Source: an uncultured Sulfuricurvum sp.
GTDB taxonomy: Bacteria > Campylobacterota > Campylobacteria > Campylobacterales > Sulfurimonadaceae
Direction: 5' to 3'
Length of the DNA: 64,000 nucleotides
NCBI GenBank assembly: GCA_903844635.1
Contig: CAIMUF010000032.1
Span: 109,871-173,870 of the forward strand
Shown here: one piece after another, positions 1 through 64,000 of the stretch
Layout of the letters: each line of letters starts with the position of its first letter
Position numbering within the stretch: position 1 is the first letter of the stretch
Translations under genes and position numbers: made by a program
The notes under the pieces: model-generated
Seen by the model: the letters and a program-made list of their open reading frames with translations, nothing else
Database searches by the model: none
Told to the model about the DNA's origin: nothing

Positions 1-595
<595 letters not shown>

Positions 596-654
596 TTACT
601 GTCGCTTTAAGGTTGCTTTGACTAAGATTTGCTTTTATTGGGTAAAGGAAATAT

Positions 655-1974
655 GTGAACTTTTTGACTTTTTTTGAAAAATTATGGAAGCCAGTCAAAC
701 CGCTAGTCCCTCCCCACTACGGCAGAAGTATTCACGCCCTTCCTAATCCAAAAGAGCAAGAGCTCTTTGATTTGTCTTCAATCGCATTTAGTTCAAACGA
801 CGTATTGCTTGGGTACCGTACTTTTCTGGAATCACTTCAACATGCTGATGATTCAAAACATTTAGAGATCATGAGCAGCGCCGACACAATTACCTTTAAA
901 CTCATGCAAGGAACTGCCATTATCCATGGTGAAATAACTGAAAAAATATTTAAAGCGTATGCCAAAATCGCACAAGCATCATCGCTCCATGTTGCAATGA
1001 AAAGACGATTTTTAGAACGAAACTTTCAACTCACATATTGTCGCTTTAGCCAAAAAGAGGACACTGTTTCTTTGTCTATAGAGATACAAAACACCACGAT
1101 TACTCCGCAAAAAATCTTTTTTCCCTTGAGAGAGCTTGCCCTGAATGCGGATTTTGAAAAAGAGTTTATTTCCAGTGAATTTGATGTATCAGCACTGCTT
1201 GAATATGATCACATCACACCACTAAGTCTTCCTAAACTTCACCGCTATTACGACACAATGCAAGAATGGATAAAAACAACCAAATCAAGTCTAGTCGGAT
1301 TACTCTCCAATGATAACAGCGGCATGGCGTCTTTTAGCTATCTCGCATTGTTACTTCAAATTGATTATCTTCTTATTCCCCATAAAAAAATGGCAAAAGA
1401 GATCAATGAAAAAATCAACATCTATTTCATGGAAGATGAAAAACTCACTCAAGATAAAAATAGCGATTTAGAAAGCTACCTCGTTGAACTTGAAGCCATG
1501 AGCTTTGAGACATTTTCGACTCAATTTTACAGTGCTCGTACCACTTTTTCTCCATTTGATCAAGCAATGCACGATGACATTGCGGAATTTATTGACGAAT
1601 CCCTAGCTAAAGTACGTTGGTATAAAAACAACCATGTTAATTACGTTATTACCACAATTTATCGCTACATTGCTTTGTATACTCTCTTCAACTACGGTGT
1701 CCATCCCTCACTTCGGGCATTATTGCATCTGCATGTTCAAATTTATGCTTCGGATTTTTTTGCTGATGAAGGCGAAATTATGCTTTATGACAGTTCACGA
1801 AAACTCTTTCAGAAAGAATCCATTTCTAATGCCATTGATGCCGCACTGTCACCCTATCAAACTCGTTACAAAAATCTTCGCAACTTTGCAAAAGAACTGA
1901 ACTACAGCGATCTTGATCACTTCAGCCAAAGCTTCTATCTCCAAATAAAAAACCTTGATTATCAGGAACTGTAG
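655..1974 (+). CDS. Uncharacterised protein (439 aa), GTG start; internal segment resembles a YbjN/CesT-like domain
   Basis: Long ORF, 3 nt upstream of the protease gene; segment RRFLERNFQLTYCRFSQKEDTVSLSIEIQN...PLRELALNADFEKEF looks YbjN/T3SS-chaperone-like; no signal peptide. Confidence 0.75.
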   Translation: MNFLTFFEKLWKPVKPLVPPHYGRSIHALPNPKEQELFDLSSIAFSSNDVLLGYRTFLESLQHADDSKHLEIMSSADTITFKLMQGTAIIHGEITEKIFKAYAKIAQASSLHVAMKRRFLERNFQLTYCRFSQKEDTVSLSIEIQNTTITPQKIFFPLRELALNADFEKEFISSEFDVSALLEYDHITPLSLPKLHRYYDTMQEWIKTTKSSLVGLLSNDNSGMASFSYLALLLQIDYLLIPHKKMAKEINEKINIYFMEDEKLTQDKNSDLESYLVELEAMSFETFSTQFYSARTTFSPFDQAMHDDIAEFIDESLAKVRWYKNNHVNYVITTIYRYIALYTLFNYGVHPSLRALLHLHVQIYASDFFADEGEIMLYDSSRKLFQKESISNAIDAALSPYQTRYKNLRNFAKELNYSDLDHFSQSFYLQIKNLDYQEL

Positions 1975-1977
1975 AGA

Positions 1978-3075
1978 ATGAAACAGCTCACTCAAAAAAC
2001 GCTGGAAATTTCCATCGAAAGCATCGTACAAATTATGACCCCCTACGCAACTGGAAGCGGTTTTATCATCGGTGATTTAATTATTACCAATTCGCATGTT
2101 GTCGGAGGATTAAAAGAAGTCATTATTAGTACGAAAACACTTCCACGTACTATTGGACAGGTTATTTATGATGATGCAGGATATGATTTGGCATTTATTC
2201 GCTCACCTGTGCCATTGCTTCCTAATCATCCCTTAATCCTTTGTAGCGGCTCTATTAACGATGGAGATAGTGTTATCGCTATCGGTCATCCTTATGGTCT
2301 TAATTACTCTACCACAGAAGGAATTATTTCCAAAGCCATACGCTTGCAAGGAGAGACTGAATACATTCAATTCGATGCAGCCATCAATCCTGGAAACAGT
2401 GGCGGGCCCTTATTGAATGACGCGGGTGAAGTTATAGGTGTCAACACCTTTATTATTCAAAACTCCAACAATCTCGGCTTCGCCCTCCCCTATTATCTCC
2501 TTCAAGAAGCATTGGATGGATTTTTAGCTCTTAATGCAATCGATATTATTCGTTGTGTATCGTGTAAAAATTTGATTCTTGAATCCTCAATACAAAATGA
2601 CTATTGTCCAAAATGCGGTATTAAGCTCGATGTTGCAAAGCGTCGCCGCGAGGGATACAAACCATCGGGAGTTGTCGCTTTACTCGAAAAGATACTGGAA
2701 AAACTGGAGATTAATGTCACGCTCTCAAGACGCAGTCAGCGAAGTTGGCGATTTGAATCAGGAACATCCCGTTTTGACATCAACTATTACGACAATGGAG
2801 TCATCATCGCAGAGTGCGAAGTATGTCGGATACCACAGGAAAAAATTGAACGTTTATACGATTTTTTACTACGTGAGAATGGTACTTTAGAAAATTTACG
2901 CCTCGCAATCGATCAAAATAGTATTTATCTCTCCTACGTTATTATTGACACTTCTTTGACTCAAGAAGAAGGTGAACGTACTCTAAAAGCACTTTACCGA
3001 CTTGCTCCTGAATATCAAAAAAATCTCATTGACAATTTTAAAGCGCTTGAACCGAAGTTTGATGAGTTTGAATAA
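1978..3075 (+). CDS. Trypsin-like serine protease with zinc ribbon and C-terminal YbjN/CesT-like region, no signal peptide
   Basis: Triad motifs TNSHVVG, YDLAFI, NPGNSGGPLL; CVSC...CPKC zinc ribbon; C-terminal alpha/beta segment. Confidence 0.85.
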   Translation: MKQLTQKTLEISIESIVQIMTPYATGSGFIIGDLIITNSHVVGGLKEVIISTKTLPRTIGQVIYDDAGYDLAFIRSPVPLLPNHPLILCSGSINDGDSVIAIGHPYGLNYSTTEGIISKAIRLQGETEYIQFDAAINPGNSGGPLLNDAGEVIGVNTFIIQNSNNLGFALPYYLLQEALDGFLALNAIDIIRCVSCKNLILESSIQNDYCPKCGIKLDVAKRRREGYKPSGVVALLEKILEKLEINVTLSRRSQRSWRFESGTSRFDINYYDNGVIIAECEVCRIPQEKIERLYDFLLRENGTLENLRLAIDQNSIYLSYVIIDTSLTQEEGERTLKALYRLAPEYQKNLIDNFKALEPKFDEFE

Positions 3076-3658
3076 GCCGAGAAACGTTCTCTTTTTGTGG
3101 AAAGTCCGCTCCCATACTGATAATAAATGACGATGCCTCTTGAAGACTCAAAGAGGTCTTTTTAATCAATGCTTCATCTACCAAAATTGTATAACCGCTT
3201 GTCGGATTTGGAGAGGTTGGAATAAACAGTACACAAATATTTTCATGACGGTTCAATAAATACGCAGGTACCCATAAATTCTCTTTAGGATACTCAACCA
3301 AAACCACCTCTTTTTTTGTCCCGTCTTCATTACCAGATAGCATTGCCGCCAGTTTTTTAGAAACTGAATAAACCGAACGGATCGCAGGGATTTTTTCAAA
3401 AGTGCTGTCAATCATTGAAACAAAAATTGAACGCCCATATTTTTCAATCGAAAACCCAAGGAATGCAAAAACGGCAATTACTCCTATCATTAAAAAAATT
3501 GTTATTTCAAAAGAATCTGTATAATCATGCAAAGAGAGATAAGCGCTCACACCTAAATTTTTAAGATAATTAACAACCACAAAAACTAAAATCAAAGGTA
3601 AGAGCGATAAAGCACCTACAAAAATATAACGGAATAACAGTTTGGCTCTTAAGCCCAT
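3038..3658 (-). CDS. DUF502 family membrane protein
   Basis: MGLRAKLLFRYIFVGALSLLPL... with two TM segments and ...SIRSVYS/GYTILVDEA pattern typical of DUF502; likely start 3658 rather than 3811. Confidence 0.8.
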   Translation of the reverse strand: MGLRAKLLFRYIFVGALSLLPLILVFVVVNYLKNLGVSAYLSLHDYTDSFEITIFLMIGVIAVFAFLGFSIEKYGRSIFVSMIDSTFEKIPAIRSVYSVSKKLAAMLSGNEDGTKKEVVLVEYPKENLWVPAYLLNRHENICVLFIPTSPNPTSGYTILVDEALIKKTSLSLQEASSFIISMGADFPQKENVSRLIQTHQTSVQAL

Positions 3659-3743
3659 AAACGTCCTTTTATGACAAATTGCCATATTATAGAATACTTT
3701 TTGAAACACTTTACTACAATAACATATATTTACAGGAGAACCT

Positions 3744-5699
3744 ATGCAACCTTTTACAGATTTTAGCCTTAATTTAGAGACTTTTATTGATGATTTAAAC
3801 ACCCTCATCAAAAAAAACTACACTACCATCGCCAACCTACTGGATATTCACGATAAAACCTACACCAATTTTGTCCGCCCATTTGATTTTATGGAAGAAG
3901 AAATGGAGCTTTTATTTACGCCTCTTTCACATATCAATGCTGTTAACAATTCCGATAAATCACAAAAAGTGTATGCGGATGCACTTCCGATTCTCACCGA
4001 TTACTCGACTTTTGTAGGGCAGAATCTCGCTATTTATGATGCCTTCAAAGAAGTTAAAAAAAATGAATACAGCACTTTGAACCTCGCTCAACAACGAATT
4101 TTGGATCTCAATATACTCCATTTTGAACTTGCAGGAGCCCATCTTGACAACGCTTCAAAAGAGCGTTTAGCACAAATCAATCTTCGAAAAAGCACGCTAA
4201 CCAATGATTTTTCTCAAAACGTTCTAGACGCAACCAATGCGTATGAAAAAATCATTACCGATCCCGCTGATATTATTGGAATTCCACAGGGAGATTTAGA
4301 CGATGCTCGTTTCGAAGAAGAAGGTGTTACTAAATATCGTTTCACTCTCCAAATGCCCTCCTATATTTCATATATGACCTATGGACAAAATCGTGCTATT
4401 CGGGAAGAACTCTACAAGGCATATACGACGCGAGCACCGCAAAACGCTAAAATTATCGACGAGCTAATGGCTCTGCGTCAAGAGATGGCACAATTACTTG
4501 GATTTAAGAGCTACAGTGAGTATTCACTGGCTTCCAAAATGGCACCCGATACCCAAACAGTTTTAAAATTTTTGAATGATCTTGCCCTCACCTCTCGCGC
4601 CCAAGCGGAGAAAGAAATCATGGAATTACGCTCTATTGCAGGAGATATTGACCTCCAAAGCTATGACACCGCCTATTACGGCGAAATCCTCAAAAAAGCA
4701 CAATACGATATTGATGAGGAAGAATATCGACCGTATTTTGAACAAAACAGTGTTATAAGTGGGATGTTTGATTTTTTACACCAGATATTCGGGATTTCAT
4801 TTGTACACGTCCAAGCACCACTTTGGGACGAAAAAGCAAGTGCCTATGATGTCTATGATAATGACATACTGCGTGCACGAATCTATTTCGACCTCGAAGC
4901 TCGTAAGAATAAACGCGGTGGAGCATGGATGCACAATTTTCAAACCCATTGTGAAGATACTGAAGGTGCTATACACCTTCCAAGTGCTTTTGTCGTTTGT
5001 AATTTTCCTCCCTCATCCCCTACGTCTCCTTCACTTTTACGTCATGATGATGTTGTCACCCTCTTTCATGAGATTGGACACACGCTTCACCACATTTTAA
5101 GTTCCGTTTTAGAACATGGGGTCAGCGGGGTGAATGGTGTGGAATGGGATGCCGTTGAATTTCCTTCACAATTTTTAGAAAGTTTCGCTTATGAGCCTAA
5201 AGTCCTCAAACTTTTTGCTAAACATCACAAAAGCGGTGAGATTCTTAGTGATGAGATGATTGCTAAACTCATTCGTGCCAAAAATTTTCAAAGTGCTTTG
5301 TTTATGCTTCGACAGCTTGAATTTTCGCTCTTTGATTTTGAGCTTCACTCGAAATTGTATCAAGGAGATGAAATTCAAGTTCTTCTTGATTCTATCCGAG
5401 ATCGAACATCCCTTATAAAATCTCCTGCTTACAATAAATTTCAAAACGGATTTAGCCATATTTTTAGCGGCGGATACAGTGCAGGATATTACAGTTACAA
5501 ATGGGCTGAAGTACTAAGTGCCGATGCGTATTATGCTATTGTAGATGAAGGTATTTTCGATTCCGTTCTTGCGCAACGGTATAAAGACATTGTACTGGGA
5601 GGCGGCGGATCTCAAAGTATGCAAGAACTTTTTGTGGAGATGATGGGACGTGAATGTGAAACCAAAAATCTTTTGCGCCTCAATGGTATTGAAGTATGA
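3744..5699 (+). CDS. M3 family oligopeptidase (oligopeptidase A-like)
   Basis: HEIGHTLHH metalloprotease motif; full-length M3-like ORF; RBS aggag upstream. Confidence 0.92.
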   Translation: MQPFTDFSLNLETFIDDLNTLIKKNYTTIANLLDIHDKTYTNFVRPFDFMEEEMELLFTPLSHINAVNNSDKSQKVYADALPILTDYSTFVGQNLAIYDAFKEVKKNEYSTLNLAQQRILDLNILHFELAGAHLDNASKERLAQINLRKSTLTNDFSQNVLDATNAYEKIITDPADIIGIPQGDLDDARFEEEGVTKYRFTLQMPSYISYMTYGQNRAIREELYKAYTTRAPQNAKIIDELMALRQEMAQLLGFKSYSEYSLASKMAPDTQTVLKFLNDLALTSRAQAEKEIMELRSIAGDIDLQSYDTAYYGEILKKAQYDIDEEEYRPYFEQNSVISGMFDFLHQIFGISFVHVQAPLWDEKASAYDVYDNDILRARIYFDLEARKNKRGGAWMHNFQTHCEDTEGAIHLPSAFVVCNFPPSSPTSPSLLRHDDVVTLFHEIGHTLHHILSSVLEHGVSGVNGVEWDAVEFPSQFLESFAYEPKVLKLFAKHHKSGEILSDEMIAKLIRAKNFQSALFMLRQLEFSLFDFELHSKLYQGDEIQVLLDSIRDRTSLIKSPAYNKFQNGFSHIFSGGYSAGYYSYKWAEVLSADAYYAIVDEGIFDSVLAQRYKDIVLGGGGSQSMQELFVEMMGRECETKNLLRLNGIEV

Positions 5700-6706
5700 A
5701 ATTTTTTTGGCTGTTACTCATTACATTGACTTTTTTAGAAGGAGCAGAAGTGAAAATAGCCTCTTATAACGTTGAAAACTTATTTGATATGAATGATGAT
5801 GGAACCGAATATAAACAATACATTCCCAATACCTCGTGGGGCTGGACTGAGGAGATGCATCGGATTAAACTGCGCAATACTGCTCAAGTCATCAAAGATA
5901 TTGGAGCTGATGTCATCGGACTGCAAGAAATTGAATCCGAGACAGCCCTCAAAGAGCTTAAAGCTGAACTGAACCGTCAAGGAATTTATTATCCTCACTA
6001 TGCTTTTGCACGCTCTAAAAACACAACGGTAGCCACAGCACTTTTAAGTAAATATCCTCTAAAAAGTGCATTAAGCCATTCTGTCGGTGCAAGCCGTTCG
6101 TACCGCGATATACTCGAAGCTAAAATTGATTTTAACGGTAAAAATCTACACATTTTTGTTAATCATTGGAAGTCCAAAAGCGGTTCTGAGAGTATGCGTA
6201 TTCAAAGTGCAAAAGTACTCAAAAAACTTATCAGCAACCTGGATGAAGATGAACCGTATATACTCTTGGGGGATTTTAACTCTCACTATGAAGAATATCG
6301 AACGTTTGTAAAAAGCAGAAAACATAATGATACGGATGGGATCACAGGAATTAATCATGTCCTCAAAACCATTGATGAGGATGAAAATCCTATTACCATC
6401 ACCAGTGTCAAAGAGTGTGATGACTGCTCTTACAATCTATGGTATGAACTCCCACAAGAGCAACGGTGGAGTCATGAGTACAGAGGGGGGCATGAAGCAC
6501 TGGACAATATGATTATCTCCCCCTCCCTTGCAGATGGAAAAGGAGTTGAATATGTCCGAGGGAGTTTTGGACGATTTGATGCTCCTTATCTTTTTTACAA
6601 AGGCAAACCGTATCGCTGGCAACAATCACGAAAATTTCCTAAGCACCATTTAGGTGAGGGATATTCCGACCACTTGGCTATTTTTGCAAAATTTAACGTA
6701 CGTTAG
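5696..6706 (+). CDS. Endonuclease/exonuclease/phosphatase family protein (secreted)
   Basis: N-terminal signal-like segment; ASYNVENLFD, GLQEIES, GDFNSH, YSDHLAI motifs; overlaps preceding stop. Confidence 0.9.
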   Translation: MKFFWLLLITLTFLEGAEVKIASYNVENLFDMNDDGTEYKQYIPNTSWGWTEEMHRIKLRNTAQVIKDIGADVIGLQEIESETALKELKAELNRQGIYYPHYAFARSKNTTVATALLSKYPLKSALSHSVGASRSYRDILEAKIDFNGKNLHIFVNHWKSKSGSESMRIQSAKVLKKLISNLDEDEPYILLGDFNSHYEEYRTFVKSRKHNDTDGITGINHVLKTIDEDENPITITSVKECDDCSYNLWYELPQEQRWSHEYRGGHEALDNMIISPSLADGKGVEYVRGSFGRFDAPYLFYKGKPYRWQQSRKFPKHHLGEGYSDHLAIFAKFNVR

Positions 6707-7380
6707 ACGATACACCAGTCAATCGGAGCAATCCCATTCTCCACTAAATACGTATTGGTTTTACTAAAAGGTTTAGAACCGAAAAACCCTCGATAAGAGG
6801 AGAGCGGCGAAGGATGCGGAGCTTTTAGAACCAAATGCTTCGTCTCATCAATCAAAATACTTTTTTTCCCCGCAGGAGCACCCCAGAGGATAAATACGAG
6901 ATGTTCTCGATGTTGGCTCAATGTTCGAATGACTTGATCGGTGAACCTCTCCCATCCTCTATCTTTATGCGAAAAAGGTTCTCCTTGGCGAACCGTTAAA
7001 AGGGTGTTAAGCAGCAGTACACCCTGATGTGCCCAATGACTCAAATCACCGCTTTTTGGAAAAGGACATTCGATGTCATCCACTAATTCTTTAAAGATAT
7101 TTTGGAGTGAGGGGGGAGAAGCAACGCCGGCTTGAACTGAAAAAGACAAACCATGTGCTTGCCCCGCTCCATGATAAGGATCTTGTCCTAGAATAACAAC
7201 TTTCACCGATTCAAAAGGGGAAGAATTGAACGCATTAAAAATATTTTTACTTTGCGGAAAAATGCTATATCGCTTTTGTTCTTCAAGTAAAAAAGCTTTT
7301 AACGCATCCATGTAAACGTCGTTAAATTCGTTTTCTAATGCAGTTTTCCAGCTTTCGTGAATATTAGGATATGTTGACAT
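6703..7380 (-). CDS. ung: Uracil-DNA glycosylase family 1
   Basis: VVILGQDPYHGAGQAHGLSFSV and APHPSPLSSYRGFFGSKPFS motifs. Confidence 0.97.
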   Translation of the reverse strand: MSTYPNIHESWKTALENEFNDVYMDALKAFLLEEQKRYSIFPQSKNIFNAFNSSPFESVKVVILGQDPYHGAGQAHGLSFSVQAGVASPPSLQNIFKELVDDIECPFPKSGDLSHWAHQGVLLLNTLLTVRQGEPFSHKDRGWERFTDQVIRTLSQHREHLVFILWGAPAGKKSILIDETKHLVLKAPHPSPLSSYRGFFGSKPFSKTNTYLVENGIAPIDWCIV

Positions 7381-7766
7381 TATTTGAGAATATCATCCTC
7401 AAAAATTACCATTTCATAAATACTGCGCGTCGTCACCAATGATTTTTCAAGAGGGACACTGCTAGAGCTTCGCATACGTGAAATTTCTGCTCGCAATTCC
7501 ATCATCTCCTGCTCCATCATCTCCATCTTAGTTTTTAGACGCATGACCACATCTACACCTGCGAGGTTTACACCTACTTCACGGGTAAGACGCAAAATGG
7601 TTTTAATTTTTTCAATATCACGCTGAGAATAAAGACGTATTCGTCCATCCGAGCGTGAAGGAGCTATAAGATTTTCTCTCTCATATTGGCGCAATGTTTG
7701 TGGATGAATATCTAAAATTTTTGCAACGATACTAATCATATACACTGGTTCATCAAAATGGTGCAT
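7380..7766 (-). CDS. hspR: MerR-family heat shock regulator HspR
   Basis: YMISIVAKILDIHPQTLRQYERENLIAPSRSDGRIRLYSQRDIEKI; directly downstream of dnaJ/cbpA-like gene. Confidence 0.9.
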   Translation of the reverse strand: MHHFDEPVYMISIVAKILDIHPQTLRQYERENLIAPSRSDGRIRLYSQRDIEKIKTILRLTREVGVNLAGVDVVMRLKTKMEMMEQEMMELRAEISRMRSSSSVPLEKSLVTTRSIYEMVIFEDDILK

Positions 7767-7769
7767 AAC

Positions 7770-8639
7770 CTACTCCTGTGGAAGGGATTTTTTCATCTGC
7801 TCGACTAAGTCAGCATCAATTTTATCTACGGCAGGTAATACAATATTAGCCTTGAGATATAAATCTCCGCGAACGCCACTTTGACGATTCATCACACCCA
7901 TCTCTTTAAGGCGAAAACGCTGACCATTTTTGGTATTTTCAGGCACTTTAAGTGTAACTTCTTTATCTAATGTCTGAACCGCCACTTTACCGCCAAACAG
8001 TGCCGCATAAAGAGGAACACTGAATGTTTTCACAAGATTGTCTCCCTCTCGCTCATACTCAGGATTGGCAGAAATATCGATACGTAGGTATAAATCACCC
8101 GATTGGGCACCATGACACTTTCCTTTTCCGCGAACGCGAAGTTTTTCACCGCTTTTAATCCCAGCAGGAATTTTGATATCAAAACTCTCACCACTAAGGC
8201 TAATCGTATGCTTACCACCCAAAACTGCGACAGAAAAAGGAACAGTAACATTGGCATCGATATCAAGATTCATAGATCCACCGAAGCCACCACCAAATCC
8301 ACCACCGCCGAAGCCGCCTCCGCTAAATCCGCCACCGCCGCCACCGAACATACTGCGTAAAATCTCATCTAAATCGACATTACCGCCCTGAGCCCGTGAG
8401 AAATCATGGAAGTTTTGCCCGCCGAACATCGAATCCCCGTACTGATCATATTTGGCGCGTTTTTCTTTATCGTTGAGCACTTCATACGCTGCATTAATCT
8501 CTTTAAATTTTTCTTCCGCTGCGGGGTCTTTGTTCACATCGGGATGGTATTGACGCGCCAGCTTACGGTACGCTTTTTTGATCTCTGTTTCGCTTGCACT
8601 TGCTGCAACTTCTAACGTAGTGTATAAACTTTTTGACAT
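7770..8639 (-). CDS. cbpA: DnaJ/CbpA-type co-chaperone without zinc fingers
   Basis: J domain with HPD motif, Gly/Phe-rich linker, C-terminal substrate-binding domains, no CXXCXGXG repeats. Confidence 0.9.
8272..8350 (-). repeat. Low-complexity Gly/Phe-rich coding tract of the DnaJ-like gene
   Basis: ccaccgccgaagcc-type imprecise triplet repeats encoding [23 protein letters not shown]. Confidence 0.8.
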
Positions 8640-8678
8640 TTTAAATCCTGTTAAATTATAATTCTAATATTTAGTAAA

Positions 8679-8713
8679 ATTATAACAGATTAGTTGAGTC
8701 AAAGTCAATCAAG
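8679..8713 (-). promoter_or_regulatory. Putative dnaJ-hspR promoter with HAIR-like HspR operator
   Basis: GTTGAGT-N7-AATCAAG at 8693-8713 vs HAIR consensus CTTGAGT-N7-ACTCAAG; minus-strand TTGACT (8708-8703) and TATAAT (8684-8679), 18-nt spacer. Confidence 0.6.
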
Positions 8714-8785
8714 GTTAAAAGTAGATCTGCGTTGTATCGGGAGAAAGAGAAGATTGAAGATTGCGCCTTAAAGACGCAAGTTCTG

Positions 8786-10321
8786 TTAGTGTAAAAAGTG
8801 ACGAATACCGGTAAAGTATAACGACATCCCGTGCTCGTCCGCAGCCGCAATGACTTCTTCATCACGTACAGAACCGCCCGGTTGAATAACGGTTTTGACA
8901 CCCGCGCCTGCTGCCGCATCGATCGAATCGCGGAATGGGAAAAATGCTTCCGATGCCAACGCTGAACCGCTCACATCCAGACCCATCTCTTCCGCTTTAC
9001 GCAATGCACAACGCGCTGCATCGACACGTGACGTCATCCCCATACCCACGGCAACCATCGCAGAGTCTTTTACGTATACAACACAGTTTGATTTGGTTAA
9101 TGAGGCTACTTTATACGCGATTTCAGCATCTTTGAGTTCACTCTCGCTTGCTGTGTGCTTTGTCACCAATTTGGCATTTTTAACCTCATCGTCACCCACA
9201 CGATCCGCATCTTGGAATACAAATCCGCCATCAATGTGTTTAAAATCGACTGCATCACGGCTTAGAAGAATACGATCGCTGCCATATTCAAATAGTTTAA
9301 GACGTTTTTTCGGCTCGAATACTGCTTGCGCCTCTTCATCGATTTTACCTGCAATAATAACTTCGAGGAACATCTCATTCATTTTAAGAGCAAGTTCTTT
9401 GGTTACAACACCATTAACCGCGACCACTCCTCCAAATGCTGAAATCGGATCACATTTCAGTGCTTCTGTATACGCATCCATCATAGTGTCACGTATTGCA
9501 AAACCGCATGGGTTACCGTGCTTAACAATACAAATCGCATTCTCATCTCCAAATGCCGCTGCAATTTTCACCGCACCGCTGATGTCCGTAAGATTGTTAA
9601 AACTTGCTTCCCCTTTTAGGGTTTTGAAATTTTTACTAAAGAACGACTCAAACTCGTACAAGCCACCCTTTTGATGCGGGTTTTCACCGTAACGGGTATC
9701 CATGACTTTGGATCCTACAATAAACTGCTTCTCGCCCATACCGTTGTTAAAACGCTTGTTCATGTAGTTGGCGATCATGCTGTCGTATGCTGCCGTATGC
9801 TCATATGCTTTAATCATCAAACTACGACGGAATTCAACCGTATCTTCATCATTTTGGATGGCGTTAAGAACCACAGAATAATCACTTGGATCGGTAATGA
9901 TATGAACATCGGTAAAGTTTTTTGCAGCAGAACGAACCATTGCAGGCCCTCCGATGTCGATGTTTTCAATGATCTCTTCGAAGTCATCCGTACGCTCGAT
10001 GGTCGCTTTGAACGGATAAAGATTTACACAGACAAGGTCAATTTCAACAATCCCGTATTCCATCGCTGTATTGACATGAGAATCCAAATCACGACGAAAT
10101 AAAATACCTCCATGGATGTACGGGTTAAGGGTTTTAACCCGACCGTCAAACATCTCAGGAAATCCTGTCACATCATCAATCTCGATAGCATCTACACCTG
10201 CATCACGCAACATTTTGAACGTTCCGCCCGTAGAGACGATTTCATAGTCCAAACCGATGAGAGATTTAGCAAATTCTACGATATTACTTTTATCACTGAC
10301 ACTGAGTAATGCACGCTTCAT
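8786..10321 (-). CDS. purH: Bifunctional AICAR transformylase/IMP cyclohydrolase
   Basis: [21 protein letters not shown]...; [17 protein letters not shown]; ...[45 protein letters not shown]. Confidence 0.98.
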
Positions 10322-10417
10322 GCAGTTCCTTTGATTGGATACTTAGACCCATGAATTAATGGCGGAATTGTACCAAATGGTGGTTTAGGGGAAGGTAAAT
10401 TGAGGTAAAATTGTCTT

Positions 10418-10912
10418 ATGCAATCGTTTAATCACCCTTTCCCGCCAACCCTCGATTCTAATACCCGTATACTGTTTTTAGGAAGTTTTCCCAGTATCGC
10501 ATCCTTTGAACAATCGTTTTATTATGCCCATCCCCGTAATGCGTTTTGGTTGATTATGGAAGAAATATTTGGGGTAACATTTCGAGACAATGAAGATAAA
10601 AAGCGTTTTTGTATTCAAATTGGAATCGGATTATGGGATGTAATCGGTTCGTGTGAGAGGAGTAATTCGAGCGACAGTAATCTAAAAAATATCGTACCAA
10701 ATGACTTTATGAAACTGCTTACAGAATATCCAAATATCAAAGTTATTGCGTTTACGGGGAAAAAAGCATTTGATCTGTTCCAAAAATATTTTAAAGAGTT
10801 AGAAATCGAAACCGTATTGCTTCCTTCTACTTCTCCCGCCCATGCAGCTATGACACGAAAAGAAAAAACCATTCTTTATAAAGAATTTTTAAATCATTAT
10901 TTAACTCTCTAA
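10418..10912 (+). CDS. DNA-deoxyinosine glycosylase / Mug-like uracil-DNA glycosylase superfamily
   Basis: ILFLGSFPSIASFEQSFYYAHPRNAFW and LPSTSPAHA motifs. Confidence 0.87.
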   Translation: MQSFNHPFPPTLDSNTRILFLGSFPSIASFEQSFYYAHPRNAFWLIMEEIFGVTFRDNEDKKRFCIQIGIGLWDVIGSCERSNSSDSNLKNIVPNDFMKLLTEYPNIKVIAFTGKKAFDLFQKYFKELEIETVLLPSTSPAHAAMTRKEKTILYKEFLNHYLTL

Positions 10913-11713
10913 CACCTGCTCAAAAATCGCTTTTGCCGTTTTCCAACGATCTACTTTTGCATTCATCATCACAATCAGACAATCACGCCCATCCTTTTTA
11001 GCTCTCGCGATCAAACAAGCTCCGGCTTTGTTGGTAAAACCCGTTTTTACTCCGACGGCATATTGATATCGATTTAAAAGACGATTGTGCGTATAGGCTT
11101 TGAAGAGTTTCAATTTGTCTTTATTCAGTACATAGTATGCATGACTGTTGAGTTTGCTGATTGTATTAAATGTTGAATTTTTAATAGCGTATTCGGTCAT
11201 TTTAAGTAAATCCGTGGGAGTAGAGTAGTGATCTGCCCCATCGTATCCACAAGGATTAGTAAAATGAGTGCGGTTCATCCCGATTTGTCTAGCTTTAATA
11301 TTCATCATGGCTATAAAATGCTCTTCATCCCCGCCCACAGTGATTGCAATCGCTTTTGCCGCATCGTTATCGGATTTAATCATAGCGGCTTTGACCAAAT
11401 CCGACATCAAGACGACATCTCCGCGTTTGTAGCCAGCTATTGTAGGTTGGACCTTAGTCATCTCATTTGTAATGGTTACGGCGTGATTCATCTTGCCGCT
11501 TTGTATTGCCAAAAGAGCTGTCATTACCTTGGTTAAGCTCGCAGGGCTTACTCGTTTTTCGGCGTCTTTAGAATATAAAACATGCTTGGTATTTAAATCT
11601 TTAACGACCAATGCTCCCACTTTTAACCCATCGAGCTCATGTTTATCAATACTGGCATACAGAGACATACTCAAGGTCAAACATAATGCAGAAATTTTTT
11701 TAATCATCATCAA
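10901..11713 (-). CDS. D-alanyl-D-alanine carboxypeptidase family serine hydrolase
   Basis: SPASLTKVMTAL (SXXK), KSDNDAA (SXN), VKTGFT (KTG) and signal peptide. Confidence 0.93.
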   Translation of the reverse strand: MMMIKKISALCLTLSMSLYASIDKHELDGLKVGALVVKDLNTKHVLYSKDAEKRVSPASLTKVMTALLAIQSGKMNHAVTITNEMTKVQPTIAGYKRGDVVLMSDLVKAAMIKSDNDAAKAIAITVGGDEEHFIAMMNIKARQIGMNRTHFTNPCGYDGADHYSTPTDLLKMTEYAIKNSTFNTISKLNSHAYYVLNKDKLKLFKAYTHNRLLNRYQYAVGVKTGFTNKAGACLIARAKKDGRDCLIVMMNAKVDRWKTAKAIFEQVLES

Positions 11714-11764
11714 TCCAAAAATATCATATATTTCTTATCAAAAGCAATCTACGTACCAATCACT

Positions 11765-12514
11765 CTACGCCTGACGTTTTTCAAGCCATAGAACACCTAC
11801 AAGTGTCAAAAGTGTTCCCACAAAAACAATACTATAACCTGTCGGCCAATCATAATGGAAGGAAAGAGCCAATGCCAACGCCACGAATATCCAGCCATAG
11901 ATCCATCCAAAGAGAAGAGGTTTCATCCGTGTCTGAAGCAACGCAATCAAAGCAGGAGCGATAAGGAGTGTAAACACTACCAAAACTCCCGCAAGAGGAA
12001 CAGCAACGGTCACCATGACTGATAAAAGTGAGAAAAAGAACAGTTCTTTCCCAAATCCACTTAATTTTGGATAAATTGTATAATAGAGCAAGGCGATCAC
12101 AACAAAAATACCCGCTGCTGTTAAAATGTCACTATTACTGACGAATAAAATATCGTTTGCCATTAAGCGTTTAAAAAGTTCATCCCCCTCACTCCCACTG
12201 CTAAGAACAATCATCACCGATGAGGCGCCTAAAGCGTACAGTAAACCGATAAATGCCTCAATGTGACGACTATTACGATTTGCATATGCGATAAGCAAGG
12301 CCCCTGCAAGTGCAAATCCAAAACTTAAAAAAAGTTGATACTCTCCTGCAAAAAATACGGTACTGACTGCAATTCCTACCGCTGCGATCTGACCAACAGC
12401 CAGATCGGTAAAAATAACGCCGCGACGTATAATTTCCAGACCGAATATCGCATGAATACCGACAAGAAAAAATGCCAATATTAATACAGGCCATAAAATC
12501 TCTATGGCTTGCAT
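11765..12514 (-). CDS. Zinc/manganese-type ABC transporter permease
   Basis: ABC-3 family TM protein (RRGVIFTDLAVGQIAAVGIAVS; GVLVVFTLLIAPALIALL). Confidence 0.88.
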   Translation of the reverse strand: MQAIEILWPVLILAFFLVGIHAIFGLEIIRRGVIFTDLAVGQIAAVGIAVSTVFFAGEYQLFLSFGFALAGALLIAYANRNSRHIEAFIGLLYALGASSVMIVLSSGSEGDELFKRLMANDILFVSNSDILTAAGIFVVIALLYYTIYPKLSGFGKELFFFSLLSVMVTVAVPLAGVLVVFTLLIAPALIALLQTRMKPLLFGWIYGWIFVALALALSFHYDWPTGYSIVFVGTLLTLVGVLWLEKRQA

Positions 12515-13377
12515 GTTTGTTCAACCATTGAATCAAATAATTTATCCAACGTATTATTTTCTCCTCCGACATCATGCGCCAAAATAATGGCACGAGCACC
12601 TGATTTGCTTGCAATAAACTGAGCCGTTTTAGGTTCATGATAATCATCTTGGATAATCGTAGAAATTTTATCGGTTCGTATTTGGTTGATAATTTCTATC
12701 GTATGTTTGGAACTCGGAGAGATCCCAGGCAATGGCTCAATCGTTCCAGCAGTGTGAATACCATAGCGATTTAAAAAATAGCTAAACAACTCATGATACT
12801 GAATCACTTGCGTATTACGGCATGGTGACATTGTTTTATCCCACTGTGCCAATTTCACATTCCAATGCTTTACGAATTCATCATAATTGGCATGATATGC
12901 ATTTTTATTAGCGGGATCCATTGACGAGAGTTTTAACATAATGACTTTCGCTAAAATAGCCATATTATAAGGGTCCATAGCATAGTGAGGATTTCCCTCC
13001 GCATGAACATCCCCTTGCGCACGTGAAAGGGACGTCGGCTTATCAATCATTTTAACATACGTTGATAAGTCCAAATACCCAACTGAACCTTGAATGATTT
13101 TAGGATTATGAGCCTGATTTAAAAGAGGTGGTATCCACCCTATTTCCAAACCCCCTCCATTTAGAATCAAGAGATCACAATCTCTTAACTCACCAATATA
13201 CGAAGGACGCGGAGTCACAAAATGTGGATCAGAAGATGCAGATGCCAGAACACTGACCTCAACTTTAGCATGCGCAACGGCTTTTAGCAATTCTCCAATA
13301 TACGGATAAGCTACGGTCACATGAACCGAAGCGAACAAAGGAAAAGTGCATAAAAGTGGAAGTAATAATTTTTTCAT
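12502..13377 (-). CDS. Metal ABC transporter substrate-binding protein (ZnuA-like)
   Basis: Signal peptide; SSDPHFVTPRPS, GNPHYAMDP, HELFSYFLNRYG, EPLPGISPS motifs; overlaps permease. Confidence 0.9.
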   Translation of the reverse strand: MKKLLLPLLCTFPLFASVHVTVAYPYIGELLKAVAHAKVEVSVLASASSDPHFVTPRPSYIGELRDCDLLILNGGGLEIGWIPPLLNQAHNPKIIQGSVGYLDLSTYVKMIDKPTSLSRAQGDVHAEGNPHYAMDPYNMAILAKVIMLKLSSMDPANKNAYHANYDEFVKHWNVKLAQWDKTMSPCRNTQVIQYHELFSYFLNRYGIHTAGTIEPLPGISPSSKHTIEIINQIRTDKISTIIQDDYHEPKTAQFIASKSGARAIILAHDVGGENNTLDKLFDSMVEQTCKP

Positions 13378-13386
13378 TGTGTTTCC

Positions 13387-14691
13387 TTAAAACGCGTGTG
13401 CGCCATGAGCGCCAAGTTCGAGTGTATAGTTCAACATCACTTCATGAATCGTTTTTGCCTGATCGTCGATATACTTTGAATGATCTTGATTGTATTGCAA
13501 GCGGAAACGTGAAAATTCAAATGGTTTGTACTCCAGTTTGATGCTGGTACGATGCAAGTTATCGACATTAGCAGCCATTGCAAGATTTGCATCATAGTAG
13601 CTATTTTTAGTAATCTCATCGTATCGAATCCCTGTTGCCCAGTTTTCATCGATTTTGTACATCAACTCGCTGTAATAGCCTGCTTGCTTATCCGTCATTG
13701 ATATATCATCTTTATTGCGCTGCATCCACTCATTTTGCCAGATCAACGAGCTGTATCCCCCAAGCGGATATTCAACGGTTAAATCCGCTCCGCAAATACG
13801 TGTTTGTCCGTAACTTGTAAAGCTGTCTACTATAGGCTCTGAACCATTCATATCTTGTACTACCGATTTTCCCTGCGCATAACTCAATCCAGCTAAAACC
13901 GTCACATTTCCGATATCGATACTGCCTTTTAAATAAGTCACCGCCGTTGATGCTGATTCTTTGGCACTAAATCCTTGATTTGGATTGCCATTAAATAACT
14001 CAAGTCCAGCCATTAAATAAAATGGTGTCGGAGCTACCCATTGAAGTTGTGCACCCTCCCCGCCGATTCCATCCGGTCCAAAAAATGCGTTGTTCACAAG
14101 TTCTTGATCTTCAAAATTCCACGCATGATGATGCTTTTCATTGACACGACCAAACGCACTTTTAAACTTCCCGGCTTTAAAACGTAAACCATAATCAAGA
14201 GCACGTGTCGTAAAAAATGCCTCTTCTACTTCTACTGTACCGTCTCCATGAATATGAAAAATAGCATTGGCATCGAAATACGGATCCACAGTAGAACTCA
14301 TGGCCAATTCTGCATAATTTAAATTAAATCCATCTTTACCATTGTTTTGTATCTCCATTGTCCCAAAACCTGGAATGGCTGCTGAAGAATAGGGTGTATT
14401 ACTCACATTGCGAGAGGTGTAACCGCCATTAAGAATCAAAGCAATATCAGGTAATAAAGAAGTTACTGTCCCTCCATCACTTTTAGTTGCCATTTTTTGA
14501 AGCATCTCTTCATCACTGGCCGTATCACTGATCGCTGTCACAGGAGTTGCTTCAAACATCTCTATACGCTTTTGCATCTCACCAAGCTGTTGCTGTAGTT
14601 GTACCATCTGTTTTTTTAACTGCTCTAACTCTGTATCACTTGCCGCGAGTACACCTGCACATACGAGTGAGAGAACTGTTTTTTTAAGCAT
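13387..14691 (-). CDS. Outer-membrane beta-barrel (porin-like) with N-terminal coiled coil
   Basis: Signal peptide, ELEQLKKQMVQLQQQLGEMQKRIEMFE coiled coil, alternating barrel-like strands, aromatic C-terminus. Confidence 0.75.
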   Translation of the reverse strand: MLKKTVLSLVCAGVLAASDTELEQLKKQMVQLQQQLGEMQKRIEMFEATPVTAISDTASDEEMLQKMATKSDGGTVTSLLPDIALILNGGYTSRNVSNTPYSSAAIPGFGTMEIQNNGKDGFNLNYAELAMSSTVDPYFDANAIFHIHGDGTVEVEEAFFTTRALDYGLRFKAGKFKSAFGRVNEKHHHAWNFEDQELVNNAFFGPDGIGGEGAQLQWVAPTPFYLMAGLELFNGNPNQGFSAKESASTAVTYLKGSIDIGNVTVLAGLSYAQGKSVVQDMNGSEPIVDSFTSYGQTRICGADLTVEYPLGGYSSLIWQNEWMQRNKDDISMTDKQAGYYSELMYKIDENWATGIRYDEITKNSYYDANLAMAANVDNLHRTSIKLEYKPFEFSRFRLQYNQDHSKYIDDQAKTIHEVMLNYTLELGAHGAHAF

Positions 14692-14741
14692 AGTTTCTCC
14701 GTTAATAATAATGATTAGTTTGAAAATAAATGTATTAATTA

Positions 14742-15011
14742 TTAAAAAGAAGGAGGAGCACGTGCATTAAAAGAGGTAAAACAAAATTCTTGAAAAGATG
14801 CGACTGAAGATTCGATAGCCCCAAAAGATACTAATGGTAATGGAAGATGAGATTCAAGTATCGGAGCATCCGCACCACTGGCAATATCATGTGCAAAACA
14901 TTTAACACAATCGCTGTGTTCTGTTACACTATTGTGAATATGCGTATTGGCAAAACTCATCGATGCCAAAAAACACATAATCCAAAAAAATTGCAGTTGT
15001 CCACGTTTCAT
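14742..15011 (-). CDS. Small exported Cys/His-containing protein (DUF2946/CopL-like appearance)
   Basis: Signal-like N-terminus MKRGQLQFFWIMCFLASMSFANTHIHN, EHSDCVKCFAHD; track starts at TTG 15029, ATG at 15020 or 15011 more likely. Confidence 0.55.
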   Translation of the reverse strand: MKRGQLQFFWIMCFLASMSFANTHIHNSVTEHSDCVKCFAHDIASGADAPILESHLPLPLVSFGAIESSVASFQEFCFTSFNARAPPSF

Positions 15012-15018
15012 ATCAGCC

Positions 15019-15070
15019 ATTATAACCAAAGAGGATGAATGTCATATTATCAATCTCATTTGGTTATAAT
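15019..15070. promoter_or_regulatory. Perfect 12-bp inverted repeat ATTATAACCAAA / TTTGGTTATAAT in a divergent promoter region
   Basis: 15019-15030 and 15059-15070, 28-nt spacer; each arm contains a TATAAT box pointing towards its own gene. Confidence 0.65.
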
Positions 15071-15075
15071 AACTT

Positions 15076-16194
15076 ATGAAAAGCTCATCGCCTGCCACGC
15101 TTGAAATTGTTAATGGCGCATTTAAAACCATTTTTAAATGTACTGGGAAATGGACATTGCACTATCTGAAAGAGATTGCGCTCACCCTTGAATCATATCC
15201 AGTAACATCACACATTACATGGGATATTACTAACGTTACCGAATTGGACTCTGCCGGTGTTGCTCTTTGGCATTTGTATTATCGTAAAGTTGAAAAAATG
15301 GGATTTGCATCCGAGATAATCGGAAGCAAAAAAGAGCACATTCAACTCTACAACCTCCTCTATCCCCATCCACAAGATGATGTAATAGCACCAAATCGTC
15401 CAGGGTGGCTGTATCGTGTCGGAAAAGAAGCCTATTTATCCATTAAAGGAATAGGAACTTTTCTAACATTTTTAGGTGAAGCCTTCACCGTTTTACTTTA
15501 CAGTCTACGAAACCCTTCTATCATTCGATACCGCTCCATCAGTTCCCATATTATTACTGCAGGATTTGATGCACTTCCTATTATTGCCGTCAGTGCATTC
15601 TTAATCGGAGTAGTGGTCGCTTTTCAGAGTATTGTTCAGCTTCAAAAATTCGGTGCTGATATTCTCATCGTCGATATGATTGGAATATCTTTAACACGTG
15701 AACTCGCACCCCTCATCACAGCTATCGTTATCGCCGGACGAAGCGGTTCTGCCTTCACCGCCCAAATCGGTGCCATGAAAATGACCCAAGAAATTGACGC
15801 AATGAAAACGATGGGATTTCACCCGCATCTTTTTTTAGTCTGGCCGCGCGTTATTGCCTTGATGATTGTTTTGCCCTTATTGATATTTTTTGCTGATCTC
15901 GTTGGGATATTTGGAGGGATGGTTATCGCATCTACTCAATCACACCTCTCCTACACAGAATTTATAAATCGTCTGCAAGGGGCGCTGCCCATTAAACATT
16001 TCATTATCGGAATAGTAAAAGGACCTTTTTTCGCAATTTTGATTGCGATGACCGGTACCTATCGAGGATTTCAAGTCTCTGCAAATACCGAGAGCATAGG
16101 GCAATACACCACGAAAAGTGTTGTTAATGCCATTTTCCTTGTTATCGCATGCGATGCTCTTTTCTCTATTCTTTTGACGGAGCTCAAGATATGA
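15076..16194 (+). CDS. mlaE: MlaE-family ABC permease with N-terminal STAS domain (MlaB-MlaE fusion)
   Basis: STAS-like N-terminus (WDITNVTELDSAGVALW) then MlaE core (GVVVAFQSIVQLQKFGA, ELAPLITAIVIAGRSGSAFTAQIGAMKMTQEIDA). Confidence 0.93.
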   Translation: MKSSSPATLEIVNGAFKTIFKCTGKWTLHYLKEIALTLESYPVTSHITWDITNVTELDSAGVALWHLYYRKVEKMGFASEIIGSKKEHIQLYNLLYPHPQDDVIAPNRPGWLYRVGKEAYLSIKGIGTFLTFLGEAFTVLLYSLRNPSIIRYRSISSHIITAGFDALPIIAVSAFLIGVVVAFQSIVQLQKFGADILIVDMIGISLTRELAPLITAIVIAGRSGSAFTAQIGAMKMTQEIDAMKTMGFHPHLFLVWPRVIALMIVLPLLIFFADLVGIFGGMVIASTQSHLSYTEFINRLQGALPIKHFIIGIVKGPFFAILIAMTGTYRGFQVSANTESIGQYTTKSVVNAIFLVIACDALFSILLTELKI

Positions 16195-16946
16195 ACCCCA
16201 TTATCATTGAAGCGCGTAATATTGTCACCTCCTTTGGAGAAAACCTTATTCACGATAACGTCAGCTGTACGATTCGAGAACATGAGATCTACGCCCTACT
16301 GGGAGGAAGTGGATCGGGCAAATCAACGTTACTTCGTGAAATGATTATGCTGGGAAAACCCTCAAGCGGCACTATCCATATTTTCGGAACTGACATTTCA
16401 CATTTGTCCCTTGTCGAAGCTCAGGGATTACGCAAAAAATGGGGCGTACTTTTTCAATCCGGTGCTCTGTATTCCTCACTTACGGTGGGCGAAAACATTG
16501 CCCTACTCTATGAAGAATACACCGATCTTCCTCCCAAACTCATCCGTGAGCTCATTAAACTCAAAATTGATCTGGTTGGTCTGCCTCAACATGCCATTCA
16601 CCTCTATCCAAGTGAACTAAGCGGAGGAATGGTCAAACGGGCATCCCTCGCCCGTGCGCTTGCTCTTGATCCGAAAGTTTTATTTTTAGATGAGCCCACT
16701 TCGGGACTTGACCCCTTGAGTTCACGGCAATTTGATGCATTGATTCAACAATTACGTGAACTTCTAGGACTTACCGTCGTCATGGTTACCCATGATTTGG
16801 ATACGATACACCATATTGTAGATCGCTTCTTGTTGCTGGGAGAGAGAAAAGTGATTGCTGAGGGGACACTCGATGAAGTCCTTGCCATCAATCACCCTAT
16901 AATCGATTATTTTTTTCAAAAGGAAACGCATGGAATCAAAAGTTAA
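16191..16946 (+). CDS. mlaF: MlaF-type ABC transporter ATPase
   Basis: Walker A GGSGSGKST, LSGGMVKRASLARAL, FLDEPTSGLDP; ATG at 16191 overlaps mlaE stop. Confidence 0.95.
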   Translation: MNPIIIEARNIVTSFGENLIHDNVSCTIREHEIYALLGGSGSGKSTLLREMIMLGKPSSGTIHIFGTDISHLSLVEAQGLRKKWGVLFQSGALYSSLTVGENIALLYEEYTDLPPKLIRELIKLKIDLVGLPQHAIHLYPSELSGGMVKRASLARALALDPKVLFLDEPTSGLDPLSSRQFDALIQQLRELLGLTVVMVTHDLDTIHHIVDRFLLLGERKVIAEGTLDEVLAINHPIIDYFFQKETHGIKS

Positions 16947-17898
16947 CTATACTCTCGTCGGATTTTTTGTCCTTTTATTAACCGGGGCGTTAATTTCCTT
17001 TGCATTTTGGCTTGGAAAATACAATGACGATGAGAGACAATACCAACAATACAAAGTCTACATCACCGAGTCCATTTCTGGACTATCCCCGGAAGCCGCT
17101 GTCAAATTTCACGGCGTTGATGTCGGCAAGGTGGAAACAATACGCATTAATCCTCTCAACAGTGAAGAAGTTGAACTGATTTTAAAAATCAAAAAAGAGA
17201 CACCCATTCGAATCGATTCCATGGCAACACTTAAATTTTTCGGAATCACAGGCTTGGCGTTTATTGAAATAGCCGGAGGTTCGAAAAATTCACCCCTTCT
17301 CGTGACGTCTAAAAACAATATTGCCATTATTCCAACAGCTCCCTCTCTTATCAAACGGCTTGATGAAACACTGAGCAGTGTCGTAACCAAACTTTCAGAT
17401 ACTCTCGACCATACCAACGCCATCATGAGCGACACCAATACCAAAAACTTTTCCATAACACTGCAGAATCTAAAAATACTGACGCAGCGCATCAACAGCT
17501 ACCAAGATGAAATTGATGTATTACTCAAGAATTCCATACAAACTGGGAAAAAGCTAGATGAAACCATGCTAAAAGTTGGAACTTCCGCCGATAAAGTAGG
17601 CAGTTCCATGGATACCTTTAAAGTAACCATGAGAGACAGTCTCTCTCCCACCATGAAATCATGGGCTGAAACCTCTAAAAAAAGCAATGCACTCATCGAT
17701 AAAATCGAAACCTCTATGAATCGTGGTGACTATGATCTGCAATCCATCGCATCTGACTCAACCATAGAGCTCAATGCTCTTTTAGTCCAATCGCGCTCAT
17801 TACTAAGCGAGATGGAACTTACCCTTAAATCATTACGCGAAAGTCCATCCGATATACTTTTTAAAGAATCTACACCCAAACCGGGACCAGGAGAATGA
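16930..17898 (+). CDS. mlaD: MlaD/MCE family protein
   Basis: N-terminal TM, MCE domain (ISGLSPEAAVKFHGVDVGKVETIRI), coiled-coil tail. Confidence 0.93.
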   Translation: MESKVNYTLVGFFVLLLTGALISFAFWLGKYNDDERQYQQYKVYITESISGLSPEAAVKFHGVDVGKVETIRINPLNSEEVELILKIKKETPIRIDSMATLKFFGITGLAFIEIAGGSKNSPLLVTSKNNIAIIPTAPSLIKRLDETLSSVVTKLSDTLDHTNAIMSDTNTKNFSITLQNLKILTQRINSYQDEIDVLLKNSIQTGKKLDETMLKVGTSADKVGSSMDTFKVTMRDSLSPTMKSWAETSKKSNALIDKIETSMNRGDYDLQSIASDSTIELNALLVQSRSLLSEMELTLKSLRESPSDILFKESTPKPGPGE

Positions 17899-17902
17899 TC
17901 GC

Positions 17903-18514
17903 ATGAAAACTGTCTTTTTAACAACACTGATTGCATTTATAGTGACAGGATGTTCCTCTCTTCGCCCGTCGTTGCACGAATACACCATCCTTCCCTCGTA
18001 TGTATCGCATGTTGCGACAACTCTGCCTATCAATGCGGCTCTGAAACTTTCGTCTACTAGAAGCATCCCTTCGCTCACCTCAACACAATTCTATTATCTC
18101 AAAGAGTCTTCTCGTATTGATGCTTATTTGTACAGCAGGTGGTCAGATTCCCCTTCCAGTATGATTGACCGTGCTGTGTATTCCTCTCTCCAAGATCAAC
18201 AGCTTTTTACCACTCTTATTCCCGCTACCTCAAGCGCAACAGCTAATCTACTCTTGGAATCGGATTTAAGAGCCTTTTACCACCGTTTTAGTGACAACTC
18301 CAAGAGCGAAGGGTTTATTGATATTACCTACCGACTGATTGATCCAAAAACCAAAAAAATAATTGCCTCAAAACGCTTTGTAATTATAGAACCGGCACTC
18401 TCAGCAGATGCACAAGGCGGAGTCAATGCTCTCACAAAAGCAACCCACCAACTCAGTGAAAACACAACCAGCTGGCTCGAAACGGTTGGAAAGGAAAACC
18501 AATGGATAAAATAG
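17903..18514 (+). CDS. ABC-type transport auxiliary lipoprotein (PqiC-like)
   Basis: Lipobox IVTGC; position immediately after mlaD. Confidence 0.8.
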   Translation: MKTVFLTTLIAFIVTGCSSLRPSLHEYTILPSYVSHVATTLPINAALKLSSTRSIPSLTSTQFYYLKESSRIDAYLYSRWSDSPSSMIDRAVYSSLQDQQLFTTLIPATSSATANLLLESDLRAFYHRFSDNSKSEGFIDITYRLIDPKTKKIIASKRFVIIEPALSADAQGGVNALTKATHQLSENTTSWLETVGKENQWIK

Positions 18515-19482
18515 CCATTCTCTGTTCAGGTGGTGACGTATCGGGAATGAATCCCGCCATCAAACGTTTTGTTGAATATTCCTTTGCCAAAGGGATGCAA
18601 CCTTATTTTGTTTACAACGGCTATGAAGGTCTCATAGATAATACTATCCATGAAGCCTATTACGAAGATGTTGCAGGAATAATGTCACGAGGCGGGACCA
18701 AGATTCGTTCCGCACGTTCAATCCGATTTAAAGAGACTGCTTATCGTGCAATAGCAGCACAAAACTTACTGGATAAAGGGATTACAAAACTGATTGTACT
18801 TGGAGGCGATGGCAGTTTTAGGGGAATGGAACGTTTTCATTATGAATCCGGTATCTCGTTTTGCGGGGTACCCTCTACGATTGACAACGATATTAATGGC
18901 ACTGACTATTGTCTTGGAGTTGATACCGCTCTCAATGTCATTAAAAATGCGATTGATTCCATCCGTGATACCGCTTCCTCGTTTCGGCGCGCCTTTGTGA
19001 TAGAAACCATGGGACGCAATTGCGGCTATCTTGCCCTCATATCTGCTATTACCTCCGGTGCTGAAGTGTGTTTAATACCTGAAATCCCTATTGATATCAC
19101 TGAGTATAAGGGCTGCTTTGAATCTCAAATACGCAAAGGTCGTGATTATTTCATCACTGTCATTTCCGAAGGTCTTAAAAATGCCGATGAAGTAGCCCAA
19201 TGGTTTGAAGAAGAGTTAGGGTTTGAATCACGCGTCACCATACTAGGTCATCTTCAAAGAGGAGGCAATCCAAGCGTGTATGATCGACTTATGGCGTATA
19301 AGTTTGTGACTCACGCCATCGATGCGTTACTGGAAGGAAAAAACAACTCCGTCATCTGCTATAGCAAAAGCCATTTTAATTTTAAATCCATTGACGAAGT
19401 TGCCCTTAATCCCTATCGTTTAGACGAAGAACTTCTTACCCTTGGACGTGAACAATTTGCTCCATCGCATTGTCAAATGTAA
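18502..19482 (+). CDS. pfkA: 6-phosphofructokinase
   Basis: CSGGDVSGMNPAI, GGDGSFRG, PSTIDNDINGTDYCLG, ETMGRNCGYLAL, LGHLQRGGNPSVYDR. Confidence 0.95.
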   Translation: MDKIAILCSGGDVSGMNPAIKRFVEYSFAKGMQPYFVYNGYEGLIDNTIHEAYYEDVAGIMSRGGTKIRSARSIRFKETAYRAIAAQNLLDKGITKLIVLGGDGSFRGMERFHYESGISFCGVPSTIDNDINGTDYCLGVDTALNVIKNAIDSIRDTASSFRRAFVIETMGRNCGYLALISAITSGAEVCLIPEIPIDITEYKGCFESQIRKGRDYFITVISEGLKNADEVAQWFEEELGFESRVTILGHLQRGGNPSVYDRLMAYKFVTHAIDALLEGKNNSVICYSKSHFNFKSIDEVALNPYRLDEELLTLGREQFAPSHCQM

Positions 19483-19553
19483 CAACACACCTAATTATGA
19501 AAAGTAAAGAGAGGTAAAAACTAGAAAAAGAAGATTTGAACTATGAAGAAAAC

Positions 19554-19574
19554 TTCTTCTCATAAAGAGAAGAA
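19554..19574 (-). terminator. Possible terminator hairpin downstream of the cytochrome c gene
   Basis: TTCTTCTC-ATAAA-GAGAAGAA 8-bp perfect stem, 12 nt past the stop; T-rich on the minus strand after the stem. Confidence 0.4.
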
Positions 19575-19585
19575 ATTTGAGGTAT

Positions 19586-19918
19586 TTAGCCGCAAGAAGG
19601 GACATTGCCTGAATCCGAACCGTATTCAAACAAGAAGTCGCGCAAATCTTGTGATTGCTCTTTGAAGCTATCACCATTAAAGTACGCAGCAGATTTATCT
19701 TTAGCATGTGCTTTGATAATTTTTGCTCCGCCATTAGCGAACAGATCATCCCACTCGTCTTGTGTATGCATAGCAGCACCTTTAGTACCGTTACCATGAC
19801 AATTTTTACAAGTTTTCAAGTATGTTTTTTGACCTTTTTTGACATCAGCAGATGCACTAGTAGCCATCATACCAACAGCTACAACAGCCGCAAGTAACAA
19901 TGAAGTTGATTTCATCAT
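19586..19918 (-). CDS. Small periplasmic c-type cytochrome
   Basis: Signal peptide, CKNCHG haem motif; aggaa RBS upstream of 19918. Confidence 0.9.
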   Translation of the reverse strand: MMKSTSLLLAAVVAVGMMATSASADVKKGQKTYLKTCKNCHGNGTKGAAMHTQDEWDDLFANGGAKIIKAHAKDKSAAYFNGDSFKEQSQDLRDFLFEYGSDSGNVPSCG

Positions 19919-19994
19919 ACAATTCCTTTTTTTAAATATCAAGAACATCATATCTTAGAAAGAATAAATGGATGATTAATAAATCACATTGACA

Positions 19995-20336
19995 TCACAC
20001 TTCTTCAGCGATCTCAACTTTTTCTTCTTTAACTTTATTGGCACGCACTTCCAAACGAATCTTATCCTGACGGACTTTTCGGTACGCTTTGTATTGTGCT
20101 TTGGTCAGCGCTTCACCCTCAAGGGCAACTTCAGCACCAATCTCTTCAGCTGTACAGCCACCTTCTTGCATCATAATCATTCGTAGCTCTTTTTTCGTCA
20201 AATGACGCTTTAACGATGCATACAATTCTCGTTCATCTTCTTCGATTTCAACAGCAGCACAGCCATAAAGACCTACCAATACTTCTCGGATTGTTTTTTC
20301 TGGGTTGTAACGCAACCATAGTGAATTTTCTAACAT
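19995..20336 (-). CDS. Conserved-looking hypothetical protein (113 aa), possible HTH
   Basis: ORF abuts serB stop; TKKELRMIMMQEGGCTAEEIGAEVALEGEALTKAQYKAYRKVRQDKIR resembles a sigma-region-4-like HTH. Confidence 0.65.
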   Translation of the reverse strand: MLENSLWLRYNPEKTIREVLVGLYGCAAVEIEEDERELYASLKRHLTKKELRMIMMQEGGCTAEEIGAEVALEGEALTKAQYKAYRKVRQDKIRLEVRANKVKEEKVEIAEEV

Positions 20337-20965
20337 TAGATAAATACCTTCGTAATAATTTGGGTGAGGTCTTTGGTGTCAATGATGACATTGGCCTCTT
20401 TTTTAAGAATCTCTTTGGCACAAAATGCCACACGAGTTCCGGCATGAGCGAACATAGAGCGATCATTTGCTCCATCTCCAATGACCATTGTTTCCTCTTC
20501 GGTAATCCCGAAAAGTCCTTGCAGACGTTGCAGCATATCCCCTTTGGAAAAATCGAACATCATATCACCACCCACTAATCCAGTGAGCTTTCCATCTTTT
20601 TCATGCAATACATTGGAAAAATCGGCATCGTACCCAAGGATACTTTTTGCATGCGAAGTCGCCGAGCGAAAACCTCCGCTAAAACAAACGACTTTAATAC
20701 CGCGCGCTTTAAGTGCCGCGATTGTCTCGATGGCACCCGGCATATAAGGGAGATTTTGACAAATTTTTTCTACTTTAGAAAATTCTAAACCTTCCAGCAA
20801 CCCTACTCTCTCACGTAACGATTCAAAAAAATCAAGTTCCCCATTCATCGCCCGCTGTGTAATCGCACTGACTTTCGCCCCGATTCCCAAAGCTTCCGCG
20901 AAAAAATCAATGGTTTCCCCATCCATGAGTGTCGAATCAAAATCAAATACTGCTAACTTAATCAA
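20336..20965 (-). CDS. serB: Phosphoserine phosphatase
   Basis: HAD motifs VFDFDSTLMDGE, CFSGGFRSA, VIGDGANDRSM. Confidence 0.94.
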   Translation of the reverse strand: MIKLAVFDFDSTLMDGETIDFFAEALGIGAKVSAITQRAMNGELDFFESLRERVGLLEGLEFSKVEKICQNLPYMPGAIETIAALKARGIKVVCFSGGFRSATSHAKSILGYDADFSNVLHEKDGKLTGLVGGDMMFDFSKGDMLQRLQGLFGITEEETMVIGDGANDRSMFAHAGTRVAFCAKEILKKEANVIIDTKDLTQIITKVFI

Positions 20966-21016
20966 AAGACATAATCCTCTTTGTTATAATGACGCAATTA
21001 TATCCAAAGGCATCTT

Positions 21017-21919
21017 TTGTTTGAACCTTTTATCGATAAACTCCGCAATAGTACTTTTATAACACTCGAAACAACTCCTTCGCGTTCAGCTCAGTTTGCT
21101 CCCACCATCGAAAAAATTGCGGCTTTGGGATTGGATAAACTCGTAGATGGATTCAGCACCACCGACAATCCGCTGGCTAAACTCAAATACAATGCCCTCT
21201 TTGCCGCAATGAAACTCCAAGATCGTTTTGGCAAACCGACACTCGCCACGATGAGCATGCGTGACCGTAACCGTATTGCTTTACAAAGTGACCTCCTCGG
21301 AGCCAACGAATCAAACGTCCGCGCAATTCTTGCCCTAACCGGAGACAGTGCCCACTATTCCGATCAGCCTCATGCCAAAGGAGTCTTCGAGGGAAACAGT
21401 AAACTACTCCTAGATATTATCACTACTCTCAACAACGGTACTGATATGGCAGAGCAAAAACTTCTCGCTCCCGTCAAAGAGATCTATTCCTTCGCCGTGA
21501 CCGATTCGTATGCAAAAAGCTCAGCTACGCTGCAAAAGAAAATGACCAAAAAAGTAGCCCACGGAGCCATCGCTATCATCTCTCAACCTATATATGATCT
21601 CGAAAATGCTAAAAAGCTGCTCGATATGATGGCGGAAGCAAACCGCGAAAACAATGCTGACTGCGTCCTCGTTTTAGGCTATTTTCCGATTACAAAACTC
21701 CGTACTGCGCGATTTTTAGATGAAAATGTTCCAGGGATTTATGTTCCTCAGGCATGGGTCGAAGCGTTAGAAGCGGCTTCACTTATCAGCCCTGAGGAAG
21801 AGTACAGCGTCGGATTCCAACTGAGTAAAAATCTTTTCGAAGAGCTAAAAGCTCTCCATCCCAAAATCCATATCATGACGGCTAATCAGTTCGAACTTGC
21901 CAAGGCAATTTTGAGCTAA
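21017..21919 (+). CDS. metF: Methylenetetrahydrofolate reductase-like protein, TTG start
   Basis: TLETTPSRSAQFAPTIEKI, ILALTGDSAHYSD, GAIAIISQPIYD. Confidence 0.75.
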   Translation: MFEPFIDKLRNSTFITLETTPSRSAQFAPTIEKIAALGLDKLVDGFSTTDNPLAKLKYNALFAAMKLQDRFGKPTLATMSMRDRNRIALQSDLLGANESNVRAILALTGDSAHYSDQPHAKGVFEGNSKLLLDIITTLNNGTDMAEQKLLAPVKEIYSFAVTDSYAKSSATLQKKMTKKVAHGAIAIISQPIYDLENAKKLLDMMAEANRENNADCVLVLGYFPITKLRTARFLDENVPGIYVPQAWVEALEAASLISPEEEYSVGFQLSKNLFEELKALHPKIHIMTANQFELAKAILS

Positions 21920-21975
21920 CTTCAGCCTCTTTTGGCTATAATCGACTCACTTTATACCAGTAGGAATGACATTTT

Positions 21976-23220
21976 ATGATCGATTTAAAACTTCTTCAAA
22001 AAGATTTTGATGCAACGGAAGCTTCACTTAAACGTAAAAATGTGGACAGTGAGCTAATCAATTCTCTTAAAACTCTTAGTGAAACACTTAAAAGCACCAA
22101 GCTCGTCTACGAAAGTGCCCAAGCGGCTCAAAATGAGCGCAGCCGTCTTTTTGGTCAATATAAAAAAGAGGGTAAAAATACGGATGAACTTAAAGTAGAA
22201 GTTGATGCGGCAAAAGCTCAGTTGGTCGATCTCTTAGAGGCACAGCGTATTGCAGAAGAAGCACTGGAAGCTATCGCCATGCGTGTACCCAATCTCCCAG
22301 ATTCCGATGTCCCTGACGGCGAAGATGAAAACGACAATATTGAACTCAAAAAAGTGCTCACTCCTCCAACCTTTAGCTTTACCCCAAAAGAACATTGGGA
22401 GCTCGCTGAGCAAAATGGCTGGATCGATTTTGAGCGCGGAGTCAAACTTGCTAAAAGCCGTTTTAGTGTCGTGAGCGGGATGGGAGCACGTTTGGAACGT
22501 GCACTTATCAACTTTATGCTTGACTTCAACCGTGAACGCGGGTTTATGGAAGTGAGTGTTCCAATGCTAGTCAACCGTCGTGCATTAGAGGGAACAGGTC
22601 AACTTCCGAAATTTGAAGATGATTTATTTAAAGTGGACGGCGAAGAGCTATTTTTGATTCCCACTGCCGAAGTGCCGCTTACAAACCTTTATGCGGATGA
22701 AATTTTAAATACCACAGAGCTTCCGATTAAAATGACTGGCTATACGTCGTGTTTTCGTAAAGAAGCAGGCTCAGGAGGACGAGATGTACGCGGGATGATC
22801 CGTCAGCATCAGTTTCACAAAGTTGAACTGGTCAGTATCACCAGAGCCGATCAAAGCGACGCCGTATTTGAAGAGATGGTCGCGTGTGCCTCCGACCTCC
22901 TATTGGCACTTGAGCTTCCACATCGCCTTATAACTCTTTGTACTGGAGATTTAGGATTTGGTGCAGCTCGAACAGTCGATTTAGAAGTGTGGCTTCCGGG
23001 GCAAAACACCTATCGTGAAATCAGCTCCGTCTCCAATACGCGAGACTTCCAAGCTCGTCGTGCGAAGATCCGCTACAAAGAAGAGGGGAAAAATGTCCTC
23101 GCCCATACGCTTAACGGTTCAAGTTTAGCCGTCGGTCGGACGATGGTAGCTATTATGGAAAATTTTCAACAAGAAGATGGCAGTATCATCATCCCTGCCG
23201 TATTGCAAAAATACCTTTAA
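21976..23220 (+). CDS. serS: Seryl-tRNA synthetase
   Basis: [12 protein letters not shown]..., [47 protein letters not shown]. Confidence 0.98.
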
Positions 23221-23235
23221 ATATAAAGAATCGCA

Positions 23236-25581
23236 ATGGCTGACGAGCAAGAAGAAATAATCATCATCGAAGAGTCTGACGCTGCTGGCGTTGAGGCAAC
23301 TGAAGCTAAGGATGATGAGAGCACTAAAGAAAAGTCGCCTTTTTCTAAAAAGAAAATACTTATTATTGCAGGGGCAGTGGGTGTTTTATTGCTTGGAGGC
23401 GGTGGTATTACCTTCGCTCTTCTCTCTCACTCAGGCGGTGAAGACATAGCGGCTAAAGAAGAACAGCTCATTTCCTCTAAAAATCCCGAAGAGCCTAAAA
23501 TAGAACCCAGCGAGCTTGAAAATATGATCGAGCGTGCCAACTATATGTACGCTAACGGAAACCAAGCTGACGCCCTCAAGCTTTTTGAAAAAATCGCACT
23601 GTATTCCGAGTCGATTTCGCAATACAATCTGGGTGTCGTGAGGCTCAAAGAAAAAGAGTACAGTTCCGCTTTGGAAAACTTTAAACGCTCTATTTCTATG
23701 TCCGAAAACCGTTGTGTCAGCGCGCTGAATGCTGCTGTTTGCTGTCTTCACTTGAAGCAAAAAGAAAATTTTGAGTATTACATCGACTTGGCACACGCCT
23801 ATTTGAATACCGAAAGTAATTCTCCCATGTATTCTTACTATTATTCATTGATCAATTACTATCGCGGAAACTATTTTGAAGCACTTAGCGCCCTAAATCA
23901 TCCCACTACCTCTGAGTATCAGCTAACTCAAAATAAACTCAAAGCTTCTATTGATACTTTATATGGAAATTACAATGGAGCCATTGAATCACTTGAAAAT
24001 CCTATGCAAGAAACTGACTCATTTTCTCTTGGGCTGCTGTATGCCAACAATGGTAATTTGTCTCGAGCCCGTGACTATTTTAACAGTGCAATCATTCAAA
24101 GTAAAAAACCTATACAAGAGAGCCTTTCTTTGGTTTTTGTGAATCTGAAGCTAGGACAGCATCAAGAAGCAAGTGATGTTTTAAAAAAAACAAGTGATAG
24201 ATATCCAGATGATGTTTATACACCCTATCCTCTCAAAGTATTTCTAAAGCCAACACTGTTTAATACCAATACAATCCAAACCGCATATCGAACCATAAAT
24301 GCAAAAGTCCATCCACAAACTTACCCAAAAATTTTTGCATTTACTCCCTACAAAATTTTCAATGCTAATCAGACTATCAGCTATATCCGTAAAGGAAATG
24401 CGAATATTTATATTGATGATATTAAATCCGCCAAAGAATATCTTGAAAAAAGTGCAAATGCGTCTGACGTTGATTACGGAATCGCTCTCGCGGTTCAAAA
24501 AGCATTAAACTTTCAGCTCAGAGACGCGAACACTCAGCTTAAAAAGCTTCTTTTAACTCATCCGCAACACTCTATTTTGCAGTACAATTTAGCGCTTACG
24601 TACGCTCAGTTAGGTGATTACACCAAAGCGTATGATCATTTTCTTCGATCCTATCATTTGGATGCCAATAATTATCTTTCCGGTATTTTCGCCATCATGA
24701 CATCGGAAATGATTTCAAAACCAAATCCAAAACTTATTTCAATTCTCAAAGAAAATCTCTCTCAAGAACCAAAAAATGAAGAGTCAGACCTCTACCAGAC
24801 TCTTTTGTCGATAAGTGAAAACAATTATCCTTCCTCCAGTCGCTGGCTTGATAATCATTACAAAGAGCGTCCTTTATATTTGGTAATGAAAATTATAATT
24901 GCTCAAGAATTGGGAATGGAGGAACAAGCAAAAAAAGCTTCCGAAAAACTCACCTACACCCAGCCACATGATGCGCTGCCTCATCTGCTGTACATTGACA
25001 CCCATTTCAATAATGAAACACCTAAGGCATACGCTCGACTAGCCCTCAATTATCTTAAAAATCAAAAATTAAACAATGAGGATGTCTATTTTGGTCCTCA
25101 AATAGTTCGCGATAAGGCCATTGCTATGGCTGCCATTACTGGAAAACTTGAGCCTTTGATACAAGATCTTGAAACGAAACTTCAGACCACGACTGAAAAT
25201 CGTGCCAATTTAACTTCTGCACTCGCACTTGCACACTTCTACAATCAAGATTTTGAAAAATCTTATGCCCTTTACAACGAAGCTGTTGATACCTATAAGC
25301 TCACCGATGAGCGAACACTCTTTACGGCAGCATCAGCTTCTATTGGAGCGCAGCACTACCAAAATGCCATTGCCCTGCTAGAACTTTCTAAAATGACCAA
25401 TCCCAACTATCTCGAAAATCGATATGCACTTGGATTACTCTACATGCAAGTTCAAAATAATCCCGCAGCCATCATCCAATTTAGCAAAATGGGAAATAGC
25501 GGATTTAAGTCCAATACATTCGATTTTAAAATTGATACGGACAAGCTTGCTCTTGAGCCTAAAGATTATCATCCTCTTTAA
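23236..25581 (+). CDS. TPR-repeat protein with one TM, PflB-like flagellar motor component
   Basis: Acidic N-terminus, single TM, many TPRs; immediately downstream of serS, as remembered for C. jejuni pflB (Cj0390). Confidence 0.7.
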   Translation: MADEQEEIIIIEESDAAGVEATEAKDDESTKEKSPFSKKKILIIAGAVGVLLLGGGGITFALLSHSGGEDIAAKEEQLISSKNPEEPKIEPSELENMIERANYMYANGNQADALKLFEKIALYSESISQYNLGVVRLKEKEYSSALENFKRSISMSENRCVSALNAAVCCLHLKQKENFEYYIDLAHAYLNTESNSPMYSYYYSLINYYRGNYFEALSALNHPTTSEYQLTQNKLKASIDTLYGNYNGAIESLENPMQETDSFSLGLLYANNGNLSRARDYFNSAIIQSKKPIQESLSLVFVNLKLGQHQEASDVLKKTSDRYPDDVYTPYPLKVFLKPTLFNTNTIQTAYRTINAKVHPQTYPKIFAFTPYKIFNANQTISYIRKGNANIYIDDIKSAKEYLEKSANASDVDYGIALAVQKALNFQLRDANTQLKKLLLTHPQHSILQYNLALTYAQLGDYTKAYDHFLRSYHLDANNYLSGIFAIMTSEMISKPNPKLISILKENLSQEPKNEESDLYQTLLSISENNYPSSSRWLDNHYKERPLYLVMKIIIAQELGMEEQAKKASEKLTYTQPHDALPHLLYIDTHFNNETPKAYARLALNYLKNQKLNNEDVYFGPQIVRDKAIAMAAITGKLEPLIQDLETKLQTTTENRANLTSALALAHFYNQDFEKSYALYNEAVDTYKLTDERTLFTAASASIGAQHYQNAIALLELSKMTNPNYLENRYALGLLYMQVQNNPAAIIQFSKMGNSGFKSNTFDFKIDTDKLALEPKDYHPL

Positions 25582-25606
25582 ACAGATCCACTATTCTCAA
25601 CAATTC

Positions 25607-26323
25607 TTATCCGACCATCCGTCGAATAAGATAATACGTAGCTCTGAGAGGGCCGTACAGAAGATACATTGCCCCAAGCAACGCCATCCCCTCGATAGGA
25701 TATACAAACACCATCAATGCGAGAACAATTACCCCGATTAAAAAGCGGGTAAAATGGATAGCACGCATGTTGAGTTTTTTGAAACTTGGATAGCGAATAT
25801 TGCTCACCATAAGAACCGATAAGAGTACAGAAAGAGGCAAAAGAAGTACATGAATATGAGAAATTTGCTCATATCGTTCCATAAGTAAAATGGCCGTTGC
25901 AATCATTATAGCCGCTGTAGGAATTGGAAGACCGATAAACACCGAAGGCTCTATTCGTGACGTCATAACATTAAAACGAGCCAATCTCACTGCACCAAAA
26001 ATGATAAACAACGCACTGGCAACAATACCAATGCGGCCATATTCATCCCCTATATAAAGATACATTAACAAAGCAGGGGCAACACCAAATGCCACAATAT
26101 CAGCCAGGGAATCAAATTCAACGCCAAAATGAGTTGCCGTGTTGGTAAGACGTGCAACACGCCCGTCCAGACCATCAAAAATTAAGGCAAGAAAGATAAA
26201 CCATGAGGCGCTTTCAAAGGAGCTTTGCAGCGCAAGTGATATAGAATAAAAACCAGAAAATATAGAAGCAGCAGTAAAAAAGTTTGGAAAAAGGTAGGCG
26301 ATGGGCGGAGGGTCTTTACGCAT
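25607..26323 (-). CDS. pssA: CDP-diacylglycerol-serine O-phosphatidyltransferase
   Basis: DGLDGRVARLTNTATHFGVEFDSLADIVAFG (CDP-alcohol phosphotransferase motif); start MRKDPPPIAYLFPN at 26323. Confidence 0.95.
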   Translation of the reverse strand: MRKDPPPIAYLFPNFFTAASIFSGFYSISLALQSSFESASWFIFLALIFDGLDGRVARLTNTATHFGVEFDSLADIVAFGVAPALLMYLYIGDEYGRIGIVASALFIIFGAVRLARFNVMTSRIEPSVFIGLPIPTAAIMIATAILLMERYEQISHIHVLLLPLSVLLSVLMVSNIRYPSFKKLNMRAIHFTRFLIGVIVLALMVFVYPIEGMALLGAMYLLYGPLRATYYLIRRMVG

Positions 26324-26960
26324 CGAAGCGTCCAATGACGCTCTCACCTGCTCGCACATCAGCGCCTGGATGAACTGCTAAAGTAACATTGCTTGGAAGA
26401 TAAAGAATTGTTCTTCCCCGAGCTAAGAACCCATAGCGAGAACCTTCTTTCATCTTTTCTCCCTCTTCCCCGTCAATAGCAATTGGAAAACAGCTTCGAT
26501 CACTCAAATGCTCCATAAAGACCTCATTCCCCGAAAGAGATTTAAAAGAGAGCACTACTTTTTCATTTAATGCCTCAGATAGAGGATGATGAAGGGCTAA
26601 CGAAACACCATGACGAACACGACAACCTTCCATAACTCCATCAAAAGGAGCACGTAACATGGATACATTCCACAGCCCGTTAAGAAGTGTAATTTTTTTC
26701 ATCATTCGGTCATTTATAAGCGTCTCTTCAATTCCTAAAACAACACCGTCAACACTGCTGATAACAGACGAGGTTTCGCCCAAGACTGCATTACGTTCAG
26801 GATTTCGAAAAAGAATCAAAAAAGCGATCAATAGTGCACCAATTAAAAATTGAAAAAGATGTAATCCCGTCATGATAAAAAAAAGTAAAACAGTAGCAGC
26901 CAATACTATTGGAAGCCATCCTTGCTTAGAGAGGATAAAAGTATCAGTGTGCATTGCCAT
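26316..26960 (-). CDS. Phosphatidylserine decarboxylase-related membrane protein, probably non-catalytic
   Basis: Psd-like architecture (FRNPERNAV, SSVDGVVLGIEE, GSRYGFLARGRTILYLP) but Ser of the GS cleavage motif and the HVNRAP His are absent. Confidence 0.8.
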   Translation of the reverse strand: MAMHTDTFILSKQGWLPIVLAATVLLFFIMTGLHLFQFLIGALLIAFLILFRNPERNAVLGETSSVISSVDGVVLGIEETLINDRMMKKITLLNGLWNVSMLRAPFDGVMEGCRVRHGVSLALHHPLSEALNEKVVLSFKSLSGNEVFMEHLSDRSCFPIAIDGEEGEKMKEGSRYGFLARGRTILYLPSNVTLAVHPGADVRAGESVIGRFDA

Positions 26961-26968
26961 AAAAACTC

Positions 26969-28894
26969 CTATAGTGCTTTTTTAGGGGATAGCTTTGTTT
27001 CAATATTATTTTCTAACTCATATTTTTCGATAATATCGCGAACTTGATCGCCCGTAATATTTTCTTTTGCATACAACAATTCTACCATTTTTTCGATAGC
27101 ATCGCGATACTCTTCAAGTCGTATTTTAACTTCAACATAACGTTCTTGAAGTGTATTCTTGATGAACTGATCCATCTCTTCTGCCATTTTTTCGCTGTAT
27201 TCTTTGGCTTGCGTCATTCCGCCACCTAAAAAAGTACTACGCTGTTTTTCAAGCACCATTAATCCGGCAACATCACTCATACCGTACATTTGAACCATTG
27301 CTTTAAGAATATCTGTAGCACGTTCTAAATCGTTAGCAGCACCTGTGCTTATCTCTCCGATAAAGACTTCTTCCGCTGATCGTCCAGCGAGCAATACATC
27401 AATCTCAGCAATCAGTTCATGCCGCTGCATAAGATACTTATTCTCTTCAGGAGTATTAAGAGTATACCCCAGTGCTGCAAGTCCGCGAGGCACAATAGAG
27501 ACTTTTGATACTTTTTTAGCTCCCTTGGTCGTTTCCGCCAAAAGTGCATGTCCGCTCTCATGGTAGGCAACAATCCGTTTTTCTTTTTCATCTATTCTAC
27601 GGCTCTTCTTAGAGAGACCGGCAATCGCACGTTCAACCGCTTCTCGCAAATCAGCTTGACGAACCGTTTTTTGACTTTTTCGTCCTGCGAGCAATGCAGC
27701 TTCATTAACAATGTTCGCTAAATCTGCTCCGGCAAGACCTGCTGTTAGGCGGGCAATCTCTTCAAGATCAGCATCACTGTCGATTTTAACACCTTTGACA
27801 TGAACATTTAAAATATCAATACGACCCTGATAATCAGGTTTGTCTACCAATACTTGACGATCAAATCGTCCCGGACGAAGCAATGCTGGATCGAGAATTT
27901 CAGGACGATTGGTTGCCGCTAAAATAATGACTGGTGTATCTGTACCAAAACCGTCCATTTCCGCCAAAAGTTGATTGAGGGTTTGCTCACGCTCATCATT
28001 GCCACCCATCATTCCGCCTGCTGCACGACTTTTACCAATTGCATCAATCTCATCAATGAAAATAATAGAAGGGGCATCTTTTTTGGCTTGTTCGAATAAA
28101 TCGCGTACACGCGCTGCACCGACACCGACAAACATCTCAATAAAGCTTGAACCTGAAACAGAGAAGAAAGGAACTTCTGCCTCTCCTGCAACCGCTTTTG
28201 CCAACAACGTTTTCCCTGTTCCTGGACTTCCTACAAGTAAGACGCCCTTCGGAATTTTAGCCCCTAGTTCCACGTATCGACCCGGAGACTTCAAGAAATC
28301 AACAATTTCTAAAACTTCTTCTTTTGCCTCTTGTGCACCCGCTACATCATCAAATTTTGTTTTTGGTTTTTCAGAATTGACCAGCTTTTTAGAGCTTCCC
28401 ATTCCCAAAATTCCACCACCCATACTTTTTTGCATTCGACCGGCAAAAAACATCCAAATCGCAATAATAATCAAGAAAGGAAATAGCCAACCGAACATTT
28501 CAGTAAACCAATTACTCTCATTAAAACCGCTGTAATCAATATTTTGCTTATCTAAAAGATCCGTTAATTTGGTATCTTCTCCCAAAATACGACGAGTGGT
28601 ATACGCTGTTTTACTAGCACCATCAGCACTTAAAGCACGAATATACGTTTGACCAATTGCAACTTTTTCTACTTGCTTGTTGATAATCAGCTTTTTAAGT
28701 TCAGCATAACTGACTTCTTGCGTTCGTGTTGCAGATGAGCCATTTACTTTTGAGCTTAAGTCACCGCCATCGCCTACAAATGCTTTGAAAAGCATAATAA
28801 TGACAATTGAAAAGATGGCAAAAGTGATTAATGGATTTTTATTAAAAAAATTATCATTTTTATTCGATGGAGTCGGTTTTTCTGGTTGTGCCAC
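26969..28894 (-). CDS. ftsH: ATP-dependent zinc metalloprotease FtsH
   Basis: AAA Walker [12 protein letters not shown] region, HESGH. Confidence 0.98.
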
Positions 28895-28898
28895 GTGA

Positions 28899-29729
28899 TT
28901 ATTCCTTTTTGGTTAATACAAGCGTTACCCATTCGTTTTCAACGATTCGTTCGCTAAGCTCGTATGTTTTGTATGCGCGTAGAACTTTATCTTCATATTT
29001 ATCCATTATTCCTGAGAGAATTAATATCCCTCCATCGCGTAACCGTTTTTTTAGATCGCTGGCAATAAAAACAAGAACATCAGCAACAATATTGGCAACG
29101 ATAACGTCATATACCTCATTTGTCTCTTGAATAGGCCCTTCCCATAATCGACGGAATGATAATCCGTTTTGCTCGGCATTGACAATCGTATTTTCAACGG
29201 AAAGCGGATCAGTGTCACAAGCATCAACAATGGCTCCTTTACGTAATGCTGCCATCGCTAAAATACCGCTGCCGCACCCAACATCCATAAGAGTATCGCC
29301 ATCATTTACGTAACTGGCTATGGCTCGCAAACATGACGCTGTAGTTGGATGATGGCCTGTTCCAAAAGCTAATGCCGGATCAATAGCGATATTTAACATC
29401 CCCTCTTTTGGTGCTTCCCATGTCGGATGAATGTAAAATGGAGCTATTTCTATCGGAGTAATGCCCTGCTGATATTGAGCAATCCAGTCATTATTTTTTT
29501 CTTTGGTCAGAGTTAATTCCAAATCTATCACTTCACCAAGCGCACTTTGAAGCGCTTCAGCAAATTGTTCAATTCCCCAACTCACTGTCTCTAAGTTTTC
29601 TTCACTGCGAACAATAAATCCATCATCAATTTCTTCGAAACCGACAGGTATAACATCGGCTAAAAAATCACCAAATAACTCAATATGAGCTGATGGTTTA
29701 ACCACCAGCATGTAATAATAATCTTGCAT
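28899..29729 (-). CDS. prmA: Ribosomal protein L11 methyltransferase
   Basis: DPALAFGTGHHPTTASCL, DVGCGSGILAMAA. Confidence 0.95.
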   Translation of the reverse strand: MQDYYYMLVVKPSAHIELFGDFLADVIPVGFEEIDDGFIVRSEENLETVSWGIEQFAEALQSALGEVIDLELTLTKEKNNDWIAQYQQGITPIEIAPFYIHPTWEAPKEGMLNIAIDPALAFGTGHHPTTASCLRAIASYVNDGDTLMDVGCGSGILAMAALRKGAIVDACDTDPLSVENTIVNAEQNGLSFRRLWEGPIQETNEVYDVIVANIVADVLVFIASDLKKRLRDGGILILSGIMDKYEDKVLRAYKTYELSERIVENEWVTLVLTKKE

Positions 29730-30103
29730 TACGCCTCAGTGCCGAGGACTGCTGAAAGTTTTTCTTTGAGGACTTGAGGAGTAAAAGGTTTAACAATGTA
29801 GTTGTTAACCCCTGCTTTAAGAGCAGTAATTACTTCTGCTTTTCCGCCTTCTGTCGTAACCATGATAATAGGGAGATCGTTAAAACGAGCATCAGATCGC
29901 ACTTTTTTAACCAATTCCAACCCATTCATCTCAGGCATATTCCAATCGGTAATCAACATTCCAATATCAGGATTTTCATTTAGAGCAGCCCATCCTTGGA
30001 GTCCGTCTTCTCCTTCTAATACCTCTTCGTAGCCAAGACGTGAAAGAGTATTTTTAATAATGCGACGCATTGTTGAGCTGTCATCTACAACTAATAATTT
30101 CAA
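29729..30103 (-). CDS. cheY: Chemotaxis response regulator CheY
   Basis: VVDDSSTMRRIIKNTL, TDWNMPEMNGLEL, VTTEGGKAEVI, KPFTP. Confidence 0.95.
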   Translation of the reverse strand: MKLLVVDDSSTMRRIIKNTLSRLGYEEVLEGEDGLQGWAALNENPDIGMLITDWNMPEMNGLELVKKVRSDARFNDLPIIMVTTEGGKAEVITALKAGVNNYIVKPFTPQVLKEKLSAVLGTEA

Positions 30104-30177
30104 AGCGTTTCCTTTGTAATCTATGTAATTTTAAAGAATAATTGTCCAATAATAGCCAAATGAACTTTGTGTGAAGT

Positions 30178-30876
30178 TTAAAAAAAACGTTTTAGTTCAA
30201 TTCTTCCCTCATAAAACGCTTTTCCGACAATTACACCCTCTATTTCGCCCGTTAAAAGTAACGCTTCAATGTCTGAATCATCTTTAACTCCGCCGCTGGC
30301 AATGGTAGATACTCCCGAAGCTCTTGCAATTTCAAGGGTAAATTCAACATTCACCCCGCTAAGGGTTCCATCCCGTCCCACATCAGTACAAATAATCGCT
30401 TCCACTCCTGCATCCGCAAACAATCGAGCCAAATCAGTTGCCCGCATTTCACTCACTTCACCCCAACCCTCAACCGCTACAAATCCATCAATAGCATCAA
30501 TACCGACCACGATAGGATATTTGGCCGCCATTGTTTTTACAAATTCAGGGTCACGCAACGCAATCGAGCCTAAAATAATGCGATCAATCCCAAGTTCCAA
30601 ATAACGCTGGATGGTTGCTTCATCACGAATTCCGCCGCCAAGCTGAAGCTTGACATTACAATTTTCACGAATAGCTCGGATTTGCTCCAAGTTTTTTGGC
30701 TCACCTGCAAACGCACCGTTAAGATCGACCAGATGTACCCATTGCGCACCCATTTCTTCAAATGTTTTTACCAATTCCCATGGAGTATCGGAGTAGATTT
30801 TTGCACTCTCCATTAGCCCTTTGGTAAGACGAACGGCCTTACCGTCTTTTAAATCGATTGCTGGGAAAATAGTCAT
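30178..30876 (-). CDS. hisA: HisA isomerase (ProFAR isomerase)
   Basis: [17 protein letters not shown]..., [30 protein letters not shown] at 30876. Confidence 0.97.
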
Positions 30877-30905
30877 TTTTACACCTTTTTTAGATATTTG
30901 AATTT

Positions 30906-30986
30906 CCCACATTCTATGTGGGTAGCTTTAGGGGATTGCAAAGGACATATATGTCCTTACCAGCTAAATGAGCTTTGCTCATTTAG
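30906..30986. repeat. Three-hairpin structured element, copy 1 (81 nt)
   Basis: CCCACAT-TCT-ATGTGGG, AAGGACATATATGTCCTT, CTAAATGAGC-TTT-GCTCATTTAG; linker TAGCTTTAGGGG shared with copy 2. Confidence 0.85.
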
Positions 30987-30996
30987 GTGTTTAAGA

Positions 30997-31608
30997 TCAC
31001 AAGTTGATAAAATTTTGTAAAATTTTTAAGCCGTTATGATGGCTCTTTTCCGGATGCGGCTGAATACCCATTACGTTATCATGCGCGATTGCACTGGTAA
31101 AACGGTACCCATAAACACTCTCTCCGATGCTGTCTGCTTCATTGTCACACAAGGCGTGATAAGAATGAACGAAATAGAGATAATGGTCCTTGTCCAATCC
31201 TTCAAACAAAGGATGTTCTTTGGTAAACATCCTGTTCCATCCGATATGGGGGACTTTTAAAGGAGTATGAAAACGACTTGTATCAAACGCCACAACTCGT
31301 CCCTTAATAAGACCAAGCCCTTCATTGATTCCAAATTCTTCACTTGAGTCAAACAATAATTGCATTCCCAAACAAATGCCAAGAAGATATTTTCCGCTCA
31401 CGGCATATTCACGAACGGCTTCATTCATTCCACGGCTTTGCAGGTGTTCCATCGCATCCCCAAATGCACCAACACCCGGTAAAATCAGCTTGTCATACGT
31501 ACACAATTTAGCAGGGTCTGATTCCACCACTACTTTTTCACCAAGTAAATCAAATGCATTTTTTACGCTGGCAAGATTACCTATATTATAATCGACTATT
31601 CCTATCAA
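30997..31608 (-). CDS. hisH: Imidazole glycerol phosphate synthase glutaminase subunit
   Basis: MIGIVDYNIGNLASV, GICLGMQLLFDSSEE, GIQPHPEKSH. Confidence 0.97.
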   Translation of the reverse strand: MIGIVDYNIGNLASVKNAFDLLGEKVVVESDPAKLCTYDKLILPGVGAFGDAMEHLQSRGMNEAVREYAVSGKYLLGICLGMQLLFDSSEEFGINEGLGLIKGRVVAFDTSRFHTPLKVPHIGWNRMFTKEHPLFEGLDKDHYLYFVHSYHALCDNEADSIGESVYGYRFTSAIAHDNVMGIQPHPEKSHHNGLKILQNFINL

Positions 31609-32513
31609 GGATGCTCCTTATCGTGAGTAAAACGGATGTAAATAGCCAAGCCAACCAACAAGGAAGCGACACCGCCAATAATATAAATTGCATTGAAAAG
31701 CATTGCAGGCTCTGTCATAGCAAATTTAAACACTAACATCAGCGCTTCGATTGAGAGTGCGATAATAATAGAACCCAAAAATCGAACCATTGTTTTATGT
31801 ATATCAGAGGCAGGGTCTTTTTTGGAGCGCCCCAAAACTTCTTCTTCAAAAAGAGTTTTGACCAAATCAAATATTGCCAAAGAAAGGGTAAGCAAGATCG
31901 TTGCTTCAAAAATATCTTTAATCTCAATATGCTCTGCATTACCAACTCCATACGCGAAAAAACCCTCTATACCCTTGACAAATAATAGCAATGCAACCGC
32001 GGCTAAAGCAACCGAAAAAACAGCATAAATAGTTCTAAAAAATTTACCGGCAAAACTCTCCAATGCTAAAGGATGAGCGATTCGAAGTACTTCATTTAGA
32101 GGCATATCAAGACACGCTACATAAATAATTTCACCATTTTCATCAAAAATTGGTTCTGATGCGGTAATGGTTAATTCATCATTGAGCAATGAGGGATAAG
32201 GATCGGTAATCGTACAGCGACGCTCATGCATAGCACGATAATAATAGGCTCTGGTGGAACGATTCTCGCCAATATCCTCCTCTTGAATTCTGCCTTTTAG
32301 ATAGGTAGGACCTGCTTGATTTCCTGCCGCGTCCAATAAATAAACAGCTTCTACCCCTGGCAAATCTCCTTTGATTTTACGGAGACGATCGGTAATGTGT
32401 TCAGCTGTTGCAGAAGGAAGGTGATTTGGGAGATTTTTTTGAAAAAGGTAACAAAAATATGCCCGCGCTTTTGGGCGAATTTCAGAAAATTGCTGTATGT
32501 CTTGAACAACCAT
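31605..32513 (-). CDS. Membrane protein with N-terminal Cache/PDC-like sensor domain
   Basis: TRAYYYRAMHERRCTITDPYPSLLNDELTITASEPIFDENGEIIYVACLDMPL; several TM helices after; no kinase/GGDEF/MCP output. Confidence 0.75.
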   Translation of the reverse strand: MVVQDIQQFSEIRPKARAYFCYLFQKNLPNHLPSATAEHITDRLRKIKGDLPGVEAVYLLDAAGNQAGPTYLKGRIQEEDIGENRSTRAYYYRAMHERRCTITDPYPSLLNDELTITASEPIFDENGEIIYVACLDMPLNEVLRIAHPLALESFAGKFFRTIYAVFSVALAAVALLLFVKGIEGFFAYGVGNAEHIEIKDIFEATILLTLSLAIFDLVKTLFEEEVLGRSKKDPASDIHKTMVRFLGSIIIALSIEALMLVFKFAMTEPAMLFNAIYIIGGVASLLVGLAIYIRFTHDKEHP

Positions 32514-32577
32514 TTTTGCGCTCCTAACCTCTTAATAATTATGCGGATTATAGCTTAGTTGCGCTATAGTTATCCTT

Positions 32578-33558
32578 ATGAAAAGTCCAAATCTACGTAT
32601 CGCAATCGTCCGTCTCAGCGCACTCGGTGACATCGTCAATACAGCTGTCGTCTTACAAATTATCCATCAGCATTACCCTGATGCCGAGATTGATTGGTTT
32701 GTAGAAGAGGCATTTGCCCCTATACTCCAGAACCATCCTCTGCTTCATGAAGTGATCCCTGTCCCTCTCAAAAGGCTCAAAAACACTAAACGCTTTACTC
32801 TCTTAAAAGAGATGATTCACACTCTAAAATCTCGTAAACGCTATGACCATATTATCGATGCGCAGGGTCTGCTAAAATCAGCCATTATCGCCTCTTTTCT
32901 ACCCGGGAAAATACACGGTTTTGACCGAAAAAGTGCTCGTGAAGCAATCGCTTCGTGGTTTTATTCCACTACCTCATCCATCCCTTACGAAATAAGTGTA
33001 ATACGACGCAATGTGATGGTGATAACTGAAGCGTTAAATATCCCTTACTCCGACGCGCTGATAGAGCAAAAAGTTCCTGTATTTGATAGTTCCACAGCCT
33101 CGCATGAAAATAAAATTGCCCTTGTCATCGGGGCATCGTGGAAGAGCAAATGCTATCCCAAAGAACACTTTGCCACACTGTGTGATTTACTTCCCTACCC
33201 TTGCCATCTTGTTTGGGGAAGCGCGAGTGAATACGATGATGCGGTGTGGATACAAGAACATTCCAAGAATGCTATTGTTACGCCTAAAATGTCCCTAAAA
33301 GAGCTGGTGGATTTTATCGCAAACTGTACGCTCACCATCGGAAATGATACAGGGCCTACTCATATTGCGTGGGCGATGAATCGTCCCTCTATAACCCTGT
33401 TTGGTCCAACCAATGAACGGATGATTTACCCAACTCCTACTAATATTGGAATAAAATCTCCGTCCCACGTGGATATTTTTCACATTAATCGTAATGATTT
33501 TTCGATTTGTGACATCAACCCTCATCTTATTGCTACTAAAGCCAAGGAAATTTTATAA
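32578..33558 (+). CDS. waaC: Lipopolysaccharide heptosyltransferase I
   Basis: LRIAIVRLSALGDIVNTAVVLQ, IGNDTGPTHIAWAM, LFGPTN. Confidence 0.93.
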   Translation: MKSPNLRIAIVRLSALGDIVNTAVVLQIIHQHYPDAEIDWFVEEAFAPILQNHPLLHEVIPVPLKRLKNTKRFTLLKEMIHTLKSRKRYDHIIDAQGLLKSAIIASFLPGKIHGFDRKSAREAIASWFYSTTSSIPYEISVIRRNVMVITEALNIPYSDALIEQKVPVFDSSTASHENKIALVIGASWKSKCYPKEHFATLCDLLPYPCHLVWGSASEYDDAVWIQEHSKNAIVTPKMSLKELVDFIANCTLTIGNDTGPTHIAWAMNRPSITLFGPTNERMIYPTPTNIGIKSPSHVDIFHINRNDFSICDINPHLIATKAKEIL

Positions 33559-34436
33559 TGGGATATCGCCTTTTTTTACTCTTAGATTCATTCTTAATGA
33601 TTCTGCCACAGCGTTGGCGTAAAAAGATATTTACATCGCTTGCTTCACTTGCTCATCTTCTCGCTTTTTCACGAAATCGGATCATTCAAGCTAATGTAGA
33701 TTTTGCTTTTAAAGATGAGCTCACTCTGACTCAAAAAAAAGAAATTGAGAGCTACTGCTATCGAAATTTAGCCATGAATTTTTTACAAGTAATGGAAAAC
33801 CGACGAAACAATGCCGATGATTTACAATCTCAAGTGACTTTTCAAAACCGTGAAGTTGTTGATGCCCTTTTGCGAGAAAAACGCGGGATTATTTTTGTTT
33901 CCGCCCATTTTGGGAATTGGGAGCTTGGAGGAGCTGCTCTCTCTTCTGTCATTACCCCTGTTTCCTCAATCTATAAAGAGTTTAGCGCTTCTGAGTTTGA
34001 TCCCTATTTACTTCAGGCACGAACAAACCATAAAATGCAGCTTGCGGAAAAAAATGGAGCGCTTAAACATATTGCCAAAGCCCTCAAAGGCGGTCGCTCT
34101 ATTTTACTTATGATCGATCAAGCCAGCAATGCACGTGCAGGGGTAAAAGTTGATTTTTTAGGGCATGAGACGTACCAATCTTCTACCCCTGCTGCGTTAT
34201 CCGCAAAATTTAATGCTCCTATCGTCGGAGTTTATATTGTCTCACTCCATGAACAGCACTATACGATTACGTTTGAAAATCCCATTGAAGCAAAAAGCAA
34301 TGAGGAAAAAGACATTTTAGACGCCACACAAGCACAAGCCGATGATCTTGAAAAAGTAATTCGCACCAATCCAAAGCTCTGGTTTTGGTGCCACAAGCGG
34401 TGGAAGGGTGAATTTAAAGAAATTTATACCGGATAA
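33558..34436 (+). CDS. waaM: Lipid A biosynthesis lauroyl acyltransferase
   Basis: FVSAHFGNWELGG, ILLMIDQASNARAGVKVDFLGHE; overlaps waaC. Confidence 0.92.
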   Translation: MGYRLFLLLDSFLMILPQRWRKKIFTSLASLAHLLAFSRNRIIQANVDFAFKDELTLTQKKEIESYCYRNLAMNFLQVMENRRNNADDLQSQVTFQNREVVDALLREKRGIIFVSAHFGNWELGGAALSSVITPVSSIYKEFSASEFDPYLLQARTNHKMQLAEKNGALKHIAKALKGGRSILLMIDQASNARAGVKVDFLGHETYQSSTPAALSAKFNAPIVGVYIVSLHEQHYTITFENPIEAKSNEEKDILDATQAQADDLEKVIRTNPKLWFWCHKRWKGEFKEIYTG

Positions 34437-35110
34437 GCTGTTTTTAGTTCTTTGTACAACTCATCAGGTGTCATCTCAGGATTGTTTTCCCATGAAAGTT
34501 TCATTACGGCGTTGTCTTCCAATCCGTTCCAAATTTTGATATAACTTCCCTCTTTATATCCATGGTCTTGACGGAATTGATTGAGGATATTTTTGCCGAC
34601 ATAGAGACGATACAAGTGTGTCGTATTCAATGCACCCAAATACGCCAGCTCCAAAAACTCTTCAACTATCGCACCAATCATCTCTGGAGAAATCGGAATC
34701 AGTGAAAGACGCATAACGTTTTCGATTTTAATCATCAGGAGATCATCTCCGCCAAAAGGAAGCGGTGTTTCACCGTTTAACTTTTGATATTCCGGTGTAT
34801 TGTAAATTCTTTGTGCCAATTCTTCCACTGCTTCCGCACCATTGGCTTTCGTAAATTCCAATACTAAACTCATCACAAAATGCCAGACATCGACAATCTC
34901 GATTTGCAAGTTGGCATAATCCGTCGGTTGAGCAATACTTTTCCAGTGTTTCCATCCGAATGAATCAATCATTTCGGCAGATTCCATCGTAATGCATCGG
35001 CGCCAGTTGATTATTTTGCCGTGCTTCGTTACCCCTTTTTCCCAACCAATTCCGTTGGTAGCATCATTGAGTTGTTGCTGTAATGTCAGCATACTAAGTA
35101 ATTTATTCAT
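34424..35110 (-). CDS. dut: Dimeric dUTPase
   Basis: CITMESAEMIDSFGWKHWK, IEIVDVWHFVMSL, dimeric dUTPase motifs. Confidence 0.92.
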   Translation of the reverse strand: MNKLLSMLTLQQQLNDATNGIGWEKGVTKHGKIINWRRCITMESAEMIDSFGWKHWKSIAQPTDYANLQIEIVDVWHFVMSLVLEFTKANGAEAVEELAQRIYNTPEYQKLNGETPLPFGGDDLLMIKIENVMRLSLIPISPEMIGAIVEEFLELAYLGALNTTHLYRLYVGKNILNQFRQDHGYKEGSYIKIWNGLEDNAVMKLSWENNPEMTPDELYKELKTAYPV

Positions 35111-35152
35111 GCTTATCCTTTAAAAAGTTTCAAATTATAGGTAAAATTCCCT

Positions 35153-35329
35153 ATGCAAAAAATTATCTGCCAAAAATGTATTTATTATTTCGTCACATGG
35201 GAAGCTAATCAGCCTCACGGATGTAAGGCGTATGGATTTAAAAGTAAATCTATCCCTTCTCAAATCGTCCTAAACTCAAGCGGCAAACCATGTAGTTTTT
35301 TCGAACCTAAGAACCTCGTTTCCAAATAA
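35153..35329 (+). CDS. Small 58-aa Cys-containing protein (not in the supplied ORF track)
   Basis: Manual translation MQKIICQKCIYYFVTWEANQPHGCKAYGFKSKSIPSQIVLNSSGKPCSFFEPKNLVSK*; C-X2-C, two further Cys. Confidence 0.75.
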   Translation: MQKIICQKCIYYFVTWEANQPHGCKAYGFKSKSIPSQIVLNSSGKPCSFFEPKNLVSK

Positions 35330-35720
35330 GTTTTTTACCAAAACCCAGTGTATTATCGGTCATTTTAATCTCATCAAGGCGTATTTTCCACAATGTTGGA
35401 TTCATTATCCGTGCATACGGAAAAGCTTTATAATAAAACTCTTTTCCCTCATCACACAACGTCATCGTACCTTTAAATTGTATCCCTTGAATCTTTCCGA
35501 CCGTCTTGGTTTCAAATGCCACTGTTCCTGCAACGGTATGATTTTTTACTACATTGCTACCATGCAGTGTTTGGGTATCCGTTGCCACGATAAAAGAAAT
35601 TTCTTCTGAATCATACGCATAAAATAAAGAACAACACCACAACTCATCCCCATAGGTTGCCAATGAAAGCAGATGATGTTTGGCGATAAAATTTTCAATT
35701 TTTGACGTTATAGCTTCCAT
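35307..35720 (-). CDS. Pyridoxamine 5'-phosphate oxidase-like split-barrel protein (YhbP/UPF0306-like)
   Basis: MEAITSKIENFIAKHHLLSLATYGDELWCCSLFYAYD...; ATG at 35720. Confidence 0.78.
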   Translation of the reverse strand: MEAITSKIENFIAKHHLLSLATYGDELWCCSLFYAYDSEEISFIVATDTQTLHGSNVVKNHTVAGTVAFETKTVGKIQGIQFKGTMTLCDEGKEFYYKAFPYARIMNPTLWKIRLDEIKMTDNTLGFGKKLIWKRGS

Positions 35721-35725
35721 TATTT

Positions 35726-37000
35726 TTACCGAATCGCAAAAGCAAGCGCAAAAGTCATTATCGACATAAAACACAATGCGCCAAAACTCATCCAACCAAC
35801 ATACCGTGAGCTTAGAACCAATGCAATTATCCCTTTCAAGAGATTGTTGCTCCCGATAGAAATTAAAATTGCACACATCACCGTATTGGGAGTAATAGAA
35901 TACTGAATGTTAATTAGAGAAAGGATAAAGGGATCAATGTCAGTAAAGCCACTGGTAAAGGCCAGTACATTCAATCCCGAAATCCCATAATGAACGATGA
36001 AATAATGAGTTGCTGTTGTCATGATGACAAACATAATTGCAACAAGCAATGCCATTCCAAGCTCAAGAGGATTAATATTTATCTGCGTACCATTCTCATT
36101 ACCAAGCAGATTACTCCCTTTATGCTTTGAGAGCATGTATCCTCCTAAAAGCGCAATAGAGCCAAGCAGTCCCAGAGGAAGAGCAATGCTTTGAAATAAT
36201 GTAAAATTAAAAAAACCAATCATAACCATTAATCGTACATGCATCATTCCTGTTGCCAGCATAATGGCAGAAATAAACGTATATTCATCCGAGGCAATGA
36301 CCTTTGATTTACGAGCCAAAACAACGGTTGTCGCTGTTGAGGAGTAAATCCCTCCTAAAATACCGCTAACTAAAAACCCTTTTTCTTTAAAAAAATAATG
36401 TTGAAGCAAATAGCCAATATACGATATTCCCGATACAACGACGACTGCCATCCAAATTTTACTCATCGACATCGGCAACCAGGATGCAATCGGGGTAACC
36501 GGCAATAACGGCCAAATCACCGCACTTAATAGCACCCATTTGGAAAAAGTAATCAATTCACTTTTATCCACTTTTTCGAGTAGTATTTGGACTTTAGATT
36601 TGGAATTGACAACAAAAATTATGACAACAAATATCAAAGCAATCAGCCACAAAGGCTGTGTCATAATCATCGGTGCATAGGTATATACCAATAATGCTAC
36701 CAAAAGACTGATAATCCCTTTTTGTTCTTTATGGAGTTTACTGTAATAAAAGAGACCAAAAAATATTGCCAAAATTCCCAATCCGGACAGATAAAGCCGT
36801 AAGGTAGGATCGAGAACATAAAGAATATATCCAAGCATCCCAATAAAGGTATATGTGCGCACGGTTCCGATAAAATAGGGATGTTCTAATGTCCGTTTGT
36901 ATTTTCGCATCTCTAATCCGGTTAGAAAACTCAGTATTAGGGTTAAAATAAAGCGAAAATACTCTGTTTCATAAAAAGGATCTATGGATTCAACTATCAT
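35726..37000 (-). CDS. MgtC/DUF4010 family membrane protein
   Basis: LILSFLTGLEMRKYKR, repeated TM segments, GGIYSSTATTVVLARKSK, GFTDIDPFILSL. Confidence 0.85.
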   Translation of the reverse strand: MIVESIDPFYETEYFRFILTLILSFLTGLEMRKYKRTLEHPYFIGTVRTYTFIGMLGYILYVLDPTLRLYLSGLGILAIFFGLFYYSKLHKEQKGIISLLVALLVYTYAPMIMTQPLWLIALIFVVIIFVVNSKSKVQILLEKVDKSELITFSKWVLLSAVIWPLLPVTPIASWLPMSMSKIWMAVVVVSGISYIGYLLQHYFFKEKGFLVSGILGGIYSSTATTVVLARKSKVIASDEYTFISAIMLATGMMHVRLMVMIGFFNFTLFQSIALPLGLLGSIALLGGYMLSKHKGSNLLGNENGTQININPLELGMALLVAIMFVIMTTATHYFIVHYGISGLNVLAFTSGFTDIDPFILSLINIQYSITPNTVMCAILISIGSNNLLKGIIALVLSSRYVGWMSFGALCFMSIMTFALAFAIR

Positions 37001-38166
37001 TGTCTCTCTTTTAAGGCAGTGCCTATTTTTGCCAATGCAATCTCAAGAACAGAGGAAGAGACCGCAAAATTGAGCCGCATAAATCCGGAACCTTCACGAC
37101 CGAAACTAAGCCCTGCACTCAGACCAAGACCAGCTTTTTGAATAAAAAATTCTCGTAATTCACGATCACCAATTCCCAGTTTTCGGCAATCAAACCAAGC
37201 CAAATAGGTCCCTTGGGGAGGAATAAATCGTATCTGCATATTTTGAGCAGACCATTGAGCTATTGTATCTCTATTTGTTTGCAAATGATCTATAAGTGCT
37301 TTGTGCCACTCTTTTCCATGCGTATAAGCAGCTTCAAAAGCCACATGCGATAATACTGCTCCATCACCAAAGTGAACAAGCCGACGCTGCCCATCATAAA
37401 GATCACGCAGCTTTTTCGAAGCAATGCAGACCGTAGAAATTCCGAATCCGGCCATATTAAATGTTTTTCCGGGTCCTAGAAGTGTTACAGTACATTCAGA
37501 CAACTCGTCCGAAAGCGATGCAATAGGGATATGAGTATGCCCCTCATAAACGATATCAGAATGAACCTCATCACTGACGATGACAATACCATATTCAAGA
37601 CACACTGTGCCCAAAGCCAATAATTCGTTCTTATGCCACACACGACCTATAGGGTTATGAGGAGAACACAACAATAGTATTTTGGTTTTTGGAGTGATTT
37701 GTGTTCGTAATAATTCACTGTCGAAACCATATTTTCCCTCACTGTTTTGGGTCAGCGAGTGAGTAATAAGATGTCGATTATTCTCATTAACCATCGAAAA
37801 AAACGGTGGATAAACCGGGCTCATCACGATGATCTCATCGCCCTCATCACTAAAAGCACGAATAGCACATCCGATAGAAGCAACAACAGAGGGAGAGTAG
37901 CTTAGCCATTCACGCTTAATTTCCCAATCATGATGTTCATGTATCCATTTAGATTGAGCTTCATAAGCACTATCCTTCATTATTTCATACCCGAGGACAG
38001 GGTGAATCAATCGTTCTCTTACCGCATCCAAAACACATACGGGAGTAGCAAGGTCCATATCTGCCACCCACATCGGCTGAACATTATCGGTTCCAAAAAG
38101 CTTTTGTCGCAAAGTATACTTTTCAGCATTCGATCCACTGCGATCTATCTCTCCAAACTCATCCAT
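36997..38166 (-). CDS. PLP-dependent C-S beta-lyase (MalY/PatB family), candidate OvoB
   Basis: MWVADMDLATP, LCSPHNPIGRVW, SDEVHSDIVYEGHTHIPIASL, GPGKTFNMAGFG; translationally coupled to ovoA. Confidence 0.9.
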   Translation of the reverse strand: MDEFGEIDRSGSNAEKYTLRQKLFGTDNVQPMWVADMDLATPVCVLDAVRERLIHPVLGYEIMKDSAYEAQSKWIHEHHDWEIKREWLSYSPSVVASIGCAIRAFSDEGDEIIVMSPVYPPFFSMVNENNRHLITHSLTQNSEGKYGFDSELLRTQITPKTKILLLCSPHNPIGRVWHKNELLALGTVCLEYGIVIVSDEVHSDIVYEGHTHIPIASLSDELSECTVTLLGPGKTFNMAGFGISTVCIASKKLRDLYDGQRRLVHFGDGAVLSHVAFEAAYTHGKEWHKALIDHLQTNRDTIAQWSAQNMQIRFIPPQGTYLAWFDCRKLGIGDRELREFFIQKAGLGLSAGLSFGREGSGFMRLNFAVSSSVLEIALAKIGTALKERQ

Positions 38167-39577
38167 ATTGTTTTGCCCATGATGTGTACATTTCTGCTAT
38201 ACGAGTATATTTTTGAGATTCAGATTCACCCTCACCTACTACATACCGAAATCCTGCATGCTGAATAAAATGGCGGCGAAATGCGTATCGGGATTCTCGT
38301 ACAATCTCATTACCTGTAGATGCCCACGAACCCCCTTTAATCATATTGTGTTTTCCGTCAAAGGTAGGTTCTGAAAAATCGTCGTACCATGGATGCGTTG
38401 CAAAACCCTCGAATCCATCCATCTGTGTTTGCGTCCATTGCCATACATTTCCTACAACATCATAGAGTTTTCCGTGAACAAACGTATCAATCGGAACCGA
38501 AGAAGCATAATGGGCAAAATTCAGGTTAGCATTGCTGTCATCAAAAATATCCTTTGAAATATCTCCTTGATCGACCATAACGCGCCACTCTGCTTCTGTA
38601 GGAAGACGATATACCGCTCCATCTTGTGCGCTTTTCCAGCGACAGAACGCTTCCGCTTCAAGTGCGTTGACCTCAACTGGCCAATTATAGGGCATATCTA
38701 TCTCGCACGTTAACGCACGGTATTTAAAACTTCCATCATTTTGAGGAATCCAAAAAGGGGGACACGTCGCATTACGAATACGTAAATATTTTAGCCCTTC
38801 ATCATCCCACCATCGCTGTATGCCATAACCATTGGCAGCTACAAAATCCATAAATTCACTATTACTAACTAAATATTTAGATGCCTCAAAATCTTCCACA
38901 TGATACGTTGCCGTTCCATATTCATTATCCCAGCCATACAATCCGTGATCATCCACACCTTTTCCAAGGTGGATCTCCTGAGCATCGAAGCCTACCATCT
39001 CGTTTTCTATAGCATCACCCCATAGTGGACAAATCGGAAACCGAGCATCTTCTCTAATAAATTCCAAGGGCATTTGATGATGCAGCACACTCGACGTTTC
39101 GATATGAATCCGTTCGTGTTCTATTCCCATCCAAATCGCCCAAAACGGGTCTGTTTTGATTATGGGCAATGTCATTGGTAATGTAGAAATCATTTCATCA
39201 ACGCATGCACGAACACGGTTACGATATTCACGTACTTCTTTCACGCTCGGCCACGCAAAGCTTCCACTCTCAGCGTCCCACGTCATCTCATCCACACCAA
39301 CCGCAAACAAGGACTCAAACTTGGGGTTAATTCTCTCCTCCATTGCACCTGAAGCAATTAATTTATTCACATAAAAAATAGCGGTATGGGCAAAATAAAA
39401 AATCATAGGATGACGCGTTGGTTCAGACTGGCGATAAAAGACTTCATCCGATTGTAAAAGATCAAACAATGATTCAAAAAGATCAAAACTTTGATGAAAA
39501 TAGTGACGCAATTGAATCCGTGTATTTTCTATATTTTTTCCATCAAGTCGCACTGACTGCATTTGCTTCACTATCAC
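38159..39577 (-). CDS. ovoA: OvoA-like 5-histidylcysteine sulfoxide synthase without the C-terminal methyltransferase domain
   Basis: DinB-like N-terminal half with HX3HXE iron motif (HERIHIE) and FGE-sulfatase half (GLYGWDNEYG, YRLPTEAEWR, GNVWQWTQT, MIKGGSWAS). Confidence 0.87.
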   Translation of the reverse strand: MIVKQMQSVRLDGKNIENTRIQLRHYFHQSFDLFESLFDLLQSDEVFYRQSEPTRHPMIFYFAHTAIFYVNKLIASGAMEERINPKFESLFAVGVDEMTWDAESGSFAWPSVKEVREYRNRVRACVDEMISTLPMTLPIIKTDPFWAIWMGIEHERIHIETSSVLHHQMPLEFIREDARFPICPLWGDAIENEMVGFDAQEIHLGKGVDDHGLYGWDNEYGTATYHVEDFEASKYLVSNSEFMDFVAANGYGIQRWWDDEGLKYLRIRNATCPPFWIPQNDGSFKYRALTCEIDMPYNWPVEVNALEAEAFCRWKSAQDGAVYRLPTEAEWRVMVDQGDISKDIFDDSNANLNFAHYASSVPIDTFVHGKLYDVVGNVWQWTQTQMDGFEGFATHPWYDDFSEPTFDGKHNMIKGGSWASTGNEIVRESRYAFRRHFIQHAGFRYVVGEGESESQKYTRIAEMYTSWAKQYG

Positions 39578-39732
39578 GCTCTAAATCCTCTATATACTAA
39601 TTCAAATTTCCCTATTGTACCTTAGAGACTCTTATAGAAAAAACTTGAAAAAAAAGGAGACCAAATAATCAAAAAAATGATTATAATTACAATATCAAAA
39701 AGGTATCAAAAAACATCAATTAGGAAACAAAT

Positions 39733-41643
39733 ATGGCATTTGAAAAAGCGTTACAAGACATGAGTATTAAAAAACGGATGAATTATCTCGTTAGCGCGGC
39801 CACAATGTCCGTTATTGGTGCTGCCGTATTCGTATACTTTGCCTTTAGCAGTTTAGAGAGTCAATACAGTGAGCTTCAAGAAAAAACCATATCAGGAGCC
39901 ATGAACGCGCTTGAAATCGAAAAAGATCTTAACTACATCAGTCGTACCAGTCGCGATATTATGCTGGGTGGTGATTATAATAAAAATATTGATAAACTTG
40001 AAAAACATATTGATAAAATTCATACCGTATTTATTGAACTGGATAAAAGCGCGAGCGAACCCGCTGAACAACAACTTATTAAGGATGCGAAAGAGAGCAC
40101 CTCTGCCTTTTTAGACAACTCGCTTACAATGATGAAGTCCCTCGATGCTGCAACAATTTCTAGTAACTCTACTGCAATTTATGCAAAATACAAAAAAGAG
40201 TTAACTCCTTATGCAGATGCTTCAAGAGACAAATTTGAAAAAGTTGTGGAACTCAAACACGAAAAGCTCAAAACAGCTTCCGAAAGCCTTCACTCTCAAA
40301 TCACATTCTATAAATTTTTTGTCCTTATGACAGGATTTGGTGTAGCCATTGTTATTTTTATTTTTGCCAGTATGATCAGCAGTTCGATCACCATTGCAAT
40401 CGAAAAGTTTACACGCATTATTGCCAGTATCTCAGAGGGTAACTTCAAACAAACATCCGTTAATGCTCCCGAAGGTACGGAAATGGGAATTATGGGAAAT
40501 GCACTCGGACAGCTCATAACTCAAATACAAAATCTTATCCATCAGATCAACACATCCATCTCTGGTGCGACTAAAGGAGATTTTTCACATACCCTTTCAA
40601 GCGTAGGAATGCATGGAGAGTTTGTGGATGCTATTGAAAACGTCAGCACCAGTATTACAGTTATGAAGATGCAAGATCAGAAAAAACGTCGAGATTCACT
40701 AAACTCTGAACTAAGCCAACTCAACGTAAAAGTGACAGAAAGTCTCAGTGTCATCCAAGAAAACCTTCAAAGTAATATCCAAGACCTAAAAGCAGTAACA
40801 AGCGCAACGACCACAGCAGCTGTTCTAGCCAATGACAGTCGAGACACCATTTCCATTATCATCAATGAACTCAATATGCTCAACGAAAAAGTAAGCAATA
40901 ATAACGATGCAATCGGGCATATTGCATCCCGTGCGAACGAAATTAACTCCGTGATTCAACTCATTACCGATATTGCTGATCAAACGAACCTTCTAGCGCT
41001 CAATGCTGCTATCGAAGCTGCTCGAGCAGGAGAACATGGCCGAGGATTTGCTGTTGTTGCTGATGAAGTACGTAAACTTGCAGAGCGAACCCATAAAGCA
41101 ACGGGAGAAATTTCCGTTTCGATCAATTCACTCCAACAAAATATGTCTGAGATTCAAACCAGCGCTGAAGAGATGAATGAAGTTGTTGCACGTTCCAGTT
41201 CAAGTATTATCAGCTTTGAAGACACTCTGGTTCAGCTGAGTGAAGGCTCATCCAATATTGTGACTTCTTCTCACAATATGGAAAATAGCTCGTTTATTAT
41301 TTTAGCAAAAATTGATCATATTCTTTACAAAGCACGTGCATACAACAGTGTCATGGTCTGTGACCAAAAACTTATTGCTATGGATGCACATCAATGTCGT
41401 CTTGGTAAATGGTATGACGGTGAAGGAAAAGAGCGTTTTGGTAAAATGGGGAGTTATGAGCAGATCAAAGCACCTCATGCAGTTGTTCATCAAAATGCTA
41501 ACAAAAATCTCACTTTCATTGCTCAAGGTGAAGAGAACATTCTCAACAACAGTAGTGAAATCATTTCAAACTTTAAAGAGATGGAAAATGCTAGTGAACG
41601 ACTTTTTGTACTTATGGACAATGTTCTTATTGAGAGTCGGTAA
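39733..41643 (+). CDS. Methyl-accepting chemotaxis protein with C-terminal CZB (zinc-binding) domain
   Basis: Two TM segments, HAMP, signalling hairpin [41 protein letters not shown]-like [13 protein letters not shown]...HQCRLGKWY...HAVVHQNA. Confidence 0.93.
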
Positions 41644-41681
41644 ATTTTAAACCTCAGAGAAATTTTAAGAAGCTTCCCACA

Positions 41682-41759
41682 TGGTCGGAGCGACCTGACT
41701 CGAACAGGCGACCTCTACCACCCCAAGGTAGTGCGCTAGCCAAACTGCGCTACGCCCCG
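41682..41759 (-). tRNA. tRNA-Pro(GGG), CCA encoded
   Basis: Reverse complement CGGGGCGTAGCGCAGTTTGGCTAGCGCACTACCTTGGGGTGGTAGAGGTCGCCTGTTCGAGTCAGGTCGCTCCGACCA folds as a cloverleaf; anticodon loop TTGGGGT. Confidence 0.95.
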
Positions 41760-41836
41760 ATCAATAAATGTGGAGTGCAAGAATAATCGAAACTTTATTA
41801 ATCCCACCTAAAAGTTACTCTCGATATACTCTGCGT

Positions 41837-42598
41837 ATGCAAATCGTACTCCCACCCATTTTACTGCCGAATCCAAAAGTCACCGCCTGTTTTACGACTC
41901 GGCATGGTGGGGTATCACACTCGCCCTATACCACCGCGAATCTTGCATTTCATGTCGGTGACGCGCTCAACGATGTTCTCCAAAATCACGATTTACTTGC
42001 GAATGTTTTGGGTTATGATCGAAGAACTTTAGTGCACATGTCTCAAATTCATTCAGATACCATCATAACTATCGATGATACGCACAGTTTCGATACCCCG
42101 CCCCAATGCGATGCGCTTATAACCAATCGCACTAATACTCCTCTTATGGTGATGAGTGCCGATTGCACTCCTATTCTGATCTACGATCCGATCCATAATG
42201 CGATAGGAGCTGTTCATGCAGGGCGTAAAGGCGCGCTTAATAAGATTCTTCCTAAAACACTCCATGCTATGAAACAAGCATTTGGAACTCAAATCAATGA
42301 TGTGCAAATCGTACTAGGCCCATCAATACATGGATGTTGCTATGAAGTCAATGAAAACATAGTCAACGAAGTAATAGAAATGGGATACAAGGATGCAATA
42401 CGAAGGGAAAAAGAACGAGTCTTTTTAGATGTCAATACTATTTTATTACGGCAACTGCAAACGTTAGGAGTAAAGGAAGAGAGTATCGAAGTGATTAACC
42501 ATTGCACCTCATGCAACTGCGATACTTACTTCTCCTATCGCGCTGATGCACAGCACACGGGACGGATTGCGGGAGTGATTATCCTACGATCCGCTTAG
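41837..42598 (+). CDS. pgeF: YfiH/laccase-domain protein (peptidoglycan editing factor)
   Basis: FTTRHGGVSHSPYTTANLAFHVGD, ADCTPILIYDP, AVHAGRKGAL, CTSCNCDTYFSYRAD; ATG at 41837. Confidence 0.93.
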   Translation: MQIVLPPILLPNPKVTACFTTRHGGVSHSPYTTANLAFHVGDALNDVLQNHDLLANVLGYDRRTLVHMSQIHSDTIITIDDTHSFDTPPQCDALITNRTNTPLMVMSADCTPILIYDPIHNAIGAVHAGRKGALNKILPKTLHAMKQAFGTQINDVQIVLGPSIHGCCYEVNENIVNEVIEMGYKDAIRREKERVFLDVNTILLRQLQTLGVKEESIEVINHCTSCNCDTYFSYRADAQHTGRIAGVIILRSA

Positions 42599-44393
42599 CC
42601 AGCTGGTGAGGAAGCAATCCAAGGGATTCTTCTACAAGCAGTGTGTTACCATGCTTTATAAATTCATCATCGTATTCAAAACTAACTACCTGAACATCCC
42701 TGATTTTTTCTTCGGATAACCATTCAAGCAATGCACTTCCAACACCGCCCATGCGTGCTGAATCACTAAAAACATACCATCTTTTATGAATCTTAGACAT
42801 TCGTATCAGCATTTCAGTATCGAGAGGTTTTACAAAACGCAAATCAAGCAAAGAGGGTTTTTCCTCCATAAACTCCATAGTTTGTGCCGCACGTCCAACA
42901 CCGTTCCCGTATCCAATAAATAAGACATCAGAGTCATTGGAAATTAACAGCTGTGATTTTCCTGTCTCAAAAGGAAGAGACTCTGGTACATTCGCATCAA
43001 GAAATGCCCCTCTAGGATAACGAATGACACACGGTCGGTCATATCCGGCTGCATACGCCACAATCTGATGAAATGATTTTTCATCACGAGGAGCACACAA
43101 TGTCATATTAGGAATCAGGCGTAAAAAACTAATATCAAATGCCCCCTGATGTGTCTCACCGTCTTCGCCAACAATACCGGCACGGTCAAGAGCAAAGACA
43201 ACCGGTAAATCCATTAAACATACGTCGTGGATCACTTGATCGAATCCACGTTGTAAAAAGGTCGAATAGATCGTACAAAACGGTTTAAACCCCTCTTTTG
43301 CCAATGCAGCCATAGAGGTTACGGCATGCTGTTCAGCAATCGCAACATCCCAAAAGCGTTCAGGATATTTTTCCATTAAAGCACTTAGTCCTGTTCCGCT
43401 TGGCATTGCTGCTGTTGCTCCCACGATTTTCGGATTATGATCAGCTTGATGCATAAGCGCTTCTGCATAGATTTGAGTAGCATTTTTAGCAGAGCTTTTA
43501 GTATTAGCCGTTCCGCTTTTTAGATCAAAAGGAGAAACGCCATGCCATTTTTCATGCTTACCCTCAGCAATCTCATACCCTTTTCCCTTAATCGTCTGTA
43601 CATGAACCAAAACAGGTTTTCCCATCGCTTTTGCCATGCTCAAAATATCAATAAGCGATTTAAGATCATGCCCATCAACAGGACCAATATACTCAATCCC
43701 CATCTCTTCAAACAGTATTCCCGGAGTAATGAGCTTGAACGACTCTTCAAACCGTTTGGCGAGATAATGTGCACCTTCTCCGAAGTTATCTACAAACTGT
43801 TCTGTTTTCTTTTTAAAACGTTGATAAAATGGACTTGCCATCGCAGAACTAAGCATCCGACTAATTGCCCCGATTGGTTTGGCAATGCTCATCTCATTGT
43901 CATTAAGAATAATGACCATCGGATATTTTCGATCACCTAACTCGTTAAGCGCTTCGTACACCATCCCAGCAGAAAGAGAACCATCACCGATCAGGACAAC
44001 CGGAATACGACTCTCCTGCTCATTTTTAAGGGCAATGGCTTTTGCTGCTCCCACACCTAAAGATATCGACGTTGAGCTATGTCCTGCAACGAAATAATCA
44101 AAAGGTGACTCAGAAGGTTTTGTATAACCGCTCAGTCCGTCAAAGCGGCGTAGGGTTGAAAATTCTTCCCATCGATTTGTAAGAAGTTTATGGGCATACG
44201 CTTGATGCGAAACGTCAAAAATAAACGGATCTTTTGAGGAATCAAATACTTTATGCATCGCTACGATTATTTCCGTAGCACCCAAGGTAGAACTCAAATG
44301 CCCCCCATTGGTACTGACAACTTCCAAAATTCGATCTCGAATTTTTTGTGAAAGTGCTTTTAACTCATCGTGCGTAAAATTTTTAATGTCCAT
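42579..44393 (-). CDS. dxs: 1-deoxy-D-xylulose-5-phosphate synthase
   Basis: GGHLSSTLGATEI, FDVSHQAYAHKLLT, GDGSLSAGMVYEALN, AIAEQHAVT; ATG at 44393. Confidence 0.97.
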   Translation of the reverse strand: MDIKNFTHDELKALSQKIRDRILEVVSTNGGHLSSTLGATEIIVAMHKVFDSSKDPFIFDVSHQAYAHKLLTNRWEEFSTLRRFDGLSGYTKPSESPFDYFVAGHSSTSISLGVGAAKAIALKNEQESRIPVVLIGDGSLSAGMVYEALNELGDRKYPMVIILNDNEMSIAKPIGAISRMLSSAMASPFYQRFKKKTEQFVDNFGEGAHYLAKRFEESFKLITPGILFEEMGIEYIGPVDGHDLKSLIDILSMAKAMGKPVLVHVQTIKGKGYEIAEGKHEKWHGVSPFDLKSGTANTKSSAKNATQIYAEALMHQADHNPKIVGATAAMPSGTGLSALMEKYPERFWDVAIAEQHAVTSMAALAKEGFKPFCTIYSTFLQRGFDQVIHDVCLMDLPVVFALDRAGIVGEDGETHQGAFDISFLRLIPNMTLCAPRDEKSFHQIVAYAAGYDRPCVIRYPRGAFLDANVPESLPFETGKSQLLISNDSDVLFIGYGNGVGRAAQTMEFMEEKPSLLDLRFVKPLDTEMLIRMSKIHKRWYVFSDSARMGGVGSALLEWLSEEKIRDVQVVSFEYDDEFIKHGNTLLVEESLGLLPHQLAKRIVG

Positions 44394-44404
44394 TGTCACC
44401 CTAA

Positions 44405-45202
44405 TCATGATTCCAGCAATAACGATCTTTTCAATCGTTCAAAACGTTTTTTAATTTGTGAGTCAATATTACCCATATCACTAATAGCAACTACTCCGCC
44501 AGCACTGATAGCACGATCCGATAGTACTTCAATATTCTTAAGAGATCCTACTTTTTCAGAAATTACACCATGGTCGTTTGGATTCACTCGTAAGGTAATC
44601 TTTGCGGCATCACTGAGTTCTTCGATCAAAGATTCGGAGAGTTTAGCTGCGATTTTTGCACTATTTTCCTGTGTCTCAATTCCAATAACTTCTTTGGCAA
44701 TATCAAGAGCAGTATGCGTCAACTCTTTTTTAATCTCGCTAAGAGAAATAGAAAACTGTGCAGCTGCATCTTCCAAGGTCTTTACAGACAATGAAAACTG
44801 ATCTTGCCCTTGCGTATTGCGTTGAGAATTTTGCATCTGTTCTTGCGCTACTCCGGCTAAAAATCCTTCATCATAACCGCTCTTTTTTGCCTCTTCAAGT
44901 CCCTGTGCATGTTCTTCTTGAAGACTTTCAAGACGCATCTGCATTTTGATAAAGTTCGAACTCATGTCATCCGCTTTTTTTAACAAGGATTCAATTAATT
45001 CATCTTTTGCAGACGTTGATTCACGGTTTTTATCTCCTGGTGAATCTGCTAAGACAGGACGTTGAAGTTCAAGTTCTTCATATGCTTTTTGAACACTTGT
45101 CCCGCTCAATCCAGTCAAAATCTTAAACTGATATTTTCCAATTTCATGTCCCGACAAGTTATCTTTGGTAATCACAACATCTTCGATCATAGCTTTAGTC
45201 AA
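44405..45202 (-). CDS. fliH: Flagellar assembly protein FliH
   Basis: Position after fliG; coiled coil and FliH-like C-terminus (KITLRVNPNDHGVI). Confidence 0.88.
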   Translation of the reverse strand: MTKAMIEDVVITKDNLSGHEIGKYQFKILTGLSGTSVQKAYEELELQRPVLADSPGDKNRESTSAKDELIESLLKKADDMSSNFIKMQMRLESLQEEHAQGLEEAKKSGYDEGFLAGVAQEQMQNSQRNTQGQDQFSLSVKTLEDAAAQFSISLSEIKKELTHTALDIAKEVIGIETQENSAKIAAKLSESLIEELSDAAKITLRVNPNDHGVISEKVGSLKNIEVLSDRAISAGGVVAISDMGNIDSQIKKRFERLKRSLLLES

Positions 45203-46220
45203 TCATCTCTTCAGATGCACCTAATTCCAATACACCTTGCTCAGCAAGTGCTTGAACCGCATCTACAATTTTACGTTGAGCTGTCTCGACTTCTTTCATT
45301 TTAACCGCACCCAAGAATTGCAATTCTTCCACAAACGTATCTTTTGCTCGTTGGGACATACAAGAATAAAACTTTTCTTTAAGATCTTCAGGAGAGCTTT
45401 TGAGTGCCAGCATAAGATCATTTTTATCAACCGCTTTAAGAATTTCGCGAACCGCATTCACATCAAGACCTGAAATATCTTCAAACGTAAACATCATTTC
45501 TTTAATAGAAGCAGCAAGTTCTTGATCCAGTTGCTCAATCTGAGACAATGTCTCTTTAGAGACTTTTGCGCCTAAGCGGTTAAAGACATCGGCAACCGCT
45601 CTTGGACCACCCACTTCAACTTTGTAGCTAGCCAATGATTCAAGTTTGGACTCAAGAACTGCACTCACCCGCTTAATAATTGCAGGAGAGATATCTCCCA
45701 GTTTTGCCATACGAATAACGACTTCGCCTCGCAGTTCAGGACTAAAAATATACAATGTTTCCGCAGCTGCAGATGGATCCATGTGGGCTAAAATAAGCGC
45801 TATCGTTTGAGGGTGTTCAGTTGTGATAAAGTCAGCTAATTGCTGTGGTTTGATTTTGGCTAAGTAAGCAAAATTTTGAGAACCTTGCATCGTTTTGCTC
45901 AAACGTTCTAAAACTTTTTTAGCTTCATCAGGCCCAAGGGCTTTGTATAAAATCTCTTTCGCATATTCCAAACCACCCGTATTTAAATACTGATTAGATT
46001 GAATAATCGCATAAAATTCTTCTAAAACAGCGGCACCAATACTTTTTTCAATGGAGTTATTGTTTGCAATATGTTTTGAAATTTCGGTAATAGATTCAAT
46101 ATTCATACGACCAAAAATTTGTGAAGTTGCATCTTCTCCCAACTGAATCAACAATAGTGCTATTTTTTCTGCCATTCCCATTTCATCGAAATGGGCCTGC
46201 TGCGGTTGGCTCAACGTCAT
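45195..46220 (-). CDS. fliG: Flagellar motor switch protein FliG
   Basis: KIALLLIQLGED, EHPQTIALILAHMDPSAAAETL, MFTFEDI. Confidence 0.97.
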   Translation of the reverse strand: MTLSQPQQAHFDEMGMAEKIALLLIQLGEDATSQIFGRMNIESITEISKHIANNNSIEKSIGAAVLEEFYAIIQSNQYLNTGGLEYAKEILYKALGPDEAKKVLERLSKTMQGSQNFAYLAKIKPQQLADFITTEHPQTIALILAHMDPSAAAETLYIFSPELRGEVVIRMAKLGDISPAIIKRVSAVLESKLESLASYKVEVGGPRAVADVFNRLGAKVSKETLSQIEQLDQELAASIKEMMFTFEDISGLDVNAVREILKAVDKNDLMLALKSSPEDLKEKFYSCMSQRAKDTFVEELQFLGAVKMKEVETAQRKIVDAVQALAEQGVLELGASEEMID

Positions 46221-46237
46221 ATTAGATTCCTCTTTCC

Positions 46238-47959
46238 CTACGTATTACGCAATGGTGCTGCTTCTTCATTGATAAGTGCTTGAATCAATGACGCAATTTC
46301 ATCAGGACGTTCTTCAGCTACCTCACGAATTTTTTCAAGTAATACATCATATTTTAGCTCATCTTCGTTAAAGCCCTCACCAAGCCCTAACTGATTTTCA
46401 ACTTTTTTGCGCATTTGCTGTACTTTTTCAACAAGGTCTTCATCCTCATCGTCACTAATTTCCAATATTGGCTTTTCAAACTCTTCTTCTTCTCGAGTAA
46501 ATTCCAACATTCGATCGGCAAAAGGAAGAATTACTTTCTTGTAGGCAATAAAAAGTATTATAGCAACTAAAATGTATTTTAGTACAGGCATAAATGGCTC
46601 GATGTAGGTCGTCAAAAATGCTGATGTTTTAGATGCAGCATCTTTAGACCCTAGACTCCCCTTAGTAGCTTGAAACTCAAAATTTCGTACCGTCACTAAA
46701 TCTCCGCGTGCATCATCAATCCCAATGGATTGCTTCGTCAAAGACGTTATGGCATCAAGCTGCGTTTGATCAAGTGCAACGTATGCCATTTCATCCCCAG
46801 TAGCTGCACTCTCTGCTTTTTTTGCTTCATACTTTCCATCTACTACAACGGCCGCCGTAATACGCTTAATTCGTGCAAATTCCATTTTAGTGGTTGAAAC
46901 CGTTTTTGAAATTTCAAAGTTTGTTGTCCCCGTTGTTTTTTCATACTTTTCACCGCTGCCAGCTAATCCTGACGATCCATTAACATCAGATGGGCCAATA
47001 TTGCTCACAGCACCCGGGACTCCTCCCACAGCCGCTGGTGACGCACCGTCACGTTTTTCTTCGGAAGTTTGTTCGCTTCGCACTACGTTTTCTGGGTCAT
47101 ATTTTTCAGACGTTGAACTTTGTTCCGAGAAATCATATTCAATCGTTACTTTAGCAACAACTCGGTCTTTACCGCCTATGAATGGAGCAAGAACATTAAT
47201 GATTTTTTCCTCTTGCTTCTTTTCTTCTTTGGTTTTATACTGTTGCTGCATTTGAGACAGTTCACCCATCATCGCATCGGAATCACTATCCCCTAAACTT
47301 TCACCGTCGGAATTGATCAACGTAACATTTTCAGTTTTAAGCTTTGGAACAGCAGCAGCAACAAGCTTTTTTATCCCTCGTATCTGCTTGGGAGTAAGCT
47401 TTCGATCTTCGTACAATTGAACCATCACCGATGCTGAAGGAGGAACTTCCTCAGAAACAAACAATGTCTCTTTCGGTAAAGCTAAAGAGACACTTGATTT
47501 TTCTACCGGCGAGAGTGAGTCAATAGAACGGGCGAGTTCCCCTTCCAATGCACGTCTAAATTTTACCTCTTGGTCAAAATTAGTTGCACCGAATTCTTGT
47601 TTGTCAAAAAGTTCAAATCCAACATGACCTTCTTTTGGAATGCCCATTGAGGCAATCGTAATACGCTCTTTGTAGACGACCTCTTTAGGAACTTCGATCA
47701 CATTATCGCGCGGAATTTTATAAGGAATTTTGTCTTTTTCAAGTTGTGCAACCACTTGTGCTGCATCCTGCGGTGTCAGAGATTCGAATAAAACCTGATA
47801 TCCTTCATCCTTGGTTGAAGGTGAATCAGACGTATATACGACCAAAAAAATCAAAAAACCGATAATTCCTGCAACTGCAGCACCAATTATCGTTTTTTGT
47901 GCTTGGGTTAATTTCCCAAAAACAATCACAAGTTGTGAGAAAAGTGCTTTAAAATCCAT
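46238..47959 (-). CDS. fliF: Flagellar MS-ring protein FliF
   Basis: Secretin/PrgK-like domain, ARSIDSLSPVEKSSVSLALP, two TM segments. Confidence 0.97.
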   Translation of the reverse strand: MDFKALFSQLVIVFGKLTQAQKTIIGAAVAGIIGFLIFLVVYTSDSPSTKDEGYQVLFESLTPQDAAQVVAQLEKDKIPYKIPRDNVIEVPKEVVYKERITIASMGIPKEGHVGFELFDKQEFGATNFDQEVKFRRALEGELARSIDSLSPVEKSSVSLALPKETLFVSEEVPPSASVMVQLYEDRKLTPKQIRGIKKLVAAAVPKLKTENVTLINSDGESLGDSDSDAMMGELSQMQQQYKTKEEKKQEEKIINVLAPFIGGKDRVVAKVTIEYDFSEQSSTSEKYDPENVVRSEQTSEEKRDGASPAAVGGVPGAVSNIGPSDVNGSSGLAGSGEKYEKTTGTTNFEISKTVSTTKMEFARIKRITAAVVVDGKYEAKKAESAATGDEMAYVALDQTQLDAITSLTKQSIGIDDARGDLVTVRNFEFQATKGSLGSKDAASKTSAFLTTYIEPFMPVLKYILVAIILFIAYKKVILPFADRMLEFTREEEEFEKPILEISDDEDEDLVEKVQQMRKKVENQLGLGEGFNEDELKYDVLLEKIREVAEERPDEIASLIQALINEEAAPLRNT

Positions 47960-47976
47960 TCTTTTGAATGCCTACT

Positions 47977-49071
47977 TTACAATAAAGGTTCTGTTAGTTC
48001 AAAAAATCGGTCATTTTGTATTGATGTACCGACGGTTACGCGAATAGCATTCAATCCATAACTGCTTAAATCTCGTATAATCATACCCTTTTTTAACAGT
48101 TCTTGGGCTATTTTGGATGAATTTTTTGTTTCAGGAAGTGATAATGTCACAAAATTAGTATAACTGTCGATTATAGCAATCTTTTTTGATGCCGCGAATG
48201 CTTGATATCGCTCCATTTCTTTAAAATTATCGGCAATACACTCTTGCACAAATGCCTCGTCTTCAAGAGCTACAGATGCAGCTTCAAGAGAAAGAGTAGT
48301 AATATTAAATGGCGGACGAACTTTATAGAGGGCTTCAATAATATTGGAGCGAGCTATCCCGTATCCTACTCGCATCCCACCCAATCCATACGCTTTTGAA
48401 AAGGTTCCTAAGAAAAGTACATTCTCAAACTGAGCTATTAATTCTCGTGGATCTATCGCTTTTTTCGGATCTTTAAATCGTGCATACTCCATATACGCAC
48501 CATCTACGATAACAAGTGTATCCGAATCAATTTTTTTGATAAAGGTAAGCATTGATTCAGCATCTATTGCATCCCCTGTCGGATTATTGGGAGTACAAAG
48601 AAAAATAATAGAGGGTTTGTGTTCAAGATAAAGTGCATAAAATTCGTCCATATCATGCTCTCTTGAAGCGGTACGAATAATTTTAGCCCCCACTTGTTTG
48701 GCATAAATTTCATACATTGCAAAGGTTACACTGTTCATAAGCACAGCTGCGCCTTGATGGGCTTTGGCATGAATTGCAAATTCGATTACCTGATCACTTC
48801 CTGCCCCGATAATCAGTTCATTAGGTTGTATAGCATATTTGCTCGAAAGAGCATTTTTGAGCTTTATCATCGAGTCATCCGGATAAAGAGCCATATTATC
48901 AATAATTGAGCGTACGGCCTCTTTCACTTTAGGTGAACAACCAAAAGGATTTTCATTACTTGCCAATTTAACAATATCTGCTTTATCTATTCCATATTCA
49001 CGAACAACAAGCTCGATTGGTTTACCGGCCTCATAGCTTTTAATCGACTCTAATGTGCTGTTAAATTTCAT
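47977..49071 (-). CDS. hisC: Histidinol-phosphate aminotransferase
   Basis: [53 protein letters not shown] at 49071. Confidence 0.96.
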
Positions 49072-50150
49072 AATTCTCCCTTTACATAGCTTCCAAGCCA
49101 TGTTACTTCATTGGTATGTTTTGTCATAATATTTTGAACTCTCTCTTCATCGATATGCCCAAAAAAGTCGATAAAAAACCAATAAGCGAACCCATCATTC
49201 TCTCGTGCAGGACGGCTTTCAATTTTACTAAGATTAATCTCTGCTTTATTGAAATCTTCCAAAAAGTGAAACAATGCCCCTGATTTTTGAGCCTCTTTTA
49301 ATCGAACTAAAATTGAGGTTTTATCTTCACCGCTGGGAGCATTTTTAAAATCACTCAGTATAAAGAAGCGAGTAGCATTGTTGTGAGAATCCTCAATGTT
49401 CTCAAATAATGTCGGTATCCCATATAACTTTGCCGCAATATGAGAACAAATTGCAGCCGCTTCAGGATCTTTTGACGCCAAGACGGCTGCTTTTGCCGTT
49501 GATTCTACAGGTATATGCTCAATTTTGTCCAATCCATGCTCAAGTAAGAATTCTCGGCACTGACCAAAGCCTTTGTCCTTTGAGTAAATTCTCTTAATAT
49601 CATGCAATTTTTCAGCTTTACTGACAAATGCCATATGGATCGGCATATACAATTCTGCGACGATCTTAACACTGCTTTTACCCAGTAGATCAAGTGTTTC
49701 ACCCACTACACCATCTCGAGAGTTTTCAATAGGGACAACCCCAAATTTGGCGCGTGATGCTTCAAGCGTTTTAAAGACCGCATCAATGGAACCAAGTGAG
49801 AGGTATTCACTCATTGCCCCAAAACGTGATTCAGCGGCTTGATGAGTAAAACTCCCTTCAGGCCCTAGATACGCAATTTTTTCAGGAAGTTCAAGATTGC
49901 GCGCTACGGCAAAAATCTCTAAAAAAATTGCTTCAATCGCTTGAGAGTTCAGCAAACCGCCCGATTGCTTACTATGAGCACTTAAGCGGTCAATAATCGC
50001 TTTTTCTCGCTCTGGACGATAAACCGCACCTTTTGTTTCGTGCTTAATTTCCCCAACACGTTGTACTACTTGCATACGTCGATTTAGAAGTACGATAACT
50101 TCATCATCCAATGCATCAATCGCTTTTCGGCACTCTTCTAATGTGTTCAT
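49068..50150 (-). CDS. pheA: Bifunctional chorismate mutase/prephenate dehydratase
   Basis: CM domain ([22 protein letters not shown]), PDT domain ([32 protein letters not shown]). Confidence 0.96.
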
Positions 50151-50920
50151 TTACCCTCCAATACTGATTGCATATCCGCATAAACTCCGTCAGGTTTCAG
50201 ATTAATCTGTGGAAGAATTTCTTCACGTGTACGATATTTTCCACTTAAAACAAAAAAGCACTTCATGCCCAAAGCTTTTGCACCCATTAAATCTCCTGTT
50301 ACATCATCACTAATCATGGTCACATCAGTAAAAGAGGCACTGCTTTTTTGTTGCCTAAGAGCCTGCAATGCAGTATCAAAAAAAGGACGGCTTGGCTTCC
50401 CAACTACGCGATAAGTTGTCGATGTTGCAAACTCCAACATTTTCAACAGTGCACCAACTCCAGGATAGCGTTTATGATTTTTCACATAAAGTGATGTTTC
50501 ATGCATTCCAATCAGCTGACAACCACCCAAAAGAAATTCAATCATCTGAGCATATTCTTCATGATTAAAATTTTCTTTGATCGAGAGAAGGACTGCAGCA
50601 GGTGAAACATAGTCCAGTTCATACCCCATAGAGGTTAAAACATTTAAAAATTCAGCCGAACCATACGCTGCTATTTTTTTTTCTTTTGACAGCTGAGATT
50701 CCAAAACCATCAATGGATCTAAATAATGGCTGGATGGAATATTCAAACCTATCGAATTAAGATATGCCAAAAACTCAGAACTTACATATTTGGTACTGTT
50801 CGTAACAACCATATAAGGTATATGAGAAAGATTCAAATAATCAATAAAAGCAACTGCACCACGAATGGGTTTTTTAGTATTATCATCGATCAATGTCCCT
50901 TGCACATCAATAAAAAACAT
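50147..50920 (-). CDS. HAD-superfamily hydrolase (NagD-like)
   Basis: FIDVQGTLIDDNTKKPIRGAV, VVTNSTKY, ISDDVTGDLMGAKALGM. Confidence 0.9.
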   Translation of the reverse strand: MFFIDVQGTLIDDNTKKPIRGAVAFIDYLNLSHIPYMVVTNSTKYVSSEFLAYLNSIGLNIPSSHYLDPLMVLESQLSKEKKIAAYGSAEFLNVLTSMGYELDYVSPAAVLLSIKENFNHEEYAQMIEFLLGGCQLIGMHETSLYVKNHKRYPGVGALLKMLEFATSTTYRVVGKPSRPFFDTALQALRQQKSSASFTDVTMISDDVTGDLMGAKALGMKCFFVLSGKYRTREEILPQINLKPDGVYADMQSVLEGK

Positions 50921-52164
50921 TAAAGGTACTCGCGCTCTAATGCAATAAGATCATCGAAACTCTCACGGGCTCGAATAAGACGAGCCGTACCATCTTGATA
51001 GGCTACTTCAGCCGAGCGTCCTCGAGTATTGTAATTGCTTCCCATTCCAAAACCATACGCACCGGCACTGTGTACAACCAACACATCATTATGCTCTAAC
51101 ATAGGCAAAGGATATTCTTTCGCCAAAAAGTCACCGCTTTCACATACAGGACCGACAACATCCGCCAAGGATGCTTCACCGCTTTTATCCAATGCTTCGA
51201 TCCGATGATACGCATTGTAAAGACTGGGTCGAATAAGATCATTCATTGCCCCGTCAACAACCACAAATCGTTTTTGACCATTTTTCTTTTCATATAAAAC
51301 TTTAGTCAAAAAATAACCGGCATTCGCAGTCAAAAAACGTCCTGGTTCACAAATAATCGTGACATCAAGACCTTTAATTGCCCCTAAAATTGCCTGCGCA
51401 TAGTCATAGGGCGTGATCGTGATTTCATCATCGTAACGAACCCCTAACCCACCGCCAATATCAAAAAATTTAAGATCAATATCAATCGCACTCAATGAGC
51501 GCATCAAATCAGCCACAATGACAGCAGCTTCATAAATAGGTTCAAGCTGAGTCAGTTGGCTTCCGATGTGAAAATGAATACCGACAGCATCTAATGAATC
51601 CGAATTTTTAGATCGAATATACATCCGTTTCGCTGCATCAATCTCAACTCCAAACTTGTTATCATGCAATCCGGTGGAGATGTAGGGATGCGTTTGGGGG
51701 TCAATATTCGGATTAACACGGATACTGATACGTGCTTTTGTATTCAGCTCTTTCGCAATCATTTCTACTCGACCCAATTCCGCTTCACTTTCTACATTGA
51801 TATAAAGAATATCGCTACTAATCGCTTCACGAATCTCGTCATCACGCTTGCCCACTCCGCTGAAAATAACTTTATATGCAGGAATACCGGCCATTAACGC
51901 ACGGCGTACTTCTCCAATAGAGACACAGTCAGCCCCTGCACCCAAAGAGGCAAAATGTTTGATGACGCTCAAGTTGGAATTGGCTTTAACTGCGTAGGCA
52001 AGAATGGATTTTCTCCCACGAAATGCTTCTTTAAGAGTCTCAAACTGCTCTTTCATTGCATCAAAATCATAAACATACAACGGTGTCTCGTAGGTTTGTA
52101 CCAAAGATTGAAATGGGATCACGCTACCCCTTTTTTTACTGAATTTATTCGCGATTTTATCCAA
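50920..52164 (-). CDS. lysA: Diaminopimelate decarboxylase
   Basis: TYETPLYVYDFDAM, AVKANSN, HFHIGSQL, EPGRFLTANAG, VCESGDFLA; alternative GTG start at 52122 overlapping the upstream stop. Confidence 0.96.
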   Translation of the reverse strand: MDKIANKFSKKRGSVIPFQSLVQTYETPLYVYDFDAMKEQFETLKEAFRGRKSILAYAVKANSNLSVIKHFASLGAGADCVSIGEVRRALMAGIPAYKVIFSGVGKRDDEIREAISSDILYINVESEAELGRVEMIAKELNTKARISIRVNPNIDPQTHPYISTGLHDNKFGVEIDAAKRMYIRSKNSDSLDAVGIHFHIGSQLTQLEPIYEAAVIVADLMRSLSAIDIDLKFFDIGGGLGVRYDDEITITPYDYAQAILGAIKGLDVTIICEPGRFLTANAGYFLTKVLYEKKNGQKRFVVVDGAMNDLIRPSLYNAYHRIEALDKSGEASLADVVGPVCESGDFLAKEYPLPMLEHNDVLVVHSAGAYGFGMGSNYNTRGRSAEVAYQDGTARLIRARESFDDLIALEREYL

Positions 52165-53216
52165 AACGAGCTTAGATGAAGTGCACTAAGGAAAGCAAGT
52201 ATTCCAATCGGAGCTATAATACCTATTTCTGGAGAAAAAGTTTTGTTATTTGCGAGCTCTCCACTCATAAAGAGTAGTCCCCATACGATTAACGTCACCA
52301 ATATGGAAGCGAAACTGTATAAAGAAAGATTACTAAACCGTGATCCCATAGGGGCATAGGTAAAAATTAGAATAATCATCATTAATGCAAACCACGGTGT
52401 TAAAAAATTACGATACAAAGAACTTTTCACTTTTGAAAGATCAATATTTTGGGACTTTAACAATGTCATTGCATCCAATGCATCTGTAATCGTATAGTTA
52501 ACTTTTCCTTCATAAATTTGATCCAAGATTTTAGGTCTAAAATCGTGCAGCACTCGAATATTTTCCTCATCTCGTATCGTGATACCGGCTCCCTTTAAAT
52601 TCAATGTTGCAGGAGGACGAACAATGTGGGCACTTTTGATATTCCAATAATGATCTTTATAATAGGCGTCTTGCGCACTTAATACTTCTTTAAAATTACC
52701 TTTCTCAAAACTAAATACTCGTATTGTATGCGCCTCTTGGCTCAGGGGATTAAGTGTTCCAAAGAAAATATAATTCCCTTCATGGGTAAAAAATAAATTA
52801 TTGGTTGGGGTCAAAAACTGCGATGATGTACGTAAATTATCAGCATATTCATTTGCTCTGGCAAAAGAAGTCGTATGTGCCGCAATATAGGCAGATAAAA
52901 GAGTAATAACAACAAAAAGAATAGGTGATAGAACTTTTATCCGAGAATACCCAAGGGCATAAAAGGAGGTCAAAGCATTAGAACGTATCAATTCAATAAT
53001 CGTAGTAATAAAGGCAAATACTAAAGAAATAGGGACCATCATATCCAAAGCATAAAGCCATTTATAGACCCCATAAATGATCATCAAATTCGCAGAAGCA
53101 GGAAGACTTTCACCGTTATTGAGCATATCAAATCCGAGCATAAATCCCGTCAACGCAATAACAATAATCAGACAATAACGAAGATATAAAAACGATACCG
53201 TTTTAAAAAAAAGCAT
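52119..53216 (-). CDS. LptF/LptG family (YjgP/YjgQ) LPS export permease
   Basis: Six-TM YjgP/YjgQ layout with periplasmic domain. Confidence 0.9.
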   Translation of the reverse strand: MLFFKTVSFLYLRYCLIIVIALTGFMLGFDMLNNGESLPASANLMIIYGVYKWLYALDMMVPISLVFAFITTIIELIRSNALTSFYALGYSRIKVLSPILFVVITLLSAYIAAHTTSFARANEYADNLRTSSQFLTPTNNLFFTHEGNYIFFGTLNPLSQEAHTIRVFSFEKGNFKEVLSAQDAYYKDHYWNIKSAHIVRPPATLNLKGAGITIRDEENIRVLHDFRPKILDQIYEGKVNYTITDALDAMTLLKSQNIDLSKVKSSLYRNFLTPWFALMMIILIFTYAPMGSRFSNLSLYSFASILVTLIVWGLLFMSGELANNKTFSPEIGIIAPIGILAFLSALHLSSFWIKSRINSVKKGVA

Positions 53217-53245
53217 ATAAAAACCTACTAACTAAATGGTTTTTA

Positions 53246-53800
53246 TTATAGCGTTAAACCTTTGATAGAACACTTTGATGAAACCTCATCACATTCTAAG
53301 ACAAGCAGTAATTCGACTGCATCGGCTGCCTTACTAATCCATTCTTTTAGATGAGCTTCTTCAAGATCAGAAAAAGGGTGTAAAACATAATCAGCCACTT
53401 GAGACTTATGCTCAGGCTTGCCAATTCCCATGCGTACACGAATATAATCAGAACCAATCGCACTATCGGCTGATTTGAGACCATTATGTCCTCCATGTCC
53501 TCCACCTGTTTTAAAACGAAGTGTGCCAAAAGGGAGATCTAAATCATCATGAATAACTATGACATCATCGATCTTATAAAAGTTTTTAACTGCAAGAATT
53601 GATTTACCGGAAAGATTCATATAGGTTGTAGGTTTAAGAAGAAAATGTCCAGCCATTTTAAACAATTCCCCATAAAAGGAACTCTTTGAAACATCATGAA
53701 CAGTATGACGACGACATAACTCGTCAATTACTCTAAATCCAATATTGTGACGAGTGAGAGTATACGCCGCTCCAGGATTGCCTAGACCGACGATTAACAT
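53246..53800 (-). CDS. pth: Peptidyl-tRNA hydrolase
   Basis: LIVGLGNPGAAYTLTRHNIGF, KPTTYMNLSG, VIHDDLDLPFGTLRFKTGGGHGGHNGLKS. Confidence 0.98.
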   Translation of the reverse strand: MLIVGLGNPGAAYTLTRHNIGFRVIDELCRRHTVHDVSKSSFYGELFKMAGHFLLKPTTYMNLSGKSILAVKNFYKIDDVIVIHDDLDLPFGTLRFKTGGGHGGHNGLKSADSAIGSDYIRVRMGIGKPEHKSQVADYVLHPFSDLEEAHLKEWISKAADAVELLLVLECDEVSSKCSIKGLTL

Positions 53801-53802
53801 AC

Positions 53803-54339
53803 TTATTTTGCTTTAATGATACTTAGAACTGATACGCGATCCGAATCAGTAAAGGTAACATTTGCAACACTTGCAACGTCACGAACCAATACAGAATCAC
53901 CCAAATCAAGTGGTGCTACATTAATTTCGATTGCGTTTGGCAAGTTTTCGATTGCCGCTTTAACGCGAAGACGTTTTTTAGCAACAAACAACATCCCTTT
54001 GTTTTTCATACCGATTGGAGTACCAACTGGCTTTACAGGAATATTATAATGAGTTACAAGACCTACTTGAGCTACCATCAAATCAACATGTAACAAATTT
54101 CCAGAAACTGGATGAGACTCATAACCCTGAACAACAATGTTCATCTCGTTACCAGCAATGCTAACAGGAAATGCAATACTCTCTTTATTACGAACAGTAC
54201 GGATAAAATCGTTCATTTTGAACGCAGCATTGATATTTTCAAGCCCTTTTCCGTATATGTTTGCAATAAGATAACCATCACGGCGAAGCGCTTTTGTTGC
54301 AGGCTTGCCAATACTCTCTCTAAGAATGCCTTCTAGCAT
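53803..54339 (-). CDS. rplY: 50S ribosomal protein L25 (Ctc form)
   Basis: LEGILRESIGKPATKALRRDGYLIANIYGKG; L25/TL5/Ctc layout. Confidence 0.96.
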   Translation of the reverse strand: MLEGILRESIGKPATKALRRDGYLIANIYGKGLENINAAFKMNDFIRTVRNKESIAFPVSIAGNEMNIVVQGYESHPVSGNLLHVDLMVAQVGLVTHYNIPVKPVGTPIGMKNKGMLFVAKKRLRVKAAIENLPNAIEINVAPLDLGDSVLVRDVASVANVTFTDSDRVSVLSIIKAK

Positions 54340-54408
54340 AGTGTGTCCTTTGGAAATAAAATGAGGCGAATTATACTTAAAAATTGTTTAAAATACTATA
54401 AACTGTAT

Positions 54409-55605
54409 TTACCCTTTTAATCCGATAAACTCTTCTTCTCTGAATTCTTTTGGCATATCTTCTTTTCCAATTTGATTTTTATCAATCGTTCCAGCCATTC
54501 CTTCCATACGAAGTTTCAAATCCGATGCTGAAGTAGCATAAGCAAGAGCATCTTCCCGAGAGATTGTCCCGGATAAATACAAATCTAGAATTCCTTGATC
54601 AAAGGTTTGAGATCGATAAAGCTCTTTTCCTTCAGCAATCGTATCAGGAATTTCAATATCTCGATTTTCTGCAATTAGCTGTTCAATACGTGCGGTTCGT
54701 ACTAATACTTCTAATGCTGCAATCCTCTTACCATCCACTGTTGGGATAAGGCGTTGAGAAATAACACCTTTTAGCACTGAAGAGAGTGTCATACGAACAC
54801 GATTTTGCTCCATCGATGGAAATACCGAAACGATACGATTAATCGTTTCTTTAGCATCCAAAGTATGAAGTGTTGAAAAAACCAAATGCCCTGTATCCGC
54901 AGCATGAAGTGCGATTTCAATTGTCTCCATATCGCGCATTTCCCCAACGAGGATAATATCAGGATCTTCACGCAAAGCTGCACGTAGTGCCCCACCAAAG
55001 CTGAGAGTATCTTGTCCGACACTACGTTGATTGACAATACACTTTCGGTCTTTATGAACAAACTCGATAGGGTCCTCTATCGTAATAATGTGCTTACGCT
55101 TAGTCCAGTTAATCTCATTAATAAGCGCTGCAAGTGTCGTCGATTTACCGCTTCCTGTAACTCCCGTAACCAACACTAATCCCCGCTCCATTTGAGCAAA
55201 ACTGTGAACGATATCAGGAAGATTTAGCTCATCGATGGTTAATATTTTTATAGGTATCAAACGAAAGACTGCTGAAATCCCTTCCATTTGGAAGAAAATA
55301 TTAATACGAAAGCGAGTGTTTTCATCAAACGGATAAACAAGATCCAGCTCTTTTTTTTCAACTAATTCATGAAAACGCGTACGCAATAACTCTTTCGCAA
55401 AAATTAGAGCATCATCTTTGGAAAATATTTCTCCCGACAAAGGAATGATTTCTCCATTTACCCGTGCACGGACGACAGCATTTGCTTTAATATGCAAATC
55501 ACTTCCACCCGCATCGACCATACGACGTAAATAGCCTCGTATTTTTTTCAGAACTTCAAAGTTCAGATCGTCCAAATTAACACTATGCTGTCCTTCATCT
55601 ATCAT
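54409..55605 (-). CDS. pilT: PilT-type secretion ATPase
   Basis: GVTGSGKSTTLAALINEIN, REDPDIILVGEMRDMETIEIALHAADTGHLVFSTLHTLDAKETINR. Confidence 0.9.
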   Translation of the reverse strand: MIDEGQHSVNLDDLNFEVLKKIRGYLRRMVDAGGSDLHIKANAVVRARVNGEIIPLSGEIFSKDDALIFAKELLRTRFHELVEKKELDLVYPFDENTRFRINIFFQMEGISAVFRLIPIKILTIDELNLPDIVHSFAQMERGLVLVTGVTGSGKSTTLAALINEINWTKRKHIITIEDPIEFVHKDRKCIVNQRSVGQDTLSFGGALRAALREDPDIILVGEMRDMETIEIALHAADTGHLVFSTLHTLDAKETINRIVSVFPSMEQNRVRMTLSSVLKGVISQRLIPTVDGKRIAALEVLVRTARIEQLIAENRDIEIPDTIAEGKELYRSQTFDQGILDLYLSGTISREDALAYATSASDLKLRMEGMAGTIDKNQIGKEDMPKEFREEEFIGLKG

Positions 55606-55608
55606 TTT

Positions 55609-56607
55609 TTACTCCAATGCACTTAAAATTTCACTAAAGGCTGTTTTGAAAGCATCCAATCCTTCTCGTATCTGCGCTTCAATCACTCCGTCCATATCCA
55701 CACCAGCATCTCGTACTTTTTGCTTATGCGCTTCTATCTTCTCATTTGCAATTGGGAGCTTAATAATCTTATCACCTCGTGCGACATACGCTTCAATCGT
55801 TGCAATAGGTGCCGTATTTATACTGTTGCAAGCAAGTAATTCATCAATATAATAAGATGCTCTTAAATCATCTCCCTTAACCCCAGTACTTGCAAAAAGA
55901 ACGCGGCATTTTGGTACTTTCAATGCCTCGACTTTATTATAAATCTCTGCGGCATTCATAATCCCCATAAGGCCTGGTTCAATACCTGAGACTACTAATT
56001 TTTCATCGATAGCACGATCGATTCGACTCACAAATACACTAATAACCGTATCTACAACAGAGCCTGCCTCTTGAGCCGCAGAGGCAAATGCATCTGCACA
56101 GTGCAGTGCTTGATTTTCTGAAAAAATCAACGTTGCGTTCACCGGGATATTGCGAGAAGCCAAGACTCTCATAGCGCCATAACCGGCATCTGTTGCCGGA
56201 ACTTTAATCATCACATTTGGGCGACCGATACGTTCATACAATCTCACACCTTCTGCGATTGTCCCTTGCGTGTCATCACATAAAAACGGATCAACTTCGA
56301 TACTCACATACCCGTCATCCCCTGCATCGTATAATGGTCGCAAAATATCTGCTGCTTTTTGAATATCGAAAATAGCAAGGCTCTCGTATTTTTCTTTTGG
56401 AGCTAAAGAAGAGAGGGTAGCAAGTTGTTCTTTGTATGCATCAGAAGTAAGAATAGCATTTTTAAAAATAGCAGGATTTGAAGTCGCTCCATTAATAATT
56501 CCTTGCGAAATTAGCTCTCGAAACCCTTCATCCAAAAAAGTTCGCTCAATAAAATCAGCCCATAGTGAAAAATGAGAGGTAGGAATATACATAGATCTTA
56601 GCTCCAA
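55609..56607 (-). CDS. tal: Transaldolase
   Basis: INGATSNPAIFKNAIL, VMIKVPATDAGYGAM, NVTLIFS-like NATLIFSENQ. Confidence 0.93.
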   Translation of the reverse strand: MELRSMYIPTSHFSLWADFIERTFLDEGFRELISQGIINGATSNPAIFKNAILTSDAYKEQLATLSSLAPKEKYESLAIFDIQKAADILRPLYDAGDDGYVSIEVDPFLCDDTQGTIAEGVRLYERIGRPNVMIKVPATDAGYGAMRVLASRNIPVNATLIFSENQALHCADAFASAAQEAGSVVDTVISVFVSRIDRAIDEKLVVSGIEPGLMGIMNAAEIYNKVEALKVPKCRVLFASTGVKGDDLRASYYIDELLACNSINTAPIATIEAYVARGDKIIKLPIANEKIEAHKQKVRDAGVDMDGVIEAQIREGLDAFKTAFSEILSALE

Positions 56608-56653
56608 GCGTTAAAGTAAAACGATTATGCCAAAAAAATATTTAAAATAGGGG

Positions 56654-57319
56654 TTATTCCCAATGATGAGATGTAAAAGAATCACGCACATCATAAAGAC
56701 GCTTCAAAAAATATTCCCTTGACACTTCCACCGCTCCTAGGCTTTTCAAATGAGAGGTTGGCACTTGACAATCAATGAATTCAAAATCCCATTCTTTTAA
56801 CTTTTCAATCAATACAGAAAAAGCTACTTTAGAGGCATCCGTTACATGCGCAAACATCGATTCTCCACAAAACACTTTTCCCACACTGACACCGTACAAT
56901 CCACCCACTAAAACACCATCTTGATAGGCTTCAACACTATGAGCGTGACCCAATCCATGGAGGACCTCATACCCTTCAATCATCTCAGGGACAATCCAAC
57001 TCCCCTGCTGCTGTCCTCTAGGAATTTTTGAACATTCACGAATAACTTGTGAAAAAGCCGTATCGAATCGAATCTCAAATTGGGATATTTTTTTACGTAA
57101 GGAACGATGCAATTTAAAATCAGTGAGTTCTAAAATAAGACGCGGATTGGGAGACCACCATAATATCGGGTCACCAACACTGTACCAGGGGAAGATTCCG
57201 TTTCGGTAGCCCAGCATCAGCCGCGAGGGAGAAAGATCACCACCATATGCCACAATCCCCTCTGGTGAAGCATCCAGAGGGTTAGGGAAAGAGAGATGAT
57301 AGGATAGTTTTGGAATCAT
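56654..57319 (-). CDS. aat: Leucyl/phenylalanyl-tRNA-protein transferase
   Basis: GNGIFPW-like YRNGIFPWYSVGDPILWWSPNPR, HSVEAYQDGVLVGGLYGVSVGKVFCGESMF. Confidence 0.97.
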   Translation of the reverse strand: MIPKLSYHLSFPNPLDASPEGIVAYGGDLSPSRLMLGYRNGIFPWYSVGDPILWWSPNPRLILELTDFKLHRSLRKKISQFEIRFDTAFSQVIRECSKIPRGQQQGSWIVPEMIEGYEVLHGLGHAHSVEAYQDGVLVGGLYGVSVGKVFCGESMFAHVTDASKVAFSVLIEKLKEWDFEFIDCQVPTSHLKSLGAVEVSREYFLKRLYDVRDSFTSHHWE

Positions 57320-59503
57320 TTACGCCTGATAATCAAAAATAAGGTTACCATCAAAATCAATCGTCACTTTACCACCATGAGTGAGCTTACCAAAAAGGAT
57401 TTCATCCACCAGAGGATCTTTGATTTTTTCTTGTATTACTCTGGCCAGAGGTCGTGCCCCCATTGCTTTATCATACCCTATGCGAGCTAGATAGTCTTTG
57501 GCTTTTTCACGTAATACAATAGAGACTTTTTTCGGCTTTAGCTGAGCATTCAGTTCACGAATAAATTTATTCACAATCCCTTCCACAACCGATGAGGGTA
57601 AAGTATCAAATTCAACAACCGCATCAAGACGATTACGAAATTCAGGAGTAAAAAATGACTTTAATGCTTCATGTCGTGAAATCGACGCATCTGCATTGAA
57701 TCCCATCACAGTCCGTTCAGTCGCGCCGATGTTTGACGTCATAATCAAGACTACATTGGCGAAATTGGCTTTGTATCCATTATTATCGGTCAAGGTTGCA
57801 TTGTCCATCACTTGAAGCAGAATATTAACCAAGTCAGGATGAGCTTTTTCAATCTCATCCAATAAAAGAACCGTATAGGGATGCTTACGAACCACTTCAC
57901 TCAAGAGTCCTCCCTGCTCAAAGCCAACATATCCGGGAGGAGCACCGATAAGACGGCTGACCGAATGTTTTTCCATGTACTCTGACATATCAAACCGTTC
58001 AAAATGAATTCCCATCGATTGAGCTAGAGATTTAGCCATTTCTGTTTTTCCAACTCCAGTAGGTCCTGAAAATAAAAAGGACGCTATTGGCTTGTTTGGT
58101 TGCGATAGACCTGCATATGAGCGTTTAATAGAACGCACCACTTCACTTATAGCCTTATCTTGCCCAATAACGAGAGTTTTTAGCTCCTCTTCCAAACCTG
58201 CAAGGCGTTCTCGATCATCACCACTTATTTTGGAGACGGGAACACCCGTCATTTTCGAAATAATTGTCTCTATATCATTAGGAGTCACCGTCGTACGCTT
58301 ATGACGATGCAGGTGAAACGATGCACCCGCTTCATCCATCAAATCAATTGCCACATCGGGTAAAAACCGATCGGTAATAAATTTTTTAGAGAGTTCAACT
58401 GCACTTCGAAGTGCTTTATCAGTGTATTTTACGCCGTGATGCTTTTCATACCGTTCTCGAAGCCCTTTGAGTATTAAAAAACTCTCCTCTTGCGATGGCT
58501 CATTTACATCGATACGAGCGAACCGTCGGCTTAAAGCTCGATCTTTTTCAAAAACTGATCGATATTCTGCATGGGTGGTTGCCCCCATACATTTGAGATT
58601 TCCGGAAGCAAGAGCAGGTTTTAGCTGATTAGATGCATCCATACTGCCACCGCCAACAGCACCAGCACCTACAATCGTATGAATCTCATCTATAAATAAA
58701 ATAGCATTAGGATGCCCCTGAACTTCATCAATAACTGCTTTGAGCCGTTTTTCAAAATCACCACGGTATTTTGTTCCTGCAAGCATCGCCCCTAAATCCA
58801 AGGCAAAAAGCTCTGCATTTTCGAGAAGTTTTGGAACATCCCCGGAAACGATACGAAGTGCTAGCCCTTCCGCAATCGCCGTTTTACCCACTCCTGGTTC
58901 GCCGATCAGAAGGGGATTGTTTTTACGACGGCGGCAAAGTGTCTGAATAGCACGTTCGATTTCGTTGGCTCGACCAACCACGGGATCAATTTTCCCTTTT
59001 TTAGCCTGATCTATCAAATTGATCGAATATTTTTCCAATGCACCTTGGGCTTCTTCACTTTGCATAGGGGAATCAATCTCTCTATGCGAAATCGCTTCAA
59101 GCAAGTCAACCCGACTGATTCCATACTCTTCAAGTAGCAAACATGCATACGTATGCTGTTCTTCATACACTGCAGCGATAAAATCACCCACATCAGCATG
59201 CTGTTTTTGAGCACTTTTGACATGGCGCATCATCTCATCGATCATCCGTGCGAGGGCTACAGTTTCAAAAGGCTCTTGATTCACGTCTTCTGGAAGCGGC
59301 TCAAGGGAATGCATTAAATAATTACCCAAGGCCTCACGAATAACTTCAATCTCTCCGCCACATGCTTTAATAATCGCAGAGCCTTCATTTGAGTTGAGTA
59401 AAGAGAGCATCACATGCTCAATTGTGAGATATTCATGACGCTGATGACGAGCTAATGCAATCGCCTTTTGAAAAATTGAATTTAATTCTACACTAATCAT
59501 CAA
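57320..59503 (-). CDS. clpA: ATP-dependent Clp protease ATP-binding subunit ClpA
   Basis: Clp_N repeats, [30 protein letters not shown]. Confidence 0.97.
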
Positions 59504-59799
59504 ACTTCCTCCATCACAGCTTTCAATGGAAAACCACTCTCTCTGGAAAGTGAACCCACTTGCTGGATTTTTGTTTCCGCAATCTCATAGGAATAAGTTC
59601 CGCATAAACCTCGACCGTTTTGATGGACCTGCATCATAATCTGATGCGCTTGACCATAGTCTTTACGAAAAATACCAATTAATATATCAATCACAAAATC
59701 CATAGACGTATAATCGTCATTCAACAAATAGACATGATATTTTTTTGGCTCTCGAAGATCCAAAGAATTTTCAAGACTGTGTTGCGTTTTTGTACTCAC
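59500..59799 (-). CDS. clpS: ClpS N-degron adaptor
   Basis: YHVYLLNDDYTSMDFVIDIL...; overlaps clpA start. Confidence 0.96.
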   Translation of the reverse strand: MSTKTQHSLENSLDLREPKKYHVYLLNDDYTSMDFVIDILIGIFRKDYGQAHQIMMQVHQNGRGLCGTYSYEIAETKIQQVGSLSRESGFPLKAVMEEV

Positions 59800-59852
59800 G
59801 ATTATCCCTAATTTAAAAAAATTACTTTAACAAGCCTAGCGTGTCGTTTGGC

Positions 59853-61097
59853 TTAAAGAGATGAATTACGTGCCAGAATAAAATCGTTAATAATATCATC
59901 GGGATTTTCAAGTCCAATTGAGATACGAATCAATCCTGCAGTTACTCCTAAAAATTCACGCGTTGATTCATCAAAATCGCGATAAATCGTTGATGCCATA
60001 TGAAGCCCCAAGGTTCGAGAATCTCCAATATTTGCAGTAATAGTAATCAATTTAGAGTGATTTAAGAATGCAAATGCTGCTTCCTTATTCCCCATATCGA
60101 TTGTTAATAAGGTTCCGCAACCTGATGAAAATTGTTCTATATAGCGTGTGTGATGAGGGTGTGTTAGTAAAACAGGATGATTGACCGTAAAACCTTGCTT
60201 GTCTAATGCTAGTGCAATTTTTTCTACACTTGAGACGACTCTGTCCATTCGTAGTGGTAACGTTTCGAGTCCCAACATCGTTAAATAGCTGCCAAATCCA
60301 TTTGCAGACATTCCAAAATCACGCAATGCGCGCTTTTTTGCATTTGCAATGAGCGCCATTTTCCCCATTTTTTTGATAAAAGGATGAACTTCGAAGTAAC
60401 GTTCTCCCTTAAACTTATCATCACCCTCATGAATGGTACGAAATACTACAGCTCCACCTAATGATGACGCATTACCGGTAATAATTTTGGTGGTTGAGTA
60501 AACGATAATATCCGCCCCAAGATCCAATGGCTTGACACTCAGCGGTGTACATGTATTATCAACCATTAAAACGATACCCTTGGCATTGGCAATATCAGCA
60601 ATTGCTTTAATATCAGGAAGACGCATATTTGGATTTCCGACACTCTCTAAAAAGAGTATTTTTGTTTTATCCGTGATCGCTTCTTTAATTGCATCCAACT
60701 CATCCACATCAAAAAAACGGCTCGTAATCCCAAAGCGTGGTAATGTTTCCGAAAAATATGAATACGTTCCGCCAAACAATCCTCCGACACTCACAATCTC
60801 ATCTCCGGACTTCAAAAGACTAAGCGTTGCCATAGCTGTAGCACCCATTCCTGATGATGCCGCCACTGCACCGATACCACCATCCATCTGAGCTAAAATT
60901 TGTTCCAATTGACCTGATGTCGGATTACCCATACGTGAATAAAGCGGCTTTTTGACGGAACCGTCAAATATCCCTTCTCCTGTTTCACTGTCTCCATATC
61001 CAAACGATGCCGAATTAACGATAACAGGGCTAATCGCCCCCTCTTTTTTTCCTACTTGCTGAACAAACTGTGTTGTATACTCTTCAAAGTGATTCAT
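59853..61097 (-). CDS. metY: O-acetylhomoserine aminocarboxypropyltransferase / PLP-dependent trans-sulfurylase
   Basis: YSRMGNPTSGQLEQ, GGIGAVAASSGMGATAMA, VDNTCTPL, YSTTKIITG; start MNHFEEYTTQ at 61097. Confidence 0.88.
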   Translation of the reverse strand: MNHFEEYTTQFVQQVGKKEGAISPVIVNSASFGYGDSETGEGIFDGSVKKPLYSRMGNPTSGQLEQILAQMDGGIGAVAASSGMGATAMATLSLLKSGDEIVSVGGLFGGTYSYFSETLPRFGITSRFFDVDELDAIKEAITDKTKILFLESVGNPNMRLPDIKAIADIANAKGIVLMVDNTCTPLSVKPLDLGADIIVYSTTKIITGNASSLGGAVVFRTIHEGDDKFKGERYFEVHPFIKKMGKMALIANAKKRALRDFGMSANGFGSYLTMLGLETLPLRMDRVVSSVEKIALALDKQGFTVNHPVLLTHPHHTRYIEQFSSGCGTLLTIDMGNKEAAFAFLNHSKLITITANIGDSRTLGLHMASTIYRDFDESTREFLGVTAGLIRISIGLENPDDIINDFILARNSSL

Positions 61098-61139
61098 TAT
61101 CAAACCTATAGTAAAATTGTAATAACTGCCTTTAAATCT

Positions 61140-61220
61140 CGAAAACTCCAGTTTTCGTAGCTTTAGGGGGATGTAAGGGACATTTGTCCCTGCCATTAAA
61201 AGGGCTTTGCTCATTTAATG
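61140..61220. repeat. Three-hairpin structured element, copy 2 (81 nt)
   Basis: CGAAAACT-CC-AGTTTTCG, AGGGACA-TT-TGTCCCT, CATTAAAAGGGC-TTT-GCTCATTTAATG; linker TAGCTTTAGGGG shared with copy 1. Confidence 0.85.
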
Positions 61221-61267
61221 CATAACATCAGTTAAATGTCACCAATTATATCTAAAAGAGCCAAACC

Positions 61268-61948
61268 TTGCCTAAACGTATTTTCATCACCGCCACCAAT
61301 ACCGATATTGGTAAAACCTACACAACCTTGCAGCTTCTTGATACCTATACCAAAATGGGGTATCGTGTAGGAGTATATAAACCTATTGAAACGGGTGTAA
61401 ATGGCTTGCCTGCTGACGGAAGTTTACTTTTAAAACATGCAGTAGCTCTCAATCCAGCTCTTAAATCATTAAAACTTTCAGATGTAGTAAGCTTGGCATT
61501 GCCTCTTCCCGCCGCTCCTTACATTGCGAATAAAGCAGCAAGGATTGATTTGAAAATTTTTGATAAAGCGTTGGAAAAAATTGAAAAATTTTGTGATATC
61601 GTCATTATCGAAGGAGCTGGAGGACTTATGGTTCCGCTGGATGATGAGCTTATGATGCATGATTTAGCAACGCATTTTAAAGCAACAGCACTGCTTGTGA
61701 CGCACTGCCGTCTTGGATGCATCAACGATACATTACTGAGTTTAGAAATGCTAAAACAGTTAAAGATACCATATTTATGGACATTTAACTGCCGCCAAAA
61801 TGATGAAAGTTTTAAACAAACTTCGCTACCCTATTTTAAAGATAATTTTGAATCTCTATATTTTATAGGACACAATACACCAGCCGTGGCTCAAGCATTA
61901 TTGGATAAAATAAATTCAAATAACAAGGAAAGTATATGCGACATCTAA
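61268..61948 (+). CDS. bioD: Dethiobiotin synthetase (TTG start)
   Basis: [35 protein letters not shown]. Confidence 0.95.
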
Positions 61949-62805
61949 TCCGAACCGATGACTTTTCAATCGATCAAATTAATAGTGTGCTGGAAGATGC
62001 CTCTCATTTTAGTGATGGGCACTTTGACCCTATCTTACGAGAAAAAATCATCATAACCCTCTTTTTTGAAAACTCTACAAGAACAAAAAGCTCATTTGAA
62101 ATCGCAGCAAAACGTCTAGGTGCTGAAGTCGTCCATCTGGATGTCCAAAAAAGTTCTACACAAAAAGGGGAAAGCCTCGTCGATACCGCTCTCAACCTCG
62201 ATGCCATGGGTCCACACGCAATGATCGTACGCCATGCCCATGCCGGAGTCCCCAATATTCTAGCAGAGCATACCAATGCTTCGATAATTAACGCCGGAGA
62301 TGGCGCGCATGCTCATCCCACCCAAGCACTTCTTGATCTGTTTACTTTCAAAGAACATTTTGGGGATCTCAAAGGGAAAAAATTAGCCATTGTCGGTGAC
62401 ATTAAAAATTCTCGCGTTGCCAACAGTAACATTGAATTGCTAAGACGATTTGGGATGGAGATTACCCTCGTAGCACCACCCCATTTTCTTCCTTCAACCA
62501 CACTACAAACGACACATGATATCCATAATATTATCGATAACGTAGATGCTATCATGAGCTTACGTACCCAAACCGAACGTCATTCACATCAAACATATGG
62601 ATCACTCAAAGATTATGCCAGTGATTTTTGTATCACCAAAGAGCTTATCGGAAAACGTGATATTATACTTTTGCATCCAGGACCCGTTCACCGAAATATC
62701 GATATTGATGATGCAATGCTAAAAGATCCGCGATGTAAAGTTCTTGAACAAGTCAAAAATGGGGTATCGATCCGCATGGCTGTATTAAAAGCTCTTATTG
62801 CCTAA
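61936..62805 (+). CDS. pyrB: Aspartate carbamoyltransferase catalytic subunit
   Basis: [44 protein letters not shown]. Confidence 0.97.
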
Positions 62806-63740
62806 TGTTTGATCGTCTTAGTGAACTCGTATCGTCTGGAGTTCCTTGTTTTTTCTATACCAATTTTAAAGGTGAAATCCTCCATTGCTACGCTTTGGAT
62901 GAGTTAAAAAATCATGATATAGAATTTAGTTTTAATGAAGTAAAGCCAAGTCAAAATTCTCCCCATAAACCTCTAAATTTCCCCCTATCAAAAGAGCTAT
63001 ACGAAAATAAATTCAAAGCCGTACAAGAGCATATACGTGCAGGAAACACCTATTTACTCAACCTCACACAACCAACCCCCATAGAAACGACATATTCGTT
63101 ACGAGAGATATATACAATGGCTTACGCACCCTATAAGCTCCGAATTAAAAATAAATTTGTTTGCTTTTCACCAGAACCCTTCATTACCATAGAAGATAAT
63201 ACAATAAATACCTATCCTATGAAAGGGACTATCGATGCATCAGTTCCTAATGCGATTGAAACAATTTTAGAAGATTCGAAAGAGCTTGCGGAACACACCA
63301 TGATTGTCGATCTTTTGCGTAATGATTTGGGAATTGTCGCAACGGATATACAAGTGGAAGAATTCCGAACCATTAGCACCATTAACACAGGAAAAAAACA
63401 ACTTCATCAAGTCAGTTCTCATATCAGCGGAAAATTACCGTTGAACTGGCGCGAAGAGATTGGTAAACTGCTCAAATCATTACTGCCAGCAGGAAGCATC
63501 AGCGGAACCCCGAAAAAAAGTACCGTTGAGATAATAGAAGAAATTGAAGAGTATAAACGAAACTATTTTACAGGAGTATTTGGTCATTATGACGGAGAAA
63601 ACCTCTACAGTGCCGTAGCAATCCGTTTTATCGAAAATATTAATGGAAAGTTGGTCTATAAAAGTGGTGGTGGTATTACAGCTGAAAGCGATTGCTTCAA
63701 AGAATACCAAGAGATGCTAGATAAGATATACATACCATAA
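62805..63740 (+). CDS. pabB: Aminodeoxychorismate synthase component I, short form
   Basis: Chorismate-binding motifs MKGTIDA, DLLRNDLGIV, LLPAGSISGTPKKSTVEIIEEIE. Confidence 0.93.
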   Translation: MFDRLSELVSSGVPCFFYTNFKGEILHCYALDELKNHDIEFSFNEVKPSQNSPHKPLNFPLSKELYENKFKAVQEHIRAGNTYLLNLTQPTPIETTYSLREIYTMAYAPYKLRIKNKFVCFSPEPFITIEDNTINTYPMKGTIDASVPNAIETILEDSKELAEHTMIVDLLRNDLGIVATDIQVEEFRTISTINTGKKQLHQVSSHISGKLPLNWREEIGKLLKSLLPAGSISGTPKKSTVEIIEEIEEYKRNYFTGVFGHYDGENLYSAVAIRFIENINGKLVYKSGGGITAESDCFKEYQEMLDKIYIP

Positions 63741-63901
63741 AGAATTGATAAAGTAAAAAAGAATAGAGCACATAAACAAGAAGTTAGTTATAAAGAGGAT
63801 ATTGACATTAAAAACAGTAAGTAAAGATTGATTTAGAAGAAGAGGTTGAGATTAGTTTCAAGAGTGATTGATTGTAAATGAAGTTGAAGGATTAAATCCG
63901 A

Positions 63902-64000
63902 GGCCAGGCGGCGACCTACGTTTCCACACCTGAAAGATGCAGTATTATGAGCGAAGAGGGTCTTAGCTTCCGGGTTCGGAATGGGACCGGGCGTTTCCCC
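63902..64000 (-). rRNA. 5S ribosomal RNA, partial (5' end beyond window)
   Basis: Reverse complement GGGGAAACGCCCGGTCCCATTCCGAACCCGGAAGCTAAG...GGTCGCCGCCTGGCCT matches 5S architecture. Confidence 0.93.

Follow-up and report, generated by a model that had tools for sequence, protein, structure and literature searches.

Structure and position of the window copies

The window, a 64,000-nt stretch of a contig from an uncultured Sulfuricurvum sp., carries two copies of a short element with three consecutive hairpins, one in the hisH-hisA junction, 27-29 nt ahead of the hisA start, and the other upstream of bioD (Table 1). The core runs from TCT (TTT in copy 1) through hairpin 1, an unpaired linker and hairpins 2 and 3 to a right end of approximately GYGTAACATCA. 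All three stems that an earlier note on this DNA had described in copy 1 were found in their places, as was its second copy (61140-61220), whose linker is identical; the equal 81-nt length that it gave for both elements reflects where the ends were set, and the cores measure 97 nt in copy 1 and 94 nt in copy 2. In copy 2, pairing within stem 3 is imperfect. No left end is recognisable in either window copy, both being too eroded, and only the right terminal repeat has been kept. The top strand of the copy 1 core is antisense to the his operon, and the hisH stop codon falls within this copy, the element's own TGA having taken its place. The window end cuts through a minus-strand 5S rRNA gene (63903-64000).

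Table 1. Parts of the two element copies in the window.
Feature	Coordinates	Strand	Basis and remarks
MITE copy 1 core: three hairpins and right end	30903-30999	+	71.8 bits, covariance model R1; left terminal-repeat arm unrecognisable
Copy 1 hairpin 1, CCCACAT/ATGTGGG	30906-30922	+	arms 30906-30912 with 30916-30922; sequence check, folding
Copy 1 linker TAGCTTTAGGGG, conserved	30923-30934	+	18 exact occurrences in genome
Copy 1 hairpin 2, AAGGACATATATGTCCTT	30941-30958	+	sequence check, folding
Copy 1 hairpin 3, CTAAATGAGC/GCTCATTTAG	30964-30986	+	arms 30964-30973 with 30977-30986; sequence check, folding
Copy 1 right terminal repeat, eroded	30988-30999	+	compared with GCGTAACATCAG; minus strand is the hisH stop TGA (30997-30999)
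MITE copy 2 core, upstream of bioD	61137-61230	+	89.6 bits, model R1; empty site in G005, G008, G002, G015
Copy 2 linker TAGCTTTAGGGG, conserved	61158-61169	+	sequence check, exact genome occurrences
Copy 2 right terminal repeat, GCATAACATCAG	61220-61231	+	one difference from family consensus
Copy 2 probable left target-duplication copy, GTAAAAT	61111-61117	+	empty-site comparison; empty site is TTAAAAT
Copy 2 probable right target-duplication copy, TTAAAT, eroded, one base shorter	61232-61237	+	empty-site comparison

With two mismatches allowed, GTAGCTTTAGGGG matched five times in the window against 0.77 matches expected. Dinucleotide shuffles of either copy fold less well than the original, whichever strand is taken (copy 1, z of -3.9 and -4.9; copy 2, -2.8 and -2.9). 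A window scan with filters off, using covariance model R1, which was built from 15 copies of the same genome including both window copies, ranked these two copies first (Table 1), the next site reaching 15.7 bits.

Distribution of the family

The element belongs to a dispersed family, as the earlier note had proposed, with dozens of copies among free-living Campylobacterota, and the search that it suggested with a covariance model returned further copies both in the window's own genome and in relatives. The exact occurrences of the linker in the own genome lie nearly always within the same three-hairpin arrangement, and the 30 covariance model hits there represent, by our count, 27 distinct places. 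Model hits were obtained in 26 of 41 genomes, the own genome included, and the element was present in 81 of 400 sampled Campylobacterales genomes, distributed over 20 of 87 genera and 11 families (families counted from the tabulated results). A 21-nt core pattern matched at least 120 stretches across GTDB; the titles among the matches listed name Sulfurimonas, Sulfuricurvum, Sulfurovum, Sulfurospirillum, Hydrogenimonas, unplaced Campylobacterota and one unplaced bacterium. Sulfuricurvum kujiense gave 20 hits. The plasmid collection yielded a single match, on the S. kujiense plasmid NC_014754, and the scanned phage collection none. Membership of an already described Rfam family, which had been raised as a possibility, was not borne out, since no Rfam family matches the element at its gathering score; an isrG match in locus L032 (26.7 bits) fell far under the cut-off and was rejected. 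A limited search of the open-access literature found no earlier description of the element.

Three own-genome copies (L014, L018 and L017) are longer; two of them share additional sequence, GGGTGAAAAGCG...TTTGGAACC, in a greatly lengthened hairpin 2, and in one hairpin 3 is extended. Tandem or closely successive pairs of copies occur at L391 (4919-5160) and on contig 208 of G384 (7348 and 7606).

Insertion sites and gene context

The earlier note had considered a cis-regulatory leader, and copy 1, given its proximity to hisA, could be a leader or attenuator of that gene. However, 21 of 25 Sulfuricurvum genomes have nothing inserted in the hisH-hisA junction; the insertion is present in three (the own genome, G002 and G007), and a fourth, G024, retains a scar (L107) in which the two element edges are left and the inside is deleted. 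Other copies sit beside unrelated genes, the hairpins of copy 1 are followed by no T run in the sequence, and relative to the his operon the core's top strand runs antisense. We therefore give a regulatory role at hisA very little credence.

The site orthologous to the bioD copy is empty in four relatives (Table 1), and G005 shows cleanly unoccupied sites for several further copies. At the G005 sites orthologous to L031 and L035 (Sulfuricurvum G000) and L087 (G022), other dispersed repeats occupy the same intergenic place, of a GTCATTCC...GGAATCC type and a TTCGACAGGCTCAGGG type.

Copies between tandem genes in the own genome are more often antisense (12:5, our count), a difference that is not significant. 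Among 58 copies with flanks in genome G027, in which orientation was scored by ribosome-binding site, start and open frame, 25 have a ribosome-binding site and start codon in sense just past the right end, versus 10 past the left end (p 0.011), and these G027 copies may form 5′ untranslated regions. There is no one orientation rule common to the copies. Scoring by the longest open frame in the 290-nt flanks of G027 was rejected as unreliable because long antisense frames dominate.

Terminal repeats and target duplication

Most intact core-bearing copies measure 116-143 nt, have no coding capacity and are bounded by terminal inverted repeats, CTGAYSTTACGC...GCGTAACATCAG. In the G027 element a left arm, CTGACGTTACGC-loop-GCGTAACGTCC, stands ahead of the core, and CTGAYGTTACGC at one terminus is repeated in inverted form as GCGTAACATCAG at the other. 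Flanks match at 0.64 for a length of 7 bp versus 0.26-0.37 for other lengths (62 pairs), and 55 repeat pairs show at most one mismatch in a 7-bp duplication, with the core present in most of these pairs. Six intact Sulfuricurvum copies (L283, L286, L288, L293, L065 and L088) carry CTGACCTTACGCAC or variants at the left and have an exact 7-bp duplication; in most other copies of this genus, including both in the window, the left arm is unrecognisable. The short length without coding capacity, the terminal inverted repeats, the fixed 7-bp duplication and the sites empty in relatives together characterise the element as a MITE. G027 also contains a second MITE of 269 bp, a near full-length foldback that shares the terminal repeats, CTGATGTTACGC, and has 7-bp duplications, in at least nine copies (for example L443 275-543, L444 363-631 and L448 2101-2369).

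These termini bear on the other origin that had been suggested, a non-autonomous REP or IS200/IS605-derived element. Such REP/BIME-like elements are likewise small, intergenic, hairpin-bearing and present in many copies, and their mover would be a Y1 (RAYT/TnpA) transposase acting on single-stranded DNA hairpins. The dispersal between genes, the hairpins, the GTAG that follows hairpin 1 and the Y1 genes present in some copy-rich relatives are all in keeping with this origin. However, Y1-dependent elements have no terminal repeats with duplication, the own genome has no Y1 gene (PF01797), nor has G015 with its 27 copies, and no copies were found beside the Y1 genes of relatives, where the flanking arrangement had been looked for (best 14.6 bits). 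Y1 transposition makes no target duplication, so the exact 7-bp duplication beside the terminal inverted repeats of intact copies speaks decisively against Y1 mobility, and we regard this origin as extremely improbable. What stands of the suggestion is that the element is mobile and non-autonomous; the GTAG at the linker start, read earlier as a sign of RAYT-associated REPs, is as far as tested a chance resemblance.

A candidate partner transposase

In the Sulfuricurvum genome G014, contig L465 breaks off within a transposase gene, and the C-terminal part, which surfaced in a DDE_Tnp_1 (PF01609) search, has its stop codon within CTGACCTTACGCAC, the left end of the MITE. The same search found no DDE_Tnp_1 in the own genome or in G027. 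Relatives of the transposase were recovered by protein search in 10 of the 400 genomes of the order. Complete insertion sequences measure 1099-1121 bp and have the terminal repeats CTGACCTTACGCAC, CTGATGTTACGCAG or a near variant; L471 and L472 are complete elements of approximately 1.1 kb with exact 7-bp duplications, L474 is flanked by an 8-bp repeat, and the flanks of L473 and L476 do not match. The transposases of L472 and L474 score 341.5 and 347.5 bits on the NCBIfam model IS701_2 (cut-off 250), and the terminal repeats of the MITE are identical with those of such IS701_2-type elements. Plasmid relatives from Polaromonas, Acinetobacter, Thiothrix and Cyanobacterium are bounded by CTGATGTTACGCA, in two cases with an exact 7-bp duplication, and the record of one close plasmid relative carries the annotation ISAba11 group; likeness to ISAba11 is judged here from the IS701_2 model and this one record. 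Elements with the same ends and a 7-bp duplication thus occur in Campylobacterota, Pseudomonadota and one cyanobacterium.

No IS701_2-type transposase gene was detected by protein search in the own genome, nor was the transposase detected in most MITE-carrying genomes. The MITE is present in 5 of the 10 genomes with the transposase versus 76 of the 390 others (p 0.03). At L479 in G064, which belongs to the genus of G027, lies a decayed IS701_2-type transposase that contains a stop codon and retains a single terminal repeat, CTGACGTTACGC; it is likely what is left of the partner in this MITE-rich lineage. No long repeat pair with a 7-bp duplication was found among the loci searched, the autonomous elements emerging only from the protein search. 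Because the core linker is absent from the insertion sequences found, the MITE appears better seen as a passenger using the partner's ends than as a simple deletion product, and common descent of the MITE and the insertion sequences is shown for the ends only.

We consider it very probable that the element is a MITE with IS701_2-type ends that is moved in trans, that its core does not come from an insertion sequence and that the window copies are fixed remnants. An IS701_2 (ISAba11-like) DDE transposase would recognise the two 12-14 nt terminal inverted repeats and move the MITE in trans, leaving a 7-bp A/T-rich target duplication on insertion. The MITE would have spread through many Campylobacterales lineages with its three-hairpin core of approximately 95 nt, which is not insertion-sequence-derived, and we infer that the transposase has been lost from, or is unassembled in, the window's genome. 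The window copies look like fossils because no transposase gene was detected and no left end is recognisable; both would be fixed remnants, the hisH-hisA copy now giving hisH its stop codon.

Covariation in the core

MITE interiors are usually viewed as dispensable filler between the ends. In this family the interior pairs consistently: in a 15-copy MAFFT alignment 92.2% of cells pair, with both-side changes in 56 cells versus 19.8 in shuffles, and among 97 distinct sequences 95.3% pair, with both-side changes in 496 cells versus 156. Sliding the latter set by 1 to 3 columns gives pairing of 40-46%, and the separate G027 subfamily follows the same covariation trend. The strong covariation, together with folding that beats shuffles, bears out the earlier proposal of a real structure with compensatory changes. 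Imperfect cells on the top strand are G:U rather than A:C by 22:5, 75:15 and 151:23 in three sets, the larger two of which were aligned by fitting to the model and may favour G:U; after removal of columns with a common wobble the ratios are 31:15 (G027) and 54:21 (larger set). One wobble position was found again in two lineages. Because G:U exceeds A:C, the top strand, as RNA or single-stranded DNA, would be the molecule that folds, and these data suggest that its folded form is under selection.

The same covariation could have arisen at the DNA level in an otherwise identical MITE if one palindrome arm were copied onto the other by template switching, with no selection on the fold. Copies do exchange whole stems, and the second MITE of G027 likewise retains long palindromes, but such repair predicts equal G:T and A:C on one strand, contrary to the counts above, and would leave the wobble shared by two lineages and the conservation of the unpaired linker to be explained otherwise. 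We hold palindrome repair to be a serious possibility, if on balance not the probable one. A more specific proposal is that the selected fold is a functional molecule, either RNA or single-stranded DNA exposed in replication or transposition, which is needed by the MITE or has been co-opted by its hosts. We put this forward tentatively, as rather unlikely. If true, it would make the element a fold-assisted or RNA-assisted DDE MITE and would account for the persistence, through 11 families, of a fixed linker and three hairpins that covary, with wobble mostly on one strand.

Comparison with known elements and implications

The MITE shares with IS701_2 or ISAba11-like elements the terminal repeats, CTGATGTTACGCA or CTGACCTTACGCAC, and the 7-bp A/T-rich duplication; unlike them it is gene-less and has a three-hairpin core that the insertion sequences found lack. 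The partner transposase is of a DDE type related to that of classical IS701, and matched the NCBIfam IS701 model under the cut-off. Classical members are 1400-1550 bp long with 4-bp duplications (PMC2266710), whereas the elements here are of approximately 1.1 kb with 7-bp duplications. Bacterial MITEs in general are likewise short and gene-less, with A/T-rich intergenic targets, terminal repeats and transcripts predicted to fold (PMC10969869), and QMITE2 of Coxiella has direct repeats of 7-9 bp (PMC10969869); by comparison, the interior of the element described here is a conserved multi-hairpin core covarying across 11 host families. We regard it as a MITE of IS701_2-type transposases that is unusual in its conserved, covarying interior.

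The interior kept here with compensatory changes, across an order and in hundreds of copies, has no relation to the partner insertion sequence, and this number of copies suffices for statistics and experiment on whether a folded MITE interior has a job. The finding also points to a 7-bp-duplicating group within what databases call IS701, and to the known repeats of Sulfuricurvum, Sulfurimonas, Sulfurovum, Hydrogenimonas and their relatives it adds a family by which stop codons and intergenic regions are altered.
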